A DNA stretch of 64,000 nucleotides. It comes from Acidomonas methanolica. GTDB lineage: Bacteria; Pseudomonadota; Alphaproteobacteria; Acetobacterales; Acetobacteraceae. Below, piece by piece: positions 1 through 64,000 of this stretch (positions are counted from its first letter, which is position 1; each line of letters starts with the position of its first letter). The notes under the pieces were generated by a model. The model made no database searches, was not told the DNA's origin, and saw only the letters and a list, made by a program, of their open reading frames with translations. A program made the translations under genes and the position numbers. The DNA lies in assembly GCF_004346035.1 (NCBI RefSeq), contig NZ_SLZN01000010.1, positions 1-64,000 of the forward strand, given 5' to 3'.

Positions 1-158
1 AGGTCTCAATCCCCACAATTATCTCGCCGACGTCATCGCCAGAATCAACGACCACAAGGTCAATCGTCTGCACGAACTGTTGCCGTGGAATTGGCAGCCT
101 ATGGCAACACTTCACAAACAGGCAGCTTGATCAAGGGCGGTCTCAAGCGGCCGGTTAC
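1..158 (+). mobile_element. Right end of an IS66-family insertion sequence (truncated by window edge)
   Basis: The window opens inside the 3' end of an IS66-type transposase gene. The stop codon at 128-130 is followed by a short stretch ending in ggttac at 153-158. Read on the other strand this end begins GTAACC, the kind of start expected of IS66-family terminal inverted repeats (GTAA...). If that is the true tip, the octamer tcacgcgg at 159-166 would be one copy of the usual 8-bp target duplication. The other end and the second copy lie outside the window, so the boundary is inferred. Confidence 0.6.
2..130 (+). CDS. IS66 family transposase (TnpC), C-terminal fragment
   Basis: The frame is open from the window edge and encodes 42 residues before TGA at 128-130. 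The peptide contains YLADVIARINDHKVNRLHEL followed by LPWNW, which matches the conserved C-terminal tail of IS66 TnpC transposases (a DVL/DVI-x-RI-x-DH-x-x-NR-x-x-ELLPW pattern). The DDE catalytic core would lie upstream, outside the window, so it is unknown whether the element is intact. Insertion beside a decayed transporter fragment fits local rearrangement at this end of the region. Confidence 0.85.
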   Translation, partial: GLNPHNYLADVIARINDHKVNRLHELLPWNWQPMATLHKQAA

Positions 159-574
159 TCACGCGGAGGCCCCGCCATAAATCATTCCCGCCGCGACGGT
201 CAAGGGCGGGGCGACCCGGCGTTGCTGACTTCTTGATCGTTGATCTCGTGTGGAAACAGGACATGTCATTACCTTCCACCATTAAAGGGGCGCCTTACGG
301 GTCGTGTACGAGCGATGCGTCAGCCGAAAAAATCGATCGGACATGGCAATGTTTATGTTTTTATATCGAAATAATATCTGTCAATTTCCAATTGTGACAT
401 TCCCCATAGACTCCGGTTAAGTGGTTATGCGGGATGGTCTTGATATTGTTGCATTCTGTTGGTTCTCGCGCTGAACTCGGCGCAGGACGTGCTCGACGGG
501 AGACGCAACAAAAGTCTATTGAACCGAATTCGGATCGTTCCGATATTGGTGTAATGCTCCGTCGGGCCGAACAT
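159..574. other. Non-coding stretch between IS66 end and permease remnant
   Basis: No convincing gene is seen. Two short overlapping open frames on opposite strands (about 425-640) have no recognisable product. The part at 320-420 is AT-richer than its surroundings and could hold a promoter, but no clear -35/-10 pair or operator was recognised. A segment at 197-220 (acggtcaagggcgggg...) resembles the sequence just after the transposase stop, which may mean a second decayed IS end. Confidence 0.5.
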
Positions 575-737
575 GCGACGGCGAGCGCTCCGACGAGGAT
601 CGGCCGGGAGAAAGGACGAAGACCGCGACATCGACCGTGAAGATGGAGAGGATTGCGGCCGCCGAATGGCGGATCGGGACGAGATCGAGGACGGCTCTGC
701 CGATCGTCGCGTCGTTAAGCGCCGGGAGTCGGGAAAA
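575..737 (-). pseudogene. Remnant of an amino-acid ABC transporter permease gene
   Basis: Read on the minus strand, this stretch encodes ALNDATIGRAVLDLVPIRHS then AAAILSIFTVDVAVFVLS. This aligns with the intact permease of the operon (3348-4430; ALNDAAVSRTFFDLGLIRRS, then AGAILSAFTVNIAIFVLS) and is also close at DNA level. Near position 601 the frame breaks: continuing the match (ILVGALAVA versus LILVWALVVA) requires a one-base shift. Only about 50-55 codons remain, with no start and no downstream TM region. It sits immediately downstream of the last operon gene, so it is either a partial duplication or the trace of a second permease gene. Non-functional. Confidence 0.75.
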
Positions 738-764
738 TTGCTTCACATCGCTCCCTTCCGCCGC

Positions 765-1565
765 TCAATGTGTCAAAAACTGATAGGCGCGGCGAATATC
801 GAAGAAATCGCGTGCCTCGAAGGCAATCGCGCAGGGACCGGCCGGGCGCGCGCCGGGATACCATTGGACGCGATAGGCATCCGCCGCCGAGCAGAACGTG
901 ATGACGATCTCATACATGTCGCGTCGCTGCGGCAGACAGGACGCGAAGGGGTGCGAGAGCGCCTCGGTGACGCCGTCGCGGATCGCGCGCGTCGCATCGA
1001 CGGGCGCGCGCGAAAGGGTGGCTGGGCCGAAGCCGGTCAACGTCCCGACGGTGCCGATCCCCGGGACGAGGGTCGACGCATCGGCGCAAATGGTGGCGTC
1101 GCCGCTGAGGAAGACGGACGGCACGCCGTAGGATTCGGCGCAAAGCGCGTTGAGCGTGAACTCCGAAGCGGGCGCGCCGTTGAGCGTCACCAGCGCGATC
1201 CGCCGCGAGGTCGTGTGGGCGAGAGGGTTGCCCGCATCGCCCGCCCTGGCGTGGTAGCCCGTATAGAGTGCGGCGGTGAAGCTCTCGTCGAGGCCGAACA
1301 TCATGCCGTCTGGATGGCCTGACCAGCCGCGCAGGATCGTCACATAGGCGGGCAGTCGATCGAGGAGGATGTTGCGCCCGCTTTCATGCGCGTCCTTCAC
1401 CAGGATCTCGGACGCGCCCGCCTGATGCGCGCCTTCGCAGGCGGCGACGACCTCGTCAGTCATCAGAGCGCGGAAGGCAGGATAGTCGGCATGGAGGCGG
1501 TCCACCTCCGGCCATGCGGCTATTCCGGCGGTGCCTTCCATGTCGGCGCTGATGAAAATCTTCAT
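765..1565 (-). CDS. dppA: M55 family D-aminopeptidase (DppA-like)
   Basis: A 266-residue cytoplasmic metallopeptidase of family M55, which in Bacillus (DppA) releases N-terminal D-residues from peptides such as D-Ala-D-Ala. The start MKIFISADMEGTAG is the family hallmark. Zinc-ligand positions known from DppA are visible at the expected places: D8, E10, H60 (KDAHESG), H105 (TGYHA) and E135 (ASEF). Its ATG overlaps the stop of the preceding peptidase gene by ATGA (1562-1565), so it is the last, translationally coupled gene of a six-gene operon. Lying beside a D-amino-acid aminotransferase, it probably acts on imported D-peptides. The longer open frame upstream of this ATG is the other gene read out of frame. 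Confidence 0.9.
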   Translation of the reverse strand: MKIFISADMEGTAGIAAWPEVDRLHADYPAFRALMTDEVVAACEGAHQAGASEILVKDAHESGRNILLDRLPAYVTILRGWSGHPDGMMFGLDESFTAALYTGYHARAGDAGNPLAHTTSRRIALVTLNGAPASEFTLNALCAESYGVPSVFLSGDATICADASTLVPGIGTVGTLTGFGPATLSRAPVDATRAIRDGVTEALSHPFASCLPQRRDMYEIVITFCSAADAYRVQWYPGARPAGPCAIAFEARDFFDIRRAYQFLTH

Positions 1566-2608
1566 GAGGGGACGCTTTCCTGTAACCAGTCGGCGAGGGA
1601 GGGGAAGAAGCGGTCGCGGCCCTGCATCGCCGGGGCGGCGCACAGCGCGTTCAGCACGGCTTCCTCCGTCGCCTCGGCAGCGGCGCGGAACGGCAGGTCG
1701 ATCAGCGGCTCCGCGATCCGCGTGACGGTGACGAAGGGCGGGTCGGGATCGTGCGACACCCGGTCGGCGGTGGTAAAGCACAGCGCGATGTCGCCGCTGC
1801 CGTGTCCCCAGAACGAGCCGAGCCGCGCCAGCCCGGCGGCGGCACGCCGGGCCGTGCGGGCGAGCTGGCGGTCGTCCAGCGGCAGGTCTGTGCCCAGGAT
1901 GACGATGACCGAGCCTTTCTCCCCCTCGCGGTCGCGGCGGACGGATGGCCGCCTGCCGCAGGGCAGGACGAGGTCGCCCGGCACGCCGAAATTGGCGAGC
2001 ACGAGCGCACCAAGCGTGAAGGTCCGCGCGCCGAGCGTCAGCACGCGCGAGGCCGTCCCGATCCCCGCCTTGAACCCGAAGGCCGTCATCCCGGTCCCGG
2101 CTCCGACTGCCCCTTGCGCAACCGGGCCGCCTGACGCCGCGTCAAGCGCCGCAACCGCGTCCTCCCGCGTGACGGCGAAGGACTGGATGTCGTTGAGTGC
2201 GCCGTCATTGCATTCCAGGACGAGCGGATTGACGGTCGAGGTCGTCCGGCCGATGCTGGGATTCGCGGCGATGGCCCGGCGGATCAGCGCCTCGGCGCAG
2301 GCAGGCACGCCGAAGGTATTGGTCAGAAGGATCGGCGTCTCGATCGTGCCGAGTTCGCGAAGCTGGAGCAATCCGACGGATTTGCCGAATCCGTTGATGA
2401 CGTCCACGCTTGCGCGAATCTTTTCGCGGAACGGGTCGCCAGGGGCGGCCATGATCGCCGTCACACCCGTCGCCGTGCCGTCGCCGCGCAGGGTGCGGTG
2501 CCCGACCGCGACGCCCGGCACGTCGGTGAGCGCGTTGAGCGGGCCGGGGGGGAGATGATCCGCCGGAATGAGCGCGAAATCGCGTGCCGGGCGCGGCTGC
2601 GCGCTCAC
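1562..2608 (-). CDS. dmpA: P1/DmpA family aminopeptidase (S58)
   Basis: A 348-residue Ntn-type peptidase of the DmpA/BapA (L-aminopeptidase D-esterase) family. Family members self-cleave before a nucleophilic Ser and release N-terminal residues, some accepting D-Ala or beta-peptides. Visible signs: the N-terminal ALTDVPGVAVGHRTL, the block RTTSTVNPLVLECNDG (about 121-136), GAVGAGTGMTAFGFKAGIG (167-185), and the probable cleavage site G232-S233 in EKGSVIVILGTD. The GTG start at 2608 overlaps the ATPase stop (GTGA), and the stop overlaps the dppA ATG, so it is coupled on both sides. No signal peptide, hence cytoplasmic. Paired with dppA it suggests stepwise digestion of imported peptides containing D-residues. 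Confidence 0.87.
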   Translation of the reverse strand: MSAQPRPARDFALIPADHLPPGPLNALTDVPGVAVGHRTLRGDGTATGVTAIMAAPGDPFREKIRASVDVINGFGKSVGLLQLRELGTIETPILLTNTFGVPACAEALIRRAIAANPSIGRTTSTVNPLVLECNDGALNDIQSFAVTREDAVAALDAASGGPVAQGAVGAGTGMTAFGFKAGIGTASRVLTLGARTFTLGALVLANFGVPGDLVLPCGRRPSVRRDREGEKGSVIVILGTDLPLDDRQLARTARRAAAGLARLGSFWGHGSGDIALCFTTADRVSHDPDPPFVTVTRIAEPLIDLPFRAAAEATEEAVLNALCAAPAMQGRDRFFPSLADWLQESVPS

Positions 2609-3351
2609 AGCCGCCCGGCCTTGACGAGGTCGCGCAGGAAGGCGCGTGTCTTCTCCTTCTGCGGGTCGCCGAAGATCGCGTCCGGCGTGCCCTCCTCGTG
2701 GACCTGCCCCTGCCACAGAAAGCAGACGCGATCCGAGACCTCGCGCGCGAAGCCCATCTCGTGCGTGGCGAGGATCATGGTCATGCCGTCCGCCGCCAGC
2801 GTGCGCACGATGTCGAGCACCTCAGCGACCAGTTCCGGGTCGAGCGCGGAGGTGATCTCGTCGAGCAGGAGCAGTTTCGGGTTCATCATCAGCGCACGAA
2901 CGATGGCCACGCGTTGCTGCTGTCCGCCCGAGAGACGGTCCGGATGCTCGGCCGCCTTGTGGGCGAGCCCCACGCGCTTGAGCAGCGTCATGGCGCGTGC
3001 TTCCGCCTCGTCGCGCCGCTGTCCGAGCAGGGCCATGGGGGCGAGTGTCGCGTTGCGCAGCACGGTCATGTGCGGGAAGAGGTTGTAGGCCTGGAAGACG
3101 ATGCCGATCTCGCGCCGGAGCCGGTCGAGATCGACGCCCTTGCCGGTGATCCGCTCGCCATGGACGCGGATTTCGCCCGAGTCGGTGTCCTCCAGCCGGT
3201 TGATGCAGCGCAGGAGCGAGGATTTCCCGCAGCCGGACGGGCCGATGAGACAGACGACCTCGTGCTCGTCCACCTGGAGGGACAGGCCGGAGAGAACCTC
3301 CAGCGCCCCGTAGCGTTTGGTGATCCGGTCGATTTCGAGAAGCGCCATCAT
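2605..3351 (-). CDS. Polar amino-acid ABC transporter ATP-binding protein
   Basis: A 248-residue ATPase of the GlnQ/HisP type that powers uptake of polar amino acids. Walker A GPSGCGKSS (37-45), the signature LSGGQQQRVAIVRAL starting at 140, Walker B LLLLDE (160-165), the D-loop SALDPE and the switch His in ATHEMGF are all present. It begins ATGATG at 3351, overlapping the permease stop, and is followed by the DmpA-like gene with a GTGA overlap. With the neighbouring binding protein and permease it forms a complete importer. The substrate cannot be read from the ATPase; context argues for D-amino acids or small peptides. Confidence 0.93.
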   Translation of the reverse strand: MMALLEIDRITKRYGALEVLSGLSLQVDEHEVVCLIGPSGCGKSSLLRCINRLEDTDSGEIRVHGERITGKGVDLDRLRREIGIVFQAYNLFPHMTVLRNATLAPMALLGQRRDEAEARAMTLLKRVGLAHKAAEHPDRLSGGQQQRVAIVRALMMNPKLLLLDEITSALDPELVAEVLDIVRTLAADGMTMILATHEMGFAREVSDRVCFLWQGQVHEEGTPDAIFGDPQKEKTRAFLRDLVKAGRL

Positions 3352-4430
3352 GCGCCTCCCGCCGCGCGTCGGCCTGCCATGTCGCGGGTCAGCCGGTCGA
3401 CGAGCCGTGCCTGCGGGATGGTGAGCGCCACGAAGAGGATGGCGACCGTCGTGACGGCGGACAGGTTGAAATCGTTGGCCGCGATGATCTTCGACTGGTT
3501 GAAGGCGTCGATCGTGCCGATGACGGAGACGAGTGCGGTGTCCTTCTGGAGGCTGATGCAGTCGTTCATCAGCGGCGGCGCGATAGTGCGCAGCGCCAGC
3601 GGGATGACGACGTGGCGCAGCGTCATGGCATGGCTGAAGCCCAGCGAGCGGGCGGCGGAGACGAGGCTGTGATGCACGCTCTCGATGCCCGCGCGATAGA
3701 CCTCGGATGTATAGGCGCCATAGGTCAGCGTCAGCGCGATGACCGCGTAGGCCGTCGAGGAAAGAGAGGAAAGGACCGGCAGGTTGGTCAGCGGCAGGCC
3801 GAAGCCGATGAGATAGAGTGTGATGACGGCGGGCAGGCCGCGGAACAGGTCGCAATAGGCCGTCGCCATCACGCGCAGGGGGCGTCCGGCCTCGCCCGGC
3901 AGCGTGCGCGCGATGGCGACGACGAGCGCCCAGACGAGGATCAGCCCGAAGGAGAGGACGAAGATCGCGATATTGACCGTGAAGGCGGAGAGGATCGCGC
4001 CTGCCGAACGGCGGATCAGGCCGAGATCGAAGAAGGTCCGGCTCACCGCCGCGTCGTTGAGCGCCAGGAGCCAGGCGAGCCCCAGGAGGATCGCCAGCGC
4101 GCTGCTCCAGGCCAGCGCGTTCCACGCGCGCAGCGAGGCGCGCGCGCCGAATTCCCGCGCCTCATGGATTTCCGCCGCCTTCTTCCCTGCGCGGGAGAAG
4201 AGGACCGCGAGAACCCCCAGCCGCGCGACGAAGACGCAGGCCGCCAGAAGAGGCAGGGCGGCAAGCGCGACGAGGACGGGGGCGATGCCCTGCGCCATGG
4301 CGTAACCGCCGATCCGCCAGGCCGTGAGCGCGGTCAGACCGCCCATCCCCAGCGCGGCGAGGAGCGCCAGGACGGAGCGCGCGCGATGGAGGCGCGCGGG
4401 AGTCGGGCCGCCGGTTTCTGCCGCCGTCAT
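3348..4430 (-). CDS. Amino-acid ABC transporter permease (HisMQ type)
   Basis: About 360 residues, longer than the usual 220-residue His/Glu-type permease because of an N-terminal extension with two to three extra TM helices before the standard BPD_transp_1 domain. The EAA-like cytoplasmic loop is visible (GIESVHHSLVSAARSLGFSH), as is the motif FRGLPAVITLYLIGFGLPLT. The ATG at 4430 gives a 4-nt overlap with the binding-protein stop, as elsewhere in the operon; an in-frame ATG at 4436 is an alternative. A degraded copy of its middle portion (around residues 122-172) lies at 575-737. No second permease gene is seen, so it presumably forms a homodimer. Confidence 0.9.
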   Translation of the reverse strand: MTAAETGGPTPARLHRARSVLALLAALGMGGLTALTAWRIGGYAMAQGIAPVLVALAALPLLAACVFVARLGVLAVLFSRAGKKAAEIHEAREFGARASLRAWNALAWSSALAILLGLAWLLALNDAAVSRTFFDLGLIRRSAGAILSAFTVNIAIFVLSFGLILVWALVVAIARTLPGEAGRPLRVMATAYCDLFRGLPAVITLYLIGFGLPLTNLPVLSSLSSTAYAVIALTLTYGAYTSEVYRAGIESVHHSLVSAARSLGFSHAMTLRHVVIPLALRTIAPPLMNDCISLQKDTALVSVIGTIDAFNQSKIIAANDFNLSAVTTVAILFVALTIPQARLVDRLTRDMAGRRAAGGA

Positions 4431-5269
4431 CGCCATAGGGGGATCTCCGTCGGGTCGATGCCATGCCAGCTCGGCGCAAGATAGGCGGTCTCCAGCGCGG
4501 CCAGCGTGCCGTCGTCGCGCATGGCGTCGAGGAGCCGGTCGATCTCCGGCGCCTCGGCCGAGCCGAGCGGCAGGATGGCGGCCAGCGGACGGCCGTCCGC
4601 GAACCGCCCGGCGACGACGAAGCGCCCGTGCGCGGCCCCTACCTGTCCGAGGATGACCGAAAGGCTCGTGACGACGGCATCCACATTGCCCGCCGCGAGC
4701 GCCGTGAACATCGTGCCCGTGTCGTCGAAGGCCGAGAGCCGCCGGATATGCAACGTGTCGCGCAGCCAATCCGGGACGTTCGCCTCGATCTGCGTCGCAA
4801 CGCGCATCGAGCGGAGGCGCGTCGGATCGGCCGGTCTACCCGCGCGCACGGCGACGCCGTAGCTGTCGCGCGCATAGGGCACCGAGAAGGTGACGACGTC
4901 GCGCTTGCGGTGCCGGACAGACAGCAGCGCGAGCGCGAGGTCGTAGCCGCGGTTCCGCCCGGCGATCAGCGAATCGAGCGTCGTATTGCGCAGTACGACG
5001 CGGTCGAGCCCCAGCCGGTAGGCGAGATTCACCGCCATGCAGAATTCGCGGCCGGATCGGATCGTCTCAGGCGTTTCGCCGTCGAACTCGCCGACGGCGG
5101 GGAGGTTGACGAGCACGGTCAGCTGGCCGGGGATCGCGGGCTCGATATGGCCGGTCGCGCGATGCCCGAAGAGAGCGCACCGGCCGTATCCATCGGCGGC
5201 GCTGGCCGGATGGAGGGTGAGCGCCGCACAAAGGGAGGCAAGAAGAAAGGGAGTTCGCGCAGCTCTCAT
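4427..5269 (-). CDS. Periplasmic amino-acid-binding protein (SBP family 3)
   Basis: 280 residues with a clear signal peptide (MRAARTPFLLASLCAALTLHPASAADG), so exported to the periplasm, where it would deliver ligand to the permease. The rest fits the bacterial extracellular solute-binding family 3: the segment REFCMAVNLAYRLGLDRVVLRNT near residues 73-96, and NVDAVVTSLSVILGQV in the second lobe. It carries several Cys residues, unusual but compatible with disulfides. It is the second gene of the operon; its ATG overlaps the aminotransferase stop (5266-5269). The ligand is unknown; D-amino acids are inferred from the flanking enzymes. Confidence 0.85.
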   Translation of the reverse strand: MRAARTPFLLASLCAALTLHPASAADGYGRCALFGHRATGHIEPAIPGQLTVLVNLPAVGEFDGETPETIRSGREFCMAVNLAYRLGLDRVVLRNTTLDSLIAGRNRGYDLALALLSVRHRKRDVVTFSVPYARDSYGVAVRAGRPADPTRLRSMRVATQIEANVPDWLRDTLHIRRLSAFDDTGTMFTALAAGNVDAVVTSLSVILGQVGAAHGRFVVAGRFADGRPLAAILPLGSAEAPEIDRLLDAMRDDGTLAALETAYLAPSWHGIDPTEIPLWR

Positions 5270-6135
5270 CGGTCGTCAGTGCCCAGCACGGCGTCCAGAT
5301 AATAGCGCTGGAGATGGCGCGTCAGCCGCCCCGGATTCCCGTCGCCGATAATGGTGTCTGCGATCCGCACGACGGGCGTGATCAGCGAGCCGGCGCTCGT
5401 CAGGAACGCCTCCGCCGCGTCCGCCGCCTCCTGCGGGGTAAAAGCGCGCTCGACGAAGACCAGGCCGTGGCGTGCGCAGAGGTCCAGCACGGCCCGGCGC
5501 GTGCAGCCCGGCAGTGTCGCGCGCGAGTTCGGCCGGGTGACGACCGCGCCGTCGCGCGTGATGAGAAAGGCGGTCGAGGACGCGCCCTCGGTGATCATGC
5601 CGTCCTCGACGAACCAGACCTCCGCGCAGCCTGCGTCGCGCGCCTCCCGCTTCGCCAGAACCTGGCCGAGCAGCATCGTCGTCTTGATATCGCGGCGTGC
5701 CCAGCGCGGCTCCGGCAGCAGCGCCACGGCAATTCCGTCCCGATGCGCAGGCGTATCGCGTATCGCGCGCCGCTGTGTGAACGCGAAAAAATCGGGCAAA
5801 AGAGTGTCGGCATATCGGTAATCGCGATCCGCTGCCCCTCTGGAAATCTGGAGATAGACGGTGCCCTCCATCAGCGCGTTGCGCGTGATGAGGCCGTTCT
5901 GGATCGCCGCGATCTCGGCGCGGGGGCAGGGCAGAGGGATGTCCAGCGCCGCAAGCGAGCGTTCGAGGCGGTCGAGATGCAGGGAATTGTCGATCATGCG
6001 ACCGTCAATGACGGCCGTTACCTCGTAGACCGCGTCGCCGAACAGCGTGCCGCGGTCGAAAATGCTGAGGCGTGCGTCCTGCTCCGGGACATAATTGCCC
6101 CCGCAATAGACGAACCGCGCCGTTTCCGTTGTCAT
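5266..6135 (-). CDS. dat: D-amino-acid aminotransferase, PLP fold type IV
   Basis: 289 residues, first gene of the operon. It would transfer the amino group between D-amino acids and 2-oxo acids in the cytoplasm. Fold-type-IV features: the start RGTLFGDAVYEVTAVIDGRM, the PLP lysine K151 in RRDIKTTMLLGQVLAKREA, the cofactor Glu in MITEGASS (E183), and LPGCTRRAVLDLC. The DIKT..LLGQVLAK block is typical of D-alanine aminotransferases rather than branched-chain enzymes. The carboxylate-binding motif usually seen as PRxH is DRDY here (103-106), so specificity may differ from D-Ala. The ATG at 6135 faces a 316-nt region shared with a divergent TonB receptor gene. Confidence 0.88.
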   Translation of the reverse strand: MTTETARFVYCGGNYVPEQDARLSIFDRGTLFGDAVYEVTAVIDGRMIDNSLHLDRLERSLAALDIPLPCPRAEIAAIQNGLITRNALMEGTVYLQISRGAADRDYRYADTLLPDFFAFTQRRAIRDTPAHRDGIAVALLPEPRWARRDIKTTMLLGQVLAKREARDAGCAEVWFVEDGMITEGASSTAFLITRDGAVVTRPNSRATLPGCTRRAVLDLCARHGLVFVERAFTPQEAADAAEAFLTSAGSLITPVVRIADTIIGDGNPGRLTRHLQRYYLDAVLGTDDR

Positions 6136-6451
6136 GTGCCGGGTTCACCTTCATGCGGGGGAGAGTCTTCGTAGGGCATCGTCGCACACCATCCTGTAAC
6201 GAGTATCTCCCGGACTGACTCGTTGACCTGATAATACTGTCAGCGATGCTTTACGCTCGCACCGGACGAGTCAATTCCAAAAAAGACATGTGCCGTTAGC
6301 CATGGGTTATTGCCGTTTCGCCGCCTGGCGCGGCGGAAGAGCCGAGATAACCGCAGGTTAAGCGAGAGCCATATAAACGATCTTGGACCGCTCTCGTAAC
6401 GTGGCCTAACGTTTCGTCTCTGGGACGAACTTGCCACGGGAGTTTACGAAT
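6136..6451. promoter_or_regulatory. Divergent intergenic region: dat operon / TonB receptor
   Basis: This 316-nt spacer must hold promoters for the leftward peptidase-transporter operon and the rightward receptor. Visible structure: an interrupted hairpin at 6316-6338 (TTTCGCCGC / GCGGCGGAA around ctggc), enclosed by GGTTAT (6305-6310) and ATAACC (about 6347-6352). It lies 100-150 nt upstream of the receptor start and could be an operator or a 5'-leader structure. No Fur-box-like sequence was recognised. A ribosome-binding GGGAG at 6438-6442 precedes the receptor ATG. Confidence 0.5.
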
Positions 6452-8812
6452 ATGGCGTCGCTTGCGACAAAGAACCGTCTTCGCGCGGTAAGAAAACTCG
6501 GGCTCGTTTCGGCGGTTTCCCTTTTCGCGCTGAGTCTCGCTCCGTCCGCCGCGCTCGCCGCCGCCGATCCGGTGAAGAAGACGAATGCTGTGTCCCCTCC
6601 GGACAAGAAGAAGAAAAAAAACACCCGCAAGGCGGTCCCGCTCACCGCAGAGAGCATCAGCGTCGTGGGTATGGGATCGACGCGTCAGGTCCAGGCGCTT
6701 GGCAAGGAACAGTTCTCGACCTACGTCGCGGGCACCAATCCGATGAAGATGCTCAATCAGTTGCCGGGCGTCACGTTCATGAGCAGCGATCCGCTGGGCA
6801 TCGATATCTGGTCGTGGGATCTGTATATACGCGGTTTCGAGGTTGGAGAACTCGCCAGCACGATCGACGGCATTCCCGCCATGGACGTGCAGAATTTCGT
6901 CTCCCAGTCCAATCTCGGTCATGTATCGGTGTCTCAGGGCGCGGGCGGCGTGGATGTGCCGTCCGTCACGAATCTCGGCGGGCATATCGGATGGTCCACC
7001 GATACGCCCAAGGATCGATACGGCGGCACGATCTCGCAGACCTTCGGCAGTTATGCGGCCTATGACACGTTCGTGCGGTTCGACAGCGGGCAGATTGGCA
7101 AGCACGGAACGAAGTTCTTCGTTTCGTACGATCGTGCGTCGGAAGGGCAGTGGGTCGGCGGCGGGTCCGAGTTCAGGGAGGTCGTGAACGCGAAGCTCGA
7201 CCAGCCGATCGACGAGCATTCCCATCTGAAGGCATTTTTCGCCTGGGCCTATAACAGCAGCGATCCTTATCCCGATCTTTCCATGAATATTCTCAATACG
7301 CTCGGCCAACGCATCACGTACTACAAGCCGAACTATGCCGCAGCCTATCGCGCGGCGCTCGCGGCCCAGGGCCTGCCCGGAGGCAGCTATCCGGCAGGCT
7401 ATGATTTGCTGCAAGATCCGGCGGATGCGTCCTATTATGACGGTCCGAACCGCTTCAGCAACTACATGGCCTACGTCAAATACAATAACCAGCTCACCAA
7501 CCGCCTGAACCTGGATGCGTCGTTCTACGGGTTGGGACGTGCCCATCATGGTTTATGGGCGACCCCTTACATGGAGGCACCCAACGGTTCGCCTCTCACC
7601 GAGCAGGACTTCGTGAATATGGGGCAGGAAGGCGGTCTGACGGCGAGTTTGAAATACAGGCTTGCGAAGCATCTCATCGAAGGCGGCGTGTGGTATGACC
7701 ATACGAATGACGACTACACCAAAAGATATTACGAGGAGCCGGTACTGGGAGAGGGAGCGCCACTGAACTCCCTCAACCCGCTTCCGTCCTCGGCCTATTA
7801 TGGCTCGCCATACAATATCGGCTATCACTTCGACACGCTTCAGATCCATCTTCAGGACACGTACAAGCCGGTCAGGAATCTGACCATCAATGCCGGTTTC
7901 CGGTCGATTATCTATTCCGGAACGTCGCATATCATTGAGAACGATCCGACTTATACGGGTCAGTCCTCTCTGCCGCACGGCACGCTGCATTATAATTCCG
8001 CATTTCTGCCGCAGGTGGGCATCACGTATCGGATCGACCATAACAACGAGCTGTTCTTCGATTTTTCGAAGAACCTGTCCGTCTTCGGTCCGGGGAGCTA
8101 CAATTCGTCCTCGCCGTGGGGCGCGGCCGACTGGGCGACGTTCAACTATATCAGGAACAATATCCAACCTGAATCCGATTATGTCTACGAGGTGGGATAC
8201 CGCTATTCCTCGCCATGGGTGCGCGGTCTGGTGGATCTTTACCATACGGACTATCGCAACCGCGTCGGGTCCATCACCGTCGGCTCGATCGTGGATTCGG
8301 AATCGGTCCTGGCCAATCTCGGCTCGGTTCAGATGTATGGTGTGGACACCTCCCTGACCGTGACGCCGGTCACGGGGCTCGATATCACCAACTCATTCAG
8401 TTACAACAGCTCGAAATACGACAACGACGTCACGACTGATGGCGTCACCTATGCCTTGAAAGGCAAGAGTGAAGTCAATTACCCGCATTACATGTATAAA
8501 TCGACTGCACTCTACACGTGGAAAGAGATCTCGGCGAATATCAGCGCGGCTTATACCTCGGCCCGTCCGCTCAGCTATGTGAACGACGTGATAGTGCCCG
8601 GATATTGGCTCGTCAACACGGGGGCGTCGTACCGGGTGCCGAAGAAGATCGGCCCCGGTCATCTGACCATCTCATTCACCGTCTATAATCTTTTGAACGA
8701 TAAATATATCGGTCAACTGGGAGAAAACGGGAATCCGATGTCGGGGGATTACCAGTCCTTCAATATGGGAGCGCCTCGGACCTTTTACGGCAGCCTCTCC
8801 TATCATTTCTGA
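6452..8812 (+). CDS. TonB-dependent outer-membrane receptor
   Basis: About 786 residues: signal peptide ending near ALAAAD, a lysine-rich linker, a probable TonB box (ESISVVG), then a plug domain (LNQLPGVTF, LYIRGFEVGELASTIDGIPA) and a 22-strand barrel ending in aromatic SYHF. GGGAG at 6438-6442 supports the ATG at 6452; the TTG at 6431 is less likely. The plug resembles receptors with TonB_dep_Rec barrels and has no siderophore-specific mark. It is divergent from the D-amino-acid/D-peptide operon, so joint control and shared substrate (peptidoglycan-type peptides or amino acids) are possible but inferred. Nth follows convergently after 18 nt with no obvious terminator. Confidence 0.9.
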   Translation: MASLATKNRLRAVRKLGLVSAVSLFALSLAPSAALAAADPVKKTNAVSPPDKKKKKNTRKAVPLTAESISVVGMGSTRQVQALGKEQFSTYVAGTNPMKMLNQLPGVTFMSSDPLGIDIWSWDLYIRGFEVGELASTIDGIPAMDVQNFVSQSNLGHVSVSQGAGGVDVPSVTNLGGHIGWSTDTPKDRYGGTISQTFGSYAAYDTFVRFDSGQIGKHGTKFFVSYDRASEGQWVGGGSEFREVVNAKLDQPIDEHSHLKAFFAWAYNSSDPYPDLSMNILNTLGQRITYYKPNYAAAYRAALAAQGLPGGSYPAGYDLLQDPADASYYDGPNRFSNYMAYVKYNNQLTNRLNLDASFYGLGRAHHGLWATPYMEAPNGSPLTEQDFVNMGQEGGLTASLKYRLAKHLIEGGVWYDHTNDDYTKRYYEEPVLGEGAPLNSLNPLPSSAYYGSPYNIGYHFDTLQIHLQDTYKPVRNLTINAGFRSIIYSGTSHIIENDPTYTGQSSLPHGTLHYNSAFLPQVGITYRIDHNNELFFDFSKNLSVFGPGSYNSSSPWGAADWATFNYIRNNIQPESDYVYEVGYRYSSPWVRGLVDLYHTDYRNRVGSITVGSIVDSESVLANLGSVQMYGVDTSLTVTPVTGLDITNSFSYNSSKYDNDVTTDGVTYALKGKSEVNYPHYMYKSTALYTWKEISANISAAYTSARPLSYVNDVIVPGYWLVNTGASYRVPKKIGPGHLTISFTVYNLLNDKYIGQLGENGNPMSGDYQSFNMGAPRTFYGSLSYHF

Positions 8813-8830
8813 TCGCGACGCCCCCGACCC

Positions 8831-9535
8831 TCATGAAAGCAATGCGTTCTGCGATGCGGGAGGATGGAGCATGAGACGGGCGCGCTTCTCCGGGAACTGG
8901 CAGGGAGCGTAGCCGGGACAGCGCCAGCATTCCGGCGCACGGGCCTTGCAGACATAGCGCCCGTGCAGGATCAGCCAGTGATGGGCGGGGCGCAGCATGT
9001 CGGGCGGGATACGCGCGACCAGCCCGTCCTCCACTTCCCGCGTGGTCCTGCCAGGGGCGAGGCCGGTGCGGTTGCCGATGCGGAAGATATGCGTATCCAC
9101 CGCCATGGCGCTCTCGCCGAAGGCGACGTTGAGCACCACATTCGCGGTCTTGCGCCCAACGCCGGGCAGGGCTTCGAGGCTGGCGCGGTCGGAGGGGACG
9201 TCGCCGCCATGGTGGTCCAGAAGCTGCCGGCAGAGCAGGAACACATTATGGGCCTTGGCGCGCCAGAGGCCGATGGTGCGGATATGGGCTGCGATGCCCG
9301 CCTCGCCGAGACGCAGCATGGCGGCGGGGTCCGGCGCCTCGGCGAAGAGTCCGGCCGTGACCTTGTTGACGGATTTGTCCGTCGCCTGGGCGGAAAGGAC
9401 GACGGCGACGAGCAGGGTAAAAGGGTTGGCGAAGTCGAGTTCGCTTCTGGCGTCCGGATTGGCTTCGGCAAGCGCGGTGATGAAGCGTCGGGCTTCCGGT
9501 TTCGTCATCGGGCGCCGGGCGGTCGGGATGGTCAT
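8831..9535 (-). CDS. nth: Endonuclease III
   Basis: 234 residues. Bifunctional DNA glycosylase/AP lyase of base excision repair for oxidised pyrimidines. The helix-hairpin-helix LPGVGRKTANVV contains catalytic K129; the catalytic Asp is D147 in VDTHIFR; the [4Fe-4S] ligands are C196, C203, C206 and C212 (C-x6-C-x2-C-x5-C). Length is slightly above the E. coli enzyme (211) because of short extensions at both ends. An AGGAGAA ribosome site lies just ahead of the ATG at 9535. It converges on the TonB receptor gene. Confidence 0.95.
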   Translation of the reverse strand: MTIPTARRPMTKPEARRFITALAEANPDARSELDFANPFTLLVAVVLSAQATDKSVNKVTAGLFAEAPDPAAMLRLGEAGIAAHIRTIGLWRAKAHNVFLLCRQLLDHHGGDVPSDRASLEALPGVGRKTANVVLNVAFGESAMAVDTHIFRIGNRTGLAPGRTTREVEDGLVARIPPDMLRPAHHWLILHGRYVCKARAPECWRCPGYAPCQFPEKRARLMLHPPASQNALLS

Positions 9536-9849
9536 GAACGGTTCTCCTGCGGCGGGAACGTAGCGCGGCGTGCCCGAGTCTCCTATCGGGTTCCTGTCCT
9601 CGTCTCCTCTCCTCCCCGTTCCGGCGGTTGCGTGGGGGGCGGGGAGCGGTCATATGAGGTGACGGTCGTTGTCCTGGTTCGACTGTCGGCCCGGCATGCG
9701 GGGTTCCGCCCTTCGGAATCCCTGACTTTGAAACAAGTGAGGTCCGGGAGCCCGAAAAGTCGAACCGGGACGCGACTGAGGTACTGCCTCTGTTGACCCC
9801 CTGATGAGCCACGAGCGCCGGTGAGGCGTCGTGCCGGAGCCGTTTTTGC
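9536..9849. other. Divergent intergenic region with nested inverted repeats
   Basis: The 314 nt between nth and the ABC exporter gene hold no gene I can support. Between about 9677 and 9775 the sequence folds well on paper. An outer arm CCTGGTTCGACT pairs with AGTCGAACCGGG about 80 nt later, and an inner hairpin GGGGTTCCG / CGGAATCCC has a short loop ccctt. This could be a small structured RNA or a long operator. It does not show the conserved core of 4.5S/SRP RNA, 6S RNA or a tRNA. A GGAG at about 9835 precedes the GTG start of the exporter. Confidence 0.4.
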
Positions 9850-11691
9850 GTGTCGGACGAAGACGAATCGAGTGAAGTGACTTCTGCCGCCGGGGCAAGG
9901 AACCGCAAGAGAGAGGTTTCGTTCACCGGGATTCTGGCCTTCGTCGCGCGATGCTGGGTGGAGCATCCGGGGCCGTTCGCGCGCACGCTGCTCGGCGTGG
10001 CGATGGCGACGGCGATGGACATCGTGATGCCGCTTCTGGCCGGGCGTCTGGTGCGGGACGTGTCGCGCCATGCGGGCGGCGTGCCGCATGATGCCGCGCA
10101 GGCGGCGGTGCTGCACGACGCGGCGCTGAGTGTGGCGGGGCTGATCGCGCTGGGGCTGGGCGGGCTGCTGGGCCGGCGACTGTCCTTCATCGGCATCACG
10201 CATCTCACCTTGCGGATCATGAACGATGTCGCGTCCCGCGCCTTTGCGCGGGTGCAGCGGTTTTCGACCGACTGGCACGCGAACAGCTTCGCGGGGTCGA
10301 CCGTCCGCAAGCTGACGCGCGGCATCTGGGCGATCGACATGATCAACGACACGATGCTGCTGCTGATCGTGCCGGAGATCATCGTGCTCGGCGGGACGAC
10401 GCTGGTTCTCGCGCTGCATTCGCTGCTGATGGGGGCGGTGCTGGCGGTCTCCGTGGTGCTGTTCGTCTGGCTCTCGATCACGCTGACCCTGCGCTATGTC
10501 GCGCCCTCCGCGCGAGCGTCGAATCGCTGGGACACGAAGATGGGCGCGGCGATGGCGGACGCGATCACCTGCAACGCGGTGGTCAAGGCGTTCGGCGCGG
10601 AGGCGCGGGAGGATCGCCGCCTGGCGCGCACGCTGCGGATCTGGGGTCTGCGGACCGAGCGGAGCTGGGTCCGCGGCACGAATAGCGGCAATCTTCAGAA
10701 TTTCGCCTCACTGGTCATGCGGATGCTGCTCATCGCGCTCTCCGTCTGGCTGTGGTGGGAAGGCAAGGCGGGGCCCGGCGATGTGGCCTATGTGCTGACG
10801 ATGGTGTTCCTCGTGCAGGGCTATTTGCGCGATCTGGGACAGCAGGTCAGCCAGTTGCAGCGCGCGATCAACGAGGCCGAGGAGCTGGTGGCGATCTTCA
10901 GGCACGAGCCGGAGGTTCTGGATCGTCCCGACGCCGTCCCGGCCCGGTTCACCCATGGCGCGATCCGTTTCGAGCATGTGCGCTTCCAGTATCCGGGCCA
11001 GAAGACGCCGCTCTATCAGGATCTGGAGCTGGACATCACGCCGGGTTCGCGCGTGGCGCTGGTCGGGCCGAGCGGATCGGGCAAGACGACGCTGACCAAG
11101 CTGTTGCAGCGGCTCTATGACGTGAGCGGCGGGCGCATCACGATCGACGGGGTGGATGTCCGGTCGGTGACGCAGGACTCGCTGCGCGCGCACATCGCCA
11201 TCGTGCCGCAGGAGCCGCTGCTGTTCCATCGGTCGCTGGCGGAGAACATCGCCTATGGCCGCCCCGGCGCGACGCAGTCGGAGATCGCGGAGGCGGCCCG
11301 TCAGGCCAATGCGGCGGGGTTCATCGAGCGTTTGCCCGACGGCTATGCGACGCTGGTGGGCGAGCGGGGGGTGAAGCTCTCCGGCGGCGAGCGCCAGCGC
11401 GTGGCGATCGCCCGGGCGTTTCTGGCCGATGCGCCGATCCTGATTTTCGACGAGGCGACATCGAGCCTCGATTCGGAATCGGAGGCGCTGGTGCAGGACG
11501 CGATGCATCGCCTGATGATGGGGCGCACCGTCATCGTCATCGCGCATCGTCTGGCGACGGTGATGGAACTGGATCGCATCCTCGTCTTCAGCCATGGCGA
11601 AGTGCGCGAGGATGGCTCTCACGCGGAACTCGTCCGGCAGGAGGGCGGGATCTACCGGCGGTTGTTCGAGTTGCAGTCGCTGGATGGGTGA
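9850..11691 (+). CDS. ABC exporter, fused permease-ATPase (half-transporter)
   Basis: 613 residues. The N-terminal half is an ABC type-1 exporter membrane domain with about six TM segments (roughly 35-330). The C-terminal nucleotide-binding domain has Walker A GPSGSGKTT, Q-loop VPQEPLLF, signature LSGGERQRVAIARA, Walker B ILIFDEATSSLD and switch AHRLAT. This is the MsbA/heavy-metal/lipid exporter family; it must dimerise. Substrate not identifiable. The GTG start at 9850 has an upstream GGAG; a start further in cannot be excluded. Its last 40 nt overlap the convergent acetyltransferase gene. Confidence 0.88.
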   Translation: MSDEDESSEVTSAAGARNRKREVSFTGILAFVARCWVEHPGPFARTLLGVAMATAMDIVMPLLAGRLVRDVSRHAGGVPHDAAQAAVLHDAALSVAGLIALGLGGLLGRRLSFIGITHLTLRIMNDVASRAFARVQRFSTDWHANSFAGSTVRKLTRGIWAIDMINDTMLLLIVPEIIVLGGTTLVLALHSLLMGAVLAVSVVLFVWLSITLTLRYVAPSARASNRWDTKMGAAMADAITCNAVVKAFGAEAREDRRLARTLRIWGLRTERSWVRGTNSGNLQNFASLVMRMLLIALSVWLWWEGKAGPGDVAYVLTMVFLVQGYLRDLGQQVSQLQRAINEAEELVAIFRHEPEVLDRPDAVPARFTHGAIRFEHVRFQYPGQKTPLYQDLELDITPGSRVALVGPSGSGKTTLTKLLQRLYDVSGGRITIDGVDVRSVTQDSLRAHIAIVPQEPLLFHRSLAENIAYGRPGATQSEIAEAARQANAAGFIERLPDGYATLVGERGVKLSGGERQRVAIARAFLADAPILIFDEATSSLDSESEALVQDAMHRLMMGRTVIVIAHRLATVMELDRILVFSHGEVREDGSHAELVRQEGGIYRRLFELQSLDG

Positions 11692-12203
11692 GCGTCTTCG
11701 GGCGAGCGCCGATCGAGCGTGAGTTGCAGGAAGGCGAGATCGAGCCAGCGGCCGAATTTCATGCCGACCTCCTTCAGCAGCCCGGTCCGCTCGAAGCCCA
11801 GCGCCTCGTGCAGACGGAGGGAGGCCATGTTGCCGGCCTCGATTCCGCCGACCATGACGTGCATCTTCTGGGCGCGGGCACGGTCGATGAGGGCGCGCAT
11901 GAGCAGCGTGCCGACGCCTTTTCCCTGTTGGGCCGGATCGACATAGACGGAGTGTTCCACCGTGTGGCGATAGCCCTCGTGGGGGCGCCAGGGGCCGTAG
12001 GTGGCGTAGCCGAGGATGGTCTCGCGCGGATCGACGGCGACCAGCACCGGCCAGCCCGCGCCTTGCCGCTGGACAAGCCAGGCCAGGCGATCTTCGCGGT
12101 CCGCAAGGGTTTCGTTCCAGATCGCCGTGGTATGGGCGACGGCATGGTTGTAGATCGCCGTGATGGCGTCGATATCGTTCGGTCGGGCGTCCCGGATGAT
12201 CAT
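11652..12203 (-). CDS. GNAT N-acetyltransferase, phosphinothricin acetyltransferase-like
   Basis: 183 residues matching the Pat/MnaT group: N-terminal MIIRDARPNDIDAITAIYNHAV, ETLADREDRLAWL, the acetyl-CoA site HSVYVDPAQQGKGVGTLLM (Q/R-x-x-G-x-G), and LRLHEALGFERTGLLKEVG. Family members acetylate phosphinothricin-type compounds or methionine sulfoximine/sulfone; the native substrate here is unknown. It is divergent from the second GNAT gene (140-nt spacer) and convergent with, and overlapping, the ABC exporter. Confidence 0.85.
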   Translation of the reverse strand: MIIRDARPNDIDAITAIYNHAVAHTTAIWNETLADREDRLAWLVQRQGAGWPVLVAVDPRETILGYATYGPWRPHEGYRHTVEHSVYVDPAQQGKGVGTLLMRALIDRARAQKMHVMVGGIEAGNMASLRLHEALGFERTGLLKEVGMKFGRWLDLAFLQLTLDRRSPEDAHPSSDCNSNNRR

Positions 12204-12343
12204 GCGTGCTCCTTCCGCCGGGAGATTGACGCTTCTCCGGCCGCACCGCTAGAGGGGGCTTCTTTTTTTGGAAAAGCGGCGCCTCCTTGAGGGATGCTGT
12301 CGTCAAACAGGCAAGGAAATAGTGTCGCCATGGAAGCGCTTTG

Positions 12344-13054
12344 ATGCCGGAAGAGTATAACGCCCATGGGCAGCCGGTCGGCGCGCCAATGCCGGGCTGG
12401 ACGCCGCGCCCGCTGCCGGGGCCGGTGACGCTGGACGGGCGCTATTGCCGTCTGGAGCCGCTGGATGCGGCGCGACATGCGGCGGATCTCTTTGCGGCCT
12501 ATGCCACGGCGCCGGATGACCGGGGCTGGACCTATCTCGCCTATGGGCCGTTCGCGGACGAAGCGGCGTTTCGCGCTCATGCGGAGGCGATGGCGGCCAG
12601 CACCGATCCGCGTCATTTCGCGGTGATCGCGCTCGGGACGGGCAAGGCGGTCGGCACGCTGTCGCTGATGCGGCAGGATGCGGCGAACGGGGTGGTCGAG
12701 GTGGGCTGGGTGACGTTCTCGCCGCTGCTCCAGCGCAGCCCGGCCTCCACCGAGGCGCAGTTCCTGCTGATGCGTTACGCCTTCGATACGTTGGGGTGTC
12801 GGCGCTACGAGTGGAAATGCGACAGCCTCAACGGTCCGTCACGCAAGGCGGCGCTGCGGCTGGGATTCCGCTTCGAGGGGATATTCCGGCAGGCGGTGGT
12901 CTATAAGGGGCGCAATCGCGATACGGCATGGTATTCGATCGTCGATGGCGAATGGCCGAGGCTGCGCCGGGCGTTCGAGAACTGGCTGGAGCCGGGGAAT
13001 TTCGACGCGGACGGGCGACAGCATCACCCGCTGGCGGCGTTCCGGGGAGCCTGA
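12344..13054 (+). CDS. GNAT N-acetyltransferase, RimJ/RimL type
   Basis: 236 residues. Acetyl_transf_3-like: LDGRYCRLEPLDAARHAADLF, YLAYGPFADEAAFRAHAEAM, GTLSLMRQDAANGVVEVGWV, and the typical C-terminal YEWKCDSLNGPSRKAALRLGFRFEGIFRQ. These proteins acetylate N-termini or small amines; the substrate is not predictable. ATG at 12344 chosen because GGAAG at 12332-12336 is well placed; a TTG three bases earlier is possible. Only 5 nt separate its stop from the following pseudouridine synthase ATG, so the two are probably co-transcribed. Confidence 0.85.
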   Translation: MPEEYNAHGQPVGAPMPGWTPRPLPGPVTLDGRYCRLEPLDAARHAADLFAAYATAPDDRGWTYLAYGPFADEAAFRAHAEAMAASTDPRHFAVIALGTGKAVGTLSLMRQDAANGVVEVGWVTFSPLLQRSPASTEAQFLLMRYAFDTLGCRRYEWKCDSLNGPSRKAALRLGFRFEGIFRQAVVYKGRNRDTAWYSIVDGEWPRLRRAFENWLEPGNFDADGRQHHPLAAFRGA

Positions 13055-13059
13055 GCCCG

Positions 13060-13725
13060 ATGGGGAACGCGGAAGGAGGGCTTTTTCCCTATCCCGTTCT
13101 GTATCGGAGCCCGCGATTCGTCGTCATCGACAAGCCGGGCGGGCTGCCGGTCCATCCTGGGCCGCGCACGGGCAGGACGCTGGAGGACGCGCTTCCCGCG
13201 CTGACCCGCCGCAAGGACGGTCCCTGGCTGGTCCACCGGCTGGACGCCGACACGTCCGGCTGCGTGCTCGTGGCGTTGCGGAAACAGGCATTGATCGCCG
13301 CGCAGCAGGCGTTCCAGTCCCGCGCGGCGTCCAAGACTTACTGGGCCATCGTCAGCGGCCGCCCGCAAGGGGAGGAAGGAGACGTCACCCTCACGCTCGG
13401 CCGCAGGGAGTCGCCGCGCGGATGGCGGATCGTTCCAGACCCGGAAGGGAAACCCGCCCGCACGCAATGGCGACTCCTGGGCACGGACGGCGCGCTGAGC
13501 TGGCTGGAACTCACGCTGCATACGGGCCGCACCCATCAGGCGCGGGTGCATTGCGCGGCGCTCGGCACGCCGATTCTGGGGGATCCCGTCTATAATCCGC
13601 ATCCGGGCGACGGGCCGCTGCGGCTTCTCGCCCGGCATTTGAAGGTAACGGTCGATGACGAAACGATCGAGGCCGTGGCGCCGCCGCCCGCATCCATGGC
13701 GCGGATTTTAAACGTCTTTCGATAA
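13060..13725 (+). CDS. RluA-family pseudouridine synthase
   Basis: 221 residues. Converts uridine to pseudouridine in rRNA or tRNA. The family signature VHRLDADTSGCVLVA holds the catalytic aspartate D62; FVVIDKPGGLPVHPG and HTGRTHQARVHCAALGTPILGDPVY are the other conserved blocks. It has no N-terminal S4 domain and is short, like RluA or TruC rather than RluD. Exact target base unknown. It follows the GNAT gene directly. Confidence 0.9.
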   Translation: MGNAEGGLFPYPVLYRSPRFVVIDKPGGLPVHPGPRTGRTLEDALPALTRRKDGPWLVHRLDADTSGCVLVALRKQALIAAQQAFQSRAASKTYWAIVSGRPQGEEGDVTLTLGRRESPRGWRIVPDPEGKPARTQWRLLGTDGALSWLELTLHTGRTHQARVHCAALGTPILGDPVYNPHPGDGPLRLLARHLKVTVDDETIEAVAPPPASMARILNVFR

Positions 13726-13865
13726 GACCGATATCAGAACATTGCCAAATCGTTGCATAACCGCCACACTGTGCCTCCAATCGCCTCCGACCTCAGGCTT
13801 TGTTCTTGCGATATAAAAACGAATCGCGATCATGACGAAATAAATTTTCAATCGGGGAATGGAAC

Positions 13866-16508
13866 TTGAACGGACAATTTCGTCGTCGCCTCATGAACGC
13901 TACAATTCTTGCGTTGCCATTCGCTTTTCTTGTGGCCGGCCCTTCCGGCCGGGCTGAGGCGGCAACGCCGAAGCACAAGAGCGCTCGCAGCAAATCGGCC
14001 TCCGGCCAGACGGCGGCTTCGCCCACGGCTGCGCCGGCGAAGTCCACTGCGACGCCGGCCGCGCCCACCCGGGCCGCTCGTGCCCGCGTTCTCAACGCGT
14101 CCCAGGCGGAGGACGTGATCGTCACCGGCACGCATAGCGTCAACCGGCATGCGCGGCAGAGCATCTCGCCCGTCACCGTCCTCTCGGCAGCCACCCTCCA
14201 GCGGTCCGGCTCCATGAACCTCGCCCAGCAGATCACGCAGACCTACGCGTCGATCAACGTCGAAGCTGTCGGCGCGGACGCGGCGGCCCTGGTTTCCGCC
14301 ATTCATATGCGCGGTCTCAGTTCCAACGAGGTTCTGGTCCTCGTCGACGGCAAGCGCCGTCATACCACGGCGAACTTCACGGCGGATTCGGGCCCGAATT
14401 TCGGCGCGACCGGCGTGGACCTGAACATGCTTCCCGCCAACATGATCGACCATATCGAGGTGCTGGAAGACGGCGCCGCGGCCATGTATGGGTCCGATGC
14501 CATCGCGGGCGTGGTGAACATCATCACCAAGAAGCAGGATCACGGCGTCCACATGAGCGCGCAGACCGGCGCGAACGCTTATAACGGCGACGGCTGGCAG
14601 TATCAGCTCAACGCCGATGGCGGCATGAAGCTGGGGAATAACGGATTCCTTCATCTCTTCGGCCAGATCTACCATACGGATCACTATGTGACGCCGAATC
14701 TCGCGGACCATCGTCTGCTTCCCTCGCAGCCGCCGCAGGCGAGCAGTTCGAGCTTCAGCCAGCCGGGGCTGAACATTCCGGTCACGTCCAACCAGATCAC
14801 CAGCACGCCGGAAGAGACGCGCGAGAATTTCGGCCTCGACTGGGAGAAGCCGCTCAACGAGCACGTCGCATTTTATGGCAACATCACTTACACGCATCGT
14901 CACTCGGAAGCCTACGAAAACTATCGCGTGCCGAATGTCGGCGGCGGCGTCGCGGAGAGCATCTTTCCCTACGGCTTCTCTCCGCTCGAAACCATCGAGG
15001 AAAACGACTACGCGGGTCTCGTCGGCGCCAAGGGAGACAATGTGCTGGGCTTCCAGTGGGATGTGTCCTCGGTCTATGGCGCGGATTTCGACAAGGTCGG
15101 CAACAAGAACACCGTGAACACGGGCATGCTCCAGCCCACCTGTTCGACCAGTCCCAGCAGCTCGTATTATTCCTCCGCCGGGTGCGGCTTCAGCCCGACC
15201 TCCGCCCGCGCCGAGAGCTACAACATGGCACAGTGGACGACGAACGCGGATTTCCGCCGTCGTTTCAATATTGCCGACGTCGTTCCCATGACGCTCGCCT
15301 TCGGCGCGGAGCATCGTCTGGAATCCTATCAGATCTGGCCCGGCATCCAGCCTTCCTACGTTCTGGGCGGCACGCAGGGTTATGCCGGTCTGGCGCCGCA
15401 GAACGCGGGCAAGTGGCAGCGTAATGTCTGGGGTGTGTATCTCGACGGCGACTTCCATTTCACCAAGAAATGGGAGACGGATTTCGCGGGCCGCTTCGAA
15501 CATTATACGGATGTCGGCAACAATGAGATCGGCAAGATTTCCACGCGCTATGATCTGACGAGCCGTATCGCCTTCCGTGGCACGATCAGCACGGGTTTCC
15601 GCGCCCCGACGCTGGCGGAAGAGCATTTCAGCGCCATGAACGTCTCGCCGACCGGCGCGTCGGGCCTGCTGGCGGCCAGCTCCGCCGCCGCCGCCTCGCT
15701 CGGCGCGAAGGCCCTGAAGCCCGAGCGCTCGACGAGCATCTCCGGCGGCGTTATCGTGGAACCCGTTCGCGGCTGGCATGTCGAGGCTGACGCGTATCAG
15801 ATCAATATCCGCGACCGCATCGTGCAGGGCGGCACCGTCAACGGCCAGACCGCGATTGACGCCATCGAGGATCTCGGTTTCCAGCTGCCGGCGAATTCTT
15901 ATAACCAGAATAGCGTCAGTGCTTATTATCTCGCCAACGGGGCCAGCACGCGGACTCAAGGTGTGGACATCAAGTCCGATTACACCTTCCACATGCATAA
16001 ATATGGAAACCTGCTCCTCAATCTCCAGATTGCCTTGAACCGCACACGTCTGCACCATAACGGCATGTGGGATGATGCCGGCACTATGACGCCTTATCTG
16101 AACGCGGAGAATATCGGCTATATCACCACCGCCTATCCGCGCAGCAAGATCATCCTGAACGCCTATTACACGATCGGAAATTGGGACATCAATCTGCGTC
16201 AGACCCGCTGGGGCGAGACAAAGGACATGCTCCAGTACAGCGACTGGGGGCCGGCGAATCTTCAGTATTCCGTTACGAATTTCTATCAGTTCGTGAATAC
16301 GCCGCGCTGGACGACGGATTTGATCGTCGGATATCGCTTCAACGATCACTGGCACCTCGCGGTCGGCGCCAACAATATTTTCAACGTCCGTCCGCGCAAG
16401 GTGCCGCAATCCGTCAACTATCTCGGCGCCAACCCGTATGACCAGACCTCGGAGCAGGTCCCCATCTATGGCGGTTACTATTTCGGCCGCATCAACGCGG
16501 ATTTCTGA
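13866..16508 (+). CDS. TonB-dependent receptor
   Basis: 880 residues with a signal peptide (RRRLMNATILALPFAFLVAGPSGRAEA), a low-complexity Ala/Ser/Thr-rich linker (34-75), the TonB box-like EDVIVTGT, a plug (VSAIHMRGLSSNEVLVLVDGK, IEVLEDGAAAMYGSDAIAGVVNIITKK) and a barrel ending in the aromatic NADF. The plug is of the TonB-dependent receptor type common in sphingomonads and acetic acid bacteria (sugar, peptide or unknown substrate). The start is TTG at 13866 after GGGGAATGGA; the ATG at 13893 is the alternative. No Fur box recognised upstream in 13726-13865. A strong terminator follows. Confidence 0.9.
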   Translation: MNGQFRRRLMNATILALPFAFLVAGPSGRAEAATPKHKSARSKSASGQTAASPTAAPAKSTATPAAPTRAARARVLNASQAEDVIVTGTHSVNRHARQSISPVTVLSAATLQRSGSMNLAQQITQTYASINVEAVGADAAALVSAIHMRGLSSNEVLVLVDGKRRHTTANFTADSGPNFGATGVDLNMLPANMIDHIEVLEDGAAAMYGSDAIAGVVNIITKKQDHGVHMSAQTGANAYNGDGWQYQLNADGGMKLGNNGFLHLFGQIYHTDHYVTPNLADHRLLPSQPPQASSSSFSQPGLNIPVTSNQITSTPEETRENFGLDWEKPLNEHVAFYGNITYTHRHSEAYENYRVPNVGGGVAESIFPYGFSPLETIEENDYAGLVGAKGDNVLGFQWDVSSVYGADFDKVGNKNTVNTGMLQPTCSTSPSSSYYSSAGCGFSPTSARAESYNMAQWTTNADFRRRFNIADVVPMTLAFGAEHRLESYQIWPGIQPSYVLGGTQGYAGLAPQNAGKWQRNVWGVYLDGDFHFTKKWETDFAGRFEHYTDVGNNEIGKISTRYDLTSRIAFRGTISTGFRAPTLAEEHFSAMNVSPTGASGLLAASSAAAASLGAKALKPERSTSISGGVIVEPVRGWHVEADAYQINIRDRIVQGGTVNGQTAIDAIEDLGFQLPANSYNQNSVSAYYLANGASTRTQGVDIKSDYTFHMHKYGNLLLNLQIALNRTRLHHNGMWDDAGTMTPYLNAENIGYITTAYPRSKIILNAYYTIGNWDINLRQTRWGETKDMLQYSDWGPANLQYSVTNFYQFVNTPRWTTDLIVGYRFNDHWHLAVGANNIFNVRPRKVPQSVNYLGANPYDQTSEQVPIYGGYYFGRINADF

Positions 16509-16515
16509 TCGTGAC

Positions 16516-16543
16516 GGCCGGGGCGATTGCCCCGGCCTGTTTT
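16516..16543 (+). terminator. Rho-independent terminator after TonB receptor
   Basis: Perfect 9-bp stem GGCCGGGGC (16516-16524) / GCCCCGGCC (16529-16537), tetraloop gatt, then tgtttttt. It lies 8 nt after the receptor stop and just before the convergent threonine aldolase stop. The opposite strand has no good U-tract, so it serves mainly the receptor. Confidence 0.9.
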
Positions 16544-16547
16544 TTCC

Positions 16548-17594
16548 TCACAGGGCGCCGAGGAACCCGTCGACATCCGCCTGTTCCGTCGCGTAGTGCG
16601 TGACCAGCCGGATCAGCACGCCGTTCACCCCCGGAGGGGTCGTCCAGCGGTGAAAAACGAAGCCTGACGTCTCCAGCCTGGAGACGACGGCTTCTGGCAG
16701 CACCACGAACACTTCATTGCTCTCGACGGGGAAGGGCAGGATCGCGCCGGGCAGGCGGCGCAGGCCATGGGCGAGCCGTTGCGCCATGGCGTTGGCCTGG
16801 CGGCCGTGGCGGAGCCAGAGATCCGCCTCCAGCAGGGCGAGAAGCTGGGCGCTCAGGAAGCGCTGCTTCGACCACAGATGGCCACCGCGCTTCACCCGAC
16901 GGAGGAAATCTTCGGCCCGCGCCGTGTCGAAGAACAGCACCGCCTCCGCCGCCATGGCGCCGTTCTTGGTGCCGCCGAAGCTCAGCACGTCGATCCCCGC
17001 ATGCCAGGATGCCTCCGCCGCCGTGCAGCCGAGATGCGCCACCGCGTTGGCGAAGCGCGCGCCGTCCATATGCACGGCCAGACCGGCCTCATGGGCGATC
17101 GCCGCGAGTGCGGCGACCTGCGCGATCGGGTAGACCGTGCCCCATTCCGTGGTCTGGGTCAGGCTCACCGCGCGCGCCGGGCTGGCGTGGACGCCGCCCT
17201 CGCGATTGGCCGCGATCGCCTCGCGCAGCGCGTCGGGGGTGATGCGGCCATCCGCGGAGGGGAGGGGCAGCAGCTTCGCGCCATGGGTGAAGAATTCCGG
17301 CGCGCCGGCCTCGTCGCAGGCGATATGCGCGCTCTGGTCGCACAGCACGGCGCCATAAGGCGGCACGAGCGCCGAGAGCGCCAGCGCGTTGGCCGCCGTC
17401 CCGGTCGTGACCGGGAAGCAGAGCAGATCCGTTCCGAAAATCTCGCGGAAGCGCACCTCCAGCCGGGCGGTTTCGTCGTCCTCGCCATAGGACGCGGCCG
17501 GGCCGCCATTCGCGCCGATCAGCGCCGCCATCACCTCCGGGCAGGCGGGCGCCGTGTTGTCACTGGCGAAGTTCTTGCGTATTGCCTCGCTCAC
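16548..17594 (-). CDS. ltaE: Low-specificity L-threonine aldolase
   Basis: 348 residues. PLP-dependent cleavage of threonine/allo-threonine to glycine and acetaldehyde. The start block [40 protein letters not shown], the acidic/arginine motif [10 protein letters not shown] and the PLP lysine K210 in [10 protein letters not shown] are diagnostic of the beta-eliminating lyase/threonine aldolase family. GTG start at 17594 is supported by GGAGGAAC just upstream. It is divergent from folD (73 nt apart), which links glycine formation with one-carbon metabolism. Confidence 0.92.
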
Positions 17595-17667
17595 GATATG
17601 TTCCTCCGCTTCGCAGTCCGCTCCGGACGATCCTGCCCACACCATCACCTTGTCCGCACGGGGTCCA

Positions 17668-18561
17668 ATGACAGATTCGCCATCCGATGTCGGGAACATC
17701 ATAGACGGCAAGGCGATCGCCCGCCGCCTGACCGATCGCGTGAAGGCGGAGGTCGAGGCCCTGCATGACGCGACGGGCGCGACGCCCGGCCTGGCCGTCG
17801 TGCTGGTGGGCAACGATCCGGCCAGCGAGGTGTATGTCCGCAACAAGGCGTTGCAGACCCATCGCGCGGGGATGCGGTCCTTCATGCACATGCTCCCGGC
17901 CTCGACGCCGCAGGAGGAGGTGCTGGATCTCATCCGCCTGCTGAACGACAATCCGCAGATTCACGGCATTCTCGTCCAGCTTCCGCTGCCCGCCCATATG
18001 GACCCGGTGGTCGTCACCAACGCCATCCGCCCCGAGAAGGACGTGGACGGGCTCGGCGCGGTCAATGCCGGGCGGCTCAGCCTCGGCATCGACGGGATCG
18101 TGCCGTGTACGCCGCTGGGCTGCCTGATGCTGATCCGGGAGACGCTGCCGGATCTGCGGGGACTTCATGCCGTGGTGATCGGCGCATCCAATCTGGTCGG
18201 CAAGCCGATGGCCCAGCTTCTGCTGCGCGAGGGCTGCACCGTGTCCATCGGCCATATCCACACGCGCGACCCGAAGGGGCTGGCGCGGCAGGGCGACATC
18301 CTCGTCGTGGCGACGGGCCGGAGCGAGTTGGTGCGCGGAGACTGGATCAAGCCCGGCGCGACGGTCATCGACGTGGGGATCAGCCGCGTGCCGACCAGTG
18401 ACGGCAAGACGAAGCTGGTCGGGGATGTCGTGTTCGAGGAGGCCCGCAAGGTGGCGCGGCACATCACGCCCGTTCCGGGCGGGGTCGGGCCCATGACGAT
18501 CGCCTGCCTGCTGCACAACACGCTTCAGGCGGCGCGTCCGCTGCTCGAGGCCGCGTCATGA
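17668..18561 (+). CDS. folD: Methylene-THF dehydrogenase / methenyl-THF cyclohydrolase
   Basis: 297 residues. Bifunctional folate enzyme interconverting 5,10-methylene-, methenyl- and 10-formyl-THF. Conserved catalytic Lys K60 in [16 protein letters not shown], the block [28 protein letters not shown], the nucleotide-binding [16 protein letters not shown] and the C-terminal [17 protein letters not shown] are all present. It starts with ATG at 17668; the open frame extends upstream but without family similarity. The stop overlaps the next gene by ATGA, so the two are coupled. Confidence 0.95.
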
Positions 18562-19313
18562 GCGGGCGTCTCGCCGTCGAGCTCGTGCCGCGCAGCCGCG
18601 AGGGGTTGCTGGCGGATGCGGCGCTCGTGCGCGGGATTCTGCCGGAGATGTCGGTCATCAACGTGCCCGACCTTCTGCGCCTGCCGATCCGCTCCTGGGA
18701 GGCGGCGGCGTTGCTGGAAGGGCGCGCGGGGAGCGTCATCCCGCATATCCGCGCCGTCGATGTCGATCCCGAGCGGCCGCTGCACGGCGCGGACGATCCG
18801 GCGTTGCGCGAGGTGCTGGTGATCGCGGGCGATCCGCCGCCCGACCCGACGCATCGCACCTGGCCGCAGAGCAGTGCTGAGATCATCGCCCGATATCGCC
18901 GTGAATTGCCGCATCTGACCGTCTATGCGGCGTTCGACCCGTATCGCCGGTCACCGCGCGAGGAACTGGAGGAAATCGCGCGCAAGCGGGATGCCGGGGC
19001 GGCGGGGTTTTTCACCCAGCCGCTTTTCGACCGCCGGATGCTCGATCTCTGCATGAACTGGCTGCATGACGACACTGTGTTCTGGGGGCTTTCCCCGGTC
19101 ATCGGACCGAAATCCCGCGCCTATTGGGAGCGCGTGAACCGCATCGTCTTTCCGCGCGATTTCGACCCGAGCCTGGACGCGAATATCGCATTCGCCGCCG
19201 AGGTGCTGACGCTGGCGGCCGAGCGCGGCGACAGCGCCTATCTCATGCCTCTGCGGGTCGATCTGGCGGCGTATCTGACGCCGCTGAAGGGGATTTACCG
19301 AAGCCCGGCCTGA
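18558..19313 (+). CDS. metF: Methylenetetrahydrofolate reductase-like protein
   Basis: 251 residues, shorter than E. coli MetF (296). Expected to reduce 5,10-methylene-THF to 5-methyl-THF with FAD. Aligned by eye with MetF: VELVP for FEFFP (active-site Glu), IPHIRAVD for [18 protein letters not shown] for [25 protein letters not shown] for KVDAGANRAITQFFFD, and a conserved end block. The FAD-binding regions are compressed, so it belongs to a divergent MTHFR subgroup; another folate-linked role is possible. Overlaps folD by 4 nt. Its stop codon lies inside a long inverted repeat. Confidence 0.75.
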
Positions 19314-19368
19314 GACTCCACGGGCTGAGCCGCCCGTCAGGGAGATCGAGCCCCCGGAGTCTCAGGCC
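19307..19368 (+). terminator. Long inverted repeat overlapping the metF-like stop codon
   Basis: A perfect 13-bp inverted repeat, GGCCTGAGACTCC (19307-19319) and GGAGTCTCAGGCC (19356-19368), encloses a second hairpin ACGGGC (19320-19325) / GCCCGT (19332-19337). The left arm contains the metF-like TGA (19311-19313). There is no U-run, so it is a terminator-like or mRNA-stabilising structure rather than a classical intrinsic terminator. Confidence 0.6.
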
Positions 19369-19561
19369 CGGTTGGAATGCGTCGAAACGCCGCGTGCCGC
19401 CGGGAATTTGCATGATCGCCTGTATCATGCACCCGCATTGCGTCCGGCCCGTTGTCGGAAGACGTTGCCATCGCGGGGGAAATGGGCCATAGACGGCCGA
19501 CGTCAACCCTCAGTGATGTGTTGCAAAATTGGCAAGGCTGCTGGATTTTCCGTTTCGGCGT

Positions 19562-21871
19562 ATGTCCTTGCGGCATATCGTCCTGTTCGGCGCCGCGATG
19601 GGTTTCTCCCTGCCGACCCTGTCGGCCGGCGCGACGCCCCGTCATGCCCAGCAGCATGCGCCCCGAAATGCCGGTTCTCGCGCCGCAGGGACTCGCACAA
19701 CAGGATCTCGCACCGTCAGGCAGTCGGCTTCGGCCGCCGAGACGATCGAGGTGGCGGGCACGCGCCGCGCCTTTGCGTTCCAGGCGGAGCAACATCGTCC
19801 GGACGCGGCGACGCTCCTGACCGGAGAACAATTGCGGGAACGGGGCATACTCACTCTGCGGGCCCTCGAATATGTCGCTCCCAATCTGACCATCCAGAGC
19901 ATCAACGGCACGGCCTCGACGAATTTTTACCTGCGCGGTCTCGGCTTCAACGATTTCACGCAGAGCAACATGGGGCCGGTGCTGGCCTATTACGACGATG
20001 TGCCCTACGCCTACTCCACCATGGCGACGGGGATGATGTTCGACCTCGCCAACGTGACGGTCATGCCGGGGCCGGTCGGCACCGAGCATGGACAATCCGA
20101 CACGGGGGGGGAAATCCTCTTCCACACGAACGACCCGACGGACAGTTTCCATGCCGGGGCGAGCGAGGATATGGCCTCATACGCGCGCAGCCGGAGCGAG
20201 GCCTATGTCTCGGGTCCGCTGGCGCGGGGGCTGAGCTTCCGCATCGCCGGTCAGGTGCAGAAGGGCGGCGGCTGGCAGACGGACCCGTTGAACGGCGCGC
20301 ATCTCGGCGACGCCGATCTCTGGGCGCTCCGGGCCAAGCTGAAATGGCAGCTTGATTCGCGCACGACGGTCATGCTGACCGGCCATGTGGTGCAGGATGA
20401 CAGCGAGGTCGTCGGCGGGATTCCGATCCATCGTCTGATCGGGTCCGCGCCGCTGCCGACTGTCGGCTGGACCCAGACGGAATGGTCGCTCCGGCCGCAA
20501 TTCGCGTCGCTGATCGGGCGCAAGGCCGGGCTGAAGCCCAGCGAACATGACTGGTTCTGGGGCGCGGACCTCAATATCGCCCATGATTTCGGCTTCGCGA
20601 CGCTGAGATCCATCAGCGCGTTCGAGACCATGCGCGAGCAGGAATACACCGATCAGGACGCGACCGCTCAGGCTCAGGCGGACACGTACCGCACGATCGA
20701 CTCGAACGCGTTCACGCAGGAACTGCGTCTGTCGAACAGCGATGCCGCCGCGCGCTTCCAATGGGCGATCGGCGCTTTCTACCAGCGCACCCGCATGAAC
20801 CAGCGTTTCTTCTTCGACTACACGGATTATCTCCCGGCGCGCGGCTACATGCAGGCGTCGACCTTCGGGCTGAACGAGGAGGCGACGTCCGAATTCGCGC
20901 ATGTCAGCTATCGTCTGCCGCATGACGTCAAGCTGTTCGGCGGCCTGCTGCATGAGATCGACGATCGCGGGATCACCGGAATGCAATCGGAGATTTTCGG
21001 CGGCCGGACGAAGAATTTCCATGGCGAGAACACGGCGGCGGCGCAGTTCGCCGGGCAGGTCGGCGTGTCGTGGCAGGCGACGCAGAACGTGCTCGTCTAT
21101 TACAAGATGAGCAAGGGCTTCAAACCGGGCGGCTTCACGGCCAACAACACCCAGATCCAGGCCCAGCTCAATCCGTTCAAGCCGGAGAGCGTCCTGACCT
21201 ACGAACTCGGCTTCAAGAGCGATCTGATCCACAACGTGCTGCGGGTCAACGGTGCGGCGTTCTATAACGATTTCCACAACCAGCAGATTCTCGGCACGAT
21301 CCTGATTCCCGATTTCGGCCCGCTGAGCCAGTTGACGAACGTGCCGAAATCGGAAAGCTGGGGGTTCGAGGGGACGGTGGATCTGCACGTCCTCCGCCAT
21401 GTCTTCCTCACGCAGAATTTCGGCTGGCAGCGCGGGACATTCCAGGATTTTCCGACGGTCAACCGCGCCGCGACCAATGCCTATTACGCGGCCCATCATG
21501 TCTGGAAAGCGATCAACGACAATTTCGCGGGCGTCAATAATGGCCAGCCGAAACTGACCCTCAACGGGCAGGTGGAGTGGCGGCAGGCGATCAGTCAATC
21601 CTACGGGATCGAATTCGGGCCGAACTGGGTCTATCGCGACGCGCAGGCCCTGACGCCGGGCGGCACGGGATTCTATCGTCTGCCGCCCTATTTCCTGCTC
21701 GGCGCGCATGTGACGCTGCATCCGGTCTCGGAGAAATGGCAGATCACGCTGTATGCGAGCAACATTCTCAACCGCCATTATTACACGACCGGCGGTCAGG
21801 CCACGACGACCTATTTCTACATTCCCGGCGCGCCGCGCTTCATTGGCGGCAGGATTTCGTACGGCTTCTGA
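19562..21871 (+). CDS. TonB-dependent receptor
   Basis: About 769 residues from ATG 19562 (signal peptide MSLRHIVLFGAAMGFSLP TLSAG); the frame extends to a TTG at 19529, and neither has a clear ribosome site. TonB box-like AETIEVAGTR, plug segments LRALEYVAPNLTIQSINGTA, FYLRGLGFNDFTQ and VLAYYDDVPYAYST, and a barrel ending ISYGF. The SINGTASTNFYLRGLG plug style and the variable barrel resemble sphingomonad-like receptors for complex organic substrates. Substrate unknown. The upstream 19369-19561 shows no Fur-like site. The following gene on the same strand begins nearly 200 nt later. Confidence 0.88.
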   Translation: MSLRHIVLFGAAMGFSLPTLSAGATPRHAQQHAPRNAGSRAAGTRTTGSRTVRQSASAAETIEVAGTRRAFAFQAEQHRPDAATLLTGEQLRERGILTLRALEYVAPNLTIQSINGTASTNFYLRGLGFNDFTQSNMGPVLAYYDDVPYAYSTMATGMMFDLANVTVMPGPVGTEHGQSDTGGEILFHTNDPTDSFHAGASEDMASYARSRSEAYVSGPLARGLSFRIAGQVQKGGGWQTDPLNGAHLGDADLWALRAKLKWQLDSRTTVMLTGHVVQDDSEVVGGIPIHRLIGSAPLPTVGWTQTEWSLRPQFASLIGRKAGLKPSEHDWFWGADLNIAHDFGFATLRSISAFETMREQEYTDQDATAQAQADTYRTIDSNAFTQELRLSNSDAAARFQWAIGAFYQRTRMNQRFFFDYTDYLPARGYMQASTFGLNEEATSEFAHVSYRLPHDVKLFGGLLHEIDDRGITGMQSEIFGGRTKNFHGENTAAAQFAGQVGVSWQATQNVLVYYKMSKGFKPGGFTANNTQIQAQLNPFKPESVLTYELGFKSDLIHNVLRVNGAAFYNDFHNQQILGTILIPDFGPLSQLTNVPKSESWGFEGTVDLHVLRHVFLTQNFGWQRGTFQDFPTVNRAATNAYYAAHHVWKAINDNFAGVNNGQPKLTLNGQVEWRQAISQSYGIEFGPNWVYRDAQALTPGGTGFYRLPPYFLLGAHVTLHPVSEKWQITLYASNILNRHYYTTGGQATTTYFYIPGAPRFIGGRISYGF

Positions 21872-22063
21872 GGGGCGTGAAAAGCGTCGTTATACTTCAT
21901 GACGGTGACGAACGGGCTTCCCTCTCGGTTTTTGTCGGGAGGGTGGCAGGTTCTGCCCGGGCAAACCGGATCAGGGAGCGGGGCGAGAGTGTCTGACGAT
22001 GGGGGCGGGCCGTCATTTTCCTGCGCCGGAGGACGAAACGCCGGTTTCCCGGCCCGGTCCGTC

Positions 22064-23509
22064 ATGGCCCGGATGCGGGCGTTCGGCCTGCGCCATCCTC
22101 TTGCGCTGATCTGCGCTCTGGCGTTGGCGCTCAGGCTCGCGCTGCTGCTCTTCGTGCCGTTCGTCTGGCGCGTGGACGAGATCTTCCAATATGCCGAGCC
22201 GGCGCATCGTCTGTTGACCGGTGACGGGGTGGTGACGTGGGAATGGCGCTCCGGTCTGAGGTCCTGGCTGCTTCCCGGCGTGATCGCCGGGCTGATGCGG
22301 CTGGCCTTCGCCCTCGGGCTGGGTCATTCCCTGCTCTTCGCGCAGGGGGGCCTGTGTCTGCTGTCGCTGGGGCTGGTCGCCGCCGCGTGGTCGTTCGGCA
22401 GGGCGGCCGTCGGAACACGGGGCGCGTGGATCTGCGCCATGACGATGGCGGTCTGGCCGGACCCTGTCATTTTCGCCTCGCGGACGCTTACCGAGGCGCA
22501 GGGAGGGCTGGCGCTGGATGTCGGAGCGCTTCTGGGCGCGACGTTTCTGGAACGGCGGCGCCTCCCGTCCGGTTTGCAGGCCCTTCTCATCGGACTCCTG
22601 CTCTCGCTCGGCATGGTGATCCGGCTGCAATTCGCGCCGGGGACGGCCGTGGGGCTGCTGTTTTGTCTCATCGCGTGGCGGGGGAGCCCAGCGGCGACGA
22701 TCGGGCTTGTCCTCGGGGCGGCCATTCCCGTGCTGGGGCAGGGCATTCTGGATGCGCTGACGCTCGGGGCGCCGTTTCGTTCGGTCTGGACGAATTTCGC
22801 TATCAATTACCTCGCTCATCGCGCCGATGCCTATGGCGTGCGGTCTGGCGGTTTCTATCTCGGCCAGATGGCGGCGTTCTGGGGCGCGGCCTGTCTCCCC
22901 GTGGGGCTGGGGTGTTACTGGGCTTTCAGGACGCAACTCCGCCCTGGCCGTTTGCTGCTGGCGGGCGTGGCGGCGGCGATCCTGCTGTCCCATTCCGTGA
23001 TTCCCCACAAGGAAGCCAGCTTCATCTATCCGGCGCTTCCCCTCATTCTCGTGCTTGCGGGAACGGGTCTGGCGCAGAGATGGGGCGGGGACGTGCGTCT
23101 CGCGGCGGCGATCCTGTGCAGCGCGGGGCTGGTGTTCGTCAGCGGCTATTGGCCGCATCTGCATCACCGTCGCGGGCCCTACGAAGCCAGCCGCATGCTT
23201 TATGCTCATCGCGACGCCTGCGGTTTCGGGCAGTACGGTCCGGCTTTCGCGCAATGGAGCATGACGGGCGGCTACACCCAGCTCGACCGGTCCGCCCCGT
23301 TCTATTATCTGACGACGCCGCAACAGGTTGCCGCGTCGGAACGCGCGTTCAATTACCTGCTTGCGCAGGATGTGACGCTTCCCTCGATGCCGCGCGACTT
23401 CGCCGTCCTCTCCTGCGCGCAGCATTTCTGCGTGTTGCGCCGGCCGGGCCTGTGTGACGGACAGGGCGTCGAGACTCTCAACGCCCTTCTGCGCCGCACC
23501 GGAGAGTGA
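22064..23509 (+). CDS. GT22 family mannosyltransferase-like membrane protein
   Basis: About 481 residues with around ten TM segments. It carries hallmarks of GT22 (Alg9/Alg12/PIG-B type, dolichol-phosphate-sugar-dependent): an acidic residue in the first loop (VDEIFQYAEPAHRLLTGDG), TWEWRSGLRSWLLPG, and the HKEASFIYPALPL motif matching HKE-x-RFIYP. Eukaryotic members add mannose to N-glycan or GPI precursors; bacterial ones are little studied and probably modify a cell-envelope glycan or lipid. Start uncertain: ATG 22064 precedes the first TM helix; GTG 21989 and ATG 21899 are in frame. Its stop abuts that of the convergent peptidase (tgatca). Confidence 0.75.
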   Translation: MARMRAFGLRHPLALICALALALRLALLLFVPFVWRVDEIFQYAEPAHRLLTGDGVVTWEWRSGLRSWLLPGVIAGLMRLAFALGLGHSLLFAQGGLCLLSLGLVAAAWSFGRAAVGTRGAWICAMTMAVWPDPVIFASRTLTEAQGGLALDVGALLGATFLERRRLPSGLQALLIGLLLSLGMVIRLQFAPGTAVGLLFCLIAWRGSPAATIGLVLGAAIPVLGQGILDALTLGAPFRSVWTNFAINYLAHRADAYGVRSGGFYLGQMAAFWGAACLPVGLGCYWAFRTQLRPGRLLLAGVAAAILLSHSVIPHKEASFIYPALPLILVLAGTGLAQRWGGDVRLAAAILCSAGLVFVSGYWPHLHHRRGPYEASRMLYAHRDACGFGQYGPAFAQWSMTGGYTQLDRSAPFYYLTTPQQVAASERAFNYLLAQDVTLPSMPRDFAVLSCAQHFCVLRRPGLCDGQGVETLNALLRRTGE

Positions 23510-26227
23510 TCAGCCTGGATTGGGACCGCGCACCGCCTGGGCCAGGTCATCGGGGCGAATCCAGTGTTTCCATGCGGCCAGAATGGCGTCCGGCGTCATG
23601 GTGTAGAAAGCCTGGGCCTGCCGGTCGGCCTCGTCCAGCGGCAGGCCGAGCGACGCGTAGGAGAGATATCCGTCGGCGAGCGCATCGAAGCTCGCGCGGC
23701 TCATCGGCATGCCGCGCAGGAGCGACGCCTTGGCGCTGGTGAGTTCATCATCGCTGACCGGCTTCCCCTGCATGGCCTGCAATTCCGCCACGGCGGCCGC
23801 GCGCGCGGCCGCGACCTTGTCGGGGTCGGAACCGAAGCTGACGAGGAAGGTGCTGCGGCTGCGCGACCATTGCACGCCGCTTCCCGCCGAATAGGCATAA
23901 CCCGTCCGCACGCGCAGATCCTGCATCAGGCGGGAGGAAAAGCCGCTGCCGAGAATCTCGTTGCCCATTTCCAGCGCATAACGGTCGGGATTTTTCACGC
24001 CCCCGCCTATGGTCTGCAACAGCAGCACCTGGTCCTGAAGACGTCCGGCGTCCGGCACCACGGTCTTGCTCGCCCGGTTCGGCGGACGCGGCGGCAGATC
24101 GACCACGGGCGTCGGCCCCTCGGCCTTCCACGCGCCGAACTCCTGCGTGATGAGCGCGCGCGCATGTTCCGGCGTCGTGTCGCCGATCACGATGATGGTC
24201 GTGAGATCGGGGCGATAGGCGGCATGATAAAACGCCTTCACGTCATCGAGCGTAAGATGCGTGAGGCTGGCGGGTGTGGTCTCGCGCAGGGTCGGATCGC
24301 CGGGCGGATTGAGCGCGCGCAGCACGGCGCGGCGGAAGCGATAGGCGGGGGATTGCATGATCCCCGGGCGTTCCGCCACGGCTTGCGCCTTCAGCACCGC
24401 GAAGGCGTTCGCGGGGAAAGCGGGATGGAGTTCGTTATCGGCCAGAATCGCCACGGCCTGATCGAAGACCGGGGTCAGCGCGCTGGCGCCGAAGGTGAAG
24501 CCCGCCGCGGCCTCGGCGGCGATGGCGTCCAGGTCGGCGGCGAGCTTCAGCCTGTCGCGGATCGTGCTGCCGTACATGAACAAGCCGCCCGTCAGTTCGG
24601 CGACGCCCTCATGCCCGGGCGGCTGCTCCAGAACGTCCTCGTGCCGGATGCGACCGTAGAGCTTGACCGTGTGGCTCACATGCTCCGGCAGCACCAGCAG
24701 ATGCAGGCCGTTCGGCAGCGTGAAGGCGGCGGGCCGGGGCGCTGTGGGCGGCAGGGCGATCGTCGCCAGCTCCGCCCGCGCCCATTCGGGAAGCGTGACC
24801 GGATGGCTCGGCGGCGTGATGAACGTCTCGCCGGCCTTGCCCTGCATCGCGGCGGGATTGGGCGACTCGGTGGGGGTGAGAATGCCGGTCAGCGCATGGG
24901 CGGGGTCGAGCAGTGTCCGCGCAAGGGCGTTGACCTTCTCCGGCGTCACGGCGCGGAAGGCGTCCACCAGCGCCGCAGGCGATGAGACGTTGTTGAGCGC
25001 CAGGGCGTTGGCCCAGCTTTCCGTCAGATCGGAAATGCTGTCCGCATCGAATTCGAGCGAGGCGATCTCCTTGCGCTTTGCGGCCTCGACCAGCTCCGCA
25101 GGCACCCCATGCGCGCGAATCTCCGCCAGCACGCCGCGCACGTTTTCGAGAAGGACGCCGGAATCCGCGCCTTTCGGGAAGACGGCGAGCACGACGGCGC
25201 TTCCCGCCTGTGCGTGCGGGCTGTAGTCCACCTCGGTCTGCAACGCCTTGCCCTGTGGCACGAGGGCGAAGAGCGCGCCGCGTTGGCTACCCAGCACATC
25301 CGCCAGGATCTGGGCCGCCGCATAGTCGGGATCGGCCGCGCCGGGCATCGGGAAGGCGACGGTGACGAAGCCGACGCCGAGATCGCTGTCCAGCCTGATG
25401 GTCTTCGCCTCGACGGGGGCGGGATGGATGACGGGCCGCGGCGGGATCTGCCCGGCCGGCAGAGCGCCGAACTGCGCCTGCACCTGCGCGAGGGTCGCCT
25501 TGGGATCGACGTCGCCGACGATCAGCAGGATGGCGTTGTTCGGCTCGTACCACGCGTCGTAGAATCGCCGCAGCAGCGCGGCGTCGGTCTTGTCGAAGGA
25601 GGGGCGGGTGCCGAGCGCGTCGTGCTCGTACGGCGTTCCGGCGAAGAGCGTCTTGCTCTGCTCGACCAGATAGCGCTCCACGGGGGAGGACAGGTCGCGC
25701 GAGACTTCCTGCTCTATGGCGCCGCGCTCGTGCTGCCAGTCCTTTTCCGTCAGCAGCGCCCCGCGCATCCGGTCCGCCTCGATATGCAGCAGGAGTCCGA
25801 GATTTTGCGCTGGCGCCTCGAAATAGAACTGGGTGGTGTCCTCGGTGGTGAAGGCGTTGTTGTTGTCGCCGATCCGCGCGCTGAGCGTGGAGAGCTGGTC
25901 ACGTCCCAGTTCCTTCGCGCCGTTGAACATCATGTGTTCGAGGGCATGGGCGGTGCCGGGGAAACCCTTCGGCGCGTTGGCGGAACCGGCGAGATAGATC
26001 ATCTGCGTCTGCACGACCGGCGCCAGCGGATCGGGCACGATCACCACGCGCAATCCGTTCGGCAGGGTGGCGCGCACCGCCTGCGCCATCGCGCCCGGCG
26101 CCTTCGCCGTTTCGGCATGGGCGGGAGGAGCAAGGAGAGCCAGAAGCGTCCCCAGCGCGACCGTGGCGGGAAGCGACCCGCGCGGAGCCCTGCGAAGGCG
26201 GCAGCGGAAGGGCAGGGGCATCGGCAT
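23510..26227 (-). CDS. M16 family zinc peptidase, two-domain
   Basis: 905 residues with a signal peptide (ATVALGTLLALLAPPAHAET), so periplasmic or envelope-facing. The N-terminal M16 domain has the inverted zinc motif HALEH (H94-H98) and the downstream acidic ligand region ERGAIEQEV (E171/E173). The C-terminal M16 half (from about residue 520) has HEGVAE where HxxEH would be, so it is a catalytically dead clamp half, as in pitrilysin-type proteins. Likely degrades small peptides. An upstream GGAG fits the ATG at 26227. Convergent with the GT22 gene. Confidence 0.9.
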   Translation of the reverse strand: MPMPLPFRCRLRRAPRGSLPATVALGTLLALLAPPAHAETAKAPGAMAQAVRATLPNGLRVVIVPDPLAPVVQTQMIYLAGSANAPKGFPGTAHALEHMMFNGAKELGRDQLSTLSARIGDNNNAFTTEDTTQFYFEAPAQNLGLLLHIEADRMRGALLTEKDWQHERGAIEQEVSRDLSSPVERYLVEQSKTLFAGTPYEHDALGTRPSFDKTDAALLRRFYDAWYEPNNAILLIVGDVDPKATLAQVQAQFGALPAGQIPPRPVIHPAPVEAKTIRLDSDLGVGFVTVAFPMPGAADPDYAAAQILADVLGSQRGALFALVPQGKALQTEVDYSPHAQAGSAVVLAVFPKGADSGVLLENVRGVLAEIRAHGVPAELVEAAKRKEIASLEFDADSISDLTESWANALALNNVSSPAALVDAFRAVTPEKVNALARTLLDPAHALTGILTPTESPNPAAMQGKAGETFITPPSHPVTLPEWARAELATIALPPTAPRPAAFTLPNGLHLLVLPEHVSHTVKLYGRIRHEDVLEQPPGHEGVAELTGGLFMYGSTIRDRLKLAADLDAIAAEAAAGFTFGASALTPVFDQAVAILADNELHPAFPANAFAVLKAQAVAERPGIMQSPAYRFRRAVLRALNPPGDPTLRETTPASLTHLTLDDVKAFYHAAYRPDLTTIIVIGDTTPEHARALITQEFGAWKAEGPTPVVDLPPRPPNRASKTVVPDAGRLQDQVLLLQTIGGGVKNPDRYALEMGNEILGSGFSSRLMQDLRVRTGYAYSAGSGVQWSRSRSTFLVSFGSDPDKVAAARAAAVAELQAMQGKPVSDDELTSAKASLLRGMPMSRASFDALADGYLSYASLGLPLDEADRQAQAFYTMTPDAILAAWKHWIRPDDLAQAVRGPNPG

Positions 26228-26343
26228 CTCCAGTGTTAGAATATATCAGGTCTGATCTAAGACCCTGTTTCCGGCTCTGTCCATGCGTGCGGCCGCACAA
26301 AAACAGATGCGCGAAACGCGCCGTCGCGCTACATGCGGGAACC

Positions 26344-26874
26344 ATGTCCATCCTCAACCGCATCCATCAGGCCGATGCCTGGTTGCTCGACACCGTCTTC
26401 CAGCCGATTGCCGACCGACTGCCGGAGCGCCTGCCCGCCGTGGAACTCGGGCTGAGCTTCCAGCTCGGGGCCATCCTGTTCTACGGCGCGTCGATCGGGT
26501 TGATGATGGTCGTCGGCCATATGTCGTTCGGCGATTCCGTCTTCAACGTGCTGGTCTGGTGTGTCGGCCTCGCGTTTTTCGTCGGCATCAGCCGCGTGCG
26601 CTCGCTGGTGCGGCCCGGCCAGCCCAACCCGCTGCGCCCCATGCTGGCGGGCATGCGGCCGCTCTCGATTCCCTTCATGATCATCGCCGCCGTTCAGGGG
26701 GCGAACGCGCCGCCGGCGCTGATGATGTCGTCATGGTTCATGACGCTGTCCGACGTGGTGTTCGTGCTGGGACTCTATCTCATTTCCTGCCAGCCGCGGC
26801 CGCCCTCCCGCCAGGCGACGCGGGAGAAACGCGTGAAGCTGACGGCGCTGGAGGGCGGGCTCGGCCGGGGCTGA
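26344..26874 (+). CDS. Small integral membrane protein of unknown function
   Basis: 176 residues with three to four hydrophobic segments (about 41-60, 64-82, 102-120, 128-145). No catalytic motif or named family recognised. ATG at 26344 is chosen because the protein reads well from there; the upstream sequence (from about 26233) is the divergent promoter zone shared with the M16 peptidase gene. Only 10 nt separate its stop from the GT4 glycosyltransferase start, suggesting a shared transcript. Confidence 0.7.
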   Translation: MSILNRIHQADAWLLDTVFQPIADRLPERLPAVELGLSFQLGAILFYGASIGLMMVVGHMSFGDSVFNVLVWCVGLAFFVGISRVRSLVRPGQPNPLRPMLAGMRPLSIPFMIIAAVQGANAPPALMMSSWFMTLSDVVFVLGLYLISCQPRPPSRQATREKRVKLTALEGGLGRG

Positions 26875-26884
26875 GCGCGCCGCG

Positions 26885-27886
26885 ATGCGGATTCTGCATT
26901 GCATCGACACGCAGGAGGTCGCGGGAACGGAGCGCCATGTCGCGGAGCTGGCCGCGTTCCAGGCGCGCGGTCATGAGGTGACGGTGCTGATCGGGCGGCG
27001 CACCGCCGATCCATTCACGGGCGAGGATATCATCTCCCGCCTCTGCGCTCCGGTCGAGACGCTGCGTGCCGGGCGGTCCGGCTATGGGGCGGCGCTCGCG
27101 GCGCTCACCCGGCGGCGGCGTTTCGATATCGTCCACACCCATCTCGGCCGCGCCAGCTTCCGTGCCCGATGGCTCGCCGCCCGTCGTCCCGCGCTGATCG
27201 CGACGCTGCATAACCGCTACGCGCCCCGCGCCTATGGCGGTCATGACGGGCTGATCTGCATCGCGCGCTGGCAGGCCGAGCGCGTAACGGGAAAGCACCT
27301 CGCGGTGATCGGGAACTGGACGCAGGCCGGGCCGCCCGAACCCGTACGCCGGGCCGCGCTCCGGGCGGAGTTCGGAATCGGGGCGGATGAGTTCCTGATC
27401 GGCGCGGCGGGGCGCTTCGTGCCGGAAAAGCGGTTCGACCTGTTGATCGAGGCCTTTCGCCACGCGGGCTTGCCCGGCGCGCGCCTCATCCTGTTCGGGG
27501 CAGGACCGGAGGAGTCGCGGCTGCGGGGTCTCGCCGATTCCGGCGTGATCTTCGGTGGTTATCGCGCGGATCTCCCCGGCGATCTGGCCGGGCTGGACGG
27601 CTTCGTCCTGCCCTCGCGCCGCGAACCGTTCGGCCTGGTGCTGCTGGAGGCGATGGCGGCGCGTCTGCCCGTCTGCGCAACGGGGGCGGGCGGGGTGACG
27701 GATATTCTCGCCGAGGCCCCGGATTGTCTCGTGCCGCCGGAGGATGTCGGCGCGCTGGCGGAGGGGCTGAGGCGTTTGCGGCGGCAGGGAGCGCGCGACT
27801 GGGCGCTCGACCGCTGGCGCCTGCCCGTTCGGGCAGCGGAAATCGAGACGTTCTATCGTTCCGTCGTCGCCATGCGGAGGCGTTGA
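26885..27886 (+). CDS. GT4 family glycosyltransferase
   Basis: 333 residues, GT-B fold. N-terminal MRILHCIDTQEVAGTERHVAEL, middle FDIVHTHLGRAS, and the C-terminal donor-binding domain with GRFVPEKRFDLLIEAFRHA, LILFGAGPEESRL and the E-x7-E pattern REPFGLVLLEAMAARLPV. Such enzymes use NDP-sugars in lipopolysaccharide or exopolysaccharide synthesis; acceptor unknown. Follows the small membrane protein gene by 10 nt. The last 34 nt overlap the convergent zinc-ribbon gene. Confidence 0.87.
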   Translation: MRILHCIDTQEVAGTERHVAELAAFQARGHEVTVLIGRRTADPFTGEDIISRLCAPVETLRAGRSGYGAALAALTRRRRFDIVHTHLGRASFRARWLAARRPALIATLHNRYAPRAYGGHDGLICIARWQAERVTGKHLAVIGNWTQAGPPEPVRRAALRAEFGIGADEFLIGAAGRFVPEKRFDLLIEAFRHAGLPGARLILFGAGPEESRLRGLADSGVIFGGYRADLPGDLAGLDGFVLPSRREPFGLVLLEAMAARLPVCATGAGGVTDILAEAPDCLVPPEDVGALAEGLRRLRRQGARDWALDRWRLPVRAAEIETFYRSVVAMRRR

Positions 27887-28155
27887 GTTCCGCCGATCCA
27901 ACGGTCGCCGCCGTGTCGGCTATGGGCGAAGAAGAATCCCGCCATCGCGCCTGCCAGGGCCATGGGAAGATCCCAGAGCGACGGTCCGGCGACCACGATG
28001 GCGAAGAGCGGCACCGCCACGGCCCCGCCCGCGAGGCCGTGCGCCGTCTCGCGCGGTGTGGGGCCGAAGCGACGTTCCGCGCCGCAATGGGGGCAGAGTT
28101 CCGCTGTTCGCCGCATGGCCTGACGGCAGACGGGGCAGAGCATGATATCGTCCAT
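27853..28155 (-). CDS. Zinc-ribbon membrane protein, unknown function
   Basis: About 100 residues from ATG 28155: a zinc-ribbon at the N-terminus (LCPVCRQAMRRTAELCPHCG, two CxxC pairs) followed by two hydrophobic helices (about 36-52 and 57-73). The frame stays open up to 28257, so a longer start is possible. No specific family recognised. It overlaps the end of the GT4 gene on the opposite strand. Just upstream, actcatccgg occurs twice in tandem around 28245-28264. Confidence 0.6.
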   Translation of the reverse strand: MDDIMLCPVCRQAMRRTAELCPHCGAERRFGPTPRETAHGLAGGAVAVPLFAIVVAGPSLWDLPMALAGAMAGFFFAHSRHGGDRWIGGTQRLRMATTER

Positions 28156-28268
28156 GACGGGTCGAGGCGTGGGCTGGGGACGCAAGAACGGACTCCTGGC
28201 GGGGCTGATCGCTTCAGGCTGAGGCGTGAAGCAGCCCCTCAAACACTCATCCGGCACTCATCCGGATG

Positions 28269-28646
28269 TCAGATGAAACCATAAGGATCGGCTATCGGCC
28301 GGTCGTCGAGCAGCGCCATGATCGGGCGGATGATGCGGATGAACCACCAGACGCCCCAGAGGCCGAGGATGAGGAAGCCCACCCCCACGACTGCCAGGAT
28401 CACGCCGAGGAAAAGCAGAGCGATGCCGATCCAGAAGCTGCGGATGGCGTAGATGAAATGGCTCTCATATGGCGTGCCGCGGGCCTCGCCGATTTTCAGA
28501 TAGGCCACGATCACGCCGGGAATATGCGTGATGGCCGTGAAGAAGGAGGCAGCATAGAGCAGATGCGTGATCCACACCCATTGCCGCAAGGTCAGGCCGC
28601 TCTCACGCCGGATCGGCGGCAGGTTGGAGCCGAATGCGTTGCTCAT
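28269..28646 (-). CDS. DUF4870-like small membrane protein
   Basis: 125 residues with three to four TM segments: ITHLLYAASFFTAITHIPGVIVAYL, then FIYAIRSFWIGIALLFLGVI and GVGFLILGLWGVWWFIRIIRPI. The arrangement, with AHLLY/THLLY and a polar loop (KIGEARGTPYESHF), resembles DUF4870 (Tic20-like) proteins. No function known. GGAG lies about 8 nt ahead of ATG 28646. Confidence 0.75.
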   Translation of the reverse strand: MSNAFGSNLPPIRRESGLTLRQWVWITHLLYAASFFTAITHIPGVIVAYLKIGEARGTPYESHFIYAIRSFWIGIALLFLGVILAVVGVGFLILGLWGVWWFIRIIRPIMALLDDRPIADPYGFI

Positions 28647-28773
28647 GGGAGGAACTCCGGTGGGAGAGACGTATCCACGCTCACGATAGCACCCGCGGGC
28701 CTGAATGGTCTCGTTCTTTCTTGAAGGAATGAACCGCAGGGGGTTTTTCGACTTTGCCCCGGCGCGTCCCGGT

Positions 28774-29433
28774 TCATCGCTTCAGCCACGCGGCACGCTC
28801 GCCGAGACGGCGGACCCAGTCCGGCGCGAGGCCGGGCACGGCGGCGAGCGCCTCCATCTCCGCGACCGAAGGTGTTTCCGCGTGTTGCAGCCGCCAGAAG
28901 CTGTCGATGGAAAATCGGTCGGTGTGACGTTCGACGAGGCTGATCCGGTCGCCCGGCCGGACGAGCCCGGGCGCAAGGACGCGGTAGTACCAGCCGGTGA
29001 TCCGGGCGTGCAGAAAGAATCGCGCCATCGCGTCTTCATCGAAACGATGATTGATCTTCCAGCACGGCGTGCGCGGCTGGCTGACCTGCAACAGGGCGCT
29101 GCCCGCCGCGAATACGTCGCCGATATGCACGTTCCGTTCCGTCAGGCCGGAGGTGGAGAAATTCTCTCCCATGGCGCCGGGGTGCAATGCCGCCGCCGTC
29201 TCGGGAAATTGAGCGGCGAGGACGGCGTAATGCTCGACCGGATAATGATGCACCGCCTTTTCCGTGCCGCCATGAACGCGACGGTCCGCCTGCTGGTCGC
29301 CCTCCAGACCCTCGGGGCCGATGACGACGGGCGTCACGATCAGACGCTTGTAGATGCCGCTGGGTTGGCCTTCGCGCGGCAAGGCGCCGATACCGCCGGC
29401 GAAGACGTGGCCGATGATGGCGGACAATGTCAT
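28774..29433 (-). CDS. MOSC domain protein (YiiM-like)
   Basis: About 219 residues from ATG 29433. MOSC domains bind molybdenum cofactor or sulfur carriers; E. coli YiiM reduces N-hydroxylated bases. Visible features are the GGTEKAVHHYPVEHY block, GAMGENFSTSGL, VHIGDVFAAGSALLQVSQPRTPCWK with the conserved Cys of MOSC sulfur-transfer proteins, and the YiiM-type C-terminal extension. ATG 29433 has GAGG upstream; GTG 29445, overlapping the ccmI stop, is the alternative. It follows ccmI within 8 nt and is probably the last cistron of the ccm transcript. Confidence 0.85.
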   Translation of the reverse strand: MTLSAIIGHVFAGGIGALPREGQPSGIYKRLIVTPVVIGPEGLEGDQQADRRVHGGTEKAVHHYPVEHYAVLAAQFPETAAALHPGAMGENFSTSGLTERNVHIGDVFAAGSALLQVSQPRTPCWKINHRFDEDAMARFFLHARITGWYYRVLAPGLVRPGDRISLVERHTDRFSIDSFWRLQHAETPSVAEMEALAAVPGLAPDWVRRLGERAAWLKR

Positions 29434-29441
29434 GCGGCGCC

Positions 29442-30194
29442 TCACTTCGTCGGGTTCTGTTCTCCCAGATCGTGCTCACCCTGGGCGATTCTGGCCTCAA
29501 CGTCCATCCGCCACGGCGCGTCCTTCGGCGCGGCGTCGAGCGCGCGGCGATAGAGGGAGAGCGTGTCGGCGCTGATCCGCCCTTCATTGGCCCGCTGGAG
29601 TTCGGCGACCCGCAAGGCCAGAACGGGCTCGAATTTCGCAGCGAGCGCCAGATGGTAGTCACGCACCGCCGCGTCGGTCTGGCCGCGCGCTTCTTCCACC
29701 TGGCCGAGCAGCGCATGACCCTGCGCATAGGCGGGATCGGCCGGCGTCATGTGCTGGACGGCGCCTTGCAGCCGGTCGAGCAGCGCCGCCATCTTCGGGT
29801 CCACCGATTCGGCGGTGCCTTGACGTCCAGGCTGGGGCGGCAGGGTGGGATGGCCGTTGACGAGATACAGCCCGAGCGCGCCGACCGGGATCAGCAGGAT
29901 CACCGTCGCGATGCGCCCGCGCCCGCTGCCCGCCAGCGCGGACGTGCCGATCCGGTCCGCCGCGAGGAGGCGGCGCTGCACCTCGATCCGCGCGCTTTCG
30001 AATTCCTCCGGCGCCACGAGGCCCAGAGCGCGGTCGCGCGCGAGTTCCTCCAGTTGTCCCCGATAGAGAGCCAGCGCCGAGGCGCGTTCGTCCACGAGAT
30101 CCTTCGAGGGCGTCGCCGCGACCCGCTTGCGCAGGCCCCAGAGCAGCGGCAGCAGCGCGAGCACGCCGATCAGCGTCAGGCCAAGCCAGGTCAT
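29442..30194 (-). CDS. ccmI: Cytochrome c biogenesis protein CcmI
   Basis: 250 residues. Apocytochrome c chaperone of system I. N-terminal TM helix (LGLTLIGVLALLPLLWGL), a coiled segment ALYRGQLEELARDRALGLV with the CcmI-typical EFESARIEVQRRLLA, a second TM helix near 95-112, then a short periplasmic TPR-like part (GHALLGQVEEARGQTDAAVRDYHLALA). It is shorter than E. coli or Rhodobacter CcmI, with a reduced C-terminal TPR domain. Lies 3 nt after ccmH. Confidence 0.88.
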   Translation of the reverse strand: MTWLGLTLIGVLALLPLLWGLRKRVAATPSKDLVDERASALALYRGQLEELARDRALGLVAPEEFESARIEVQRRLLAADRIGTSALAGSGRGRIATVILLIPVGALGLYLVNGHPTLPPQPGRQGTAESVDPKMAALLDRLQGAVQHMTPADPAYAQGHALLGQVEEARGQTDAAVRDYHLALAAKFEPVLALRVAELQRANEGRISADTLSLYRRALDAAPKDAPWRMDVEARIAQGEHDLGEQNPTK

Positions 30195-30197
30195 ATG

Positions 30198-30668
30198 TCA
30201 GTCGTTTCCGGTCGAGGGCGAAAGTTCGGCGAGGCGGCGGCGCTCCTCCTCGCTCAGGGGAGGCACGGCTTTCGGACGGCGCAGGAGGACGGCGCCCGCG
30301 ATCGCCAGCCCGGCGATCAGCGCGAGGGCGGGCATGCCCCAGAGCATCACCGTCGCGGCCGAAAGGCGCGGCTTGAGGCGGATGAACTCGCCATAGCGCC
30401 GTGTCATCCAGTCGATGATCTGCTGGTCGCTTTCGCCCTTCGCGACATGCTCGCGCACCACGTGACGCAGATCGCGGGCGAGATCGGCGCTGCTGTCCTC
30501 GATGGATTCGTTCTGGCAGACGAGGCAGCGCAACTGTGCGCCGATCGCCTCCGCCCGCTGCTCCTGCCGGGCGTCGGGCAGCATCTCGGACGGGTCGTCC
30601 ACCGCGAAAGCGGGGGCGGCGAGGCAGAACATGCCCGCCGCCATCCAGGCAAGACGCGCGCGCCTCAT
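30198..30668 (-). CDS. ccmH: Cytochrome c biogenesis protein CcmH
   Basis: 156 residues with signal peptide, the thiol motif LRCLVCQNESIEDSSADLAR (C48, C51) and a C-terminal TM helix (VMLWGMPALALIAGLAIAGA). It reduces the CXXCH motif of apocytochrome c for haem ligation in the periplasm. The protein is the short form of CcmH (separate CcmI follows). Start overlaps the ccmG stop. Confidence 0.95.
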   Translation of the reverse strand: MRRARLAWMAAGMFCLAAPAFAVDDPSEMLPDARQEQRAEAIGAQLRCLVCQNESIEDSSADLARDLRHVVREHVAKGESDQQIIDWMTRRYGEFIRLKPRLSAATVMLWGMPALALIAGLAIAGAVLLRRPKAVPPLSEEERRRLAELSPSTGND

Positions 30669-31246
30669 TTTACCGCACTCTGTGTCATGGCGTCCCGTAC
30701 GACAGGCGCGATCTGCGTTTCATATGTTCGTTGGGTGAGTTCCGACGCGCCGTGCCAGGCGATGCGGCCACCGGGCAGGATGAGGAACGTTTCCGGCACG
30801 CCGGTCACGCCCCAGTCGATCGCCGTCATGCCGCTGAGATCGAGCGCGGCCCGCGTGAAGGGCGAGCCGTCCCGCGCCACGAAGCGCGCGGCGTTGTCCG
30901 GCTTGTCCTTGTAGGCGATGCCCCAGACCGGAATATGGGCGGCGATCTCGCGCAGGGCGGGCATCTCGGCGACGCAGGGAATGCACCAGGAGGCGAAGAA
31001 ATTCAGCAGGACCGGCCGGGTCTGGGCGCGGAGATCGGCGGCGCCGAAGCCGTTCCCCTGATCCGGCAGACCGGGCAGGCTGAAATCGGGCAGGGGACGG
31101 TCGAGCATCGGCGTGTGAATGGCGCGCGGGTCAAACCCTCCGCTCCCCATGCCGCTGAGCATCTTCCAGAATCCCGCGCCGATTCCGGCAGCGGCGAGGA
31201 CGGGCAGCGTCATCAGCATGCGCCGCCGTGTCACGTTCTCGCTCAT
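30665..31246 (-). CDS. ccmG: Thiol:disulfide interchange protein CcmG/DsbE
   Basis: 193 residues: N-terminal membrane anchor (MLMTLPVLAAAGIGAGF), then a thioredoxin fold with active site SWCIPC (C88, C91), the CcmG-specific VWGIAYKDKPDNAARF and cis-Pro loop GVPETFLILPGG. It passes reductant from CcdA/DsbD to CcmH and apocytochromes in the periplasm. ATG 31246 overlaps the ccmF stop (ATGA); the frame continues upstream without similarity. Confidence 0.95.
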   Translation of the reverse strand: MSENVTRRRMLMTLPVLAAAGIGAGFWKMLSGMGSGGFDPRAIHTPMLDRPLPDFSLPGLPDQGNGFGAADLRAQTRPVLLNFFASWCIPCVAEMPALREIAAHIPVWGIAYKDKPDNAARFVARDGSPFTRAALDLSGMTAIDWGVTGVPETFLILPGGRIAWHGASELTQRTYETQIAPVVRDAMTQSAVK

Positions 31247-33225
31247 TCCGCGGCGACTCCCCGCACCTGCGCCGTCCGCCGTGCCGCGCCAACGCGCAGC
31301 CTGCGGTCGGAAAGGGAGAGGAAACCGCCGATCGCCATGATCAGGCCACCCAGCCACATCCAGGGCGCTAGTGGATTGACATGCAGCCGCAGCACATAGG
31401 TTGCGGCGGATCCGGCGCCGTGGCGATCCCCGATCACGCTGTAAAGATCCCAAAGCAGGTTGGTGCGGATCGACACTTCGGTCGTCGTCTGGCTCTGTGC
31501 GGCGAAATCGCGCTTCGAAGGATGCATGACCGTCACAAGCCGCCCGTGACGGCGCACGGCGATATCGGCGATCAGCGAGGTGTAGTTCGGCCCCTTCGCC
31601 TCATGCACGCCGAGCAGGGTCCATTGATATCCGCCCAGCGTCTCCGTATGGCCCGGCCTGACTTCCACGATGGCATGTTGCGCCTGCGCCATGCCGCAGA
31701 GCCCGAGCACCGTGACGCCCGCGCCGATATGGGCCAGCGTCGCGCCGAAGGCCGAGCGCGGGAGCGAACGGGCGCGGGCGAGGGTGTGGGCGGCGTTGAA
31801 ATGGGACAGGCCCAGCCGGCCCGCCAGATCGGTCAGGCTCGCGGCGATCACCCAGACCGCCCCGACGGCGCAGAGGATCGGCATGAGTCCGGAGAGCGTC
31901 CAGCACGCCACGCCCAGCGCGATGACGGCGCAGGCCGCCGCGAGGCGCAGACGCCGCAGGACGGGCCGCGCGTGCGCGCGTTTCCACGGCAGCATCGTGC
32001 CCAGCGCCATGGCGGCCAGAAGCGGGATCGTCAGCGGGATCGTCGCCGCGTCGAAGAAGGGCTTGCCGACCGAGATGGTGCGGTTGAACAGAAGCTGCAT
32101 GAAGGGCGGATACATCGTCCCCGTCAGCACCACGGCGCAGATCGAGCAGAGCAGGATGTTGTTCAGCACCAGTGCGCCCTCGCGCGAGAAGGGCGCGAAC
32201 AGCCCGCCCGAGACGAGGGCGGGGGCGCGCCAGGCGAAGAGCAGCAGGGAGCCGCCGATGACCACCGCCAGCAGGCCGAGGATGAACACGCCGCGCGCCG
32301 GGTCGTTGGCGAAGGCGTGGACCGAGTTCAGGATGCCGGACCGCACGAGGAAGGTGCCGGAAAGCGAGAAGGAGAAGGTCGCGATCGCCAGCAGCACGGT
32401 CCAGATCTTCAGCGCCTCGCGCTTCTCCACCACGATGGACGAGTGGACGAGCGCGGTTCCCGTGAGCCAGGGGATGAGCGAGGCGTTCTCGACCGGGTCC
32501 CAGAACCAGTATCCGCCCCAGCCGAGCACGTAGTAGGACCACCACGATCCCAGCGCGATGCCGCAGGTGAGGAAGCTCCAGGCCGCCACGGCCCAGGGCC
32601 GCACCCAGCGAGCCCAGGCCGCGTCCACCCGTCCCTCGATCAGCGCCGCGACGGCGAAGGCGAAGGGGACGGCGAAACCGACATAGCCGGTGTAGAGAAT
32701 GGGCGGATGGAAGGCGAGGCCGGGGTCCTGGAGAAGCGGGTTCATGCCGCGGCCGTCCGTCGGGGCGGGCCAGACGCGGGCGAACGGGTCCGATGTCAGC
32801 AGGCAGAAGAGCTGGAACCCCGCCGAGACGCCGCCGAGGATCGCGATCACGCGGGCGCGCAGGATCGCGGGCAGCCCGCGCCCGAAGAGCGCCACCGCCG
32901 CGCCGCACAGGCCGAGGATGAGCGTCCAGAGCAGGATCGAGCCCTCGTGGTTTCCCCAGGTTCCGGTGATCTTGTAGAGCAGGGGCTTGGCGATGGCGGA
33001 ATTGTCCGCGACGTTCTGCACCGAGAAATCGTCATGTGTCGCCGACCAGACGAGGCAGAAGAAGGACAGGGCCAGGGCGATGAACTGCGACACCGCCAGC
33101 AGGGGCGCGAGCGCGAGCAGCCGCCGGTCGTGGCGGGAGGCGCCGTAGAGCGGCAGGACGAATTGCGCCAGGGCGACGACGCAGGCGAGCGCCAGGGCGA
33201 AATGCCCCTCTTCAGGACCGATCAT
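31243..33225 (-). CDS. ccmF: Haem lyase subunit CcmF
   Basis: 660 residues with about 14-15 TM helices. Core of the system I cytochrome c haem ligase. The WWD haem-handling motif WGGYWFWDPVENASLIPW is intact, and the conserved TGTWGNHEGSILLW and PPILYTGYVG blocks are present. Length agrees with the family (about 650). Gene order F-E-D-C on this strand (transcribed C to I) follows the common alphaproteobacterial plan. Confidence 0.97.
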   Translation of the reverse strand: MIGPEEGHFALALACVVALAQFVLPLYGASRHDRRLLALAPLLAVSQFIALALSFFCLVWSATHDDFSVQNVADNSAIAKPLLYKITGTWGNHEGSILLWTLILGLCGAAVALFGRGLPAILRARVIAILGGVSAGFQLFCLLTSDPFARVWPAPTDGRGMNPLLQDPGLAFHPPILYTGYVGFAVPFAFAVAALIEGRVDAAWARWVRPWAVAAWSFLTCGIALGSWWSYYVLGWGGYWFWDPVENASLIPWLTGTALVHSSIVVEKREALKIWTVLLAIATFSFSLSGTFLVRSGILNSVHAFANDPARGVFILGLLAVVIGGSLLLFAWRAPALVSGGLFAPFSREGALVLNNILLCSICAVVLTGTMYPPFMQLLFNRTISVGKPFFDAATIPLTIPLLAAMALGTMLPWKRAHARPVLRRLRLAAACAVIALGVACWTLSGLMPILCAVGAVWVIAASLTDLAGRLGLSHFNAAHTLARARSLPRSAFGATLAHIGAGVTVLGLCGMAQAQHAIVEVRPGHTETLGGYQWTLLGVHEAKGPNYTSLIADIAVRRHGRLVTVMHPSKRDFAAQSQTTTEVSIRTNLLWDLYSVIGDRHGAGSAATYVLRLHVNPLAPWMWLGGLIMAIGGFLSLSDRRLRVGAARRTAQVRGVAAE

Positions 33226-33229
33226 GAAT

Positions 33230-33820
33230 TCAGCTTCCGTTGCGCGGGGTCTTGGCGTCGATGGCAGCCCGGGCTTCGTCGCGCGTCATGGTGTCCCAGC
33301 TCGCCGCGCTGGGCGGCTTGCCGAAGCGCGGGTCCCATTTGCCGCTCTTGCGCAGCGCCTCGGCCACTTCCTTCGGCATATAGGTCTCGTCGTGCTTGGC
33401 GAGCACTTCCGAGGCACGGAACGTCCCGTCCTTCCGCATCGTGCCGAGCGCCACCACGCTCTGCCCCTCGCGGAAGAGGTCCGGCAGGATGCCCGCGAAG
33501 CGGACCGTTACGGCGGCCTGGCCGTCCGTCACCTCGAAGATGTTGACGGGCGTCGTGCCCTCGGTCTCGCGGTGCAGCGATCCCGCAACGACCATGCCGC
33601 CCAGCCGCACCGTGCGGTCCGGTCCCGGATCATGCGCCCTGATCTGCGACGGGGCCATGAAGAACACGATGTTCGAGGAAAAGGCGTTCAGCACCAGCGC
33701 CGTCGCCACGCCGAGGCAGAGCACGCTGGCCACGACCAGCCAGAGGCGGCGGGTCTTGCGCGTCATGCCGCGCCGCGCGCCGCCGGATTTTCCGGAGTCG
33801 AATATATTGGAGGCGCTCAT
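33230..33820 (-). CDS. ccmE: Haem chaperone CcmE
   Basis: 196 residues: N-terminal membrane helix (LWLVVASVLCLGVATALVL) and periplasmic OB-fold. The covalent haem-binding histidine is H143 in VLAKHDETYMP, with Tyr147 four residues on. RLGGMVVAGSL and VRFAGILPDLFREGQSVVALG match the family. A long C-terminal tail (about 45 residues) of low conservation follows. ATG overlaps the ccmD stop by 4 nt. Confidence 0.96.
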   Translation of the reverse strand: MSASNIFDSGKSGGARRGMTRKTRRLWLVVASVLCLGVATALVLNAFSSNIVFFMAPSQIRAHDPGPDRTVRLGGMVVAGSLHRETEGTTPVNIFEVTDGQAAVTVRFAGILPDLFREGQSVVALGTMRKDGTFRASEVLAKHDETYMPKEVAEALRKSGKWDPRFGKPPSAASWDTMTRDEARAAIDAKTPRNGS

Positions 33821-33963
33821 CGGGTTGAGGTCTTCCGCAGGGCTTCGAGTTGCGCCAGCCGCGTCCGGGCGCGGCGGAGGCGGAGGACGGCCTGGACGGT
33901 CAGCACGAGGACCGCCACAGCCGTCACCCCGTACGAGGCGGCAATGAAAGGAAGATGGGTCAT
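33817..33963 (-). CDS. ccmD: Haem exporter subunit CcmD
   Basis: 48 residues, too small for most gene finders: one TM helix (PFIAASYGVTAVAVLVLTVQAVL) followed by a basic cytoplasmic tail (RLRRARTRLAQLEAL). This size and pattern, with location between ccmC and ccmE, identify CcmD, which helps release holo-CcmE. ATG 33963 and the stop at 33817 both overlap neighbours by 4 nt. Confidence 0.9.
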   Translation of the reverse strand: MTHLPFIAASYGVTAVAVLVLTVQAVLRLRRARTRLAQLEALRKTSTR

Positions 33964-34745
33964 GCGGCCTCCTCCCGCTCGGCGATGCGCCGCGTCATCA
34001 TCTGCCGCGCGCGGCTTTCGAGGATCGCCGCCGTCAGCCGTGCCGAGACCAGCGCGCCGAAGCCGCAGGAGAATCCGATCATGCACACCATCAGGGGTGC
34101 CAGCATGGACATGGACATGGTCGGCGCGCCGGTCAGGGTGATGCTGTCGGGCTGATGCAGCGTGTTCCACCAGTTGACGCTGAACTTGATGATGGGAAGA
34201 TCGACCGAACCCGCGATCGCGAGGATGGCGGCGGCGCGATAGCCGCGCTGCGGATCGTCGAAGGCGCGGATCAGCGCGATATGGCCGAGATAAAGGAAGA
34301 ACAGCACCAGCATGGAGGTCAGTCGCGCGTCCCAGACCCACCATGCCCCCCACATCGGCTTGCCCCAGAGGGAGCCGGTCGCGAGGCAGAGGGCCGTCGC
34401 GGTCGCGCCGACCGGCCCGATCTCCACGGCCGCCAGATCGGCGAGGGGGTGTTTCCACACGAGGGTCAGCACGCCACAGATGGCCAGCGCGAAATATCCC
34501 GCCGAGGCCAGGATCGCCATCGGCACGTGGATATACATGATGCGGACCGTATCGCCCTGCTGCCAGTCGGCCGGCGAGAAGAACAGGCCCCAGATGATCC
34601 CCGCCACGAGCGCCACGGCGCTGATCCAGCCGAGCAGCGGCGTCAGCCAGCGGGCGAGGCGCAGGAAGCGGCCGGGATTGGCGAAGCGATGGAGCAGACC
34701 GCCCCGCTGGGGGGGGCTGACGGCGCTTTGGGGCAAGGCGCTCAA
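33960..34745 (-). CDS. ccmC: Haem transporter CcmC
   Basis: 261 residues with six TM helices. CcmC attaches haem to CcmE. WWD motif WGKPMWGAWWVWDARLTS and the flanking haem-ligand histidines (RIMYIHVPMA; WWNTLHQPDS) are visible. The start is TTG at 34745 (GGAG about 12 nt upstream), as no suitable ATG/GTG exists. It is the first gene of the ccmC-D-E-F-G-H-I transcript. ccmA and ccmB, which normally precede it, are not present in the window. Confidence 0.95.
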   Translation of the reverse strand: MSALPQSAVSPPQRGGLLHRFANPGRFLRLARWLTPLLGWISAVALVAGIIWGLFFSPADWQQGDTVRIMYIHVPMAILASAGYFALAICGVLTLVWKHPLADLAAVEIGPVGATATALCLATGSLWGKPMWGAWWVWDARLTSMLVLFFLYLGHIALIRAFDDPQRGYRAAAILAIAGSVDLPIIKFSVNWWNTLHQPDSITLTGAPTMSMSMLAPLMVCMIGFSCGFGALVSARLTAAILESRARQMMTRRIAEREEAA

Positions 34746-35046
34746 CTTGAATGCGTCTCCAGCGTGACGGTTTCGGACCGGTGAGGGCGAGGGCGTCTAT
34801 ATACGCGCGTTGGCTGTTCCCCGCAAAAAATTCGGCAGGCACGCGCGGCTTCGTGACGCCATAGGCTGACGGCCCTGCTTATGCTAGTGTCCCGCCTCTG
34901 AAAACCGCAAGCGAATATCGGAGCAAGGCGCCTCCCCAAGACATTGATTTGTTTTTGATTTGCCCGCTCTCCCGGCTCCGGGAGCCGAAGGATTCGGGGG
35001 TGGGGCGTAAAAGGGAGCGAAAGTCTTGCCGGAGGCGTCACTTCTC
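34746..35046. promoter_or_regulatory. Divergent spacer between ccm operon and EVE gene
   Basis: A 301-nt stretch with no gene. It must contain the ccm promoter (leftward) and the EVE promoter (rightward). An inverted repeat ccggctccgggagccg is visible near 34973-34988. GGAGG at 35031-35035 is the likely ribosome site of the EVE gene. No operator was recognised. Confidence 0.4.
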
Positions 35047-35484
35047 ATGGCATTTTGGTTGATCAAATCCGAGCCCGAAAGTTTTTCCTGGGAGCGGCAG
35101 GTCGCGCACGGCACCGAGCCCTGGACCGGGGTGCGGAACTATCAGGCGCGCAACAATCTTGCCGCCATGCGTCCCGGCGACCGGGCCTTCTTCTATCATT
35201 CGGTCAGCGAGAAGCGCATCGTCGGGATCGTCGAGGTGGTCCGCGCGGCCTATCCGGACCCCACCGCGCCGGAGGGTTCGGGGTGGGTATGCCCGGATGT
35301 GCGGACGGTGGGGCCGATGCCGCATCCCGTCTCGCTGGCGGAGATCAAGGCGGAACCGGCTCTGGCCGATTTCGCGCTGATCCGGCAGTCCCGGCTTTCC
35401 GTGGTGCCGGTGACGGCGGCGCAATGGGCGCGTCTGTGCGCCATGGGCGGCTGGTCCGGGAGCGAAGGGGGAGGAGAGGCGTGA
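35047..35484 (+). CDS. EVE domain-containing protein
   Basis: 145 residues of the PUA-like EVE fold, which reads modified bases. The start FWLIKSEPESFSWERQV, WTGVRNYQARNNLAAMRPGD, FFYHSVSEKRIVGIVEVV, and ADFALIRQSRLSVVPVTAAQW are classic. Function in bacteria is unclear (binding of modified nucleic acid, sometimes with restriction systems); no restriction genes are nearby. ATG 35047; a TTG at 35026 is in frame. Confidence 0.9.
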   Translation: MAFWLIKSEPESFSWERQVAHGTEPWTGVRNYQARNNLAAMRPGDRAFFYHSVSEKRIVGIVEVVRAAYPDPTAPEGSGWVCPDVRTVGPMPHPVSLAEIKAEPALADFALIRQSRLSVVPVTAAQWARLCAMGGWSGSEGGGEA

Positions 35485-35570
35485 TTTGCCGCCCCGGTTG
35501 CACGGGGTGTCGCCCGATTCGGGCGCATGATGCGCATGGGCGGATCGCTCGCCCTCATCCTCGCGGACGC

Positions 35571-35605
35571 GTGTCATAAAACTATCATGCGCTTGCCCCT
35601 GTCAT
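35571..35605 (+). promoter_or_regulatory. Pho box (PhoB binding site) upstream of pstS
   Basis: gtgtcataaaactatcat at 35571-35588 matches the Pho-box consensus (CTGTCATAAATCTGTCAT) at 15 of 18 positions: two TGTCA-type repeats 11 nt apart. A further half-site ctgtcat lies at 35599-35605. It is about 95-128 nt before the pstS ATG, a suitable place for PhoB activation under phosphate limitation. Confidence 0.8.
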
Positions 35606-35698
35606 GGCACCGTCCGCCGGGGTTACAGAGGGGCCAGTCCAAACGGCGGCGAGGCGCATCTGCGCGCCTGCCCGTTCATATGAGGATCAGCAGAGACC

Positions 35699-36709
35699 AT
35701 GCGTCTGTCCCGCGTTCTTGCCCTGACAACCTGTGCGCTGACCGCTTTGGCCGGCGCTTCCTCCGCTCAGGCGGCCTCCATCACCGGCGCGGGCTCCAGC
35801 TTCGCCGCTCCGCTTTATGACGCCTGGGCCGCCAGCGTGAAGAAGGCGGGCGGCCCCGAGGTCAACTACCAGTCCGTCGGTTCGGGTGCAGGTCAGAACC
35901 AGATCATCGCCCGCACGGTCGATTTCGGTGCATCGGACGCGCCGGTGGCCGGAGCGAAGCTCGCCGCCAACAAGCTCTATCAGTTTCCGACTGCGATGGG
36001 CGGCATCGTCGTGATCGTCAACATCCCTGGCGTCAAGTCGGGCGTGTTGAAGCTCAACGGCGCGACGCTTGCGGGGCTTTATGACGGGTCGATCACCGAA
36101 TGGGACGATCCGCGGATCGAGGCGCTGAACCCCGGCCTGAAGCTCCCGGATTCCGATGTCGCTCCGGTTCACCGCGCGGACGCCTCGGGCACGACCTTCG
36201 TGTTCACCTCCTATCTTTCGAAGGTTTCACCCAACTGGAAGCAGAAGTTCGGCGCGAGCACGTCGATCTCATGGGCTGGCGGCGCTGGGGCGCGCGGCAA
36301 TGACGGCGTGGCGGCAAGTGTCAAGGCGACCGAGGGTGGCATCGGCTATGTCGAGTATGCCTACGCCAACCGCAACCACCTGACCGTCACCGAGCTCGAG
36401 GATCATGACGGCGAGTATGTGAAGCCGGATATCGGCAGCTTCACCGCCGCCGCCAAGGGCGCCGACTGGGCGCACGCCGATCACTATGCGGTGGATCTGC
36501 TCGACGGTCCGGGCAAGGGTGCGTGGCCGATCGTCGCGGCGACCTTCGTTCTGGTGCCGACCAATCCGACCAACGCCACCCAGGCTCGGGCCGTGAAGGA
36601 TTTCTTCACCTTCGGTCTGGAAAAGGGCGACTCCGACGCGCTGGCGCTCGACTATGTGATGCTTCCGGCGTCCGTGAAGTCGGAGATTCTGGCCGGCTGG
36701 CCGAAGTAA
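35699..36709 (+). CDS. pstS: Phosphate ABC transporter substrate-binding protein PstS
   Basis: 336 residues with signal peptide (CALTALAGASSAQA), periplasmic. Phosphate-binding motifs: GAGSSFAAPLYDAW, SVGSGAGQNQI, VDFGASDAPV and RADASGTTFVF. It captures Pi for the PstCAB importer. Here it is alone: no pstC, pstA, pstB or phoU follows, only a strong terminator and unrelated genes. Expression is probably PhoB-driven through the upstream Pho box. The free-standing copy may serve a Pst system elsewhere or act as an abundant scavenging protein. Confidence 0.95.
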   Translation: MRLSRVLALTTCALTALAGASSAQAASITGAGSSFAAPLYDAWAASVKKAGGPEVNYQSVGSGAGQNQIIARTVDFGASDAPVAGAKLAANKLYQFPTAMGGIVVIVNIPGVKSGVLKLNGATLAGLYDGSITEWDDPRIEALNPGLKLPDSDVAPVHRADASGTTFVFTSYLSKVSPNWKQKFGASTSISWAGGAGARGNDGVAASVKATEGGIGYVEYAYANRNHLTVTELEDHDGEYVKPDIGSFTAAAKGADWAHADHYAVDLLDGPGKGAWPIVAATFVLVPTNPTNATQARAVKDFFTFGLEKGDSDALALDYVMLPASVKSEILAGWPK

Positions 36710-36714
36710 AACGC

Positions 36715-36734
36715 CTCCCGCCGCGAGGCGGGAG
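36715..36734 (+). terminator. Hairpin immediately after pstS
   Basis: CTCCCGCC (36715-36722) / GGCGGGAG (36727-36734) with loop gcga, 5 nt after the pstS stop. No U-tract, so perhaps an mRNA 3'-end stabiliser ahead of the stronger terminator. Confidence 0.5.
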
Positions 36735-36778
36735 ACGCTCCGGCTCGGTCTGGCCGGGCCGGCTGACGATCAATGAAG

Positions 36779-36826
36779 GCGGCATGTTCCGGGTCGATGT
36801 GATCCGGGGCATGCCGCTTTTGTTTT
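36779..36826 (+). terminator. Rho-independent terminator downstream of pstS
   Basis: Arms GCGGCATG (36779-36786) and CATGCCGC (36810-36817), extended inward by CCGGGTC/GATCCGG with G-U pairs, then ttttgtttt. The long stem and U-tract make it a strong intrinsic terminator isolating pstS. Confidence 0.92.
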
Positions 36827-36879
36827 GACGACAGTTCTGGCAGAGCGACGGGACACTGCAATAAGGCAGCGTATCCGGA

Positions 36880-37242
36880 TTACTTTTCCCGCGCGTCATA
36901 GTGTTTGCGCGCGTCAGCCATCGCGTCCCAATGCGCCGTTATCCATCCTGCGAACGTTTCAAGCGCCGGCACCAGACTGACACCCATGGCGCTCAGCTCG
37001 TATTCCACGCGTGGCGGGACTTCAGCGTGATAATGCCGAACGACAAGGCCGTTTCGCTCAAGCATCCTCAGCGTCACGGTCAGCATGCGCTGTGAAATTC
37101 CATTTACCTCCCGACGAATATGGGAGAACCGCATTCGGCCTTCAGTCGAGCGCGCAAGTTGCAGAACAACAAGAACTGTCCATTTGTCGCCCAGACTGGT
37201 CAAGATCGCCTGGTGACTGCAAGACGCCGTGGCAGGGGGCAT
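36880..37242 (-). CDS. HxlR-family transcriptional regulator
   Basis: 120 residues, winged-helix HxlR/MarR-like DNA-binding protein. The block LGDKWTVLVVLQLARSTEGRMRFSHIRREVNGISQRMLTVTLRMLERNGLVVR, and EVPPRVEYELSAMGVSLVPALETFAGW, are typical. It has a Cys (C8) near the N-terminus, as in redox- or aldehyde-sensing members. It is divergent from an NAD(P)-binding protein gene with a 104-nt spacer containing inverted repeats, so that gene is its likely target. Confidence 0.9.
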   Translation of the reverse strand: MPPATASCSHQAILTSLGDKWTVLVVLQLARSTEGRMRFSHIRREVNGISQRMLTVTLRMLERNGLVVRHYHAEVPPRVEYELSAMGVSLVPALETFAGWITAHWDAMADARKHYDAREK

Positions 37243-37270
37243 GAGTTCTCTCCAAGTAACCGACGCATGG

Positions 37271-37330
37271 AAAAGTGCCGTCTTGCGGCGCTTTTCTGCC
37301 GGTATAGCATCATAACCATCGAGAGTTATG
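37271..37330. promoter_or_regulatory. Two inverted repeats between hxlR-type gene and its neighbour
   Basis: CATAAC-N8-GTTATG (37311-37330) is a likely operator for the HxlR dimer, 17 nt ahead of the reductase ATG. Next to it AAAAGTGCCG (37271-37280) pairs with CGGCGCTTTT (37286-37295) around tcttg. Both lie in the shared promoter zone. Confidence 0.6.
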
Positions 37331-37346
37331 AAACAGAACCACAGCT

Positions 37347-38189
37347 ATGCAGATTGCCATTATCGGTGCCGGGCATGTCGGAGAAACATTGGCGACGATG
37401 CTCACGCGCGCAGGATACGCGGTTAAAGTCGCCAATTCCCGCGGACCGGCCAGCTTGTCTGATTTCGCTCGACGGACGGGAGCCACCGTCGCCGATCTCG
37501 GTACCTTATCGGCGGGAGTCGACGTATTGATCATTGCCATCCCTCTTTGCAAAATACCCGAGATACCGCCTTCGGTCATAGCCGAGCTTCCGCCCGACGC
37601 CGTCGTCGTGGACGCCAACAACTATTACCCTGCGCGGGACGGACGTTTGCAGGCGATCGATAACGGGCAGAATGAATCTGTCTGGGTCTCGGAGCAACTG
37701 GGCAAACCCGTCGTCAAGGCGTTCAACAACATCATCGCCGGGCGGCTGGGAAGTCAGGGGCGGCCGCGCGGAAGCGCCGAGCGCATCGCCTTGCCGGTCG
37801 CGGGCGACGATGCGGCCGCGCGCAAGGTCGTGATGGAGATCGTCGAGAGTCTCGGATTTGATGCGTACGATGCCGGGGATATTGACGCGTCGTGGCGCCA
37901 GCAGCCCGGAACGCCCGCCTATTGCACGGACCCGAATCCAGCTGAACTGCCGCGCCTTTTGGCCAGGGCCGATCGGCTGGCCGCAACCCGCAATCGAGAT
38001 CAGGGCGCCAGATTGATGGCGAAATTGCCCGCCGACTATCCTGCGGAAGAACTGGTGCGTGTCGCAAGGTTTTTTGTCGGGCTTGACAAGTGGCGCGTGC
38101 GGAGCTGGGTCTCGGTACTGAAGCTGATGACCGTCGCCCTGCGTGGCCCTACGCCGCCCGATCGCGTTTCAGCAGTCTCCACCCGATGA
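37347..38189 (+). CDS. NADP-binding (F420-dependent-type) oxidoreductase
   Basis: 280 residues. N-terminal Rossmann site MQIAIIGAGHVGETLATML, ANSRGPASL, and LPPDAVVVDANNYYPARDG with KAFNNIIAGRL match the NADP_Rossmann F420 oxidoreductase group (NpdG/FNO-like; in non-F420 bacteria NADPH-dependent). Substrate unknown. A C-terminal helical tail (about 185-280) is longer than in most members. It is divergent from the HxlR gene and ends 41 nt inside the convergent ansP. Confidence 0.8.
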   Translation: MQIAIIGAGHVGETLATMLTRAGYAVKVANSRGPASLSDFARRTGATVADLGTLSAGVDVLIIAIPLCKIPEIPPSVIAELPPDAVVVDANNYYPARDGRLQAIDNGQNESVWVSEQLGKPVVKAFNNIIAGRLGSQGRPRGSAERIALPVAGDDAAARKVVMEIVESLGFDAYDAGDIDASWRQQPGTPAYCTDPNPAELPRLLARADRLAATRNRDQGARLMAKLPADYPAEELVRVARFFVGLDKWRVRSWVSVLKLMTVALRGPTPPDRVSAVSTR

Positions 38190-39597
38190 CGAGGATCAGG
38201 ACGATCAGGGGAATGAACGCGACGGTATAGGTGCCTTCCGGGTAGTCGAACGCCATCATCACCACGACGAAGGCGAGGAATCCCAGAGTCGCCCAGTTGC
38301 TCACCGGCGCCCAGGGCATGGGAAAGCCGGTGGGCGGGATCTGTCCGTCATTGATCGCCTTGCGTAGCCGCAACTGGCAGATGAGGATGAACATCCAGGT
38401 GGCGATGATGCCGATCGCCGACATGTTCAACACCATTTCGAACACGCGGGACGGGATCAGATAGTTCAGCCCCACCCCCACGAGATAGATGGCGACCGTC
38501 GTCAGGATGCCGACATAGGGTACGGACTGGCGGTTCAGCTTCGCCAGCGGCTTCGGCCCCGATCCGCCGAGGGCCAGCGCCCGCAGGATGCGGCCGGTGG
38601 CGTAGAGGCCGGAATTCAGGCTGGACAGCGCGGCCGTCAGCACGACGATGTTCATGGCATGGTCGATGCCCTTGATGCCCAGCGCCTGGAAGAAGGTGAC
38701 GAAGGGGCTGGTCCCGGCGCGATAGGCGCTCCAGGGCAGCAGGCAGACCAGCAGGACGACCGAACCGACATAGAACAGCGCGATTCGCCAGATCACGCTG
38801 TTGATGGCGCGTGGCAGGATGTCGCGCGTATCGGCGCATTCGCCCGCGGCGGTGCCGATCAGCTCAATGCCCGAATAGGCGAAAACGACACCCTGAAGCA
38901 GCATGAGGGCCGGAATCAGCCCGTGTGGGAAGAGGCCGCCATGTTGGGTGATCAGCCCGATGCCCGTGGCATGGCCTGCGATCGGCATCCGCGAACCCAG
39001 GATGAGCGTGGCGACGATGAGAAAAAGCGCCAGAGCCACGACCTTGATGAGCGAGAACCAGAACTCCATCTCGCCGAAATATTTCACCCCGATGAGGTTC
39101 ATGCTGCCGACGATACAAAGTGCGATGAGCGCGAAGACCCATTGGGGCACTGTCGCGAACACGCCCCAGAAATGCATGTAGAGCGCCACGGCGGTAATAT
39201 CGACGATGCCGGTCATGGCCCAGTTCAAAAATGACATCCAGCCCGCGGCATAGGCCCATTTCTCGCCGAGAAACTCGCGCGCGTAGGACACGAAGCTGCC
39301 TGCCGTCGGGCGGTACATCACCAGTTCCCCCAGCGCACGGAGGATCATGAAGGAGAATGCGCCGCAGACCATGTAGATCAGGGCGAGGGCGGGGCCCGCG
39401 AGTTGCAGCCGGGCGCCTGCTCCGAGAAAGAGGCCGGTGCCGATTGCGCCGCCGATGGCGATCATCTGGATCTGCCGGCGGCCGAGATCCTTGTGATAGC
39501 CCTCCTCGCTGATCTCGGCGTGAACAGCGGTGTCTGCCGCGCTGGAAGATGTGGCCAAGTCTGTAATCCTGCGATCGATGAGTGACGTGTCGCTCAT
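38149..39597 (-). CDS. ansP: L-asparagine permease (APC family)
   Basis: 482 residues with 12 TM helices. Closely resembles E. coli AnsP throughout: EGYHKDLGRRQIQMIAIGGA, FVSYAREFLGEKWAYAAGW, NWAMTGIVDITAVALYMHFW, ELIGTAAGECADTRDILPRA, YATGRILRALALGGSGPKPL and MAFDYPEGTYT. Proton-driven asparagine uptake at the inner membrane; related amino acids are possible. Only 33 nt separate it from the upstream transglycosylase gene on the same strand, and its 3' end overlaps the reductase gene. Confidence 0.88.
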   Translation of the reverse strand: MSDTSLIDRRITDLATSSSAADTAVHAEISEEGYHKDLGRRQIQMIAIGGAIGTGLFLGAGARLQLAGPALALIYMVCGAFSFMILRALGELVMYRPTAGSFVSYAREFLGEKWAYAAGWMSFLNWAMTGIVDITAVALYMHFWGVFATVPQWVFALIALCIVGSMNLIGVKYFGEMEFWFSLIKVVALALFLIVATLILGSRMPIAGHATGIGLITQHGGLFPHGLIPALMLLQGVVFAYSGIELIGTAAGECADTRDILPRAINSVIWRIALFYVGSVVLLVCLLPWSAYRAGTSPFVTFFQALGIKGIDHAMNIVVLTAALSSLNSGLYATGRILRALALGGSGPKPLAKLNRQSVPYVGILTTVAIYLVGVGLNYLIPSRVFEMVLNMSAIGIIATWMFILICQLRLRKAINDGQIPPTGFPMPWAPVSNWATLGFLAFVVVMMAFDYPEGTYTVAFIPLIVLILVIGWRLLKRDRAA

Positions 39598-39630
39598 GGT
39601 AGGCGCGGGAGCCGAGCTTGCAAACAGGCC

Positions 39631-40707
39631 TTATTCTCCCGGTGGAATGATCACGCATGCGATTCCGCGTGCCGTCAATGTCCGGCAGGCATTCCCCGCC
39701 GTCATCCGGTCCATCCCGGTCAATCTGGCGCGCCAGAGCGGGTTGCCTCCCGCGCTGGCGGTCTGCTGCACGACGAGCCGTGTCGCGAGCAACTGGGACG
39801 AATCCGTCTGTTGCGCTGTCCCGGCCGCCTGTCGCGCCCGGTCAGGCGAACCGAAGGCGCCCACCTGCACGGCATAGCCGCCGCCTGACGGCGGAGGGCT
39901 GTAGATTGCGGGTTGGAGAGCAGGAGAAGGAGGGTCCCGATCCGCCGGGTCGCTCTCGGGGCATGAGGCGACCGTGTCGTAAGCGGCGTTGGTGTTGCAG
40001 CCATGTGGCGTCGCATTCAGCGCCGACATTTCCGCCGCGACGCTCGTGGCGGCTGGCGCGGCCGGGGCAGGGATTGGAGGCGCGGCGGCGACCTCGGACT
40101 GTTCCGCGAGCGCCTCCGGGGCGGAGGCGTAAGCCGCCAAGGGTCCGCTCAGCGATGCGCTCGTTCCCAGGGCGGGGGCGATGGACGCGACATAATTGAT
40201 CGTCTCATTGGGCAATGGCCTGCCCGTTTCCAGATAATCATCCACGCGCGCCGGGCCGGCATTGTAGGCGGCGAGGCATCCCGGCGCACCATAACGATCG
40301 TACATCTGCCGGAGATAAGCCGTTCCTGCCAGGATGTTGTCATGTGGATCATAAGGATCGCTCCCGAGACCGTACTGCGTCTGCATGTCAGCATAGGTAT
40401 CGGGCATGAGTTGCATCAGCCCCATGGCCCCGGCGTCAGAGGTGGTCGGCTGCCCGTTCAGATAGGCGTGCCCTCCTGATTCCTGCTGTATGACCGCGCG
40501 AATCCAGGGGTCGGGCAGGCCGAAACGCGTCGATGCCTCCGAGATATAAGGTCCCCACGGATCGTCAGGCGGCCCAGGGGCGCGATAGGCCTCCGCTGAT
40601 CCTCCATACCGCGGACCGCTCGAACAGGCGCCGAGGCTGAGAAGCAGGACAAACGCCATCGCTCTGATGATGCGGCCTTGAAGGGCGGAAGGACACCACA
40701 TGCACAT
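39631..40707 (-). CDS. Lytic transglycosylase lipoprotein with SPOR domain
   Basis: 358 residues. Lipobox LGAC (C28) after a hydrophobic segment predicts a lipoprotein. SLT domain: catalytic E76 in IRAVIQQESGGHAYLNG, then DAGAMGLMQLMPDTYADM and CLAAYNAGPARVDDYL. A C-terminal SPOR-like repeat (GGYAVQVGAFGSPDRARQAA, about 275-350) binds denuded peptidoglycan. A Pro/Ala linker joins the two. It is divergent from fliL, so it may open the wall for flagellar assembly, but a general septal role is as plausible. ATG 40707 or 40701. Confidence 0.88.
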   Translation of the reverse strand: MCMWCPSALQGRIIRAMAFVLLLSLGACSSGPRYGGSAEAYRAPGPPDDPWGPYISEASTRFGLPDPWIRAVIQQESGGHAYLNGQPTTSDAGAMGLMQLMPDTYADMQTQYGLGSDPYDPHDNILAGTAYLRQMYDRYGAPGCLAAYNAGPARVDDYLETGRPLPNETINYVASIAPALGTSASLSGPLAAYASAPEALAEQSEVAAAPPIPAPAAPAATSVAAEMSALNATPHGCNTNAAYDTVASCPESDPADRDPPSPALQPAIYSPPPSGGGYAVQVGAFGSPDRARQAAGTAQQTDSSQLLATRLVVQQTASAGGNPLWRARLTGMDRMTAGNACRTLTARGIACVIIPPGE

Positions 40708-40852
40708 GTTCCGAAGTGTAGACGGTGAATGCTTGACGAATCATTAAAATCGACGATTTCGGCAGCGATGCGGCAATCGACGTCGCGTAAACCTCTCTTT
40801 AACTTTTTTCGCGCAATCTCGGCTTCGTAGACGGTTGAAAGGCACGAAGCCG
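40708..40852. promoter_or_regulatory. Divergent spacer: transglycosylase / flagellar genes
   Basis: 145 nt. It holds a small palindrome AAATCG-A-CGATTT (40747-40759) and a run of T before the fliL start (aacttttttc). No sigma-54 or sigma-28 promoter recognised with confidence. Confidence 0.4.
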
Positions 40853-41305
40853 ATGGAAGGCGATGAAACGAACCGCGCGAAACGGGGGAAGATGACCGTT
40901 CTGGCGGTGCTCGCCCTTGTTCTTGCACTGGGCGGCGGGGGAGGGGCCTATTACTGGACGCATCACGCCCGTTCCGTAGTAAAACCTGCGGCGGTCGTGA
41001 TCTCGCCTTTCAATCTCGCCATCCCCACCATTATGGCGACCCTCGATTCAGAGGGCGGGCATGCGACTTTCGTTCGCGTCGCCTCGCAGATCCAGCTTGC
41101 GGATCAGCGAGACGCGGCTGCCGCCCGCACCCATATCCCGCAGATCGAAGATCTCTACCAGACCTACCTGCACGATACCCGGCCAGAGGAACTGGCGGGA
41201 AGCGGTCTCTATCGGTTGCGGGAGGCATTGCTGGCGCAGATCAGCAATGCGCTTGCGCCCATACAGGTCAGGGACCTGTTTTTCACGGAGGTGCTGGTCC
41301 AATGA
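40853..41305 (+). CDS. fliL: Flagellar basal-body protein FliL
   Basis: 150 residues. N-terminal charged segment, one TM helix (MTVLAVLALVLALGGGGGAYY) and a periplasmic FliL domain (FVRVASQIQLADQRDAAAART, IPQIEDLYQTYLHDTRPEELAGSGLYRLREALLAQISNAL, VRDLFFTEVLVQ). FliL supports stator function at the basal body. ATG 40853 is used; ATG 40892 preceded by GGGGGAAG would drop the charged leader. Overlaps fliM by ATGA. Confidence 0.9.
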   Translation: MEGDETNRAKRGKMTVLAVLALVLALGGGGGAYYWTHHARSVVKPAAVVISPFNLAIPTIMATLDSEGGHATFVRVASQIQLADQRDAAAARTHIPQIEDLYQTYLHDTRPEELAGSGLYRLREALLAQISNALAPIQVRDLFFTEVLVQ

Positions 41306-42318
41306 GTGAGAGCATCAATGTGGTGGATCTCGCGACGGCGGACGCCGCACGGGCCTCGCGCAAAGGGCCGACCATTCGGCGGCGGGGAGGAGCTGAACTG
41401 CTTCTGGAGCATGCCGCGCCTTCCTACGAGCGACTGCCGATGCTCGATGTGGTCTGCGATCGGTTCGTGCGCGTGCTCATGACGACACTGCGCGGGGTCT
41501 TGAACGACAATGTCGTCGTCGCTGCGTCGAGCGTCACGTCGGACCGGTTCGCGGACAGGTTCGAGGTCTTGCCGGATAATGGGATGTACGCGGTCTTCAA
41601 GGCGGAAGAATGGGAAAATTATGGGCTGCTCGTGTTCGACGCGCCGCTGATCTGCATGGTGATCGATTCCCTGCTCGGCGGCGGTGGTCTCCGCAAGCAG
41701 GCAAGCCGCGTGGAACGACGCCATACGATGATCGATCGCGCACTCATCGAGCCGCTCGTGCATTCCGTTCTCGCTGATCTGGGGCAGGCATTCGGGCCGC
41801 TCTGCGCCGTCACCTTCCGGTTCGAGCGTCTGGAGCTGAGTGATCGTTTCGTTCACATTGCCCGCGCGACGGATGGCGTGGTGGGAGCGAGCTTTACCGC
41901 GCAGGTCGGGGAAAGCCGGGGCACGATGACGCTCATCCTGCCGCACGCGACTCTCGAACCCGTCCGAGACGTGCTTCTTCAGCAGTTCATGGGAGAGAAG
42001 TTCGGTCATGATGCCACCTGGGAGCATCATCTGTCCCGTGAAATCTGGAAGACGAATCTCGAGATGGAGGTCGTCATCGAAGATGACGGACTGACTCTCG
42101 GCGACATTCTGCCCCTGCGGCCGGGAGATCAACTCGTCTTGCGTCAAGGGGGTGCCTCATCGGCACGGCTGCGATGTGGCGACCGGATGCTCTATCAGGG
42201 ACGCCTGGGGCAGTTGCGGGGACGGTTGGCGTTCAAGGTCGAGAAACGCGCCGACGAGGAGCGGCCGCCTTTCGATCTGGAGGGAGATCTCTTGCCGACG
42301 GAACAAGATCATGGATGA
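41302..42318 (+). CDS. fliM: Flagellar motor switch protein FliM
   Basis: 338 residues. FliM middle domain (YERLPMLDVVCDRFVRVL, AALRGVLNDNVVV, MYAVFKAEEWENYGLLVFDAPLICMVIDSLLGG) and C-terminal SpoA/FliN-like domain (NLEMEVVIEDDGLTLGDILPLRPGDQLVL). Part of the C ring that sets rotation direction. The N-terminus lacks the usual LSQ-x-EIDALL CheY-binding motif; it reads MSESINVVDLATADAA. This may mean altered CheY binding or a different switch input. Confidence 0.9.
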   Translation: MSESINVVDLATADAARASRKGPTIRRRGGAELLLEHAAPSYERLPMLDVVCDRFVRVLMTTLRGVLNDNVVVAASSVTSDRFADRFEVLPDNGMYAVFKAEEWENYGLLVFDAPLICMVIDSLLGGGGLRKQASRVERRHTMIDRALIEPLVHSVLADLGQAFGPLCAVTFRFERLELSDRFVHIARATDGVVGASFTAQVGESRGTMTLILPHATLEPVRDVLLQQFMGEKFGHDATWEHHLSREIWKTNLEMEVVIEDDGLTLGDILPLRPGDQLVLRQGGASSARLRCGDRMLYQGRLGQLRGRLAFKVEKRADEERPPFDLEGDLLPTEQDHG

Positions 42319-42766
42319 CATTCAGCTCGGAATCGAGGTGGCGCTCGCTCTCCTTCTGGTGACGACGATCTTCTACAGCCTGCATCTCGGAAGGGCTCTG
42401 GCCGTCTTGCGACGGGATCGCGCGGAACTCGGCAATCTGATCGTCAGTCTTGAACGGAGCTGCGGCGAAGCCAGGACGGGCATTGAGCAACTTCGGCAGG
42501 CGACCGAAATATCCACGCGGCAACTAGGTAAATCCGTCGAGAGCGGAAAGGCGCTTCGCGCGGAGTTGGAGGAACTTTGTCGTCTCGGGGAGGAGTTGGT
42601 GGCTCGTGTTCAGGCGCGGGGCAGCGTGCAGAGGAATCCGGGGGATGACATGGTGCCTGCCCAGGGCGACGAGCGACCTCAGCCTTCTTATGACCCTCGG
42701 GGCAAGGGAGCCAAAAGCGAGGCGGAGCGTGAATTGCTGCGTGCCCTCCGGATGCAGAGGATCTGA
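42311..42766 (+). CDS. DUF6468 flagellar-cluster protein
   Basis: 151 residues: one N-terminal TM helix (LGIEVALALLLVTTIFYSL), a coiled-coil stretch of about 60 residues (RDRAELGNLIVSLERSCGEA to LEELCRLGEELVARV) and a polar tail. The pattern, and location right after fliM, match the DUF6468 family found in alphaproteobacterial flagellar clusters. Exact role unknown. It overlaps fliM by 8 nt. Confidence 0.8.
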   Translation: MDDIQLGIEVALALLLVTTIFYSLHLGRALAVLRRDRAELGNLIVSLERSCGEARTGIEQLRQATEISTRQLGKSVESGKALRAELEELCRLGEELVARVQARGSVQRNPGDDMVPAQGDERPQPSYDPRGKGAKSEAERELLRALRMQRI

Positions 42767-42769
42767 GAA

Positions 42770-43513
42770 GTGCGCTGGCGTTTCCGGTTTCGTCTCGGGT
42801 TGGCAAAGGTCGTGCCGATCGCGACGTCGTTCATGGTCGTGGCTTTGGCGTTCGATATTGTTGATATCGTGAGATCGGTCTCCGGCAAACCTCAAGCATC
42901 GGTAGTCGGAAATTTTCTCATCGAAAGAGCAAATGCCGATGCTCAGATGTCGTCGGCACCGGGCGACGCACCGCCAGTCGCCGGGGAGACTCTCTCCGGC
43001 CCGACGACGCCAGTTACGACAGGGCGAGGACAGGGAAGCGAAAAATGCGCGGGAGGCGGCGTTTGCAACGGCAAGGCGCCGCCCCGTCCGGCTGAGCCGG
43101 GCATGCAGGAACTGGTGACGGACATCGTCAAACAACGGGAGGTCATCTCGGCTGAATCGAAGGCGATGGCTGAACAGAAGCGCCTCATCGATGCGGCAAC
43201 ACTGGTCCTTGACCGGAAGTTGAAGGTCGGCGTGGCAGGGAATGCGGCGTCAGGAGGCCCTTCGAAGCCGATTCTGACGCCTCAGGACGCGGCCCGGCTG
43301 ACCGCGATCTACGAGGCGATGAGACCAGCCGACGCGGCGGCCATTTTCGATATTCTCGACCTCCATGTCGGCGTGGCGCTTCTTGGAAACATGCCGCCGC
43401 GTCGCGCTTCGGCGATCATGGCGCAGATGTCGCCGCAACGCGCCATTCTGGCGACTCAGATGCTTGCGCGTCGACAGCCGCTTCTCATCCCGGTGAGTCA
43501 TGATGGCGGTTAA
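42770..43513 (+). CDS. motE: MotE-like flagellar protein (MgtE N-domain)
   Basis: 247 residues from GTG 42770: N-terminal membrane/signal segment, Pro/Gly-rich linker, a coiled coil (VTDIVKQREVISAESKAMAEQKRLIDAA) and a C-terminal MgtE_N-like helical domain (DAARLTAIYEAMRPADAAAIFDILDLHVGVALLGNMPPRRASAIMAQM). This is the layout of MotE, a periplasmic motility protein that in Sinorhizobium helps stabilise MotC. No motC-like gene is recognised; the following 856-residue protein may be its partner. Overlaps that gene by 14 nt. Confidence 0.8.
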   Translation: MRWRFRFRLGLAKVVPIATSFMVVALAFDIVDIVRSVSGKPQASVVGNFLIERANADAQMSSAPGDAPPVAGETLSGPTTPVTTGRGQGSEKCAGGGVCNGKAPPRPAEPGMQELVTDIVKQREVISAESKAMAEQKRLIDAATLVLDRKLKVGVAGNAASGGPSKPILTPQDAARLTAIYEAMRPADAAAIFDILDLHVGVALLGNMPPRRASAIMAQMSPQRAILATQMLARRQPLLIPVSHDGG

Positions 43514-46070
43514 GAAGACTGTTTCGGCGGTTTTGACCTGCATGGCTTTGATCGGGGGGCACGGGCAGGCAAGGACAGTGAGCCGGACATGGGTAGTTCT
43601 CCCGTACGTTCCATTCAGACTCCCGGCTGCGCCTCCTGCGGCGGGTGCCGTAGCCGCGTTGCCTCACGGCTGGAATCTTGTGGGGAATATGAACGAATAT
43701 CTTGGCGTTTCCCCTCCGCCTCCGGTCATGACGCCCGCGCGCGCGAGCGACGCCAATCCGTCCGGCAAGGGAGTTGCCCAGTCGCCCGCTCCTGACCTGC
43801 CTCCGACCCTCGCGCAGGAATCCGTTCCTGCTGGAGTTGACGCGGCGGCGCAGACGATTCTTCTCAATGACGGAGGCGTCTGGATTCCGCTGGACGGTAG
43901 TGTGGCTGTGGCGGCTTATCGCTCCGGGGACAACGTTATTCTGGTATCCTCCGGGCGGCATACTCTCGGCGCGTCATCCTCCGACGACGCCCAGACTGGC
44001 GTCGGATGGACGACGAAAATTCTCACTGACGCGACCGTCGTCTGTTTCCATTGGCCGAATGCACATGCGTTTTCGCTGCGTCCGCTGCAACTCGGCGCGA
44101 ACTGGGGATGGCAACTGACCGATGACGGCAATCTCGATCAGACGCGGCTCATCGTGCCGTGGCAGATGGGTAATACGATCGTGTTTCCGGTTCCGGCGGA
44201 CAGTATCGGAAGCCGACAGCCTGTCGTGCAGATCAATGATCCGTATTCGGGGCGGCGCGTCTTGCTGGGTCTGGTGGCGGGGCGTCAGAGCCACGTGGAG
44301 GAGGCTGTTGCCGGCATCGGCTTCTCCATCCGGACGAGTCTGATCGGAGTCGTCGTGGATGCCGATGACGATGCGATCGAGTTGCGGAAAGTGCAGGAGG
44401 GATTCGGGCTGGACGCAATCGGCAGCGAGGCGGTTCCGACCTCTCTTCCGAGCGTGCGCAAGGTGCTGAATTCGCCACAACTCATGTTGAGCAGGGCTTC
44501 CACGAATATTTTGGAGGAAAATTTCCGGCGGGCATGGACGACTGCGGCGCTGTCTGAACCGGCGAACCGCTTTGCGGCGCGGCTGCGGGCCTCGCGCGCA
44601 GCGCTGGCGCTTGGAGACAAGGTCAAGGCAAGCACGATCCTTACAACCGCATTGGAGGATGATCCGGGTGGCATCGTGACACGCGACGATGTCTTGTTGC
44701 GGTCTGCAGTCCGCACGCTTTCCGGCAAGCAGAGGTCGTCCGTGGACGAAGCGGACGAGAACACGCCGGAGCAGCAATTCTGGCGCGGTCTCGGCGAGAT
44801 GGCGGATGAAACCCCGCCGCGCGGGAGTGATGACGGGCGGCGGAAGGTCGCATCCCTTCTTGCCGCCGGTCTTCAATCGTTGCTGAATTATCCTGAACCG
44901 CTTGCCAAAGCGTTGAATGGTCCTGTCGCGGAGTGGATCGCCCGTTATGGCGGCCATGAGGCGCGTGAAGCGCTCCGGCGATTTCCCGATACGGAGGATG
45001 TGCGACTGGCCTTGGCGCTCTCGAAGGCGCGGGATGCACCGGCGGGAAGTCTCGCCGCGCTTGATGGTGTTGCGCGGTCCGTCGATCCCGTTCGTGCGGC
45101 AAAGGCGCGAGAGGCCTATCTGTTGGCTGCTCTCAGGGCAGGGAAAATCGGCGAGAGGGATCTCATGGAAGAGCTAGACCCGTTGCGGCCGGGGGCGCGT
45201 CTCGCGGGACGGGAGCCTGAAGTTCTGCTGGAGGAACTGGATGCCGCGTCAGCGATCGGGGACTGGGCGAATGCGCGCGATCTTCTGCTCGCCTTGAAGC
45301 GGTATGAGCCGGCCTGGAGCATGGACGTCAATCACGCGAATGATGTTCTTATCGATCGGCTTCAGAAGGACGCGCGCGCATTGCCGCGCAAGACGCCGAA
45401 AGAGGCGGCATCTATCCTGATCGCCCTTCAGGCCGTTTCCGACGGAATGTCCACGGCGGATCCGCGGTGGCCGGCGCTTCGGCAGTCACTTGCGGATGGT
45501 TTCGATATGCTGGGACTGATGGCCCGCGAGGTCGATGTCCTGCGGGCGACTGCCGGCCGGATCACTGATGTCGGCCTGCGTCGTGCGATCAACGACCGGA
45601 TCGCGGAAAACCTGATGCGGCTGGATCACACCAAGGAGGCTATGGCGCTTCTGACGACGAATTATCCTGAAGGGGACATACCGGCGGCACTGCGGGTGAA
45701 ACTGGCGCGTATCGCTCTTGAAAAGGGGAATACCGATGTCGTGACGGAATGTCTCGGCGCCACCTCGGGTGATGAGGCAGAGCTTGTCAGGGCCGATCTC
45801 GCGGAGAGAAAGAATGATTGGCAAGGTGCCGTCAACGCGCTGTCGGCAATGGCCCAATTTTCAAGGCCCCCGTTGGGCCGGCTTGCTCCCGGCGATCAGG
45901 AACTCGTGGTGAGGCTGATCGCCGATGCGACGCGTGCGGGGGATGAGCCGTTGGCAACGCGTCTTGTCCAGGAAAATACGGCGCGCATTACCGAGGCCGG
46001 ATTACGGCCGATCATGGCCGCCTTTGCACGTCAGATCACGCCGCCGGAAACGGCCGTTACGCGCCGATAA
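43500..46070 (+). CDS. Large exported helical-repeat protein in flagellar cluster, unknown function
   Basis: 856 residues from ATG 43500 (or 43503). A probable signal peptide (MAVKKTVSAVLTCMALIGGHGQA) places it in the periplasm. Residues about 110-330 look beta-rich; from about 340 to the end it is alpha-helical with TPR-like pairs (FAARLRASRAALALGDKVKA, LRVKLARIALEKGNTDVVTE, VRADLAERKNDWQGAVNALS). No named family recognised. It overlaps the motE-like gene and ends the fliL-led run, so a motility role is likely. It may be a divergent counterpart of MotC, or an unrelated motor-associated scaffold. Its end overlaps pncA by 14 nt. Confidence 0.8.
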   Translation: MMAVKKTVSAVLTCMALIGGHGQARTVSRTWVVLPYVPFRLPAAPPAAGAVAALPHGWNLVGNMNEYLGVSPPPPVMTPARASDANPSGKGVAQSPAPDLPPTLAQESVPAGVDAAAQTILLNDGGVWIPLDGSVAVAAYRSGDNVILVSSGRHTLGASSSDDAQTGVGWTTKILTDATVVCFHWPNAHAFSLRPLQLGANWGWQLTDDGNLDQTRLIVPWQMGNTIVFPVPADSIGSRQPVVQINDPYSGRRVLLGLVAGRQSHVEEAVAGIGFSIRTSLIGVVVDADDDAIELRKVQEGFGLDAIGSEAVPTSLPSVRKVLNSPQLMLSRASTNILEENFRRAWTTAALSEPANRFAARLRASRAALALGDKVKASTILTTALEDDPGGIVTRDDVLLRSAVRTLSGKQRSSVDEADENTPEQQFWRGLGEMADETPPRGSDDGRRKVASLLAAGLQSLLNYPEPLAKALNGPVAEWIARYGGHEAREALRRFPDTEDVRLALALSKARDAPAGSLAALDGVARSVDPVRAAKAREAYLLAALRAGKIGERDLMEELDPLRPGARLAGREPEVLLEELDAASAIGDWANARDLLLALKRYEPAWSMDVNHANDVLIDRLQKDARALPRKTPKEAASILIALQAVSDGMSTADPRWPALRQSLADGFDMLGLMAREVDVLRATAGRITDVGLRRAINDRIAENLMRLDHTKEAMALLTTNYPEGDIPAALRVKLARIALEKGNTDVVTECLGATSGDEAELVRADLAERKNDWQGAVNALSAMAQFSRPPLGRLAPGDQELVVRLIADATRAGDEPLATRLVQENTARITEAGLRPIMAAFARQITPPETAVTRR

Positions 46071-46680
46071 TATCAGGAGATGAAATCAGCATGATGGTTT
46101 CGGATGACAACTGCGCATGAATTTGCCGGTTTCCACTGTCGACGGCGCGGCAGGCGTCTTCGATGACGAGGGTGGTGAATCCCAGGCGTGCGGCGTCGCG
46201 CGCCGTGGCGGCGACGCAATAATCCAGGGCAAGACCGCCGATCAATACGCGGCGGATGCCGAGTGCATGCAGGAGCCCGTCGAGGCCGGTGGAAAACTGA
46301 CCGGAATTATCGAAGAATCCCGAATAGGAGTCGCGATCCGCCCTGACCCCCTTGCGGATGATATGAGTGATCGGACCCGTATCGAGAGCATCGGCAAAGG
46401 CGGCGCCCGCGCTTCCCCGGATGCAGTGGGCAGGCCAGGCGCCCCCTTGGGCGTGAAAGGAGAGGTGGTTGGCCGGGTGCCAGTCCTGGGTTGCGACAAC
46501 GCAGCCGAAATCCAGCTTGGCCAGGCGATTCAATGGAGCGATGACGGCGTCTCCGTTGTCTATCGCCAGTGCGCCGCCGGGCAGGAAGTCGTTTTGCACG
46601 TCAACGATGATGAGCGCATCGTCTCGTCCTGGAATTATCCTGGTCTCTGGCCTCGTCTCTGTATCAACTCCGATCATCAT
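46057..46680 (-). CDS. pncA: Nicotinamidase
   Basis: 207 residues. Hydrolyses nicotinamide to nicotinate for NAD salvage. Catalytic triad D27 (IIVDVQNDFLPGGALA), K110 (IIRKG) and C155 (ALDYCVAATA); metal ligands D66/H68 (QDWHPANHLSFH) and H85 (WPAHC). ATG 46680 has GAGGAA upstream; the frame extends to 46710. Works with nicotinate phosphoribosyltransferase, encoded ten kilobases away in this window. Confidence 0.94.
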   Translation of the reverse strand: MMIGVDTETRPETRIIPGRDDALIIVDVQNDFLPGGALAIDNGDAVIAPLNRLAKLDFGCVVATQDWHPANHLSFHAQGGAWPAHCIRGSAGAAFADALDTGPITHIIRKGVRADRDSYSGFFDNSGQFSTGLDGLLHALGIRRVLIGGLALDYCVAATARDAARLGFTTLVIEDACRAVDSGNRQIHAQLSSETIMLISSPDIIGA

Positions 46681-46710
46681 GCGGCTTTCCTCGCGGGCGC
46701 GTTTCCACAT

Positions 46711-47199
46711 TCACCTGTCGAGGATGACGCGTTGGAGCGCCTGGGACATGCGCGGTCCCGCCGGATCGGTGAGCGGCGTGAACCAGTTCGACAACATGCC
46801 GTCGCGCGAGAAGATGTATTTGTAGAAATTCCAGCGCGGACGCGCCAGGAAACCGCCCTGCTCCGAAAGCCACCGGAACAGGGGAATCGCATCATGTCCC
46901 TTGACGTGGGATTTCGCGGCCATCGGAAAACTGACGCCATAATTGCGATGACATGTCTCGCTGATCGCAGCTGCGTCTCCCGGCTCCTGATTGCCGAAAT
47001 CATTGCTGGGCACACCGATCACCACCAGCCCTTCGGACGCGAATTCGGTCCAGATATGTTGCAATGCTTCATATTGCGGCGTGAAGCCGCATTTCGATGC
47101 GGTGTTGGCGATGACGATCGGGCGGCCCCGATACTGTTCGAGCGCGATCGTGGAGTCGCCGGTGAGCGTCGGAAGGGAAAAATCGTAAATCGTCGGCAT
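46711..47199 (-). CDS. Glutathione peroxidase (Cys type)
   Basis: 162 residues. Reduces hydroperoxides using glutathione or thioredoxin. Peroxidatic C37 in IANTASKCGFTPQYEAL, then VVIGVPSNDFGNQEPG (Gln) and ARPRWNFYKYIFSRDG (Trp/Asn), the remaining members of the catalytic tetrad. Cys replaces selenocysteine. It precedes pncA on the same strand with a 30-nt gap. Confidence 0.94.
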   Translation of the reverse strand: MPTIYDFSLPTLTGDSTIALEQYRGRPIVIANTASKCGFTPQYEALQHIWTEFASEGLVVIGVPSNDFGNQEPGDAAAISETCHRNYGVSFPMAAKSHVKGHDAIPLFRWLSEQGGFLARPRWNFYKYIFSRDGMLSNWFTPLTDPAGPRMSQALQRVILDR

Positions 47200-47332
47200 G
47201 TTGGTCTGACCTCTGGACTACAAATCCTGCATAGGCGTTCCGCTGGCGGTCGCCAAGGAGTCCGTGCCGGCCTCTGGACAGAACGGAAGCGCATCGACAC
47301 AGTCCCTCCTGCTTTGGACAGGGGGGCGGGAG

Positions 47333-48562
47333 ATGATCTGGCGCGGCATGCTGGGTATCGTGGTGCTGCTGGCGATCGGCGTTCTGTTCTCGGCCGATCG
47401 CCGCGCGATCGACAGGCGGCTGGTGGTGGTCGCGCTGGCGATCCAGTTCGGAATCGGGGTGCTGGCGCTCTTCGTGCCCTGGGGGCGGGCGGTCTTCGCC
47501 ATGCTGGCGTCCAGCGTGGAGACCGTGCTGAATTACGGGCAGGTCGGCGCGGCCTTCCTGTTCGGCGGCCTGGTCGGTCCACGGATGGAGACCTTGTTCG
47601 GCGGAGGCGCCTATGTGTTCGCGTTCCGGGTGCTTCCCGCCATCGTCTACGTGTCCGCGCTCATGGCGATCCTCTATCACTGGGGGGTCATGCAGGCCGT
47701 GGCCCGGTGGATCGGCGGCGGATTGTGCCGGGTGCTCGGTGCAAGCACGCTCGAATCCTTCTCCGCGGTGCTGACGATCTTCCTGGGGCAGAGCGAGATG
47801 CCTGTGGCGCTGGCGCCGTATCTCGCCGAGATGAGCGAGACGGAACTGTTCACGGTCATGTGCTCCGGCACCGCGTCGGTCGCAGGGTCGGTGCTGGCGG
47901 CCTATGCGGCGCTGGGCGTGCCGATGACCTACCTGCTGGCGGCGTCGTTCATGGCCATTCCGGGCGGGCTGCTTTTCGCGAAGATCCTCTGGCCGACGCC
48001 GCGTGCCGCGACCGGGGCGATGCCGCGCGCCGAGCTTCATGCGACCAATCTGTTCGACGCCATCGCCGAAGGCGCGATGAGCGGCGCGCGGGTGGCTGTG
48101 GCGGTCGGGGCGATGCTGGTGGCGTTTGTCGGGTTGATCGCGCTGATCGACGGCGCCTTGCAGGGGATCGGCGCGCGTATCGGCGTCGCGGGGTTGAGCC
48201 TCAACCATGTCCTGGGCGTCGCGCTGGCTCCGGTGGCGTGGCTGATCGGCATACCGGCGGCCGAGGCGGTGCGGGCGGGGGGATTTCTGGGGCAGAAACT
48301 CGCTTTCAACGAATTCGTCGCCTATGTCGGGCTTTCGCCCGTTATTCACGCTCATGCGCTGTCGTCGCGCACCATCGGGATCGTCTCCTTCGCATTATGC
48401 GGATTCTCCAATTTCTCCAGCGTCGGGATTCTCATCGGCGCGTTCGGCAGCATCGTGCCGGAACGCCGTGCCTTCATCGCCCGCGCCGCCCTCCGATGCG
48501 TGCTGGCGGGATCGCTTTCCAACGCCATGAGCGCGACGATCGCCGGGCTGTTTCTGGCTTGA
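47333..48562 (+). CDS. Concentrative nucleoside transporter (CNT/NupC family)
   Basis: 409 residues with about ten TM helices. Uses H+ or Na+ to import nucleosides. Motifs: the N-terminal gate region, GLVGPRMETLFGGGAYVFAFRVLP, LTIFLGQSEMPVALAPYLAEMSETELFTVMCSGTASVAGSVLAAYA, and the C-terminal ALCGFSNFSSVGILIGAFGSIVPER, all characteristic of CNT. ATG 47333 follows gggcgggag; the frame is open further upstream. It is divergent from the gpx gene and just ahead of the carboxypeptidase gene. Confidence 0.92.
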   Translation: MIWRGMLGIVVLLAIGVLFSADRRAIDRRLVVVALAIQFGIGVLALFVPWGRAVFAMLASSVETVLNYGQVGAAFLFGGLVGPRMETLFGGGAYVFAFRVLPAIVYVSALMAILYHWGVMQAVARWIGGGLCRVLGASTLESFSAVLTIFLGQSEMPVALAPYLAEMSETELFTVMCSGTASVAGSVLAAYAALGVPMTYLLAASFMAIPGGLLFAKILWPTPRAATGAMPRAELHATNLFDAIAEGAMSGARVAVAVGAMLVAFVGLIALIDGALQGIGARIGVAGLSLNHVLGVALAPVAWLIGIPAAEAVRAGGFLGQKLAFNEFVAYVGLSPVIHAHALSSRTIGIVSFALCGFSNFSSVGILIGAFGSIVPERRAFIARAALRCVLAGSLSNAMSATIAGLFLA

Positions 48563-48585
48563 GTCCGACGGCGGGATGGGGAAGG

Positions 48586-50265
48586 ATGAATCGGCTCGTT
48601 ATGGAATGGGATTGTTTCGTGAAACGTTTGTCACTGTCTGTCGCTATCGCTCTGTCGGCGTCCGTTGCGATCCTGCCCACATCGTCCCGCGCCGCGTCGC
48701 CGTCAACGCCTGAGGCCCCGGCCGAGAAAGGGGCGGCGGCGTTTCTCTCCAGGCCGCAAAGAGTGTCGAGCGAGGGCAGCGTCACGGTGCGCGGGCATAC
48801 CGTCGCCTATACGGCTGAGGCGGGGACGCTGGTGATCCATCCCGATGGATGGGACGCCGCCAATCCGGCTGCTCCCGCTCCGGATATGGCGGGCGGGGAG
48901 GACCACATGCCGCTCGATGCGAAGGCGGCGATGTTCTACGTCGCGTATTTCAAGAAGGGTGCGGCGGCGGAAACGCGCCCCATCACCTTCGTCTATAATG
49001 GCGGACCGGGCTCGGCGACGATCTGGCTGCATATGGGGGCGTTCGGCCCGAAGCGCGTGGTCACGGCGGATGACGTCCACACTCCCGCCGCGCCGTATGA
49101 CGTCGTCAACAACGACGATTCTCTGCTCGATGTCACCGATCTCGTCTTCATCGATGCGCCGGGCACGGGGTTCGGGCGGGTGATCGGCAAGGACGGGGCG
49201 AAGGCGTTCTATGGAACGGACCCGGACGCTGCGGCCTTCACTGATTTCATCGCGGAATTCCTGGCGCGGCATGGGCGGTTCAACTCGCCGAAATACCTCT
49301 TCGGCGAAAGCTACGGCACGACGCGGTCGGCCATCGTGGCGGATCGTCTGTCGTCACATAAGGGGATCGACCTCAACGGGGTGATCCTGCTGTCGCAGAT
49401 CCTGGACTACGCGAATTCGCCCGACAGGCCGCAGATGAATCCGAGCGTTGACCAGCCTTACGTGCTGGCTCTGCCGAGCTATGCGGCGACGGCATGGTAT
49501 CATCACAAACTGCCGGACCAGCCCGAGGCGCTCGAACCGTTCCTCCGCGAGGTCGAGCAGTTCGCGCAGGGCGGCTATACGCGCGCCCTGCAAGAGGGGA
49601 CGACCATCAGCGACGCCGATTTCGAGACCGTCGCGCAGACGCTGCACCGTTATACCGGCCTGCCGGTGGAGTATCTCAAGCGCGCCGATCTGCGGGTGAA
49701 TGGCGGGGAATTCGAGAAGACGCTGATGGCCGACAAGGCGCTGGACACGGGGCGTCTCGACAGCCGTTTCTCCGGCCCGAGTCTCGATCCGCTGGGGCAG
49801 CGTCCGTTCTATGATCCGCAATCGGCGGCGATGGAATCCGCCTATGTCGCGGCGTTCAACGATTATGTCCGTCGGGTGCTGCATTTCGGCAACGATCCCG
49901 CATTCGATGACGGGTATGAGGAATACAAGGTCAGCGCGGGCAATATCGGGCGCTGGACTTTCCCGCACAAACAGCCCGACCAGACGGGCCAGGCACGCGG
50001 CGAGCCGAACGTGCTGCCGGATCTCGCGGATGCGATGAAACGCAATCCGGCGCTTCAGGTCATGCTGAACCAGGGGTATTTCGATCTCGGCACCCCCTAT
50101 TTCGAGGGTATCTACGAGATGCGTCACCTGCCGATTCCACGCGATCTCGCGAAGAATATCGAGATCAGGCAGTACAAATCGGGGCATATGGTTTACGCTC
50201 ATCCGCAGGCGCTGCACGAGTTGCACGACAACGTGGCGGCGTTTATCGAACGTACGCATAAATAA
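48586..50265 (+). CDS. S10 family serine carboxypeptidase
   Basis: About 559 residues, signal peptide (LSLSVAIALSASVAILPTSSRAA), so exported. Peptidase S10: oxyanion block FVYNGGPGSATIWLHMGAFGP, nucleophile S242 in LFGESYGTTRSA, Asp region MLNQGYFDLGTP and His in YKSGHMVYA. It removes C-terminal residues from peptides in the periplasm or outside. Start ATG 48586 or GTG 48619 (GGAATGGGA upstream gives a tidier signal peptide). S10 enzymes are common in acetic acid bacteria and xanthomonads. Confidence 0.9.
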   Translation: MNRLVMEWDCFVKRLSLSVAIALSASVAILPTSSRAASPSTPEAPAEKGAAAFLSRPQRVSSEGSVTVRGHTVAYTAEAGTLVIHPDGWDAANPAAPAPDMAGGEDHMPLDAKAAMFYVAYFKKGAAAETRPITFVYNGGPGSATIWLHMGAFGPKRVVTADDVHTPAAPYDVVNNDDSLLDVTDLVFIDAPGTGFGRVIGKDGAKAFYGTDPDAAAFTDFIAEFLARHGRFNSPKYLFGESYGTTRSAIVADRLSSHKGIDLNGVILLSQILDYANSPDRPQMNPSVDQPYVLALPSYAATAWYHHKLPDQPEALEPFLREVEQFAQGGYTRALQEGTTISDADFETVAQTLHRYTGLPVEYLKRADLRVNGGEFEKTLMADKALDTGRLDSRFSGPSLDPLGQRPFYDPQSAAMESAYVAAFNDYVRRVLHFGNDPAFDDGYEEYKVSAGNIGRWTFPHKQPDQTGQARGEPNVLPDLADAMKRNPALQVMLNQGYFDLGTPYFEGIYEMRHLPIPRDLAKNIEIRQYKSGHMVYAHPQALHELHDNVAAFIERTHK

Positions 50266-50372
50266 TGTGAAGCGCGTCGTTCCTGGGGTTCCCCGCGCCG
50301 CGCGGATGCTTTAGAACACCCGCCGCATTTCCGGCGCGGCATCTTCCGCGCGCTGAGTCTGGAGACGATCCC

Positions 50373-51257
50373 ATGTCCGCAACCGTGTCTCTTCCCATGC
50401 CGGTGATCGACGAGCCGCTGAGCGGGCTCGAACCGTATGAGGGGCATCCCGGCCAGTACAGGCTCGCGAAGCCGGGAAAGGAATACGGGCATCTTCACGC
50501 AGGCGAAGTGCTCTCCGTCCATCACTGGACGGACCGGCTCTTCAGCTTCACCTGCACGCGCGATCCGGGTCTGCGCTTCGAGAACGGCCAGTTCGCGATG
50601 ATCGGGATCGAGGTCGAGGGCAAGCCGCTGCTGCGCGCCTATTCACTGGCCTCGGCCAATTACGAGGAGCATCTGGAGTTTCTCTCCATCGCCGTCCCCG
50701 AAGGTCCGCTGACCTCGCGCCTGCGCCATGTGAAGGTGGGCGACACCGTTCTGGTCGGGCGCAAGCCGACGGGCACGCTGCTGCTTGACAATCTCCGTCC
50801 GGGGCGCAACCTCTATTTCCTCGCCACCGGCACGGGGCTCGCACCGTTCATGAGCCTCATCAAGGACCCCGAGGCGTATGAGCGCTACGAGAACGTCGTG
50901 CTCAGCCATACGGTCCGTGTCTCGGGAGAGCTGGCCTATGCCAATCATATCCGCCACGAACTGCCGCGGCATGAGTTCCTCGGCGAGATTCTCAGCGGGA
51001 AGCTGCGCTATTATCCGGCGGTGACGCGCGAGGCGTTCGAGGTGACGGACCGTATCACCACCCTGATCGAGAACGGCAGGATCTTCGAGGATCTGGAAAT
51101 TCCGAAGCTCGATCCCGAGCATGACCGGGTGATGATCTGCGGCTCGCCGGAAATGCTGGCCGACACGGAGAAACTGCTGCTTTCCATGGGTTTCGAGGAA
51201 GGCAACATGAACACTCGCGGGTCTTACGTGGTCGAGAAGGCTTTCGCGGAACGCTGA
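50373..51257 (+). CDS. fpr: Ferredoxin/flavodoxin-NADP+ reductase
   Basis: 294 residues. FAD-binding RAYSLASANYEEHLEF (from 88), NADP-binding LYFLATGTGLAPFMSLIKDPE, and MICGSPEMLADTEKLLLSMGFEEG, ending VVEKAFAER, the C-terminal pattern of bacterial subclass I/II FPRs. Transfers electrons between NADPH and ferredoxin or flavodoxin. The N-terminal 40 residues are an extra extension. It precedes gor by 18 nt, so both NADPH enzymes are probably co-expressed. Confidence 0.93.
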   Translation: MSATVSLPMPVIDEPLSGLEPYEGHPGQYRLAKPGKEYGHLHAGEVLSVHHWTDRLFSFTCTRDPGLRFENGQFAMIGIEVEGKPLLRAYSLASANYEEHLEFLSIAVPEGPLTSRLRHVKVGDTVLVGRKPTGTLLLDNLRPGRNLYFLATGTGLAPFMSLIKDPEAYERYENVVLSHTVRVSGELAYANHIRHELPRHEFLGEILSGKLRYYPAVTREAFEVTDRITTLIENGRIFEDLEIPKLDPEHDRVMICGSPEMLADTEKLLLSMGFEEGNMNTRGSYVVEKAFAER

Positions 51258-51275
51258 AGACCGGAGGGACACCTC

Positions 51276-52673
51276 ATGGAGGAGTTTGACCTTTTCGTCA
51301 TCGGCGCGGGCTCCGGCGGCGTGCGATGCGCGCGGATCGCGGCCCGGAGCGGGGCGCGAGTCGGCATCGTCGAGGCGCGGCACTGGGGCGGCACCTGCGT
51401 CAATCTCGGCTGTGTGCCCAAGAAGCTGATGGTCTATGCCAGCGAGTATGGCGGCATGGCGGAGGACGCCCGCGCCTTCGGCTGGGACATGAGCGCGGGC
51501 GCGCATGACTGGTCGAAGCTGATCGCGGCCAAGGATCGTGAGATCGCACGGCTGAACGGCATCTATGTCTCCCTGCTGGAAACGGCCGGGGTGACGCTCA
51601 TGAGCGGGCATGCGCGCTTCCTCGACGCCCATACGCTGGAGATCGGCGCATCGCCTCTCGCGCCGGGAGAGACGCCGCGGAGAGTCCGGGCCAAGGCGAT
51701 CGTCATCGCCACCGGCTCGCAGGCCGTGCGGCCCGGAATTCCGGGCGCGGAGCTGGGGATCGTTTCGGACGACGCGTTCCATCTGCCCGCGCGGCCCGAG
51801 CGTATCGCGATCATCGGCGCCGGCTATATCGGGGTTGAATTCGCGGGGATTTTCGCCGGGCTGGGGTCGCATGTCGATCTGGTGTACCGGCAGGACCTGC
51901 CCTTGCGCGGCTTCGATGAAGAGCTTCGCGCCAGCTTGGCCGAGGCGTTGCCCGGCTACGGCATCGCTTTGCGCTCCGGCCATTCGCCGCGCGGGGTGGA
52001 GAAGCTGCCGGGAGGGGCGTTGCGCCTCGATCTCGGCGCGGGGGAGACTCTGGAGACCGATTGCGTCTTTTTCGCCACCGGACGCGCGCCCAATCTCTCG
52101 CGGCTCGATGTCGAGGCGGCGGGGGTCACGGTCGAGAAGGGGCGGGTCGTCGTGGACGATGCGTTCCGCACCTCCGTCCCGCATATCTACGCCATCGGCG
52201 ACGTGACGGACCGCTACAACCTCACGCCGACGGCGATCGCGGAGGGGCATATGCTGGCCGAGCGTCTGTTCGGAGGCGGGACGCGGGACTGGTCCTTCGC
52301 GACGACGCCCAAGGCGGTGTTCTTTTCCGAGCCGCTCTCCAGCGTCGGGCTGACGGAAGAGGAGGCCGCGCGGGAGACGGATCTGGACATCTACACCGCC
52401 CGCTTTCGTCCGCTGCGCCAGACGCTGACCGGGCGCGATCGCAAGACCTTCATGAAGCTCGTCGTCTGCGCGCGGACGCAGGTGGTGCTGGGCGCGCATA
52501 TGATGGGCGACGCCGCGCCGGAACTGATGCAGGGACTCGCCATCGCGGTGACGGCGCGGCTGACGAAGCGGGATTTCGACCGCACCATCGGCATTCATCC
52601 GACGACGGCCGAGGAAATCGTCACGATGCGGAGTCCGGCGCGCCATGTGAAGCAGCGCGCCGAAGGGGGCTGA
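51276..52673 (+). CDS. gor: Glutathione-disulfide reductase
   Basis: 465 residues. FAD site FDLFVIGAGSGGVRCARIAA; redox-active disulfide GTCVNLGCVPKKL (C41, C46); NADPH site IIGAGYIGVEFAGIFAGLGS; FAD C-terminal part VPHIYAIGDVTDRYNLTPTA; active-site His in GIHPTTAEEIVTM. The NADPH-side VYRQDLPLRGFDEELR fits glutathione reductase of alphaproteobacteria. Its stop abuts the stop of the convergent hydrolase (tgatca). Confidence 0.94.
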   Translation: MEEFDLFVIGAGSGGVRCARIAARSGARVGIVEARHWGGTCVNLGCVPKKLMVYASEYGGMAEDARAFGWDMSAGAHDWSKLIAAKDREIARLNGIYVSLLETAGVTLMSGHARFLDAHTLEIGASPLAPGETPRRVRAKAIVIATGSQAVRPGIPGAELGIVSDDAFHLPARPERIAIIGAGYIGVEFAGIFAGLGSHVDLVYRQDLPLRGFDEELRASLAEALPGYGIALRSGHSPRGVEKLPGGALRLDLGAGETLETDCVFFATGRAPNLSRLDVEAAGVTVEKGRVVVDDAFRTSVPHIYAIGDVTDRYNLTPTAIAEGHMLAERLFGGGTRDWSFATTPKAVFFSEPLSSVGLTEEEAARETDLDIYTARFRPLRQTLTGRDRKTFMKLVVCARTQVVLGAHMMGDAAPELMQGLAIAVTARLTKRDFDRTIGIHPTTAEEIVTMRSPARHVKQRAEGG

Positions 52674-53501
52674 TCAGGCGGTCTCGGCCAGGAAGGCGAG
52701 CAGGTCGGCGTTGACCATCGCGTGATGCGTGGCGAAAAGCCCGTGCGGCGCGTCCTCATAGGGGATGTAGCGCGCATGGGGGATCAGCTTCGCCGCCCGT
52801 TCCCCGGCGATCTTGGCCGGGACGGACGAATCCCATGTCCCGTGAATGATGAGGGTCGGCATCGTGAAGGCGGCGGTGTCGGCGGTGAAATCCGTCATGC
52901 CCCAGGCATCGACGCAATCCAGCGTCGCCATCGGGCTCGCCATGATCGCGAGGGCGAAGTGCCAGTCCAAAAGCGCTTCGCTCACCGGACCGCCCAGCAG
53001 GGACATCCCGTAGAAATCGCGGGCGAAGCTGCGCAGGAAATGGAAGCGGTCCTTGCGGATCTGCTTCTTGAGCCCGGCCAGTGTCTCCAGATCGAAACCT
53101 TCCGGATTGTCGGGCGACTTCAGGATGCCGGGCACCACCGAAGCGAGCAGTACCGCGCCCGCGATTTTCGAGGCGCCATGGCGCGAGAGATAGCGCGCGA
53201 TTTCCCCCCCGCCCATGGAGAAGCCCACCAGGGTGACGGCGTCGAGCGCCAGCGCGTCGATAATGGCGGCGAGGTCGTCAGCCAGCGTATCGTAATCATA
53301 CCCCGTGACCGGATGGCCCGACTGGCCGAAACCCCGCCGGTCATAGGTGATGACGCGATATCCGGCTTCGACCAGCGCCAGTGTCTGATATTCCCACATG
53401 TCGCCGCTCAGCGGCCATCCATGGATGAGCAGAACCGGCCGGCCGCTGCCCATGTCCTTGACATGCAGATTGATCCCGTCCCGTGTGGTCACGAAAGCCA
53501 T
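52674..53501 (-). CDS. Alpha/beta hydrolase (chloroperoxidase/arylesterase-like)
   Basis: 275 residues. The fold typical of cofactor-free haloperoxidases and arylesterases: VLLIHGWPLSGDMWEYQ (oxyanion hole), nucleophile GFSMGGGEIARYLSRHG, acid D in IIHGTWDSSVPAKIAG and His in YEDAPHGLFATH. Cytoplasmic, hydrolysing unknown esters. GGAG about 8 nt upstream supports ATG 53501. No signal peptide. Confidence 0.9.
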   Translation of the reverse strand: MAFVTTRDGINLHVKDMGSGRPVLLIHGWPLSGDMWEYQTLALVEAGYRVITYDRRGFGQSGHPVTGYDYDTLADDLAAIIDALALDAVTLVGFSMGGGEIARYLSRHGASKIAGAVLLASVVPGILKSPDNPEGFDLETLAGLKKQIRKDRFHFLRSFARDFYGMSLLGGPVSEALLDWHFALAIMASPMATLDCVDAWGMTDFTADTAAFTMPTLIIHGTWDSSVPAKIAGERAAKLIPHARYIPYEDAPHGLFATHHAMVNADLLAFLAETA

Positions 53502-53572
53502 GATCGAAACTCCGTTGCGGATTCCCGCGTGTTGATGGAACCTGGGCGGCCGACGGCATAAGCCCGTATCCT

Positions 53573-53944
53573 TCAGTGCGGCGCGATCCATCCATTGCCG
53601 TTGGTGTCGCCCAGCGTGCCCGTCTGGACCGGGCTGGCGCTCTGATAGGCCGAGCCGAACTGGGTGAGGTCGGTGCCGGTGATCGGATCGCGCTGGATGT
53701 TCGCCTCATGATCCGGATCGGGGCCGTGCTTGAAATCGACGTTCGGCGCCTCCTGGTAGCCGGGAGGGAGGGAATGTCGGCCATGCGCCGTCACCTGCTC
53801 CCCGTTGCCGCGATATTCCAGGCCAGGCTTCGATGCGGCACCCTGCGGAGGCTGGGGGGATGATGTCTGCGCCTGAGCGAGTGCCATGCCCGGCAGGCCG
53901 AGGGCCGCCAGGGATAGAAGCAGGGGAAGGCGGAGCGTCGCCAT
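53573..53944 (-). CDS. Small exported protein of unknown function
   Basis: 123 residues: signal peptide MATLRLPLLLSLAALGLPGMALAQA then a polar, Pro/Gly/Gln-rich mature part (HGRHSLPPGYQEAPNVDFKH, GPDPDHEANIQRDPITGTD) with no Cys. AAGGAT upstream of ATG 53944 supports the start. No known domain. It lies alone between the hydrolase and alkB. Confidence 0.7.
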   Translation of the reverse strand: MATLRLPLLLSLAALGLPGMALAQAQTSSPQPPQGAASKPGLEYRGNGEQVTAHGRHSLPPGYQEAPNVDFKHGPDPDHEANIQRDPITGTDLTQFGSAYQSASPVQTGTLGDTNGNGWIAPH

Positions 53945-54108
53945 GGGGCAATCCTTTTCGTGAACGCTCCGTTTTGTCGCCAAAAGGGGGAGCCGGGTCG
54001 GAGCGAGGCGCGCGTGTACGCCTCCTTACGGTATAATTGCGGCGGACGGCGTTTGGTTCAAGAGAACGGTGCATGAAGTTCGGGACATGACGTGCGGAGG
54101 GAGGAAAA

Positions 54109-54747
54109 ATGGCTGATCTGTTCGCCGGTCTGCGCGAATGGGAGGCGATCGCGCCCGGAGCGGTTCTGCTGCCCGGCGCCGTGCTGGATCGCGCCGACCG
54201 TCTCTTGCGGGAGGTGGAGCGGATCGCGGCCCTGTCTCCGTTCCGCATCCTCACGACGCCCGGCGGCGGCCGCATGTCGGCGGCGATGACCAGCGCCGGG
54301 CCGCTGGGCTGGCATTCGGACCGGCGGGGCTATCGCTACGTGACGGCGGACCCGCTGACGGAACGCCCCTGGCCGCCCATGCCGCCGCTCTTCGCGGAGA
54401 TCGCGCGGGACTGTGCCGCCTCGGCGGGATATGACGGGTTTCGCCCGCAGATCGCGCTCATCAACCGATACGTTCCCGGAGCGAGGATGGGACTGCATCA
54501 GGATCGGGACGAGGCGGCGCTGGAGGCGCCCATCGTTTCGATCTCTCTGGGCCTGCCCGCGCGCTTCCTCTTCGGCGGCCTGTCCCGGCACGAGCCGATC
54601 CGGCGCTTCGATCTGCTACACGGCGACGCCGTGGTCTGGGGCGGCCCGTCGCGTCTGGCCTTTCACGGCGTCGCGACGATCCGCGCGGGCGATCATCCGG
54701 CGACCGGGGCCTGCCGCATCAATCTGACGTTTCGCCGGGTCACATGA
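54109..54747 (+). CDS. alkB: Alpha-ketoglutarate-dependent DNA dioxygenase AlkB
   Basis: 212 residues. Direct repair of 1-methyladenine and 3-methylcytosine. Fe(II) ligands H130, D132 (GLHQDRDE) and H186 (AFHGVA), and 2-oxoglutarate arginines R203 and R209 (CRINLTFRR) lie one residue from their E. coli AlkB positions. GWHSDRRGYRY is the nucleotide-recognition lid. A strong GGAGGGAGGA site precedes ATG 54109. Monocistronic; the adaptive partner ada is not seen. Confidence 0.95.
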   Translation: MADLFAGLREWEAIAPGAVLLPGAVLDRADRLLREVERIAALSPFRILTTPGGGRMSAAMTSAGPLGWHSDRRGYRYVTADPLTERPWPPMPPLFAEIARDCAASAGYDGFRPQIALINRYVPGARMGLHQDRDEAALEAPIVSISLGLPARFLFGGLSRHEPIRRFDLLHGDAVVWGGPSRLAFHGVATIRAGDHPATGACRINLTFRRVT

Positions 54748-54926
54748 CGTCGCGGCGGGGCAGGGAAGGTTTTTCGTGCCTCTTTGCGAAAAAGAACGAG
54801 GACGCATCCCGACACTCATCCCCTGCCTGCCCCGGGCGCATAACATCCTACTAGGCGCGGCGCGAAATTCCCGGCATAAACGCGGCCCGCTTCGTGCGGA
54901 AACAGAGGACAGGAAGCAGCAGACGC

Positions 54927-56318
54927 ATGGCCACCCCGAACGACGCTGTAACGCATCCCGGCTGGACGCCGTCGAGCTGGCGGTCGTATCCGGCGCGCCA
55001 GATGCCGCATTATGAGGACGCCGCGACGCTCGAAGCCGTCGAGGAGCGGCTGCGGCGCTATCCGCCGCTGGTCTTCGCCGGAGAGACGCGGCGGCTGAAG
55101 GCGCATCTCGCCAAGGCGGCGCGGGGCGAGGCCTTCGTGTTGCAGGGCGGGGCGTGCGCGGAGAGTTTCGACGAGTTCACCGCCGATATCGTGCGCGACA
55201 CGTTCCGCGTGCTGCTCCAGATGGCGGTGGTGCTGACCTTCGCCGCCAAGGTGCCGGTGGTGAAGATCGGGCGCATGGCCGGGCAATACGCCAAGCCCCG
55301 CTCCTCGGATACCGAGACGATCGGCGGCGTGACGCTGCCGAGCTATCGCGGCGACATCATCAACGGCGCGGCTTTCGAGGCGCAGGCGCGCGTTCCCGAT
55401 CCGCGCCGGATGGAGACCGGGTATTTCCAGTCCGCTGGCGTGATGAACCTGCTGCGCGCCTTCGCCTCGGGCGGCTATGCGAATCTGCATCAGGTGCATC
55501 GCTGGAATCTCGGTTTCGTCGAGCGCTCGCCACTGGCGGAACGGTATCGCCTGCTCGCGGGGCGGATCGACGAGACGCTGTCCTTCATGTCCGCCTGCGG
55601 CCTCAGCCAGAGTGCGCCGCAGATCAACGACACGGAGTTCTACACCTCGCATGAAGCACTGCTGCTGCCTTATGAGCAGGCGTTGACGCGCGTGGACAGC
55701 CTGAGCGGCGAATGGTACGACTGCACGGCTCACTTCGTCTGGATCGGCGATCGCACGCGCCAGCCGGACGGCGCGCATGTCGAGTTCCTGCGCGGGGTGA
55801 ACAATCCGATCGGCATCAAGGTCGGGCCGTCCACCCAGATCGGCGATCTGGAAAAGCTGCTGGAGACTCTCAATCCGCGTGACGAAGCGGGGCGGATTAC
55901 GCTGATCTCGCGCATGGGGGCGGGCAAGGTGGGCGATCACCTGCCGCCGCTGCTCGACGCCGTACGCCGGACCGGGCGCATCGTGACCTGGCTGTGCGAC
56001 CCGATGCACGGCAACACCATCGCGACGGCGGACAAGATCAAGACGCGCTCCTTCGACTCGATCCTGACGGAACTGCGCGGCTTCTTCGATGTTTTCGCCG
56101 AGGCCGGGCTGCGGCCGGGCGGGATTCATGTCGAGATGACGGGGCAGGACGTGACGGAATGTGTCGGCGGCGCGTGCCGCATCACCGAGGCCGATCTGAC
56201 CGGCCGTTACGAGACCTTCTGCGATCCGCGCCTGAACGCGGAACAGTCGCTGGAAATGGCCTTTCTCGTGGCCGAGGAACTCACCCGCCAGTTCCGCGCC
56301 GGGGCTGACGCCGCGTGA
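54927..56318 (+). CDS. aroG: Class II DAHP synthase (3-deoxy-7-phosphoheptulonate synthase)
   Basis: 463 residues. First step of the shikimate pathway, plant-type class II enzyme. Metal-binding Cys in [108 protein letters not shown] and [14 protein letters not shown] are all present. GGAAG lies about 11 nt before ATG 54927. Its stop overlaps pncB by GTGA, coupling aromatic synthesis with NAD salvage in one transcript. Confidence 0.95.
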
Positions 56319-57532
56319 CGGCGGGTCCGTTCGCCGCGATCGAGGCGGGGCTGGCGCGTGCCGCCGGGCCGAAACAGGCCCTCGGCCGCGAGGATGTCGC
56401 GCTGCGGACGGATGCCTATTTCAACCGCACGCAGGCGATCGTCGCGCATTTCGGCGATGCGCGCGTGACCTACGCGGTGTTCATCCGCCGGCCCGTCATC
56501 GCCGCGACGGGGCTGATGCGGCGATGGCTGGAGAACGTCACGCGCGAGCGCGGCATCGTCATCGAGTGCGAGCAGGTCTATCCCGACGGCGCCTGGGTCG
56601 GGGCGGGCGAGCCGCTGCTCTACCTGACCGGCTCCTTCATCGAACTGTCTCCGCTGGAAACCCTGCTGCTCCAGCGGCTGGGCGCGTGCTGCGTCGCCGC
56701 GCACCACGCCTACCAGATGGCGCTCACCCTGCCTCATGTCGCCTTTCTCGCGATGGAGGCGCGGCATTGCGCCGGTTTCGAGATGCAGGAGATGATGGAT
56801 TACGCGGCGGCTGTGGGCTCCGCGGCGGCGCGGCAGGAGGGGGCGAAGGGCTTCGTCGGCTGCGCCAATGACGTGACGGCGCCGTTCTTCGGGATCGAAA
56901 AAGGACTGGGCACCATGCCGCACGCGCTGATCGGCTATGCGCGTGGCACGGTACGGGCGGCGGAGATGTATCACGAGGTCTATCCGCATGATCCGCTGAC
57001 GGTGCTGGTGGATTATTACGGGCGGGAGGTTACGGATGGTCTGGCCGTATGCCGCCGCTTCCCCGAACTCGCGGCGGCCGGGCGTCTGAACCTGCGGCTG
57101 GACACGCATGGCGGGCGCTTCCTCGAAGGGCTCGACCCGCAATCCTCCTACGCCGTGCTGGAGCGCAACTGCCCGGCCGCCATCCGCCGTTATCGGTCGG
57201 ACCAGGAACTGCGCGATCTCGTCGGCACCGGCGTCTCGGCGGCGGCGATCTGGCGGATGCGCGAGGTGCTGGACGAAGCCGGATTCCCGTCCGTGGGTCT
57301 CGTCGCCTCCTCCGGCTTCGGGCTGGAGAAATGCGCCGCCATGGCCGATGCGCGGGCCCCGGTCGATGTGATCGGCACCGGCTCCTTCATCCCTGCCCGC
57401 TGGAGCGAAACCTATGCGACCGCGGATATCGTGGCCTATGACGGGGAGTCGCGGGTGAAGGTCGGGCGGGAGTTCCTGCTCGCCAAATCTCGCATCGCCC
57501 CCTTGCCGCCTTCTGAAAGCGCCGAGCCATGA
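56315..57532 (+). CDS. pncB: Nicotinate phosphoribosyltransferase
   Basis: 405 residues. Makes nicotinate mononucleotide from nicotinate and PRPP. Motifs: [20 protein letters not shown], the phosphoribosyl region [46 protein letters not shown] and the PRPP-binding-like [10 protein letters not shown]. The sequence fits a divergent PncB/NAPRT-like subgroup, so a related phosphoribosyltransferase is possible. GTG start overlaps the DAHP synthase stop. Functions after PncA. Confidence 0.82.
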
Positions 57533-57969
57533 CCGAGACGACCGAAACCGACGCCACGCCCGAGAAGGAATGGCCCGAGAAGGAATGGCCCGAGAAGGAA
57601 TGGCCCGAGAAGGAATGGACGGTGCGGATCATCGACCATTCAGGCGCGTCGGAAGAGGATGACAACGTGGTCGAGACGATCGCGGGCTTCCTGGATCTGC
57701 CGCATGCCAACGCCTTCGCCCGCGCCTATGTGCGCGACAGCATCGAGCGGTGCCGCGAGGGCGGTGCGACGGGCCGCGCGGTGCTGGAGGCGTGGTACGC
57801 TTTCGGCGAGGATGCGACGGTCGCCGATTCGGGCGTGGAGGGCTGGACATCCGCCGACGAGCTGGACCATTTCTCCGAGGAACCGGCCACGCCGATGGAG
57901 CGGGACTGGCGCGCCCTCGATCCGCGCCGTCTGGTTCAGGATGACGAGGACGACGCGCCGGAGGAATGA
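57529..57969 (+). CDS. Acidic protein with N-terminal PEKEW repeats, unknown function
   Basis: 146 residues, strongly acidic. Residues about 11-30 are four tandem PEKEW pentapeptides; the remainder (VRIIDHSGASEEDDNVVETI to the end) is a small helical domain with AYVRDSIERCREGG, no recognised family. It overlaps pncB by ATGA. The repeat could vary in number between strains. Role unknown. Confidence 0.75.
   Translation: MTETTETDATPEKEWPEKEWPEKEWPEKEWTVRIIDHSGASEEDDNVVETIAGFLDLPHANAFARAYVRDSIERCREGGATGRAVLEAWYAFGEDATVADSGVEGWTSADELDHFSEEPATPMERDWRALDPRRLVQDDEDDAPEE
57559..57618 (+). repeat. Tandem 15-bp repeat, four copies
   Basis: Four exact copies of cccgagaaggaatgg (57559-57573, 57574-57588, 57589-57603, 57604-57618) inside the coding sequence, encoding PEKEW each. 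The array keeps the frame because the unit is 15 bp. Confidence 0.98.
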
Positions 57970-58051
57970 TCGGCGGAAGAGGGAGCGCCTCGCGAAGCGC
58001 GCCTGCCGATAACGCTGGAATCCATGCGTCCGCCGAGGCATATGGAGCGGC

Positions 58052-59386
58052 ATGAAACTGCGCTTCGCTCCCAGCCCGACCGGGCATCTCCATGTCGGCA
58101 ACGCCCGGCTCGCCATCGCCAACGCCCTGTTCGCGCGCCGTCATGGCGCGGTGTTTCTCCTACGGATCGACGACACGGATCGCGACCGTTCGCGCGAGGA
58201 GTATGAGACGGGAATAGAGACCGATTTGCGCTGGCTGGGAATCGGGTGGCAGGAAAAGGCGCATCAATCGGCGCGACTGGACCGTTACGCGGCGGCGGTC
58301 GAGGCGCTCAAGGCGTCCGGGCGGCTTTATCCGTGCTTCGAGAGCGAACTCGAACTGTCCGCCAAGCGCGAGGCGCGGCTGCGCGCGGGCAAGCCTCCGG
58401 TCTATGACCGCGCGATGTTGAAGATGACGCCGGAACAGCGCGCCCGGGCGGAGGCGAACGGCAAGGTGCCGTATTGGCGCTTCAGGCTGAGCGACACGAC
58501 GCGGCGCTGGAACGACCTCGTCATGGGAGAGTGCAGCGTCAAGCTGACGGCGATTTCCGATCCCGTGCTCCTGCGCACGGACGGGACGGTGCTCTATACC
58601 CTAGCCTCCGTTGTGGACGATCTGGAGCTGGGCGTCACGCATATCGTGCGCGGCGAGGATCACCTCACCAATACCGGCGTGCAGATCGACCTGATCGAGG
58701 CGCTGGGCGGAAAGCCCGGACAGTTCGCCTTCGGCCACATGCCGCTCCTGCTGGATGAGGGGGGCGCCAAGCTCTCCAAGCGTCTCGACGGGCTGTCCCT
58801 GCGCTCCCTGCGTCATGACGGCATCGAGCCCGAGGCGATCGTCTCCTATCTCTCCCGCCTCGGCACGGCCGACGATCCGGCGGCGATGAGCTTCGACGAG
58901 GCGGCGGCGGGGTTCGACCTCTCCCGCGTCTCGCGCTCGGCCGCGCGCTTCGACATGCGGCAATTGCTGGGGCTGAACCGCAAGCTGCTGCACCAGAAGA
59001 GCTTCGCGGAAATTCAGGACCGTTTGCCCGAGGGCGCGACGGAAGATTTCTGGAATGTCATCCGCGGGAATGTGGACCTCACCGGCGAGATCGCCCATTG
59101 GTGGCAGGTTGTCGCAGGCGAGATCACGCCTCCCGGTTTGTCCGACGAGGCGTCGTTCCTCGAACAGGCGCGGGAGACGCTGCCGCCCGCGCCTTGGGAC
59201 GAGGGGACATGGAAGGCATGGATGACGGCATTGCGCGCGGTTTCCGGCCGGAGCGGGCGGGCGCTGTTTCATCCGCTGCGCCTGGCGCTGACGGGGGAGG
59301 AAGCCGGGCCGGAACTGCACGCCCTGATCCGGCTGATGGGGCGCGAGCGCGTGCTCGCCCGGTTGCAGGACGCGGCGTTCGCCTGA
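58052..59386 (+). CDS. gltX: Glutamate-tRNA ligase
   Basis: 444 residues. Class I synthetase: HIGH-type motif GHLHVGNAR (11-19), FLLRIDDTDRDRSREEY, and KLSKR near 240-244 (GGAKLSKRLDG). The anticodon-binding C-terminal part is complete. Alphaproteobacteria often have two GltX copies, one charging tRNA(Gln); this shorter form (about 440 versus 470-490 residues) may be that second type. Start ATG 58052. Confidence 0.92.
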   Translation: MKLRFAPSPTGHLHVGNARLAIANALFARRHGAVFLLRIDDTDRDRSREEYETGIETDLRWLGIGWQEKAHQSARLDRYAAAVEALKASGRLYPCFESELELSAKREARLRAGKPPVYDRAMLKMTPEQRARAEANGKVPYWRFRLSDTTRRWNDLVMGECSVKLTAISDPVLLRTDGTVLYTLASVVDDLELGVTHIVRGEDHLTNTGVQIDLIEALGGKPGQFAFGHMPLLLDEGGAKLSKRLDGLSLRSLRHDGIEPEAIVSYLSRLGTADDPAAMSFDEAAAGFDLSRVSRSAARFDMRQLLGLNRKLLHQKSFAEIQDRLPEGATEDFWNVIRGNVDLTGEIAHWWQVVAGEITPPGLSDEASFLEQARETLPPAPWDEGTWKAWMTALRAVSGRSGRALFHPLRLALTGEEAGPELHALIRLMGRERVLARLQDAAFA

Positions 59387-59422
59387 GCGCATTCCGTCGC
59401 CCTTACGGTCGAGGGTGACGCG

Positions 59423-60388
59423 ATGATGAAGACTCGTTGGCGGCGCGGGGGAAAAGGGCTTCGCCCGCCCGTCGCCCTGGACCCGGAGCGCCGCTTTCAC
59501 GCCCATCTGATCCAGGAGCAGAGCGATGGCGACGTCCAGCGCATCGGGCTGGCGGACAGCATCTGGACCGACATCTACCACCACCTGCTGACCATGTCCT
59601 GGCCGGGCTTCATGCTCTGGTCCGTCGCGCTCTATTTTGTGGTGAATTTCATCTTCACCCTGCTTTACGCAGCGACCGGCGCGACGGTCGGCGGTGTGCG
59701 GCCGCACCGGCTGGACGATCTGTTCTTCTTCAGCGTGCAGACCTTCTCCACCGTCGGATATGGCGCGATGGCGCCCGAGGGCCCGACCGCCAATATCCTT
59801 TCCACCGTGGAGCTCTATGTCGGCATGCTGGTGAACGCGCTGGGCACGGGCGCGGTTTTCGCCCGGTTCGCCCGCCCGCGCGCGCGGGTCATTTTCTCGC
59901 GGCATGCGGTCATCAGTTCCGAACACGGCATGCCCGCCCTGTGCGTCCGCATCGCGAACTGCCGTCGCAGCGCGCTGCTCTCGGTCGGCGTGGAGGCGGC
60001 GCTGGCCCAATATGTGATGGGGGAGAACGGGCATCCCGTGCGGCGTTTCGTGCCTCTGCCGCTGCTGCAACCGCATATTCCGATTCTGCGGTTCGCCTTC
60101 GTGCTGGCTCATGTGATCGAGAAGGACAGCCCGCTGGCGGAGCATTTGTACAAGCACCTGCTGGGCGAGCAGGCGGAGGTGATGCTGACGCTCACCGGCA
60201 CGGACGAGGTGACGGGCCAGACGATGCTCGCCCGTGCGTCCTATCGCTTCGAGCGGATCAAGGCGGGCCATCGTTTCGTCGATATTCTCGACCTGCGGGA
60301 AGGCGGCGGCATCGCGGTGGATTATCGCCGCTTCCACGACATCGAGGAAGACGCGCGCGGGAAAGGCCAGGAGGCGCGGACGGGGTGA
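59423..60388 (+). CDS. Inward-rectifier-type K+ channel (KirBac)
   Basis: 321 residues. Two TM helices flank the pore with selectivity filter T110-V-G-Y-G (FFFSVQTFSTVGYGAMAPEG); HRLDDLFFFSVQTF is the pore helix. The slide helix WTDIYHHLLTMSWPGFMLW precedes TM1, and the C-terminal IRK domain (SRHAVISSEHGMPALCVRIANCR; LHVIEKDSPLAE-like AHVIEKDSPLAEHL) is cytoplasmic. Family fit is close to KirBac1.1. Ribosome site GAGGGTGA at 59411-59418. Stop is 2 nt from the convergent pssA. Confidence 0.95.
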   Translation: MMKTRWRRGGKGLRPPVALDPERRFHAHLIQEQSDGDVQRIGLADSIWTDIYHHLLTMSWPGFMLWSVALYFVVNFIFTLLYAATGATVGGVRPHRLDDLFFFSVQTFSTVGYGAMAPEGPTANILSTVELYVGMLVNALGTGAVFARFARPRARVIFSRHAVISSEHGMPALCVRIANCRRSALLSVGVEAALAQYVMGENGHPVRRFVPLPLLQPHIPILRFAFVLAHVIEKDSPLAEHLYKHLLGEQAEVMLTLTGTDEVTGQTMLARASYRFERIKAGHRFVDILDLREGGGIAVDYRRFHDIEEDARGKGQEARTG

Positions 60389-60389
60389 C

Positions 60390-61244
60390 CTACTCCACGA
60401 ACTCCGATATCGCCTCCGCCTCACGCCGCAGGCGATGATAGGAGCGGCGGGAAAAGGGCAGCATCGCGAGATAGATCAACCCGGCCGCGGCGAGCGCGCC
60501 CCATGGATCGGCGATCAGCACCGCGGCGAAGCCGCACGTGCCCAGCATCACCGGCAGGACATAGGGCGTGGGGATCTTGAAGTTCTTGAAAGACCAGACC
60601 GGCAGGGTCGAAACCAGAAGCGCCGCCGTGACGACCAGACACAGCACGGTCGCCAGCGGCGCGTGGGAGAGGGCTTCCACCGTCGTCCATCCCATCTTGT
60701 TCGCCTCCAGCCCCAGGAAGACCGGGAAGAGCACCAGCCCTGCTCCAGCCGGCGCGGGAACGCCGGTAAAGAAGCTGGAGGAATAGGCGGGCTTGTCGTC
60801 GTCATCGAGGCTGGCGTTGAAGCGGGCCAGTCTCAACGCCATGCAGACGGTGAACATGATGCAGGGGATGAAGCTGTAGCGTCCGGTATGCTGCAACGCC
60901 CACATATAGAGCAGGATTGACGGCGCGACTCCGAAGCAGACGAAATCCGAGAGGCTGTCGAACTCCGCGCCGAAGCGCGACGTGCCGTGCAGGAGCCGCG
61001 CAATCCGCCCGTCCAGCCCGTCGATGCAGGCCGAGATGAGGAGCGCCGCCGCGGCGTAGGCGAATCGCCGCTCGATGGCGAACTGCATGCCGCTCAGCCC
61101 CGAGCAGAGGCCGAGCATGGTGAGGATGTTGGGGATCAGCCGGTTGAAGGACGGGCCGCGAACGCGGACGCGCCGCGGACGCCCGAGGCGGCGCAGGCGG
61201 CGGATGCGTCGTTTCGGGCGCGCCGGGGGAAGGGAGGGGTCCAT
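60390..61244 (-). CDS. pssA: CDP-diacylglycerol-serine O-phosphatidyltransferase
   Basis: 284 residues, about seven TM segments. CDP-alcohol phosphatidyltransferase motif D78-G-R-I-A-R with G92, D96 and D100 (DGRIARLLHGTSRFGAEFDSLSD). Makes phosphatidylserine, feeding phosphatidylserine decarboxylase encoded just upstream on the same strand. A basic N-terminus (about 30 residues) precedes the first TM helix. The Subclass II type fits alphaproteobacteria. Confidence 0.95.
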   Translation of the reverse strand: MDPSLPPARPKRRIRRLRRLGRPRRVRVRGPSFNRLIPNILTMLGLCSGLSGMQFAIERRFAYAAAALLISACIDGLDGRIARLLHGTSRFGAEFDSLSDFVCFGVAPSILLYMWALQHTGRYSFIPCIMFTVCMALRLARFNASLDDDDKPAYSSSFFTGVPAPAGAGLVLFPVFLGLEANKMGWTTVEALSHAPLATVLCLVVTAALLVSTLPVWSFKNFKIPTPYVLPVMLGTCGFAAVLIADPWGALAAAGLIYLAMLPFSRRSYHRLRREAEAISEFVE

Positions 61245-61254
61245 CGTGCTCCGC

Positions 61255-61932
61255 TCAGAGATGGGCGATGACGGTTTCGCCGCCGATCATCGTCTGGCCC
61301 GCGAGCACCAGGGGTGCTACGCCCGGCGGCAGATAGAGATCGGTGCGCGAGCCGAAGCGGATCAGTCCGAAGCGGTCGCCCGCCAGCACCTCGTCCCCTT
61401 CCGCGACCTGGCAGACGATGCGCCGCGCGATCAGCCCGGCAATCTGCACGACGGCCATCCGTCGCCCGTCGGGCAGCGTCAGGGCGATCTCGTTGCGCTC
61501 GTTGAGTTCTGACGCCTTGTCGAGACTGGCGTTGACGAACTGCCCCGGATGGTAGGCGATTCGCGTCACGCGCCCTGCGGCGGGCATCCGGTTGATATGC
61601 ACGTCCAGAACGGACAGGAACGTCGCCACGCGCCAGACCGGCTCCGTCCCCATGTCCAGCGCCGCCGGCGGCGTGGCCAGCTCGACGGAGACCACGCGCC
61701 CGTCCGCGGGCGCCAGGGCGACATCCGCGCGCGGGGGCGGAACGCGCCTGGGATCGCGGAAGAAATAGAGGCAGAAGCCGAAACCGGCCAGAGCGAGATT
61801 GCCGATCAGCCGTGTGGGCCGCCATGGCGTCGCGCGGCCCAGCAGGGCGATCCCTCCCGTCAGTGCGAGGAAGGGCGTCGCCGCGCGATGGGGCGGGGAG
61901 AGGACGGAGCGGAAGGACTGGATGATCGACAT
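61255..61932 (-). CDS. psd: Phosphatidylserine decarboxylase
   Basis: 225 residues, short (archaeal/alphaproteobacterial) type. Autoprocessing site G194-S195 in GLIRFGSRTDLY gives the pyruvoyl group; LAPADGRVVSVE, FLSVLDVHINRMPAAG and NERNEIALTLPDGR match the family. Two TM helices near the N-terminus (about 20-32 and 43-57). Precedes pssA by 10 nt; both convert CDP-DAG to phosphatidylethanolamine. Confidence 0.94.
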   Translation of the reverse strand: MSIIQSFRSVLSPPHRAATPFLALTGGIALLGRATPWRPTRLIGNLALAGFGFCLYFFRDPRRVPPPRADVALAPADGRVVSVELATPPAALDMGTEPVWRVATFLSVLDVHINRMPAAGRVTRIAYHPGQFVNASLDKASELNERNEIALTLPDGRRMAVVQIAGLIARRIVCQVAEGDEVLAGDRFGLIRFGSRTDLYLPPGVAPLVLAGQTMIGGETVIAHL

Positions 61933-61989
61933 GCGCGGCAGTCTTACGACGCCCGCCTGCCGGGTCAAGCGTCCCTGTTCCGGTCTCCC

Positions 61990-62751
61990 TTATCCCAGCC
62001 CCGCTCCCATGACCGTCCGTGCGAGGCCGGCGGGTTCGGCCGTCAGCGGCAGGCCGGCGTAGAGATCCTTGCGGGCCACGACGATATGCACGCCGCCGAA
62101 CTGCCGCCCCGGCCAGCAGGCGATCCGGTCCAGCCCGGCTGCCGCCCGTCGTCCCGTCCTCAGGGCCACAGGCGGCACGGCGAGCGCGGCGCGCGTCGCC
62201 TCGGGGCGGAACAGGGCGCGCGCCAGCAGCCGGTCGAGCTGTCCCGCAGAATAGGGAAGGCCATGCCCGAAGGGCGTCGATTCGTCATGCGCCCAGAAGC
62301 CGGTGCGATTCGGGACGATCAGCACCAGTTGCCCGTCATCGGCGAGCGCCTTCCAGATCGCGCGCAGCAGCGGGGCATTTCCGGCGAATTCGAGCCCGTG
62401 CAGCATGATGACGCAATCGAGGCTCAGATCGTCGAAAGGCAGCGCCTCGGCGCTGACGACGCAGTCCCGCCGCGAAAGGCCCTGCGGCTGGCTTCCGGAC
62501 GGATCGACGGAGGGCGCGCGGCGCGTCAACGGGGCGTTCAGCCGCGCGGTGCCCACCCATCTGGCCTGGTCGAGGCCGGGCCAGCGATCGAGAATCGGGC
62601 GCGGGTAGCCGAGTCCGAGAATGCGCCGCCCTGCGGGGGAGGGGAGCAGGGGCGTCAGCCGCGCGGCCAGCAAATCGGCGGTGCGGCGGCCACGCCGCGT
62701 GGCGTAGAAGCTCGCGGCATCGTGTGGCGGCAGAGAGCGGGGAGAGAGCAT
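61990..62751 (-). CDS. Class I SAM-dependent methyltransferase
   Basis: 253 residues. Features: GRRILGLGYPRPILDRW (motif I region, lacking a canonical GxGxG), EALPFDDLSLDCVIMLHGLEF (motif post-I/II) and ALADDGQLVLIVPNRTGFWAHDESTPFGHGLPYSAGQLDRLL. It resembles the methyltransferase-type proteins that lie divergently from gloB in many alphaproteobacteria. Substrate unknown. It faces gloB across a 70-nt spacer. Confidence 0.8.
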   Translation of the reverse strand: MLSPRSLPPHDAASFYATRRGRRTADLLAARLTPLLPSPAGRRILGLGYPRPILDRWPGLDQARWVGTARLNAPLTRRAPSVDPSGSQPQGLSRRDCVVSAEALPFDDLSLDCVIMLHGLEFAGNAPLLRAIWKALADDGQLVLIVPNRTGFWAHDESTPFGHGLPYSAGQLDRLLARALFRPEATRAALAVPPVALRTGRRAAAGLDRIACWPGRQFGGVHIVVARKDLYAGLPLTAEPAGLARTVMGAGLG

Positions 62752-62821
62752 AATGGAGACGGTAGCGTGTGGCCGCGCTCAAGGTAAGTTCCGGATTGTT
62801 TAGACGCAGGAAGGTTTCGGC

Positions 62822-63538
62822 ATGCTTCGGATCAGCCCCATTCCCGTTCTGTCCGACAATTACGCCTGGCTGCTGGAGGACGGCGTGACGCGCTCGCGCG
62901 CCGTCGTCGATCCGGGGGAAGCCGCTCCGATCGAAGCCGTGTTGGGAGAGGATGGGCTCGACCTGATTCTCCTGACCCATCACCACGCGGATCACGTCGC
63001 CGGCGTCGAGGCCCTGCGGGAGCGCACAGGGGCGGAAGTCGCCGGAGCGGCGTCAGAGGCCGCGCGCCTGCCGCCTCTCGATCTGGCGCTGAAGGATGGC
63101 GATGTCGTGACGTTCGGGGCCGAGACCCTGGAGGTGATCGCCACGCCGGGTCACGCGGACGGGCATCTGGCGTATTACGCGCCCTCCGTTCCGGCCCTGT
63201 TCACGGGCGATGCGTTGTTCAGCCTCGGATGCGGACGGCTGCTGGAAGGCACGGCGGATGAGCTTTTCCACAGCCTGCGTCGCTTCGATGCGCTGCCCGA
63301 CGAGACGCTCATCTGCTGCGGGCATGAATACACGCTCTCCAATGCCCGTTTCGCGCGGCATCTCGACCCGGATAACGAGGAACTGGCGGCCCGTCTGCTG
63401 GAGGTCGAACGTCTGCGCGACGAAGGAAAGCCCAGCGTTCCGACGACGCTCGGGGATGAGCGTCGTCTCAACCCGTTCCTGCGCGCGCCGGATGTCGCCG
63501 CCTTCGCCCGGATTCGCGCGCTCAAGGACCGCTTCTGA
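62822..63538 (+). CDS. gloB: Hydroxyacylglutathione hydrolase (glyoxalase II)
   Basis: 238 residues. Metallo-beta-lactamase fold: ILLTHHHADHVAGVEAL (H53, H55, D57, H58), PGHADGHLAYY, LFTGDALFSLGCGRLLEGT, CCGHEYTLSNARFARHLDPDN. Hydrolyses S-lactoylglutathione to lactate and glutathione in methylglyoxal detoxification. AGGAAGG precedes ATG 62822. Its end overlaps the convergent DUF2125 gene by 17 nt. Confidence 0.95.
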   Translation: MLRISPIPVLSDNYAWLLEDGVTRSRAVVDPGEAAPIEAVLGEDGLDLILLTHHHADHVAGVEALRERTGAEVAGAASEAARLPPLDLALKDGDVVTFGAETLEVIATPGHADGHLAYYAPSVPALFTGDALFSLGCGRLLEGTADELFHSLRRFDALPDETLICCGHEYTLSNARFARHLDPDNEELAARLLEVERLRDEGKPSVPTTLGDERRLNPFLRAPDVAAFARIRALKDRF

Positions 63539-64000
63539 CCGTATCCCTGTCGAGGAGCGTCGCAAGGCGCGACAGATCAATATCCGGCGCGCCCTGCCTG
63601 ATCCGCAGTCCGAGATCGAAATGCTCAGGCAGGCGATCGATCCTGCCGCGCGCCGAGTCGAGCAGACGGGCGAGGGCGGCGGCCTGCCCCTGACGCAGGG
63701 CGGGAGGCGGGTGATCGAGTTCCTGGCGCAGTGTCGCGCGCACCCCCTCGCCATGCAGGGTGAGGTCGCCGTCTCCTGACGGCCAGTGCAACGTCCCGCC
63801 GGCGCGAATCGTCAGCGGGCCCAGCGTGGCCTCCGCTCTCTGCACCAGAATGCGCCGGTCGAGAGTCCGCGCCTGAACGGGCGCGAGCACGGCCAGCGTC
63901 AGGGAGACGTTCCGCGGCGGCCACGCGGGGGCGAAGGCGGCGAGCGGCGGCGGGGGGAGGAGGGAGAGCGTATCGGCGTGCAGATCGAGCCCGAACCTTG
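63522..64000 (-). CDS. DUF2125-like protein, C-terminal part (truncated by window end)
   Basis: The frame is open from the window end through at least 63522, giving about 158 residues of the C-terminus: RFGLDLHADTLSLLPPPPLA, then AWPPRNVSLTLAVLAPVQAR, TLGPLTIRAGGTLHWPSGDGDLTLHGEG, and LARLLDSARGRIDRLPEHFDLGLRIRQGAPDIDLSRL. The GLDLHADTLSL style fits DUF2125 proteins, an alphaproteobacterial family of exported unknowns. The start is outside the window. Confidence 0.65.
   Translation of the reverse strand, partial: RFGLDLHADTLSLLPPPPLAAFAPAWPPRNVSLTLAVLAPVQARTLDRRILVQRAEATLGPLTIRAGGTLHWPSGDGDLTLHGEGVRATLRQELDHPPPALRQGQAAALARLLDSARGRIDRLPEHFDLGLRIRQGAPDIDLSRLATLLDRDTVRSGP

Follow-up and report, generated by a model that had tools for sequence, protein, structure and literature searches.

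The window analysed here, the first 64,000 nucleotides of an Acidomonas methanolica contig (NZ_SLZN01000010.1), carries six intact open reading frames, all on the minus strand at 765-6135 and overlapping head to tail, which rather likely make up a stand-alone operon for scavenging short peptides with D-amino acids in them; dipeptides or short fragments of stem peptides are the likeliest substrates. The six-gene unit is real and rare, conserved in order and yet patchy in distribution. The new element in this analysis is the loss, from the substrate-binding proteins of the acetobacterial copies, of the threonine, arginine and aspartate that align with the alpha-amino-acid contacts of the wider family. 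The key enzyme motifs are intact, and importers of differing classes are found round the same enzymes.

The first gene (5266-6135) encodes a class IV, PLP-dependent D-amino-acid transaminase (DAAT; PF01063, E 5.8e-48). It is followed by an importer of the polar-amino-acid ABC class: a periplasmic substrate-binding protein (SBP) of the SBP_bac_3 type (4427-5269; PF00497, E 3.6e-8), an inner-membrane permease (3348-4436, with an alternative start at 4430; PF00528, E 1.7e-20, residues 184-353) and an ATPase (2605-3351; PF00005, E 1.2e-37). A P1/DmpA-type peptidase of Pfam S58, which starts with GTG (1562-2608; PF03576, E 7.1e-107), and an M55/DppA-type D-aminopeptidase (765-1565; PF04951, E 9.1e-80) complete the unit. 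Pfam concurs with each of the six gene identities proposed in the first-pass annotation, and its reading of a single operon, within which the three importer genes lie, is supported too. A divergent gene for a TonB-dependent receptor stands on the plus strand at 6431-8812 (ATG at 6452; PF00593, E 6.9e-27). The operon lies close to where the contig begins or ends, and an IS66 end and a permease remnant stand beside it.

It had also been claimed that every junction is a 4-nt overlap. This is certain for four of the five; the SBP/permease junction overlaps by 4 nt only with a start at the second ATG (4430), and by 10 nt from the upstream ATG (4436). The spacing at this junction is 10 nt in both other Acetobacteraceae as well, where start codons were set by script. 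In these two loci all five junctions overlap (-4, -10, -4, -4, -4 in L115 and -4, -10, -4, -4, -17 in L114), a recurrence that suggests more than chance. Because the 12 Rhizobiales loci measured overlap only at the P1/M55 junction (-4 in 11 of 11 loci with both genes), full overlap is an acetobacterial trait and not one of the whole module. The P1/M55 overlap is 4 nt in 12 of the 13 comparison loci with both genes and 17 nt in the remaining one. By translational coupling, the six products may be made in step.

How well do the enzymes fit a task involving D-amino acids? The transaminase exceeds the cut-off of the NCBIfam model for D-amino-acid transaminase (NF005209; 332.8 bits against 320) and falls under that of the equivalog TIGR01121 (199.6 against 277.45); its nearest solved structures, 1daa among them (E 3.4e-43), belong to D-amino-acid aminotransferases. 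Lys151 aligns to the lysine of the D-I-K motif, so that the PLP lysine is present, and Tyr37, Lys151 and Glu183 are kept in 14 of 14 orthologue rows. The M55 protein matches PF04951 over its full length (residues 1-262; 268.3 bits, gathering score 25) and resembles the DppA structure 1hi9 (E 1.3e-26). D8, E10, H60, H105, H117 and E135, which we take to be the metal and catalytic residues, are kept in 14 of 14 rows; the operon thus holds a gene of a D-stereospecific peptidase family with its key residues intact. With 135.3 bits, far under the cut-off of 430 of the DppA equivalog model NF058634, the protein is an M55 member that does not qualify under this model as a DppA equivalog.

The P1 protein scores 357.9 bits against PF03576 (gathering score 23.9), and its structural relatives in the PDB include 2drh (E 1.4e-81), the DmpA-type 1b65 (E 1.6e-58) and the beta-peptidyl aminopeptidase 3n2w (E 5.9e-47). 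Two sites were compared across the rows: the G-S-G-D motif (residues 270-273), which presumably holds the nucleophile, is kept in 15 of 15, and Asn139 is replaced by Ser in four of the 15, all of them Rhizobiales. Two points weigh against a firm D-peptide reading of this enzyme. The closest solved relative, 2drh, is itself a hypothetical D-aminopeptidase, and P1 enzymes are catalytically broad, with L-aminopeptidases, D-amidases and beta-aminopeptidases among their members.

What does the importer carry? The permease has an N-terminal extension of about 130 residues and passes TIGR01726 (56.8, cut-off 42.2); the best NCBIfam matches of the ATPase (EhuA, GlnQ and TcyN) are all under cut-off. 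The SBP matches PF00497 with 33.7 bits (cut-off 26.4) and has two invariant cysteines, C31 and C77. It lacks the canonical alpha-amino-acid contacts: where the family has Thr, Arg and Asp/Glu, the window protein has R119, K122 and S202, positions placed by sequence alignment and open to a shift of one residue. The contact roles follow the passages on SBD1 of GlnPQ (PMC11331510). The same positions read R/T/S in L115 and R/E/S in L114, so that Thr, Arg and Asp are absent from all three acetobacterial SBPs in the alignment. By comparison, T/R/D is found in 11 of the 12 Rhizobiales rows (K/R/D in L091) and in all six sister-clade rows; across these 18 non-acetobacterial rows, Arg and Asp are kept in 18 and Thr in 17. 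An AlphaFold model of the SBP matches opine, cysteine and glutamine binders, cyclohexadienyl dehydratases and glutamate-receptor domains within about 1.3 Z units (Z 14.9-16.2, rmsd 3.1-4.2, 191-213 residues), and these best 50 entries name no ligand. Because the SBP contacts have been lost while the enzyme motifs are intact, the label "polar amino-acid importer" is probably wrong about the ligand of the acetobacterial lineage, which probably differs from the one bound by the Rhizobiales form.

The first-pass annotation had proposed looking for the gene set as a conserved unit in relatives, and would have taken its absence there as a refutation; the unit is in fact conserved. The same six genes in the same order are present in two further Acetobacteraceae genomes, Gluconacetobacter dulcium and one other, and in 11 of the Rhizobiales loci examined (L003, L004, L006, L008, L011, L012, L032, L033, L091, L092 and L098). 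Two of these come from a single species: L032 and L098 both represent Rhizobium daejeonense strains, whose SBPs score equally, and L032 was omitted from the junction, residue-alignment and tree datasets. Two other loci, L099 without M55 and L009 without a transaminase match, were classed as incomplete. The unit thus occurs in two orders and on several replicons. Within the family it was found in three of 397 genomes, and a class sample of 385 genomes searched at E 1e-60 yielded none besides; these searches scored only the best few candidates per genome and may have missed copies.

A survey of 80 M55 loci in genome contigs shows which parts of the unit keep company. Its counts are lower bounds, with loci cut by contig ends kept in the denominators. 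M55 reached at least 300 bits in 26 loci. Of these, 21 have a P1 gene on the same strand no more than 1.5 kb away, 13 a transaminase within 8 kb, and 10 a permease with a binding protein; transaminase and P1 without a polar-class importer were found in four of the 26. Five strong loci had no nearby P1 (L017-L021, of which L018 is a short contig). Among the 47 weak loci (under 240 bits), P1 was nearby in five and a transaminase in none. In some Firmicutes and one Spirochaetales genome (L050, L053, L054, L078 and L080), too, P1 and M55 are no more than 1.5 kb apart. When the genomes of ten loci were searched for the permease, seven gave a match, six of the close type and one a 46% relative (the genome of L013); none was found in the genomes of L005, L015 and L024.

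Has the acetobacterial copy been acquired recently from within the Rhizobiales? A tree of the two peptidases does not support this. The FastTree phylogeny of P1 and M55 was built from tblastn segments of 34 taxa and rooted on L050, L053, L054, L078 and L080. All three acetobacterial copies group together in it with support 1.0, and their clade joins a Rhizobiales/Rhodobacterales clade at 0.881 without being nested in it. Deep nodes within the latter are too weak (0.375, 0.167 and 0.202) for the tree to order the importer changes.

The TonB-dependent receptor is a possible outer-membrane partner of the operon. In G. dulcium, 4.6 kb separate the operon from a receptor 79% identical to that of the window, and the best other matches among 200 sampled genomes of the family are a 50% paralogue in the window's own genome and a 49% match elsewhere. 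Of the two other acetobacterial loci, G. dulcium alone has such a close relative near the operon, and a strict link was not found: with up to five candidates scored per genome, the best receptor match in the operon-bearing genome G072 is 39% identical. Between operon and receptor, G. dulcium has a DadA-like gene (NF001933, 349.4, under the cut-off of 383); no such gene lies beside the operon in the window's genome, where the best match is on contig C14 (69%). A divergent LysR gene is annotated upstream of the Rhizobiales six-gene loci L091 and L098, and a putative one is found by ORF listing in L003 and L004. At E 1e-15 the LysR regulator of the G072 copy matched nothing in the window's genome, though such a blank result should be given little weight.

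Cell walls of bacteria and secreted peptides hold nitrogen in D-amino acids, a pool that is broken down slowly, and to our knowledge little is known of how bacteria import D-peptides. We infer what the substrate is, which way the flux runs and how the two peptidases share the work as follows. The binding protein, permease and ATPase would carry the peptide across the inner membrane, where it would be cleaved by two unrelated cytoplasmic enzymes, the M55 D-aminopeptidase and the DmpA-type P1 peptidase; the transaminase would then move the amino group of the freed D-amino acid onto a keto acid, giving a usable 2-oxo acid. A bolder version, which we put forward tentatively and think doubtful as it stands, is that the acetobacterial SBP gave up alpha-amino-acid recognition and, with the TonB-dependent receptor near the operon in two of three loci, supplies a specific D-residue compound, for instance a non-ribosomal peptide or a piece of a peptidoglycan stem; an ABC importer of the polar-amino-acid class would then have become one dedicated to D-peptides.

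Could free D-amino acids, with or without peptides, enter by an ordinary polar-amino-acid importer, with the transaminase as the main enzyme? The class of the SBP and ATPase suggests so, as do the Rhizobiales SBPs with their canonical Arg and Asp (12 of 12 rows) and Thr (11). However, free amino acids would make two peptidases needless, these enzymes are elsewhere accompanied by an importer of the peptide class, and the three contacts are gone from every acetobacterial SBP; this route, which the first-pass annotation had allowed for, is therefore improbable. D-peptide uptake and catabolism is favoured over it because Shinella HZN7 pairs the three enzymes with an S12 D-aminopeptidase and a dipeptide/oligopeptide-type importer. 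The D-stereochemical theme seen earlier in M55, P1 and the D-transaminase gains from the same locus.

A somewhat better chance, still a small one, belongs to other amides as the substrate: amino-acid amides, beta-peptides, or conjugates joined by gamma or iso linkages. In that case P1 would be the key hydrolase. Beta-peptidyl aminopeptidases are among the P1 relatives, and two sister-clade importers adjoin amidotransferase/C26-type genes, PuuD-like in L118 (113.5 against a cut-off of 266) and GATase-family in L093. The recurrence of M55, the D-transaminase and the Shinella S12 D-aminopeptidase with P1 would be unexpected for beta- or gamma-linked L-substrates. The D-peptide reading, for its part, has against it that the sister clades neighbour unrelated enzymes, in a class annotated for amino acids, that the unit is rare and that some loci are incomplete. 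The patchy distribution and the contig edge, IS66 end and permease remnant beside the operon might suggest a neighbourhood of unrelated amino-acid genes with no joint function. This is very hard to credit given the same six-gene order in two orders and several replicons and the end-to-start overlaps, which at P1/M55 recur at 4 nt nearly throughout; chance adjacency of the six genes was rejected because of their conservation.

A single small operon unites the transaminase, both peptidases and the importer, so that the D-peptide pathway proposed here could be deleted or moved as a whole. The natural importer variants and the two SBP types, canonical in Rhizobiales and altered in Acetobacteraceae, allow the specificity of the importer to be put to a direct test.

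How does the operon compare with known systems? The Rhizobiales operons share its gene order but have gaps except at P1/M55, and their SBPs retain Arg and Asp, and Thr except in L091. On pShin-01 of Shinella HZN7 (L120), the order is S12 D-aminopeptidase (NF009622, 682, cut-off 443), D-transaminase, P1 and M55, then LysR, an amidohydrolase and the dipeptide/oligopeptide-type ABC importer, whose SBP best matches Opp/Dpp models, all under cut-off; Sinorhizobium plasmids (L119, L121) have this layout minus M55 and S12. The D-transaminase, P1 and, in Shinella, M55 stand in the order seen here, but the importer forms a separate block with LysR and the amidohydrolase, and the polar-class trio is missing from the operon. 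The dpp operon of Bacillus subtilis couples DppA to a dipeptide importer and presumably scavenges D-Ala-containing dipeptides. Its layout likewise joins an M55 D-aminopeptidase to an ABC importer; in contrast, the window has a polar-amino-acid-class importer with one long permease, adds a P1 peptidase and a D-transaminase, and its M55 protein falls well short of the DppA equivalog cut-off (135.3 against 430 bits). That dppA encodes a D-aminopeptidase is stated in one report (PMC11047901).

In the literature searched for the system and its parts, with some queries loose, no description of the six-gene set was found. The earlier remark that this is not a named system holds for the six-gene form, whereas a D-peptide locus of similar function has been published. 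According to the relevant passages (PMC2651629), Pab87 of Pyrococcus abyssi is a D-stereospecific S12 peptidase whose gene has those of a dipeptide ABC importer, an aminotransferase and a D-aminoacylase for neighbours. The likeness is that an importer and a PLP aminotransferase accompany a D-stereospecific peptidase, with processing of D-amino-acid peptides proposed; unlike the P1, M55 and polar-class importer of the window, it has an S12 CubicO peptidase, a D-aminoacylase and a dipeptide-class importer, and those passages do not term it one operon (PMC2651629). Sections of other reports describe a peptide-importer operon and growth on peptidoglycan in a Rhodobacteraceae strain, with a different gene set (PMC11747546), and a binding-protein gene adjoining a D-aminopeptidase gene in Brucella (PMC5874993). 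Clusters for D-peptide utilisation are thus already known and the parts of this operon are of known kinds; what is unusual is their combination and the changed binding protein.

Six intact genes lie on the minus strand between positions 765 and 6135, in the order transaminase (5266-6135), binding protein (4427-5269), permease (3348-4436), ATPase (2605-3351), P1 peptidase (1562-2608) and M55 peptidase (765-1565). Profile searches assigned each product to its family, bearing out the operon as described in the first-pass annotation. The solved relatives of the transaminase are D-amino-acid aminotransferases, those of the binding protein are amino-acid binding proteins, those of P1 are P1 peptidases, among them 1b65 and the beta-peptidyl aminopeptidase 3n2w, and that of M55 is DppA (1hi9). 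The annotation's 4-nt overlap at every junction holds for four junctions; between the binding protein and permease genes the overlap is 10 nt or 4 nt, set by the choice between two ATGs, and both acetobacterial relatives, Gluconacetobacter dulcium and locus L114 of genome G072, also show the 10-nt spacing. The key motifs are retained in all three enzyme families: six positions of M55 (14/14 rows), G-S-G-D of P1 (15/15) and Tyr37/Lys151/Glu183 of the transaminase (14/14). At position 139 of P1, 11 rows have Asn; the other four, all from Rhizobiales, have Ser.

Just 3' of the M55 gene, a fragment of a second permease (603-737, minus strand; about 45 residues) matches residues 120-164 of the operon permease at 58% identity and is a remnant of another importer gene. 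The contig edge (1-130, plus strand) encodes the C-terminus of an IS66-type transposase (PF13817, E 7.3e-12), and the second permease may have been cut short by such an insertion.

Do the six genes form a unit? In G. dulcium (L002/L115) and G072 the same six genes overlap at every junction, and the same order is found at 11 Rhizobiales loci examined, on genome contigs (L003, L004, L006, L008, L011, L012, L032, L033) and plasmid records (L091, L092, L098). Co-occurrence in relatives, proposed at the outset as a check, is thus found, and the set is a conserved unit. In the locus comparison, L009 gave no transaminase match and L099 lacked M55. Among 12 Rhizobiales loci compared, only P1 and M55 overlap (-4 in 11 of the 11 holding both genes), and complete overlap is therefore an acetobacterial refinement.

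The association was also followed outwards from M55, using 80 loci from genome contigs (the best 80 of 243). In 28 of them P1 lay no more than 1.5 kb away on the same strand; 14 had a transaminase of the operon type within 8 kb, 10 a polar-class permease and binding protein, and nine all of these. For M55 matches of at least 300 bits (26 loci) the respective counts were 21, 13, 10 and nine, and four loci had transaminase and P1 without a polar-class importer; below 240 bits (47 loci) they were five, zero, zero and zero. P1 also neighbours M55 in some Firmicutes and one Spirochaetales genome (L050, L053, L054, L078, L080).

The unit is rare. A permease of the operon type (>500 bits) occurs in three of 397 Acetobacteraceae genomes (the window's own, G072 and G299). 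Three more (G057, G063, G303) carry a sister type (285-307 bits), and the stretches taken around these copies gave no transaminase, P1 or M55 match. A class-wide sample of 385 genomes gave a match at 1e-60 in the window's genome only. M55 matches occur in 25 of 200 family genomes; besides the window's own and G072 copies, all 24 are distant (33-42% identity).

A TonB-dependent receptor gene (6431-8812, plus strand) diverges from the operon. G. dulcium has a 79% identical receptor 4.6 kb from its operon, with a DadA-like dehydrogenase gene in between. Across 200 sampled family genomes, G. dulcium being absent from those listed, the next best match, at 50%, is a paralogue from the genome of the window itself, followed by 49% elsewhere; the best in G072 is 39%, although the operon is present. 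The link between receptor and operon is therefore only suggestive. In G072 a divergent LysR gene takes the receptor's place, as also at L091 and L098 (annotated) and at L003 and L004 (by ORF sequence). About 110 nt upstream of the G. dulcium transaminase, in the same direction, lies a Beta-lactamase2-family gene (PF13354; L115:12069-13184, minus strand), which may encode a further D-peptide enzyme or else a beta-lactamase.

What does the importer carry? In Shinella HZN7 the enzyme core is preceded by a D-aminopeptidase of the S12 family (682 bits against a cut-off of 443). Behind the core stand LysR, an amidohydrolase and an ABC importer; the binding protein of this importer scores highest with Opp/Dpp models, but under the cut-off of each. 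Sinorhizobium has this layout without M55 and S12, and in Shinella zoogloeoides a D-aminopeptidase, P1 and M55 are annotated. That the same enzymes stand with different importers suggests a common substrate class, short peptides containing D-residues. GATase/C26-type genes adjoin two sister importers of the window's class (L093:9435-10178, L118:5621-6322); ligands in the wider clade may perhaps be conjugated amines or amides.

The main surprise concerns the binding protein, in which the amino-acid contacts would have been lost in the acetobacterial lineage only. In GlnPQ SBD1, according to an excerpt of PMC11331510, Arg and Thr hold the ligand's alpha-carboxyl and an acidic residue its alpha-amino group. 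Rhizobiales orthologues keep the motif S-V-T-x-x-R ... T-D (Arg and Asp in 12/12 rows, Thr in 11/12, L091 having Lys), as do 6/6 aligned sister-clade proteins; in the three proteins from Acetobacteraceae the corresponding sequence is S-V-R-H-R-(K/T/E) ... T-S. The canonical residues persist in sister clades, which is why the change is taken to be derived. A one-residue shift may put Arg121 in place of Arg122 in the window's protein. The binding protein is also where acetobacterial and Rhizobiales copies differ most, with a mean identity of 52.5% (70.7 and 78.0% within groups), against 61.2-76.0% for the other five proteins. In AlphaFold models (mean pLDDT 83.0 for the Rhizobiales protein, 78.6 for the window's), the loop with this motif has a helix at 120-124 in the Rhizobiales protein and none in the window's. 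Block means for residues 111-120/121-130 are 74/78 and 62/52, respectively; since this loop ranks with the regions of lowest confidence in the window model, the models suggest only that it is changed or unsure here. Two cysteines of the window's binding protein (C31 and C77) are invariant in 19/19 aligned binding proteins and probably form a disulfide marking this subfamily.

A joint D-peptide function of the operon, as first predicted, is likely. Another D-peptide context for M55 may be the microcystin degrader Blastomonas fulva, where, in an excerpt of PMC9505733, the gene entered as mlrC has matches to M55/DppA proteins and appears in a table together with dipeptide-transporter ATPase genes. 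No description of the six-gene arrangement was found in the open-licence literature, which is weak evidence of novelty because only that literature was covered. The Bacillus dpp operon combines a D-peptidase with a dipeptide importer. The Pyrococcus Pab87 locus, as excerpted from PMC2651629, adds an aminotransferase to these two components. These are the nearest described systems; in contrast to both, the window has an importer of another ABC class and a single compact operon that holds every component.
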